This document shows, piece after piece, positions 1-13,633 of a stretch of 13,633 nucleotides of DNA. The notes below the pieces were generated by a model. That model saw only the letters and a program-made list of their open reading frames with translations, ran no database searches and was not told the DNA's origin. A program made the position numbers and the translations under genes. Position 1 is the first letter of the stretch. Every line of letters begins with the position of its first letter. Origin of the DNA: an uncultured cyanobacterium (lineage in GTDB: Bacteria > Cyanobacteriota > Vampirovibrionia > Gastranaerophilales > Gastranaerophilaceae). Location: the NCBI GenBank assembly GCA_947073895.1, contig CAMTNN010000022.1, positions 1 through 13,633 on the forward strand. Reading direction: 5' to 3'.

Positions 1-1
1 G

Positions 2-967
2 CTTGGTGTCGGAACATATTTAATCAATGAAGGACAAATGACAGCCGGTGCTTTTGCATCATTCGTTACTTCTTTATTGTTGCTGTATAAACCTGTAAAA
101 ACTCTTGGAAACACATTAACAGGTATTCAGAATATCTTTGTTGCAATGGGTCGTGTATTCGAACTATTCGACTTAACCCCTGCAATTACAGAAAAAGAAA
201 ATGCGAAAGAATTAAATGGTTTTGATAATAGTATTGAATTCAAGGATGTTGTATTTGAATATGTACCAAACAACCCTGTATTAAAGCACATAAATTTAAC
301 AATTCCTAAAAACCAAACCTTAGCAATTGTTGGTAATTCAGGTGGTGGTAAATCAACACTTGTGAATTTAATTCCTCGTTTTTATGATATAAAATCAGGA
401 TCACTTTTAATTGATGGAGTTGATGTTAAGGATTTAAGTTTAAAATCCTTAAGAAATTCTATCTCTATGGTGTTTCAGGATAATTTCTTATTTACAGGAA
501 CAATTAAAGAGAATATCATGATGGGTAATCCTGATGCATCAACAGAAGAACTTATGGAAGCAATAAAATCAGCACACTTGCAGGATATGATTGCTGAACT
601 TCCTGACGGTTTGGATACTGAATTAGGAGAACGTGGATTAACTTTATCAGGTGGTCAAAGACAAAGAGTTGCGATAGCTCGTGCAATGCTAAGGAATGCT
701 CCTATTGTAATCCTTGACGAGGCAACTTCTGCACTTGATAACGAATCGGAAGCCATTGTTCAAAAAGCTATGGATAACTTAATGCAAAATAGAACAGTAT
801 TTATTATTGCTCACAGACTTTCAACAATCAAAAATGCAGACAGAATTGCAGTTATAAATGAAGGTGAACTTGTTGAACTTGGAACTCATGATGAATTAAT
901 GAGTATTGAAAACGGACAATATAAAGCTCTATATGATATGCAATTTAAAAAACAGGAGGTAATTTAA
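2..967 (+). CDS. ABC exporter, C-terminal part (TMD end plus ATPase domain), 5' truncated by window edge
   Basis: This is a half-transporter of the MsbA/LmrA-like type, with a membrane domain fused to an ATPase, which would export a lipid or peptide across the inner membrane. The reading frame is open from base 2, upstream of the first ATG at 38, so the gene starts outside the window. The last transmembrane helices run to about base 180. The nucleotide-binding domain follows: Walker A GNSGGGKST (about 332-358), Q-loop VFQD (470-481), signature LSGGQ (644-658), Walker B IVILDE (704-721) followed by ATSALD, and the H-loop histidine near 812. All catalytic motifs are intact. The substrate cannot be read from this part. 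A strong Shine-Dalgarno sequence lies across its last codons, but no gene follows; the Mu-like element begins instead. The family is certain, the substrate unknown. Confidence 0.95.
   Translation, partial: LGVGTYLINEGQMTAGAFASFVTSLLLLYKPVKTLGNTLTGIQNIFVAMGRVFELFDLTPAITEKENAKELNGFDNSIEFKDVVFEYVPNNPVLKHINLTIPKNQTLAIVGNSGGGKSTLVNLIPRFYDIKSGSLLIDGVDVKDLSLKSLRNSISMVFQDNFLFTGTIKENIMMGNPDASTEELMEAIKSAHLQDMIAELPDGLDTELGERGLTLSGGQRQRVAIARAMLRNAPIVILDEATSALDNESEAIVQKAMDNLMQNRTVFIIAHRLSTIKNADRIAVINEGELVELGTHDELMSIENGQYKALYDMQFKKQEVI
954..960 (+). promoter_or_regulatory. Orphan Shine-Dalgarno sequence at the ABC gene end
   Basis: AGGAGGT lies over the last codons of the ABC gene at the right place to serve a downstream partner starting around 967-972. 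No start codon with an open frame follows; the sequence turns into AT-rich DNA and then the converging mor-like gene. It may be a chance match or the remains of an operon broken when the Mu-like element arrived. Confidence 0.4.
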
Positions 968-996
968 AAAAATAACATTGTCATTAGCAAGTGAAC

Positions 997-1287
997 TTAT
1001 TTTCCCTTTTCACTGCAAATTTTATGTATATAGTTTTCGTTGACTTTACACAATATGCATAAATGCATTCTACAGCTTTTTGTACCGTCATAGACACGTT
1101 TGATATACTTCTTTATTAGTTCTCTGTCCCAATATTTTGTCATAGTAAAAACACAGCCTGTGGCTTCTGTTAATAATTTTATTGTTGCAGACATTCCGAT
1201 TATACTTGCCATTAATTTTAAGTCTTCAGTTGGAAAATCTTCGGATGTTGCCGTATCTATCCATGGATACTTTTCTTGTAAACACAT
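997..1287 (-). CDS. mor: Mor-like transcription activator (Mu middle-operon regulator family)
   Basis: This 96-aa protein resembles the Mor/C activator family of Mu-like phages, which dimerise and switch on middle or late promoters. An N-terminal helical part (EDLKLMASIIGMSATIKLL, about residues 21-39) matches the dimerisation region. After a short link comes a C-terminal helix-turn-helix (about 60-92). In it, YIKRVYDGTKSCRMHLCILC and KVNENYIHKI fit the family pattern of F/Y-DG followed by an HTH ending in V-Y-x-I. The start ATG at 1287 has AGGAG eight bases upstream. It is the last gene of the minus-strand early operon, as mor is in Mu, and a hammerhead ribozyme lies 27 bases upstream of its start. 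No middle or late gene follows, so its target is not in the element. The family call is from pattern and position, not a search. Confidence 0.7.
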   Translation of the reverse strand: MCLQEKYPWIDTATSEDFPTEDLKLMASIIGMSATIKLLTEATGCVFTMTKYWDRELIKKYIKRVYDGTKSCRMHLCILCKVNENYIHKICSEKGK

Positions 1288-1313
1288 ATATAGCTCCTAG
1301 GGGTTGGGGTAAT

Positions 1314-1378
1314 GGTCTCATCAGTTAACGCCTAACGTTAAGACGGTCAGATTGCACCGTTATCCGACCGTTTCGACC
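1314..1378 (-). ncRNA. Type II hammerhead ribozyme
   Basis: All three stems and the full catalytic core can be read on the minus strand. Order 5' to 3': GGUC (1378-1375, 3' strand of stem II); GAAA (1374-1371); stem III, CGGUCGGAU (1370-1362) pairing with AUCUGACCG (1352-1344), nine pairs with one G-U and a nine-base loop; U1343 and C1342 forming the GUC cleavage site; stem I, UUAACG (1341-1336) with UUAGG loop and CGUUAA (1330-1325); CUGAUGA (1324-1318); and GACC (1317-1314) closing stem II with GGUC. Cleavage is expected between 1342 and 1341. Stem II is the open stem, which defines type II. The stem may extend by UAA (1383-1381) pairing with UUA (1312-1310) across a small internal loop. 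The ribozyme lies between the 87-aa gene and the mor-like gene. Confidence 0.93.
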
Positions 1379-1380
1379 TG

Positions 1381-1644
1381 TTAGATTCTTGCCATTGGAG
1401 GAAGCATTACTTCGCAAGTCATATTGGAAATTTTGTCCATCATAGACTGCAATAAATCCATTTGAGCCTCAATGTTTGTACATTTTAGCCTACGGGAATC
1501 TTTGCATCTGTAATCAGCATTGTCATCAAGCATAATGTCTGCAAACTTTAATTTTGCCTGCTCACATTCCGCTACCAATTCTTCCATTTTCATAGTCATC
1601 ATGTTCATAACTTTTTCTTTCATTGACATTGTTGAGTTTTCCAT
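1381..1644 (-). CDS. Small helical protein of unknown function in the Mu-like early operon
   Basis: I do not recognise this 87-aa protein. It is rich in Met, Lys and Glu (11 Met in the first 38 and 66-84 regions together), and is predicted to be mostly helical, with possible coiled-coil stretches at about 8-38 and 56-76. It has four cysteines at 27, 48, 55 and 77. Residues 39-49 read LDDNADYRCKD, strikingly like residues 319-329 of the transposase in the same operon. The start ATG at 1644 has AAGGAG seven bases upstream. It lies 41 bases after the GemA-like stop, and its TAA stop abuts, and may pair into, the hammerhead ribozyme. Its place in Mu would be among the small non-essential early genes. 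Confidence 0.75.
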   Translation of the reverse strand: MENSTMSMKEKVMNMMTMKMEELVAECEQAKLKFADIMLDDNADYRCKDSRRLKCTNIEAQMDLLQSMMDKISNMTCEVMLPPMARI

Positions 1645-1685
1645 AGTTTTTTCTCCTTTTCTTTTATGTACCTCTTAAAAGCCAT

Positions 1686-2123
1686 TTAAACTGCTTTTAA
1701 ATCTTTTTCTTTTTTAATTTTTTCTAATACCGCTATAAGTTTTGAAGCTTCTCGTTTGGATAAAAATTTAATGTCATCAATCTTACATTGGCGTTTTACA
1801 AATTTTCTTAAACTTCTAATTTGCTGTACACTTTCTGCGATATTGCAAATATCCCACCAAATTGCCTCTATTTTTCTTAATTGCAAAGGTGTGGACATTT
1901 TAGAGTCTCTTTCGCTTAAGTCATCGTATTTTTTAGGTTTTGCTAGTTTTAATTTTTTTGTTTTATCCTGCAAAATTTCAATCAGGATATTGGCTTCGGT
2001 TTCAGTAAGTTTTTTTGAACTGTAAACACCGAAACTTGCGAGCATTTCACGATATAAGTCGTCATCAAGACCCAATATATTTTTAAGAGTATGAATTTGT
2101 TTAATTTGTAGTGATGTACTCAT
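1686..2123 (-). CDS. gemA: GemA/gp16-like early protein (Mu gp16 family)
   Basis: This 145-aa protein fits the Mu gp16/GemA family (DUF1018 type), an early regulatory protein in Mu-like phages linked to host gene modulation. The N-terminal half has the typical opening LQIKQIHTLKNILGLDDDLY followed by YREMLASFGVYSSKKLTETEA (about residues 5-44). The C-terminal half has QLRKIEAIWWDI (81-92), LRKFVKRQ (105-112) and LSKREASKLIAVLEKIKK (121-138), the family's second conserved block. I chose ATG at 2123 because AGGAA lies just upstream and family homology begins there; the frame is open to 2192, but the extra 23 residues have no ribosome site. The first 23 bases overlap the end of the 47-aa membrane peptide in another frame, so translation is probably coupled. 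Confidence 0.85.
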   Translation of the reverse strand: MSTSLQIKQIHTLKNILGLDDDLYREMLASFGVYSSKKLTETEANILIEILQDKTKKLKLAKPKKYDDLSERDSKMSTPLQLRKIEAIWWDICNIAESVQQIRSLRKFVKRQCKIDDIKFLSKREASKLIAVLEKIKKEKDLKAV

Positions 2124-2244
2124 AATGTTCCTGCCTTTGTAATTCTTTTCCATGTGCAATTCCGATTTGCACTCCAAATATAAAGACTGCAAGTAGTATT
2201 AAAAAGGTGTATAAAAATCTTTCAAATTTTGTATAGTCTTGCAT
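2101..2244 (-). CDS. 47-aa single-pass membrane peptide overlapping gemA
   Basis: A 47-codon frame starts at ATG 2244, seven bases after the MuB-like TGA stop, with GAGGA directly upstream, and ends at TAA 2101-2103 inside the gemA-like gene. The sequence is a short polar head (MQDYTKFER), one hydrophobic helix at about residues 10-30 (core TFLILLAVFIFGVQIGIA) and a charged tail (HGKELQRQEHYEY). Position, spacing and overlap with the next gene support real translation. I cannot assign a family. Mu carries kil, a small host-division inhibitor, right after B, so a toxic membrane peptide is one possibility, but no similarity to Kil was seen. It could also merely couple translation of B to gemA. 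Confidence 0.6.
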   Translation of the reverse strand: MQDYTKFERFLYTFLILLAVFIFGVQIGIAHGKELQRQEHYEYITTN

Positions 2245-2250
2245 AATTCC

Positions 2251-3129
2251 TCACACCAATATCTGTTTTACACTTGCTTTTATTACCTCTTCATCCACTT
2301 CAACTTCATTCAATTCAGCAATACGGATTGCTCTGACCAAAAGTTTGGTCAGAACTCTCGTATTGCCTGCACAGAACGCAGAAAGAATGGGGTAGATGTG
2401 TTTGTAATTCGGAAGGAGTGAAGAGATAATAGCTTGTTTATCATCGTCATTTAAAACTTCTAATTTTGCATACATTCCAACCCTAGAGAATAATTGTGCA
2501 TATTGACGTTTTTCGCCTTTTAAATTAGTTATTAAACGTGGCATTCCGACTAATAAAATTCCGACATTTGCTTTGTCATAAATTCTTCTTACCAATTCAA
2601 GTGATTTGTATGGCAAATGCTCTGCCTCATCTATAATTATTAATCGACCTGAAGATTTAAGTTTATCAACAATATCGCTAAACATTGCATGAATTGTGCC
2701 ACATCCGTCATATCCTAATTTTTTGTGTATTTCCGAAAACAAAACTTTCGGAGTATAGCCTAAATCTGCCTCAATTAGAATAACATCAGGATTTTCAATG
2801 GCATATTTTTTAACAGCAAATGTTTTTCCAACACCTGCAACACCACAACAAACTCCAATCTCATTTTCAACGTGGCAAACTTTTGCAATATTGAAAACAT
2901 CCTGTGCGACACTTGTTTCAACAAAATCGATATTAATTCTGCCTTCACGCAATTTTTCAATATCAATAAAATGAGAAACTGCTTCTTCAATTTTTTTGAC
3001 ATTACCTTTATAGTTACCGTTGAGCCATAAGTGTAGTGCTGTTGAAGAAATATTCATTGCTTTTGCAGTATATGCAAAAGTATATTTCTTTTCTTTCATT
3101 AACTTGTGTAATTCATCAATTAAACTCAT
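2251..3129 (-). CDS. MuB-like AAA+ ATPase, transposition target selector
   Basis: This 292-aa protein is the partner ATPase of the transposase. In Mu, MuB binds target DNA as an ATP-dependent filament, delivers it to MuA and gives target immunity. An N-terminal Cro/lambda-like HTH (about 1-45, with AMNISSTALHLWLNGNYKG) precedes the AAA+ domain: Walker A GVAGVGKT (96-103), Walker B LIIIDEAEHL (163-172), a sensor-like region GILLVGMPRL (190-199) and an arginine-containing motif near LFSRVG (213-218). The C-terminal part (240-292) is helical, like the DNA/MuA-binding tail. Length is close to Mu MuB (312 aa). The ribosome site AGGAGGAATT lies over the stop of the transposase, eight bases away, so the two are translationally coupled. 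Confidence 0.93.
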   Translation of the reverse strand: MSLIDELHKLMKEKKYTFAYTAKAMNISSTALHLWLNGNYKGNVKKIEEAVSHFIDIEKLREGRINIDFVETSVAQDVFNIAKVCHVENEIGVCCGVAGVGKTFAVKKYAIENPDVILIEADLGYTPKVLFSEIHKKLGYDGCGTIHAMFSDIVDKLKSSGRLIIIDEAEHLPYKSLELVRRIYDKANVGILLVGMPRLITNLKGEKRQYAQLFSRVGMYAKLEVLNDDDKQAIISSLLPNYKHIYPILSAFCAGNTRVLTKLLVRAIRIAELNEVEVDEEVIKASVKQILV

Positions 3130-3137
3130 AATTCCTC

Positions 3138-5075
3138 CTATATAGCCTTTTTCTCTAAATCTCTACGTTTTTCAGCTTCTGTGAGATATAGTTTTTTCTT
3201 TGGCTGAATTGGGGTAACATATTTTGCAGGAATAGAATTGTTATTCTTTTCCTCTTTTACAACCATATCCATCTTAGTATTAGATATTTTTGATACTTTT
3301 ACGTTTGATTTGAAATCAACTTTATCAAGACTATTAATCAGATTTTCAACAATATCCTCATTTGTAGGATTATATTTTGTCTTAATATATGATTTTAAAA
3401 TTTTCTTTTCTTTATTCTTAATTGCAACTTGTTTTTGGTATTCGCTCTTTTCGATATCCGTATTTGCCAAGAACGATGCAGGCTGGTTTGCATTTGCTTT
3501 ACCTAAATATTCATCTGTTTGAGCATCAAATACCCAAGCTTCTTGGTAAGCGTTAATATCTCTGCGGATATAAACCTTTCTGCCTTTTTCGGTAATCATC
3601 CACTCTGCCCAATAAGAAATTTGCAATTGAGAATCAAAAATGCCATTTCTTTTGATTGTTATATTGTTTGTAGTTCTCATGCAAAACAATTTTAAGGCAT
3701 CTCTGCTGATAACTTTTTTATTGGTAAATTCTTCAGCCCATAACTCGTCAGGACACTTGCCCTGCAAGACTTTGCCTTTTGATGGTTTTTTGTTTAAATA
3801 ATTTTCAATAAACTTATCAAATAAAATTTTAAAATCATCAAATTTCATAATTTGATTGTTTTTAATCTCATTCTTTAATTTTTCAGGTCTTTCGGTAATT
3901 TTGCCTCCACGATACCCAACAAACCCTTTGGAAAGGAATTCTTTTATTTTCAAAAAGTCCCTTTCCACAGGTTTTGTTTGGGCATTATAGGGGAGTGCGA
4001 AATGGATGTGTATGCCGAGATTCTGAATTAAAGAACCACCGTCTTTTTTATGTTTAACTTTTACGATTCTTGTTCTACCACCTGCAAAATCTTTACAGCG
4101 ATAGTCTTTACCATTATCAAGATAAACATCTTCAGGAATTCCAAAATTTAGAACTCCATAATAAAATGCTTGAAAAATATGGTCAGAATTTGGAGAATCT
4201 GCGTGTAAAAACCAACCTAGCCATTTTGAAGTTTTTGCATCTCTGAATACTGTAACCCAAGGGAAACAAACCGTTCCATTGAAATCGACTGCAACATCTA
4301 TTTGAGCATGGTCTGATACCCAACAAGTTCCGGCATTTAAGTTTGAATAATCTCTTGGAACATAATTTGCATATTTTTTATTCCAAGCTGATTCGCCATA
4401 TCTTGCGATAAAAATAGCTTGTTCAGGCACTTCACTTCTTAATCTTCTGATGAAGGTTTTGCTTGTTGGAAAATTACTAACGCAGTCAAATCCCTGCCGT
4501 TTTGCAAATCCTAATGTTATGCTCCAAGCCGTTTCAACAGAAGGAGCACCTTCTCTTAAATAAATACTTTTAAAATATTCAAAGCATTCGTTATCAACTT
4601 TGCTGAAACCTTTTCTATGATTTCCGTAATGGGATAATAAAGCTGTTATTCCACCACAAGAATATTTTTTCAAAGCTATTGTCAGGGAAGAATAGCAAGC
4701 TTTTTTATGAGGATATTTTTGCGACCAGTCTGCAAGAAAATCTATTTTTTCTTGATATGTCATTCCTTCTGTTAGTCTAAACAGTTCCAAATATTTTTCA
4801 GCTTTAGCTTTCATCCATTTTGGAGCATTAGAATATGCCTCTAAACTTTGTTCTACTTCATTTTGTGAAGTCGGTGTAAGGTATGATTTATACTTTTCGA
4901 TATACTTCAAAGGCATAGATGACAACAGAATTTGATAATTTTTATTCCTACCTGCAAGCTCAAATTTACACTTGTATTCTCCGGATTTGCATTTTCTTCT
5001 AATTGTTTCTTTTTTACTATTAGTAAGACTGCAAACTTCTTCAATATTTAACCAAACATCTGAAGTGTTATTCAT
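3138..5075 (-). CDS. MuA-like DDE transposase
   Basis: This 645-aa DDE recombinase (MuA is 663 aa) would cut and join the element ends. Domains: N-terminal winged-helix DNA-binding region (about 5-65, WLNIEEVCSLTNSKKETIRR), end-binding region to about 215, an RNase-H-like catalytic core at about 245-400, and a C-terminal beta-barrel and tail to 645. Candidate catalytic residues are D255 (CWVSDHAQID), D320 (DVYLDNGKDY) and E371 (QTKPVERDF); the last motif matches Mu QAKPVERAF. The protein ends in LEKKAI, like the KKAI end of MuA that ClpX recognises when it remodels the transpososome. The ATG shares one base with the Ner-like stop (TAATG), with AGGAG nine bases upstream. The frame is intact, so it is potentially active. 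Confidence 0.95.
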   Translation of the reverse strand: MNNTSDVWLNIEEVCSLTNSKKETIRRKCKSGEYKCKFELAGRNKNYQILLSSMPLKYIEKYKSYLTPTSQNEVEQSLEAYSNAPKWMKAKAEKYLELFRLTEGMTYQEKIDFLADWSQKYPHKKACYSSLTIALKKYSCGGITALLSHYGNHRKGFSKVDNECFEYFKSIYLREGAPSVETAWSITLGFAKRQGFDCVSNFPTSKTFIRRLRSEVPEQAIFIARYGESAWNKKYANYVPRDYSNLNAGTCWVSDHAQIDVAVDFNGTVCFPWVTVFRDAKTSKWLGWFLHADSPNSDHIFQAFYYGVLNFGIPEDVYLDNGKDYRCKDFAGGRTRIVKVKHKKDGGSLIQNLGIHIHFALPYNAQTKPVERDFLKIKEFLSKGFVGYRGGKITERPEKLKNEIKNNQIMKFDDFKILFDKFIENYLNKKPSKGKVLQGKCPDELWAEEFTNKKVISRDALKLFCMRTTNNITIKRNGIFDSQLQISYWAEWMITEKGRKVYIRRDINAYQEAWVFDAQTDEYLGKANANQPASFLANTDIEKSEYQKQVAIKNKEKKILKSYIKTKYNPTNEDIVENLINSLDKVDFKSNVKVSKISNTKMDMVVKEEKNNNSIPAKYVTPIQPKKKLYLTEAEKRRDLEKKAI

Positions 5076-5275
5076 TATTTAACACTCCTTTTGTTTTTGA
5101 ATAAAATCAGTACGTTTTCTTTCATCCATTGGTCAAATAATTCATTTTTTCGGCTACCTTTAATAAGCATATTTATATAGTTACGAGAGAAGCCTAACTC
5201 TTTCCCTAAGTCACTTTGAGTCATCTTCAATTCTTTTAAACCAATGATATATTTTTGATTTAACGATAGCCTCAT
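5075..5275 (-). CDS. Ner-like small HTH regulator
   Basis: This 66-aa DNA-binding protein is the first gene of the minus-strand early operon. A Cro/Xre-like helix-turn-helix covers about residues 9-45: LKELKMTQSDLGKELGFSRN then YINMLIKGSRK. In Mu, Ner occupies the same place, between repressor and transposase, and turns down early and repressor transcription. The start ATG at 5275 has GGACGGAGAG upstream. The stop overlaps the transposase start by one base. A chance Xre-type regulator unrelated to Ner is possible; the call rests on size, fold and position. Confidence 0.75.
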   Translation of the reverse strand: MRLSLNQKYIIGLKELKMTQSDLGKELGFSRNYINMLIKGSRKNELFDQWMKENVLILFKNKRSVK

Positions 5276-5309
5276 TCTCTCCGTCCTCTAATCGATTTTT
5301 AAATTTTGT

Positions 5310-5353
5310 TATTCATTATTTAATATACTATTTAAAAATGAATACTGCGTCAA
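5310..5353 (-). promoter_or_regulatory. Early-operon promoter with overlapping operator-like palindrome
   Basis: On the minus strand, TTGACG (5353-5348) and TAGTAT (5330-5325) are 17 bases apart, a fair sigma-70 promoter reading into the Ner-like gene, whose ATG is about 50 bases on. TATTCATT at 5310-5317 and AATGAATA at 5337-5344 form an 8-bp perfect inverted repeat, with further partial matches inside it (ATTTAA and TTTAAA), straddling the -10 and spacer. A bound dimeric repressor or Ner would block the promoter. Operator function is inferred. The rest of 5276-5536 is AT-rich, with no gene. Confidence 0.55.
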
Positions 5354-5536
5354 TGATTTTAGTAAAATTGTGAACAAAGTAACAAGAAAAATTTAATTCA
5401 TAATTTTAAAATACTGATTAAATAACGCATAAAGATATATTAAAATATGAAGTATTGTAAAGAAGTTGCGAATAGTTTTGTTGAAAATTTGAATAATTTA
5501 TGCAAACATGTTTTTTGAAAAGGAGTGCTATTACAA

Positions 5537-6244
5537 ATGACTATACAAGAGAGATTAAAATCATTTAGAATGCAGGTATCTTCGGGGATTGATGCATTTT
5601 GCGAAGAGCTATTGAAAAACGGATGTAAAATTACCGCACCGACCATTTATGGTTATGAGGGTGGACAAAGACAACCTAGTGTTTCGTATATCAGCGGATT
5701 AATCAAAGTATATGATGCCAATCCTTTTTGGCTTTTACAGGGTGTCGGAGAGATGTTTGTATCTGAAGAAGATAAATCAAAAGCAAATATGCCTGCAAAT
5801 ATTGATTTATCCAACACAGTATTTATTCCTGTTGTAAATATGGATGTATCGGCAAGATTTGGCTCATTAACTGAAGAGATTGAATCAACTAAAGATTTTG
5901 TGTCATTCGGTAAAGATTGGATTAAAAAGCATATAAGTGCAAATGTAAATAATTTGGTTATGTTTACCGTCAGAGGCGATTCAATGGATGGTGGTAACAG
6001 CAGAATTAAAAACGGTTCGCAAATAATAGTAGATACAAGTGTAAAAGAATATATAAATGACGGTATTTATGCAATAAGAATAGAAAACGCCTTATTTGTA
6101 AAACGCCTGCAATATATGCCGGGAAAATTATTAGTTAAAAGCGATAACCCAATATACCAACCATTTGAAGTGGATTTAAAAACTGATAGTGTGAATATTA
6201 TTGGTGCTGTTGTTTATGTTATGAACGACATGTCCTGCATATAA
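5537..6244 (+). CDS. S24-type phage repressor (CI/LexA-like), element immunity repressor
   Basis: This 235-aa repressor is divergent from the early operon, the position of Mu c, but built like a lambdoid CI/LexA protein. The N-terminal domain (1-75) is a variant HTH ending in the LIKVYDANPFWLLQGVGEMF motif typical of phage repressors. The C-terminal domain is an S24 peptidase fold: GDSM places the serine at 149, and the FVKR lysine at 189 completes the Ser-Lys pair. The linker has ARFGS (106-110), which may hold the self-cleavage site. Such repressors cut themselves when RecA filaments form, so DNA damage may induce the element. I chose ATG 5537 because the frame's earlier GTG at 5525 overlaps the ribosome site AGGAG (5521-5525). 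Confidence 0.9.
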   Translation: MTIQERLKSFRMQVSSGIDAFCEELLKNGCKITAPTIYGYEGGQRQPSVSYISGLIKVYDANPFWLLQGVGEMFVSEEDKSKANMPANIDLSNTVFIPVVNMDVSARFGSLTEEIESTKDFVSFGKDWIKKHISANVNNLVMFTVRGDSMDGGNSRIKNGSQIIVDTSVKEYINDGIYAIRIENALFVKRLQYMPGKLLVKSDNPIYQPFEVDLKTDSVNIIGAVVYVMNDMSCI

Positions 6245-6261
6245 TAAAATAATAAAAATAC

Positions 6262-6297
6262 AAAAAGACGGAACTCAAATATGAATTCCGTCTTTTT
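6262..6297. terminator. Bidirectional rho-independent terminator between repressor and HU
   Basis: AAAAAGACGGAA (6262-6273) and TTCCGTCTTTTT (6286-6297) form a perfect 12-bp stem with a 12-base loop. A-rich and T-rich arms give a U tail in both directions, serving the repressor (+) and HU (-), which converge here. Confidence 0.9.
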
Positions 6298-6313
6298 AAT
6301 TATTATTTAATAA

Positions 6314-6589
6314 CTATTTAGCAACTGCTTCTTTAAATTTTTTACCGGCAGAAAATGCAGGAACTGTTTTCGCAGCAATTTTAATTTCCTTGCCTGTTTG
6401 TGGATTTCTTCCTGTTCTTGCTGCTCTTTTTCTTGATTCAAATGTTCCAAATCCAACAAGAGTAACTTTGTCACCCTTTTTTACAGTATTCTCAATAGTT
6501 TCAATAGTTGCGGATAATACTGCTTCAGCCTCTTTTTTAGTTACTTTTGCAGATTTTGAAATTTCTGTTACTAATTCTTCTTTATTCAT
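6314..6589 (-). CDS. hup: HU-family histone-like DNA-binding protein
   Basis: This is a 91-aa HU, the usual length, an abundant dimer that bends DNA. It shows the N-terminal helices (MNKEELVTEISKSAKVTKKE), the dimer core KVTLVGFGTFE (about 42-52), and the DNA-binding arm with conserved GRNPQTG (60-66) and VPAFSAGKKFKE near the end. Sequence is nearest the cyanobacterial HU type by eye. The frame is open to 6709, but ATG 6589 has AGGAGTG six bases upstream and matches all HU starts. It has its own promoter, and a repeat array lies upstream. HU is essential for Mu end synapsis, so if the array marks the element edge, the element carries its own HU. It may equally be the host gene. Confidence 0.96.
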   Translation of the reverse strand: MNKEELVTEISKSAKVTKKEAEAVLSATIETIENTVKKGDKVTLVGFGTFESRKRAARTGRNPQTGKEIKIAAKTVPAFSAGKKFKEAVAK

Positions 6590-6614
6590 AAAGCACTCCT
6601 TTCTTAATAAACTA

Positions 6615-6643
6615 ATTATATATATTAATATAATAGGTGTAAA
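6615..6643 (-). promoter_or_regulatory. HU promoter
   Basis: On the minus strand, TTTACA (6643-6638) and TATAAT (6620-6615) have exact 17-base spacing. This is a strong sigma-70 promoter about 25 bases upstream of the HU start codon, giving a short leader with the AGGAGTG ribosome site. Confidence 0.75.
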
Positions 6644-6667
6644 ATTAGAAACATTTATTAAAATAAA

Positions 6668-6795
6668 TGTCGGACATATAAATTGATAATTATCAAAAAT
6701 GTCAGACATTTAGTTTGATAAATTCTTCCCTTAATATCATTCAAATTGAAAATTTATCAATCTATGTGTCAGACATTATCAATTTATGTGTCTAG
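6668..6795. repeat. Four-copy inverted/direct repeat array, candidate transposase end-binding sites
   Basis: Four related units of about 21-24 bp occur. Two on the plus strand are at 6668-6690 and 6700-6723, and two on the minus strand at 6752-6775 and 6775-6795. Three units begin with the palindrome TGTCNGACA, and all contain T-rich DNA ending TTGATAA. The outermost unit keeps only GACACAT plus ATTGATAA. The two pairs face each other across 28 bp. A perfect 14-bp palindrome TTGATAATTATCAA (6683-6696) overlaps the first unit. Arrays of about 22-bp sites at the ends are what MuA-type transposases bind, which fits the edge position. The alternative is operators for HU or another regulator. Confidence 0.75.
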
Positions 6796-6819
6796 TTATA
6801 ATAATTTTAATAAATAAAA

Positions 6820-6841
6820 AAAGAGTCCTTTCGGACTCTTT
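6820..6841 (-). terminator. Rho-independent terminator of tRNA-Ser
   Basis: A 9-bp stem, AAAGAGTCC (6820-6828) with GGACTCTTT (6833-6841), has a four-base loop. Read on the minus strand it is followed by a run of T (from 6820 down to 6815), directly after tRNA-Ser. It would also stop plus-strand transcripts weakly. Confidence 0.88.
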
Positions 6842-6846
6842 CTAAA

Positions 6847-6936
6847 TGGAGGAGGAGGTGGGATTCGAACCCACGGAACACTCGCATGTTCGACGGTTTT
6901 CAAGACCGCTCCAATCAACCGCTCTGGCACTCCTCC
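6847..6936 (-). tRNA. tRNA-Ser (anticodon UGA), with encoded CCA
   Basis: The cloverleaf is complete on the minus strand: acceptor GGAGGAG with CUCCUCC (7 bp), D-stem CCA/UGG, anticodon stem GCGGU/ACCGU around loop CUUGAAA (anticodon UGA), a long class II variable arm (GAACA/UGUUC), T-stem GUGGG/CCCAC with loop UUCGAAU, and CCA at 6849-6847. The long variable arm and UGA anticodon make it serine, reading UCA and UCG-type codons. The discriminator base by this pairing is U, where serine tRNAs of bacteria normally have G. It is flanked by its own promoter and terminator. Confidence 0.97.
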
Positions 6937-6963
6937 AGAATTATTTAATTGGTTTGCTTTTTT

Positions 6964-6992
6964 ATATTACACAAAACATTTTTTCTTGTAAA
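6964..6992 (-). promoter_or_regulatory. tRNA-Ser promoter
   Basis: On the minus strand, TTTACA (6992-6987) and TAATAT (6969-6964) are 17 bases apart, ending about 28 bases before the tRNA 5' end. The -35 lies inside the left arm of the 11-bp inverted repeat at 6985-7031. Confidence 0.7.
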
Positions 6993-7060
6993 GCCCCTCT
7001 TTTTATTTTTTAACAAGGGTGGCTTTACAAGTGGATTCAAACCGGTAAAAATTAAATATA
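6985..7060. repeat. Hairpin-bearing intergenic motif, copy 1
   Basis: A perfect 11-bp inverted repeat, CTTGTAAAGCC (6985-6995) and GGCTTTACAAG (7021-7031), spans a T-rich spacer. From GGGTGG (7017) through GGATTCAAACCGGT and ATTAAATATA (7051-7060), the sequence aligns with 11080-11122: 21 of 30 bases, then 10 of 10. In both copies the 3' arm pairs with its own, different 5' arm. Neither arm is followed by a U run, so it is not an obvious terminator. Function is unknown; strand uncertain. Confidence 0.5.
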
Positions 7061-7072
7061 AATAACTCGCTC

Positions 7073-7102
7073 TTGTCTTTCACTTCTTTTTTGTTATATA
7101 AT
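7073..7102 (+). promoter_or_regulatory. ruvA promoter
   Basis: TTGTCT (7073-7078) and a perfect TATAAT (7097-7102) are 18 bases apart, 22 bases before the ruvA ATG. No LexA-type box was recognised. Confidence 0.7.
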
Positions 7103-7124
7103 CTCTCATAGGGATTTTTAGAAT

Positions 7125-7733
7125 ATGTACGACTATGTAAAAGGATTTTTAACCGATAAACGCAAGACTTCCAAAGGCACTTTTGCAACGATTGAAACCT
7201 ATGGTGTTGGGTATTTATTAGAAATAACCGAACAAGATTTTATTAATTTTAATACATCCGAAGATGTTTCTCAAAAATTCTATACTTCACTTTTACATAG
7301 AGAAGACTCAATGAACCTTTATGGTTTCTCCAACAAAGAAACCAGAGACATATTCCAAATTCTTTTATCAGTTTCCGGAGTCGGCGCAAAAATGGCAATT
7401 GCACTGCTTAATGAATTTGATGCATGCGACCTGATTTCTTTTGTAATTGACGGAAACTTCAAAGAACTTACCCGCGCTAAAGGTGTTGGTCCAAAGCTTG
7501 CACAAAAGATTATTCTTGAACTCAAAGATAAACTGATGAAAACCGAACTACCTAAATCAAACGGTGTTCTGCCACAAAATCAGGCAATTTCCGACGCTCA
7601 ATCAATTATGCTTTCTCTCGGGTATGATAACAAAGAAATCGAAGACGCTTTATCAAAAGTAATATCTACAGTCGAGGATTCTTCGAACCCGGAAGAAATC
7701 TTAAGAAAGGCTCTAACATGTTTATCGATGTAA
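7125..7733 (+). CDS. ruvA: Holliday junction DNA helicase subunit RuvA
   Basis: This 202-aa protein has the usual RuvA length (about 200). RuvA tetramers hold the Holliday junction and load the RuvB motor for branch migration in recombinational repair. Domain I (1-62) is an OB fold opening MYDYVKGFLTDKR with YGVGYLLEI. Domain II (about 70-135) has two helix-hairpin-helix motifs: LLSVSGVGAKMAIALL (about 83-98) and LTRAKGVGPKLAQKIILELKDKL (about 113-135). Domain III (about 150-202), which binds RuvB, has DAQSIMLSLGYDNKEIEDAL. The start ATG 7125 has AGGGA upstream and gives the standard N-terminus. It is alone here, with its own promoter and a long hairpin terminator; ruvB and ruvC are not adjacent. 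Confidence 0.98.
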   Translation: MYDYVKGFLTDKRKTSKGTFATIETYGVGYLLEITEQDFINFNTSEDVSQKFYTSLLHREDSMNLYGFSNKETRDIFQILLSVSGVGAKMAIALLNEFDACDLISFVIDGNFKELTRAKGVGPKLAQKIILELKDKLMKTELPKSNGVLPQNQAISDAQSIMLSLGYDNKEIEDALSKVISTVEDSSNPEEILRKALTCLSM

Positions 7734-7756
7734 AAGCCAACAAAATATCAATTATT

Positions 7757-7816
7757 AAAATTGTCCCGTTTAAAATATTAATATTTGTAAAAATATTTTT
7801 AAACGGGGCAATTTTT
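7757..7816 (+). terminator. Long hairpin terminator of ruvA
   Basis: AAAATTGTCCCGTTT (from 7757) continuing to 7779 pairs with the strand ending GGGGCAATTTT (to about 7815). The stem is about 23 bp with one G-U and one bulge, then a T tail. The loop is short and AT-rich. This is unusually long for a terminator. Confidence 0.85.
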
Positions 7817-7858
7817 ATTTTGACCAGTTTTAGTATAAATGAATGAAAAGGGTTGTTT

Positions 7859-9442
7859 ATGAACTTTAATATTCCTAAATTTAATATCACTCCGTTTCAC
7901 CAAATTAATTTTAAAGGTGATGATAAAAAACCTTCAACATTTTCCCCAAAACCTATTCCAATGGACTCGTTTGAATTATCAGTCGGATATGTAAATGACC
8001 TGCACGGTCAAACAAATAATATGATGCGTATTTTATCCGGTATCAAAGGCGATTTAAGACTTTCAGCAGGGGACAATGATATCGGAGATGAAAAAAATCA
8101 AGGTGTTAGAAAAGCTACAACAGCATTTTTAAACAAAGCTAAAATCAGAGCTTCTGCTCTTGGAAACCATGAACTCGATACAACACAAAAAGATTGTATC
8201 GATGCAATAAACAATTTTAATGGCGATATGCTGTCTATAAATTATAAAAAATCACCACTTGAAGATCAGGATGATGATGAAATAGAAAAACTGGGTCGGG
8301 CAGAACTGGACAAACATATAAAAAAATCAACCATAGTAGAAGTTAAAGGAGAAAAAATCGGATTAATCGGCGCATCTCCTATGGATATGTTTGAAAGACT
8401 GACTCATCCAAATTATTACACTGATAGCTCAATAGATTCCCTTGAAGACACTATAGAAGAAATTCAGGAAGAAGCTGATGAACTTACAGAAAAAGGTGTT
8501 AACAAAATATTCTTACTTTCTCACCTTGGAAATAAGCGTGATAAAATTGTAGCGCAAAACACAAAAGGAATTGATGTAATAATTGGCGGTCATACTCATG
8601 AATTGATTCGTGATATTAAAGAAAATGAAAATCTGTTTTATTCAAAATCCGGAGAACCGGTTATTATTACAGAAGCTGGTCGTGATGGAAACTATTTCGG
8701 ACTTTTAAATCTGACATTTGACAAAAAAGGTGTTATAAAACAAGCTCAAAATAATATTGCCGAAACAAGATTATTTTCTAAAAACATGATTAATCAATAT
8801 CTGTTTGACACTTTACTTGGCAAGCCTGAAATTGTAGGTATTGTTGAACAAGCACCACCTCCGCCTCAATCTTTGTCAGATGAAAACCCTCACGCAAACT
8901 TTGCTTGCGATATTCTCAAAGAAAAAACTGATTCTGATATCGCATTATGGCATCACAGCGGCGTAAGGAACTTTTTCCATGAAGGAATTGTTGATTCAAG
9001 CGATGTAAAAGATATGGCACCTTTCTTGGATTATGTTGTAACAGCAAATGTTTCTGAAAAAGTCATTGTAGATATGTTTAAACACGCAATAGAAAATACT
9101 TATAAAAATCCGGCTCATAAACCGGGATTGGTAGCGGTTTCAGGCCTTGAATATTCTGTAAATCCTGAAAAAAGAACCCTTACCTCTATGAGCTTTATTG
9201 ACAACAATGGCAACAAGGAAATTATAGATGTTGATAACCCTAGAAAAGATAAATTATACAAAGTCGTAACAGATGAATTTTTAATGTCAGCTGGTGCTGA
9301 TTATGACATTCTAGCTCAGGAAGAAGAATATATTAACAAATTCCCTTATGATAAAGATTTTTTAATATGTGAATACTTAAAAGAACACAAAGAACCTATC
9401 GTTATCAATCATTCAGGACGTATAACTTACGAAAACAATTAA
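7859..9442 (+). CDS. 5'-nucleotidase/UshA-like metallophosphoesterase, first tandem copy
   Basis: This 527-aa protein belongs to the UshA/CpdB family, which removes phosphate from nucleotides or opens 2',3'-cyclic nucleotides using two metal ions. The metallophosphoesterase domain (about 36-300) has all ligands: DLHG (47-50), GDN (71-73), GNHE (102-105), SHLG (221-224) and GGHTHE (243-248). The C-terminal nucleotide-binding domain (about 345-527) has HHSGVR (365-370) where many members have an NxGGIR-type motif, and GLVAVSGLEYSV. There is no signal peptide, although most family members are secreted; the first 35 residues are polar and end in a proline-rich linker. I chose ATG 7859 with AAAAGGG six bases upstream; the frame's earlier TTG (7853) is less likely. 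Its paralogue starts 16 bases after its stop. Confidence 0.93.
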   Translation: MNFNIPKFNITPFHQINFKGDDKKPSTFSPKPIPMDSFELSVGYVNDLHGQTNNMMRILSGIKGDLRLSAGDNDIGDEKNQGVRKATTAFLNKAKIRASALGNHELDTTQKDCIDAINNFNGDMLSINYKKSPLEDQDDDEIEKLGRAELDKHIKKSTIVEVKGEKIGLIGASPMDMFERLTHPNYYTDSSIDSLEDTIEEIQEEADELTEKGVNKIFLLSHLGNKRDKIVAQNTKGIDVIIGGHTHELIRDIKENENLFYSKSGEPVIITEAGRDGNYFGLLNLTFDKKGVIKQAQNNIAETRLFSKNMINQYLFDTLLGKPEIVGIVEQAPPPPQSLSDENPHANFACDILKEKTDSDIALWHHSGVRNFFHEGIVDSSDVKDMAPFLDYVVTANVSEKVIVDMFKHAIENTYKNPAHKPGLVAVSGLEYSVNPEKRTLTSMSFIDNNGNKEIIDVDNPRKDKLYKVVTDEFLMSAGADYDILAQEEEYINKFPYDKDFLICEYLKEHKEPIVINHSGRITYENN

Positions 9443-9458
9443 TATAAAGCAGGAAAAT

Positions 9459-11042
9459 ATGAATCTAAAAATATCCCCATACAATTTCAACCAATATAAC
9501 TATTCATTCAAAAGTTCAAATCCAAACAAATTAGAAAAACAACCGAAGAATGATACATTTGAGCTGTCCGTCGGCTATGTAAATGATATTCACGGTTCGA
9601 CAAATAATATGATGCGTATTTTATCCGGACTGAAAGGGGACTTAAAACTTTCTGCGGGCGATAATTATGTAGGAGATGAAAACAATCAGGCGGTTCATAA
9701 AGCAACTGTACAGTTTTTGAACCTTGCCGATATAAAAGCAAGTGCTCTTGGAAACCATGAACTTGATACTACACAAAAAGACTGCGTTGATATTACAAAC
9801 AGTTTCAAAGGTGAATTGCTTTCTGCAAACTTTAATCAAGAACTGTTAGAAAATGAAAATATTGATGATATTAAAAAGTTTGATCGCTCAGATTTAAAAT
9901 CAGTTATCAAAAAATCAACTATCGTAGAAGTAAAAGGTGAAAAAATCGGATTAATCGGCGCATCTCCAATAGATATGTTTTCACGAGCTACACATCCGGA
10001 TTACCATACAGACTGCTCAATTGATGAACTGGAAGATACTATTGAAGATATTCAACAAGAAGCAAACAGACTTAAAGAACAAGGTATTAATAAAATATTT
10101 TTACTTTCCCACCTTGGTAACAAAACAGATAAAATAGTAGCAGAAAATACCGACGGAATTGATGTAATAATTGGTGGTCATACTCATGAACTTATTAAAG
10201 ATATTAAAGAAGGTGAAAACTTACTTTATTCAGAATCAGGTGAGCCGGTTATTATTACTGAAGCCGGAAAAAACGGAGTTCATTTTGGAGAATTAAATCT
10301 AACTTTTGATAAAGATGGTGTCATTACAAAAGCACAAAATAACATAGGAAAAACAAGAGATTTCCAAAAAAACCTAATTAATCAATACATCTTTGATTCA
10401 ATTTTAGGCAAACCGGAAAAAATCGGATATATCAAATATGCACCAGAACCCGTAACTGATTTAACAAAAGAAAATCCGCATGCAAACTTTATGTGCGATG
10501 CAATGCGTTATGAATTAAATGCAGAAATCGGATTATGGAATAACAGCGGAACTAGAGACTTTTTCCGAGAGGGCGTAATTGATTCAAGTGATATTAAAGA
10601 TATCGCACCGTTTGCAGATAAAATTTCCGTTGCAGATGTTCCTGAAAAAACTCTCGTAAACATGTTCAAACGCGCTGTAAGAGAAACATACACAACTCAA
10701 GGAAACAAACCTGGACTTATAGCTGTTTCAGGATTAAAATATTCAGTCAACCCTGAAAAAGGAATCTTAACAGGTATGACTTTCGTAGACAACGAAGGTT
10801 TAGAGCACAAAATAGACATCGATAATCCTCGTGAAGACAAAACATACAAAATCGTTGCAGACTCATTTGTTATGTCCTGGGGCGGTGATTTAGACATTTT
10901 AGCTCCTAAAGAAGAATGTACAGAATACCCGTTCAACAAAGATTTTGTAACCTGCGAATATATAAAACACCTTAACAAACCTATCGAAATCAACCAAACC
11001 GGTCGCATTATTTTTCAACAAGGGGCGGACGACATTTTATAA
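9459..11042 (+). CDS. 5'-nucleotidase/UshA-like metallophosphoesterase, second tandem copy
   Basis: This paralogue of the preceding gene is exactly the same length (527 aa), with roughly 60% identity by eye and no large gaps. All metal-site motifs are kept: DIHG (43-46), GDN (67-69), GNHE (98-101), SHLG (217-220) and GGHTHE (239-244). The substrate-loop motif differs: NNSGTR (361-366) replaces HHSGVR, and the inter-domain proline stretch of copy 1 (APPPPQ) is APEPVT. Different substrates or regulation are therefore likely. Again there is no signal peptide; the N-terminus (MNLKISPYNFNQYNYSFKSS) resembles copy 1 in ending with F-K before the domain. AGGAAAAT precedes ATG 9459. The two genes are probably one transcript. 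Confidence 0.93.
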   Translation: MNLKISPYNFNQYNYSFKSSNPNKLEKQPKNDTFELSVGYVNDIHGSTNNMMRILSGLKGDLKLSAGDNYVGDENNQAVHKATVQFLNLADIKASALGNHELDTTQKDCVDITNSFKGELLSANFNQELLENENIDDIKKFDRSDLKSVIKKSTIVEVKGEKIGLIGASPIDMFSRATHPDYHTDCSIDELEDTIEDIQQEANRLKEQGINKIFLLSHLGNKTDKIVAENTDGIDVIIGGHTHELIKDIKEGENLLYSESGEPVIITEAGKNGVHFGELNLTFDKDGVITKAQNNIGKTRDFQKNLINQYIFDSILGKPEKIGYIKYAPEPVTDLTKENPHANFMCDAMRYELNAEIGLWNNSGTRDFFREGVIDSSDIKDIAPFADKISVADVPEKTLVNMFKRAVRETYTTQGNKPGLIAVSGLKYSVNPEKGILTGMTFVDNEGLEHKIDIDNPREDKTYKIVADSFVMSWGGDLDILAPKEECTEYPFNKDFVTCEYIKHLNKPIEINQTGRIIFQQGADDIL

Positions 11043-11069
11043 AATTACAAGTTGAGAGTGCACTTCGGA

Positions 11070-11122
11070 GTCGTCCTTTGGGTGGGACGACCAGCGGGTT
11101 CAAGCTGGTTGGATTAAATATA
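11070..11122. repeat. Hairpin-bearing intergenic motif, copy 2
   Basis: A GC-rich island in AT-rich DNA. GTCGTCC (11070-11076) pairs with GGACGAC (11085-11091). ACCAGC (11090-11095) pairs with GCTGGT (11104-11109) around loop GGGTTCAA. The two stems share two bases, so they may alternate. From GGGTGG (11080) onward it aligns with 7017-7060. No U run follows, and the LCP promoter starts 24 bases downstream. Confidence 0.5.
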
Positions 11123-11145
11123 TATATTTTTGTTAAAAAAGCCAT

Positions 11146-11194
11146 TTGACCTTGGAGATTTTAGATTCTTTATAATATAATTTTTATTATAAAG
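11146..11194 (+). promoter_or_regulatory. LCP gene promoter with dyad over the -10
   Basis: TTGACC (11146-11151) and TATAAT (11171-11176) are 19 bases apart, slightly long. A perfect 10-bp inverted repeat, CTTTATAATA (11168-11177) and TATTATAAAG (11185-11194), covers the -10 and the start of the leader, ending just before the ribosome site. It may be an operator or a leader hairpin. Confidence 0.55.
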
Positions 11195-11203
11195 AGGCTA
11201 GTC

Positions 11204-12511
11204 ATGAAAACTATAAACAGTCAGCAAGAAGAATATAGAGCATTTTTACAAAATATACGCAAAGACAAAGAAGAATCATCAAATCTTGTTAAACTCGTTT
11301 TTACAATTGTTACAGCGCTTTTATGTGCAGTTATTGTTTGTGTGATTCTTGTAGCAAATAATTTTTTTATGGGAGACAATCCTTCTGTATCGGAAGATAT
11401 GAGCGGACTTTTTAAATTCTCACGCAGTGAAAAAGAAGGATTCAATGTGCCTTTCACCCCGAGAAAACAAAATATTTTACTTCTCGGCGTTGATTCAAAT
11501 GGCAGTGGCACTGATATGTGGGAAGGTACACGTTCTGATACAATTATTGTAGTTAATATTGACCCAAGAACTCATTCTATTAAAGCAATTTCTATTCCTC
11601 GTGACAGTAAAGTTTATCTTCCCGATAACAAAGGAGTGCAAAAAATCAATTCTGCTCACGCTTTAGGCGGGATAAATCTTGTTAAAAAGACTCTTAAAGA
11701 AACTTTTGGTATAAAAATTGATAAATATATTATTGTTCATGACAGCGCAGTAGAAAAAACTGTTGATGCTTTAGGCGGAATTCCTATTTACGTTGAAAAA
11801 CGTATGTATTACAACGATTACGCAGGCAAACTTCATATTGATTTGCAAAAAGGAAATACAGTTCTTAACGGGAAACAGGCTGTCGGATATTTACGTTACA
11901 GAAAAGACGGACTTGGAGACATCGGAAGAACCCAGCGTCAACAATGGTTTATCAAAGGATTATTTGACAGATTACATTCTCCGCAGGTAATTCCAAAGAT
12001 ACCTGAAGTTATTAATGCATTAAATTCTTCCGTAAAAACCGATATGAGTTTTTATGAACTTTCACAATACGCTGCAATGGCAAGAAGTATTGATAAAAAC
12101 AAAATTGAAATCGCAACTCTTCCTGGTGCGCCAAACCAAAAAGGTTACATAAGCTACTGGATTCTTGACCCTGTAAAGACACAAGAAGTTATTAACAGAA
12201 TGATTTACAGAGACAAACCAAACCTTGAAGGTGTAAAATTCAAAGGCGGAATTATGTATTCCCCAAGACGTGAAGATGATGCACAAGCTTTGAAAGATAA
12301 ACTTAATGATTTAGGATTTGAAGTCAATATGCTTAAGATTACACATCTTTCACATTCAAGATTTGTTGCAAATAAAAATATGGTTACTTTGGATTTCTTT
12401 AACTGGTTAGAAAAGAAAATCCCTGAGATACAGAATTCACAATTCATTTATGACCCGACTGAAACATTCTCAGTTGGCAGTGATTTTACAATTGTTTTAG
12501 CGGAGGAATAG
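11204..12511 (+). CDS. LytR-CpsA-Psr (LCP) family protein with C-terminal LytR_C-like domain
   Basis: This 435-aa membrane-anchored enzyme is of the LCP family, which transfers undecaprenyl-linked glycopolymers to peptidoglycan or other envelope acceptors. A cytoplasmic N-terminus (1-27) is followed by one transmembrane helix (about 28-52) and an extracytoplasmic LCP domain (about 88-255) with the signature residues: NILLLGVD (90-97), TRSDTI (109-114), SIPRDSKV (130-137), INSAHALGG (148-156), and LRYRKDGLGDIGRTQRQQ (230-247) holding the arginines that bind the pyrophosphate. A C-terminal region (about 335-435) containing GVKFKGGIMYSPRREDDAQA resembles LytR_C. ATG 11204 has AAAGAGG upstream. 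The gene ends three bases before the nitroreductase start, forming an operon. Confidence 0.93.
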   Translation: MKTINSQQEEYRAFLQNIRKDKEESSNLVKLVFTIVTALLCAVIVCVILVANNFFMGDNPSVSEDMSGLFKFSRSEKEGFNVPFTPRKQNILLLGVDSNGSGTDMWEGTRSDTIIVVNIDPRTHSIKAISIPRDSKVYLPDNKGVQKINSAHALGGINLVKKTLKETFGIKIDKYIIVHDSAVEKTVDALGGIPIYVEKRMYYNDYAGKLHIDLQKGNTVLNGKQAVGYLRYRKDGLGDIGRTQRQQWFIKGLFDRLHSPQVIPKIPEVINALNSSVKTDMSFYELSQYAAMARSIDKNKIEIATLPGAPNQKGYISYWILDPVKTQEVINRMIYRDKPNLEGVKFKGGIMYSPRREDDAQALKDKLNDLGFEVNMLKITHLSHSRFVANKNMVTLDFFNWLEKKIPEIQNSQFIYDPTETFSVGSDFTIVLAEE

Positions 12512-12514
12512 ATT

Positions 12515-13117
12515 ATGGCAGACATTTTAGAACTTATTTCATCAAGAAAAAGCGTAAGAAAATATTTGGATAAACATATTCCTGATGAGGATTTGCATAA
12601 GATTCTTGAAGCAGGACGCCTTGCTCATTCTTGGATGAATGTTCAGTGTTGGAAATTTATTCTTGTTAAAAATCAGGAAACAAAAGATTTACTTTCAGAA
12701 CTTTCAATAGGTCAACCTCAGGTTAAGAACGCAGATGCAGTGATTGTTTGCGTAGCAGATACTCAGGCTTGGGAAGATGCTAAAATTACTCATATTCAAA
12801 AGCCTGCTTTGAATCCTGCGCTGCAGTGTGAAAACGGAATTTTGATTCGCTCATTGGAACAAGTAATTTATCCTGTTTCTTATATGATGCTTGAAGCTCA
12901 TTCGTTAGGTGTTTCTTCTTGTATAATTGGTGCTTTTGGAAGTGAAATTACAGCTGTTTTACCTGAAGTTTCAGCAAAAGCAAAACAAGCACTGAATTTG
13001 AATGATAATCAGATTATTTCAACAATTATTACGTTGGGTTATGATGCGGAGAACAAAGAAACCGTCAAAGTTCGTAAAAACTTTGATGATGTAGTTTTTA
13101 ATGAGAAACTATCTTAG
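12515..13117 (+). CDS. Nitroreductase-family FMN oxidoreductase
   Basis: This 200-aa member of the nitroreductase superfamily is a dimeric FMN enzyme using NAD(P)H. The N-terminal FMN-binding motif RKSVRKY (about 11-17) is followed by EAGRLAHSWMNVQCWKFILV (residues 32-51), the variant of the A-P-S-x-x-N-x-Q-P-W block. Toward the C-terminus, MMLEAHSLGVSSCIIGAFG and IISTIITLGYD match the family's helix and last strand. Tryptophan (W41) and cysteine (C45) replace the usual Pro-Ser and Pro of the flavin block. The substrate cannot be told. The ribosome site GGAGGA lies inside the end of the LCP gene, with a three-base gap, so the two are co-transcribed. The stop overlaps the stop of the opposite gene. 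Confidence 0.93.
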   Translation: MADILELISSRKSVRKYLDKHIPDEDLHKILEAGRLAHSWMNVQCWKFILVKNQETKDLLSELSIGQPQVKNADAVIVCVADTQAWEDAKITHIQKPALNPALQCENGILIRSLEQVIYPVSYMMLEAHSLGVSSCIIGAFGSEITAVLPEVSAKAKQALNLNDNQIISTIITLGYDAENKETVKVRKNFDDVVFNEKLS

Positions 13118-13314
13118 TTAGGTTCACCGTTAACCATTTTCAAGATTTCTACCACTTTTGGCATTTGACAGTCAAAAGAGTAATGTGCTTTGCGGATTGA
13201 GCATTCTGCACAGTTGCCGTTAAGACGATAACATTCAAGCGCCTGTTCAGTCCAGTTTCTTGTAATGGATTCAGAAATGGTTGTAGGTTGTTCCTGCAAT
13301 GTAGTGTTTAACAT
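13114..13314 (-). CDS. Small four-cysteine protein, unknown function
   Basis: This 66-aa protein, when started at ATG 13314 (GGGGAGA about nine bases upstream), has cysteines at 28, 35, 38 and 49 (C-x6-C-x2-C-x10-C): ECYRLNGNCAECSIRKAHYS then FDCQMPKVVEIL. The spacing suggests a metal site (zinc or iron-sulphur), which is inference. I do not recognise the family. The frame is open to 13407, but the extra 31 residues are hydrophobic and basic and lack a clear ribosome site. Its stop overlaps the nitroreductase stop by three bases tail to tail. Confidence 0.7.
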   Translation of the reverse strand: MLNTTLQEQPTTISESITRNWTEQALECYRLNGNCAECSIRKAHYSFDCQMPKVVEILKMVNGEPN

Positions 13315-13400
13315 AATATACAATCTCCCCACTAATATCATAAATCTTTTAAAAAATCTGACATCATGTATTTGTATGATTTTATGAAAATTTATTTCTA

Positions 13401-13429
13401 TTGACAAATTACAATTGTTAAAAATTAAT
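13401..13429 (+). promoter_or_regulatory. Candidate promoter of the clp gene
   Basis: A perfect TTGACA (13401-13406) is followed after 17 bases by ATTAAT (13424-13429), about 60 bases before the Clp start. A nearer pair, TTGAAA (13446) and TAATAT (13468), would start inside the ribosome site, so it is less likely. No CIRCE element was seen. Confidence 0.5.
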
Positions 13430-13489
13430 TAATTTTCCTTGATTTTTGAAAAAAATCATTAAAATGATAATATACGGAGTTTAAAAATC

Positions 13490-13633
13490 ATGATTAATTT
13501 TGAAAAATTTACTAATTATTCGCAAGAAATAATTTTCGCAGCGAATGCAAAAAAAGACTTTTACAAAAATACCGAAGTTCAACCTGAACATATTGTTATG
13601 GCTATGATTGAAGACAAAGGAATTGCTAAAGAT
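13490..13633 (+). CDS. clpB: Clp ATPase (ClpB/ClpC type) N-terminal domain, 3' truncated by window edge
   Basis: The frame opens at ATG 13490 with CGGAG about 10 bases upstream and stays open to the window edge (48 codons). The residues MINFEKFTNYSQEIIFAANA and, further on, EVQPEHIVMAMI match the first repeat of the Clp N domain: F-T-x-x-(S/A)-x-x-x-(I/L)-x-x-A followed by the v-x-P-E-H-(I/L) motif. This domain docks substrates or adaptors on the ClpB disaggregase or ClpC protease motor. The choice between ClpB and ClpC cannot be made from 48 residues; the gene symbol is provisional. Confidence 0.8.
   Translation, partial: MINFEKFTNYSQEIIFAANAKKDFYKNTEVQPEHIVMAMIEDKGIAKD

Follow-up and report, generated by a model that had tools for sequence, protein, structure and literature searches.

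Type II hammerhead ribozymes are reported to be common in bacteria, where they form clusters that flank prophage genes (Perreault et al. 2011, PMC3088659). In the same report, activity was seen for 14 of the 18 consensus hammerheads that were tested, and cleavage in vitro for three tandem arrangements from prophages, one of which also cleaved in E. coli. The strongest associations described for bacterial hammerheads and twisters are those with Mu-like phage genes (PMC10085705), and the role of such ribozymes has been called open in a review (PMC6155905). As to the fate of the products, a ribozyme-made 5'-OH end was described to speed decay via RNase J1 in B. subtilis (PMC3328962). The DNA analyzed here (the window, 13,633 nucleotides from an uncultured cyanobacterium of the Gastranaerophilales) carries a ribozyme of this type inside the operon of a Mu-like element, at a place that is kept in related elements.

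The hammerhead and its Mu-like element

On the minus strand of the window, a complete type II hammerhead extends from 1378 to 1314, as evidenced by sequence reading, by covariation and by the covariance model R1. In the direction of the transcript, the first strand of stem II (1378-1375), which forms four pairs with 1317-1314 (GGUC/GACC), is followed by the core bases GAAA (1374-1371), by stem III with nine pairs including one G-U (CGGUCGGAU/AUCUGACCG, 1370-1362 and 1352-1344), by U1343 and C1342 of the cleavage triplet GUC, by stem I with six pairs (UUAACG/CGUUAA, 1341-1336 and 1330-1325), and by the core bases CUGAUGA (1324-1318). The copy thus has the CUGANGA and GAAA elements and a UH cleavage site, and of its three stems, I and III are closed by loops and II is open, a type II order that was confirmed by script. 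From the hammerhead core, cleavage is predicted between C1342 and U1341, and such a cut would leave a leader of 54 bases. The ribozyme begins two bases past the stop codon (1383-1381) of an 87-aa gene, and a spacer of 26 bases with a Shine-Dalgarno-like AGGAG (1288-1313) lies between it and the start of the Mor-like gene at 1287, which together makes an intergenic gap of 93 bases (1288-1380). The original prediction of a complete type II hammerhead on this strand therefore stands with every named base in place and with pairing that is kept in relatives, and direct reading of the sequence also bears out its stem lengths, its gap, its place of cleavage and its leader.

Hammerhead-like motifs of some kind, with three pairs in each stem, occurred in 40 of 1000 dinucleotide shuffles of the window, and stems of at least 6, 4 and 6 pairs occurred in none. 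An origin by chance was rejected on these grounds and because related loci contain 61 such motifs, versus one after shuffling. The covariance-model check with known hammerhead models, which had been suggested along with the prediction, turned out less favorable: a Rfam search of the whole window at E<=1 gave no hammerhead, and RF02276 matched only when 130 bases were searched, with 19.4 bits under a Rfam cutoff of 37. As the core features are all present, this low score is to be regarded as a limit of the model's reach. A Rfam search at the cutoff likewise returned no hammerhead for ten motif-bearing loci, seven of which have the motif directly before mor. Model R1, whose seed includes the window copy, scores that copy at 93.2 bits. 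Most shuffles of the 72-base ribozyme stretch fold less well than the stretch itself (z -2.46; 5 of 200 reach its value). The window copy has its energy minimum in a different hairpin, which is favored by 1.5 kcal/mol over the hammerhead fold as written. Such a competing fold is preferred in two of 19 aligned sequences (the window and L033), and the other 17 fold as hammerheads.

The early region of phage Mu has the gene order c, ner, A, B, gemA, mor. The operon of the window, on the minus strand, consists of genes for a small HTH protein (5075-5275; Pfam HTH_3, E 5.2e-6), a MuA-like transposase (3138-5075; Pfam DDE_2, HTH_Tnp_Mu_2 and Mu-transpos_C; phrog_310), a MuB-like AAA ATPase (2251-3129; phrog_296 DNA transposition protein, E 1.6e-75; AAA_22) and GemA (1686-2126; Pfam GemA, E 3.4e-21), then the 87-aa gene (1381-1644; an open reading frame with no Pfam match and no assigned function), the ribozyme, and the Mor-like transcription activator gene (997-1287, 96 aa; phrog_836 late transcriptional activator, E 3.4e-6). 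The small HTH gene presumably occupies the place of Mu Ner. A gene for an S24 peptidase-type repressor (5525-6244, plus strand; Pfam Peptidase_S24, E 1.3e-18; phrog_4) diverges from the operon, and the MuA, MuB, GemA, Mor-like and repressor genes are thus found in Mu order. The window Mor-like protein has no Pfam match at 0.001 and is Mor-like by PHROG only; on the basis of phrog_836, the predicted placement of the ribozyme before a Mor-like gene holds.

None of the eight genes tested with Pfam and PHROGs between 967 and 6850 is a virion (head, tail) gene, and the flanks of the element are cellular, with an ABC transporter gene ending at 967 on one side and a tRNA (6850-6936) and RuvA (7125-7733) on the other, beyond which 5'-nucleotidase-type, LytR-type and nitroreductase genes follow. 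With no virion genes seen and cellular genes on both sides, the element shows no middle or late operon. It had been suggested that self-cleavage separates the transposition genes from a middle-gene switch, and in view of this gene content that role is unproven. Relatives with 60-66% transposase identity include L033, whose element is flanked by dTDP-sugar epimerase and aldo/keto reductase genes, and L031, with type I restriction genes downstream. More distant relatives such as L067, with baseplate and tail fiber genes, and L053, with an endolysin and a tail-like gene, are phages. A transposase scan of viral contigs for close relatives found nothing.

No convincing terminal inverted repeats and no shared inverted repeats were found. 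Where the left end of the element may lie is suggested by several TGTCNGACA-type repeats with inverted arms (6667-6793); by eye, they resemble sequence left of L032, and they are possibly transposase-binding sites. Between the repressor and these repeats lies an HU-type DNA-binding gene (6314-6589, minus strand; phrog_379, E 5.6e-34) that may belong to the element. Farther out, two tandem genes of 529 and 527 aa (7853-9442 and 9459-11042, plus strand), each of which codes for a 5'-nucleotidase C-terminal domain and a calcineurin-like phosphoesterase domain, represent a duplication.

Conservation, covariation and spread

The window was scanned together with 52 loci (L031-L082) around same-class transposase relatives, which were taken from the upper part of the matches listed. 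With Mor defined here, and for the 20 further loci below, as a match to our own profile built from five seeds, gemA and a Mor-like gene lie within 1.5 kb of each other in 28 of the 53 loci, and 27 of these 28 carry the ribozyme, so that the suggested search for the same motif before mor in related elements came out in favor of the original prediction. The strict scan recognized 25 of them and missed L059 and L065, in which stem II is preceded by one additional U; these two were found by eye. In L034, which is counted among the 27, an insert at 6740-6950 (oriented), palindrome-like by eye, interrupts stem I. The strict scan detected no ribozyme in the 20 loci with neither gemA nor mor, and none was found in L073, where mor is 4 kb away, or in L075, where the contig ends; L049 has gemA and one ribozyme, and its contig ends before mor. 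The ribozyme must be dispensable, since L037 and L074 have mor right after the transposase with neither gemA nor ribozyme, and L040, as the only such locus of the 28, has gemA and mor without it. Among 13 Mor-like proteins tested with Pfam or PHROGs, Pfam Mor scored just above its cutoff in L164 and L256 and below it in L033, L034, L037, L053, L153, L162 and L253, and it had no match in L032, L121 and L168.

For the analysis of covariation, 19 of the 27 distinct sequences could be aligned without gaps, and eight were dropped for length or register (L035, both copies of L059, L065, and short-loop copies of L038, L039, L053 and L071). All 380 base-pair cells of the 19 aligned sequences pair, and double-sided changes occur in 10 of the 20 pairs, which is the covariation of stems in homologues on which the prediction had been made to depend. 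The covariation score of 0.361 compares with 0.113 in shuffles, none of 500 reaching it, and with at most 0.063 in slid controls; further pair types number 15 versus 12.5, a value reached by 25 of 500 shuffles. Core positions are unchanged across these copies except for N7. Stem II is invariant in this set and varies in distant loci, where pairing is kept with one mismatch in L125. Judged from these alignments, the comparison of relatives is decisive for the hammerhead identity despite the low Rfam score. The stem III loop (UAAC.GUGCAA, alignment A2 columns 18-27) is nearly constant though a hammerhead does not need it, and it is missing in some copies.

The surroundings of the ribozyme are also regular. 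Of 71 contexts, which were freed only of exact duplicates and are not independent, 66 have an upstream frame, and in 65 of these the distance from its stop to the ribozyme is -1 to 11 bases; a Shine-Dalgarno-anchored start follows in 56 of the 71, at a median of 22 bases. The short gaps behind the stop could be explained by compact genomes alone. All 71 contexts have U as the first base of the loop I pentamer, 61 of them fit U-N-A-N-G, and in 70 the base preceding stem II is A. The published pseudoknot between loop I and the 3' tail was rejected as a general feature: it is mostly absent, with a complementarity of 4 bp in 6 of the 71 contexts versus 7.4 expected by permutation. Matches of 5 bp number five versus about two (p 0.008 and 0.022) and occur in L053, L054, L064, L070 and L113. 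These features point to another, non-Watson-Crick contact.

Of the 27 gemA-mor loci with a ribozyme, 11 carry two, whose starts are 353-389 bases apart, and one small, variable gene sits between them, which differs even among similar loci. L054 and L053 are 98% identical above the first ribozyme of L053 and 97% below its second (300 bases compared), L072 and L071 are likewise 99% and 98% identical, and both pairs differ by the inter-ribozyme segment. These differences imply that genes have been lost or gained at ribozyme copies, which served as joints.

Among 382 genomes of the class, a covariance-model search with stricter filters, by which weak matches may be missed, gave 63 matches in 42 genomes, one of which (L132, 19.5 bits) was judged false. 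In 16 of 20 further loci the match lies directly before a Mor-like gene, if L129 with undetermined bases inside its match is counted; the remaining four are three matches in another phage type and one false match. In that other phage type (L126, L127 and L128), related hammerheads precede a small gene instead of mor, and stem II is changed to TTCC/GGAA and ATCC/GGAT.

A wider set based on GemA alignment comprised the best 80 of 170 viral loci, 65 genome loci and five phage records, in sum 150 loci with 1.53 Mb, and Mor was here defined as a match to an iterated profile. The script found 61 type II motifs in 48 of the 150 loci, each on the same strand as the query match, versus one in one shuffle; it found none in the five phage records, in two of which the model gave weak matches. 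The ribozyme is present in 49 of the 100 loci of this set that have gemA and mor, a tally that is not independent of the others because genome loci of different sets overlap (e.g. L214 and L031). The script accounts for 45 of the 49, the model for three (L216, L246, and L136 with a mismatched pair) and Rfam for one (L248); L213 is the interrupted one. All 55 gemA-mor loci without script match (34 + 21) had been searched with model R1 and 37 of them with Rfam. When the set is split at a GemA score of 158 bits, a value chosen after the list was seen, the ribozyme occurs in 43 of the 48 loci at or above it, with none shown in four, and in 6 of the 52 loci with more distant GemA, with none shown in 46. 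It adjoins mor in L153, L164, L168 and L256, in the latter case 79 bases ahead, and in L162 and L253 it lies between gemA and mor but ahead of another gene. Many of the loci are labeled as Gastranaerophilales, L253 as Nitrospirae and L248 as Deltaproteobacteria. In two human faecal phage records (L281 at 241-305, L282 at 3828-3893 and 4480-4537), the model also matched weakly, with 22-28 bits, ahead of the transposase; these matches have an extra base before stem II, and one has a changed core base.

Possible function of the ribozyme

What could such a ribozyme do at this place? From the sequences, we consider it fairly probable that it is a cis-acting RNA-processing site, probably acting co-transcriptionally, that frees a mor message which is separate from the upstream genes and probably longer-lived. 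In the early transcript of the Mu-like element, the RNA that separates the last accessory gene from mor would form the type II hammerhead, and the transcript would cut itself between C1342 and U1341. The upstream RNA would then carry a 2',3'-cyclic phosphate at the end of stem III, the mor message would start with stem I and a 5'-OH, and each of the new ends would have a hairpin, since it is stem II that is open. RNase E disfavours 5'-OH ends. If a host has RNase E/G and no recognized RNase J, decay should not readily start from a paired 5'-OH end, so that the mor message would gain a life of its own, probably a longer one, and its expression would be separated from that of the upstream genes.

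The enzymes of the hosts agree with this view. RNase E/G is found in all of 19 genomes, the RNase J C-terminal domain in none, and TIGR00649 exceeds its cutoff in none, with weak sub-cutoff matches in four; RtcB is found in five, which do not include the window's own genome (84% complete). This survey, together with the stem I hairpin predicted at the start of the cleaved leader, favors a stabilized separate mor message over glmS-like decay or circularization. Over its full 84 bases, the leader has no more stable fold than shuffled versions (z 0.11), and in the predicted fold part of the Shine-Dalgarno-like site is paired. With 20 promoter-like sites versus 20.9 in shuffles and three terminator-like sites versus 2.1, there is no excess that could reveal a separate mor promoter. 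Points against a processing site are the competing fold of the window copy, the loci that do without the ribozyme, the RNase J1 decay described for B. subtilis, and the fact that no middle or late genes explain why the timing of mor would matter in the window element.

Which alternatives have to be weighed against the proposed processing site? Cleavage might attenuate, i.e. lower or delay, mor expression as in the case of glmS, either because the 5'-OH message is degraded or because it is uncoupled from upstream translation. In B. subtilis, RNase J1 reportedly degrades the 5'-OH product of glmS (PMC3328962), the upstream stop adjoins stem II, so that a cut would end translational coupling to mor, and the partial pairing of the Shine-Dalgarno-like bases would fit as well. 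We nevertheless regard attenuation as unlikely, since RNase J was recognized neither in the own genome, at its 84% completeness, nor in 18 relatives (apart from the four weak matches), since the leader is predicted to start with a hairpin, and since most contexts have a Shine-Dalgarno-like site of their own before the start codon. A more elaborate variant of translational control is that the group represents a distinct hammerhead subfamily, mostly without the usual pseudoknot, that works as a translation-gated switch. Ribosomes that end the upstream gene would cover stem II and GAAA at the stop codon, and the cut would free mor only when upstream translation falls, which would link activator output to the early programme. 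We offer this switch as a rather doubtful idea.

The paired ribozymes raise the question of whether the RNA of the small gene between them is released as a unit and perhaps circularized by a ligase such as RtcB. Published hammerhead clusters also flank prophage genes (PMC3088659), and the 11 two-ribozyme loci with their spacing of 353-389 bases would suit such a release, but the window has only one ribozyme, RtcB is confined to five of the 19 genomes and absent from the own one, and Perreault et al. report that they detected neither spliced nor circular products (PMC3088659); single-gene RNA release is therefore improbable. The difference of L053 and L054, and of L071 and L072, by the segment between the ribozymes, with 97-99% identity outside, and the variability of the gene in that slot among similar loci could also mean that the repeats mark a module boundary at the DNA level and serve mainly as homology for cassette exchange, with ribozyme activity being secondary. 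Repeats kept for recombination should, however, conserve sequence and not pairing, whereas the stems change while their pairing stays complete, the core of the 19 aligned copies shows no change besides N7, and the motif is kept in single-copy loci too, all of which makes a mere boundary function quite improbable. That the resemblance is due to chance, or that the window copy is an inactive relic, appears very improbable to us. The sub-threshold Rfam score, the slightly favored other fold and the fact that the element may be a remnant could be taken in this sense, but core and all pairs are intact in the window copy, the family is conserved, and stems of this kind did not arise in any of the 1000 shuffles.

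Comparison with known systems

The element resembles the early region of phage Mu in having the same divergent repressor and the same small HTH, MuA-, MuB-, GemA- and Mor-like genes in order, and differs from Mu in that it lies, without virion genes, between cellular flanks. The ribozyme before mor is a feature read in the window element and its relatives. The glmS ribozyme, as described (PMC3328962), is likewise a self-cleaving RNA directly before a gene that yields a 5'-OH message, but it has a different fold and depends on a ligand, and its decay enzyme RNase J1 was not recognized in the hosts studied here.

With the type II hammerheads described for RF02276 (PMC3088659), the present group shares the core, the three stems with an open stem II, the prophage setting and the frequent clustering around single genes. 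The majority of the published ones are described with a pseudoknot between loop I and the 3' tail (PMC3088659), which is mostly absent here; instead, the present group has the initial U of the loop I pentamer and the A before stem II. The score of the window copy falls below the RF02276 cutoff, and this cutoff passes over the present hammerhead group. The enrichment of hammerheads and twisters near Mu-like genes (PMC10085705) concerns the same gene neighborhood; in the present loci the site is a fixed one, ahead of mor and shortly after the stop codon of the preceding gene. Among the literature matches listed, there was no published ribozyme link to gemA, DUF1018, mor or a middle operon regulator, the original papers on Mu-like enrichment being outside that search, and, among those listed for Gastranaerophilales prophages, nothing on such a ribozyme.

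Already published are thus, as far as these sources describe it, bacterial type II hammerheads, their prophage-gene clusters and their enrichment near Mu-like genes (PMC3088659, PMC10085705). What is added here is the fixed place before mor, the loop features with a mostly absent pseudoknot, and the cassette difference between ribozymes, according to which genes can be gained or lost at joints formed by ribozyme copies. A ribozyme that is kept at one site before one regulator while its stems change freely offers a concrete place to test the function of bacterial ribozymes.
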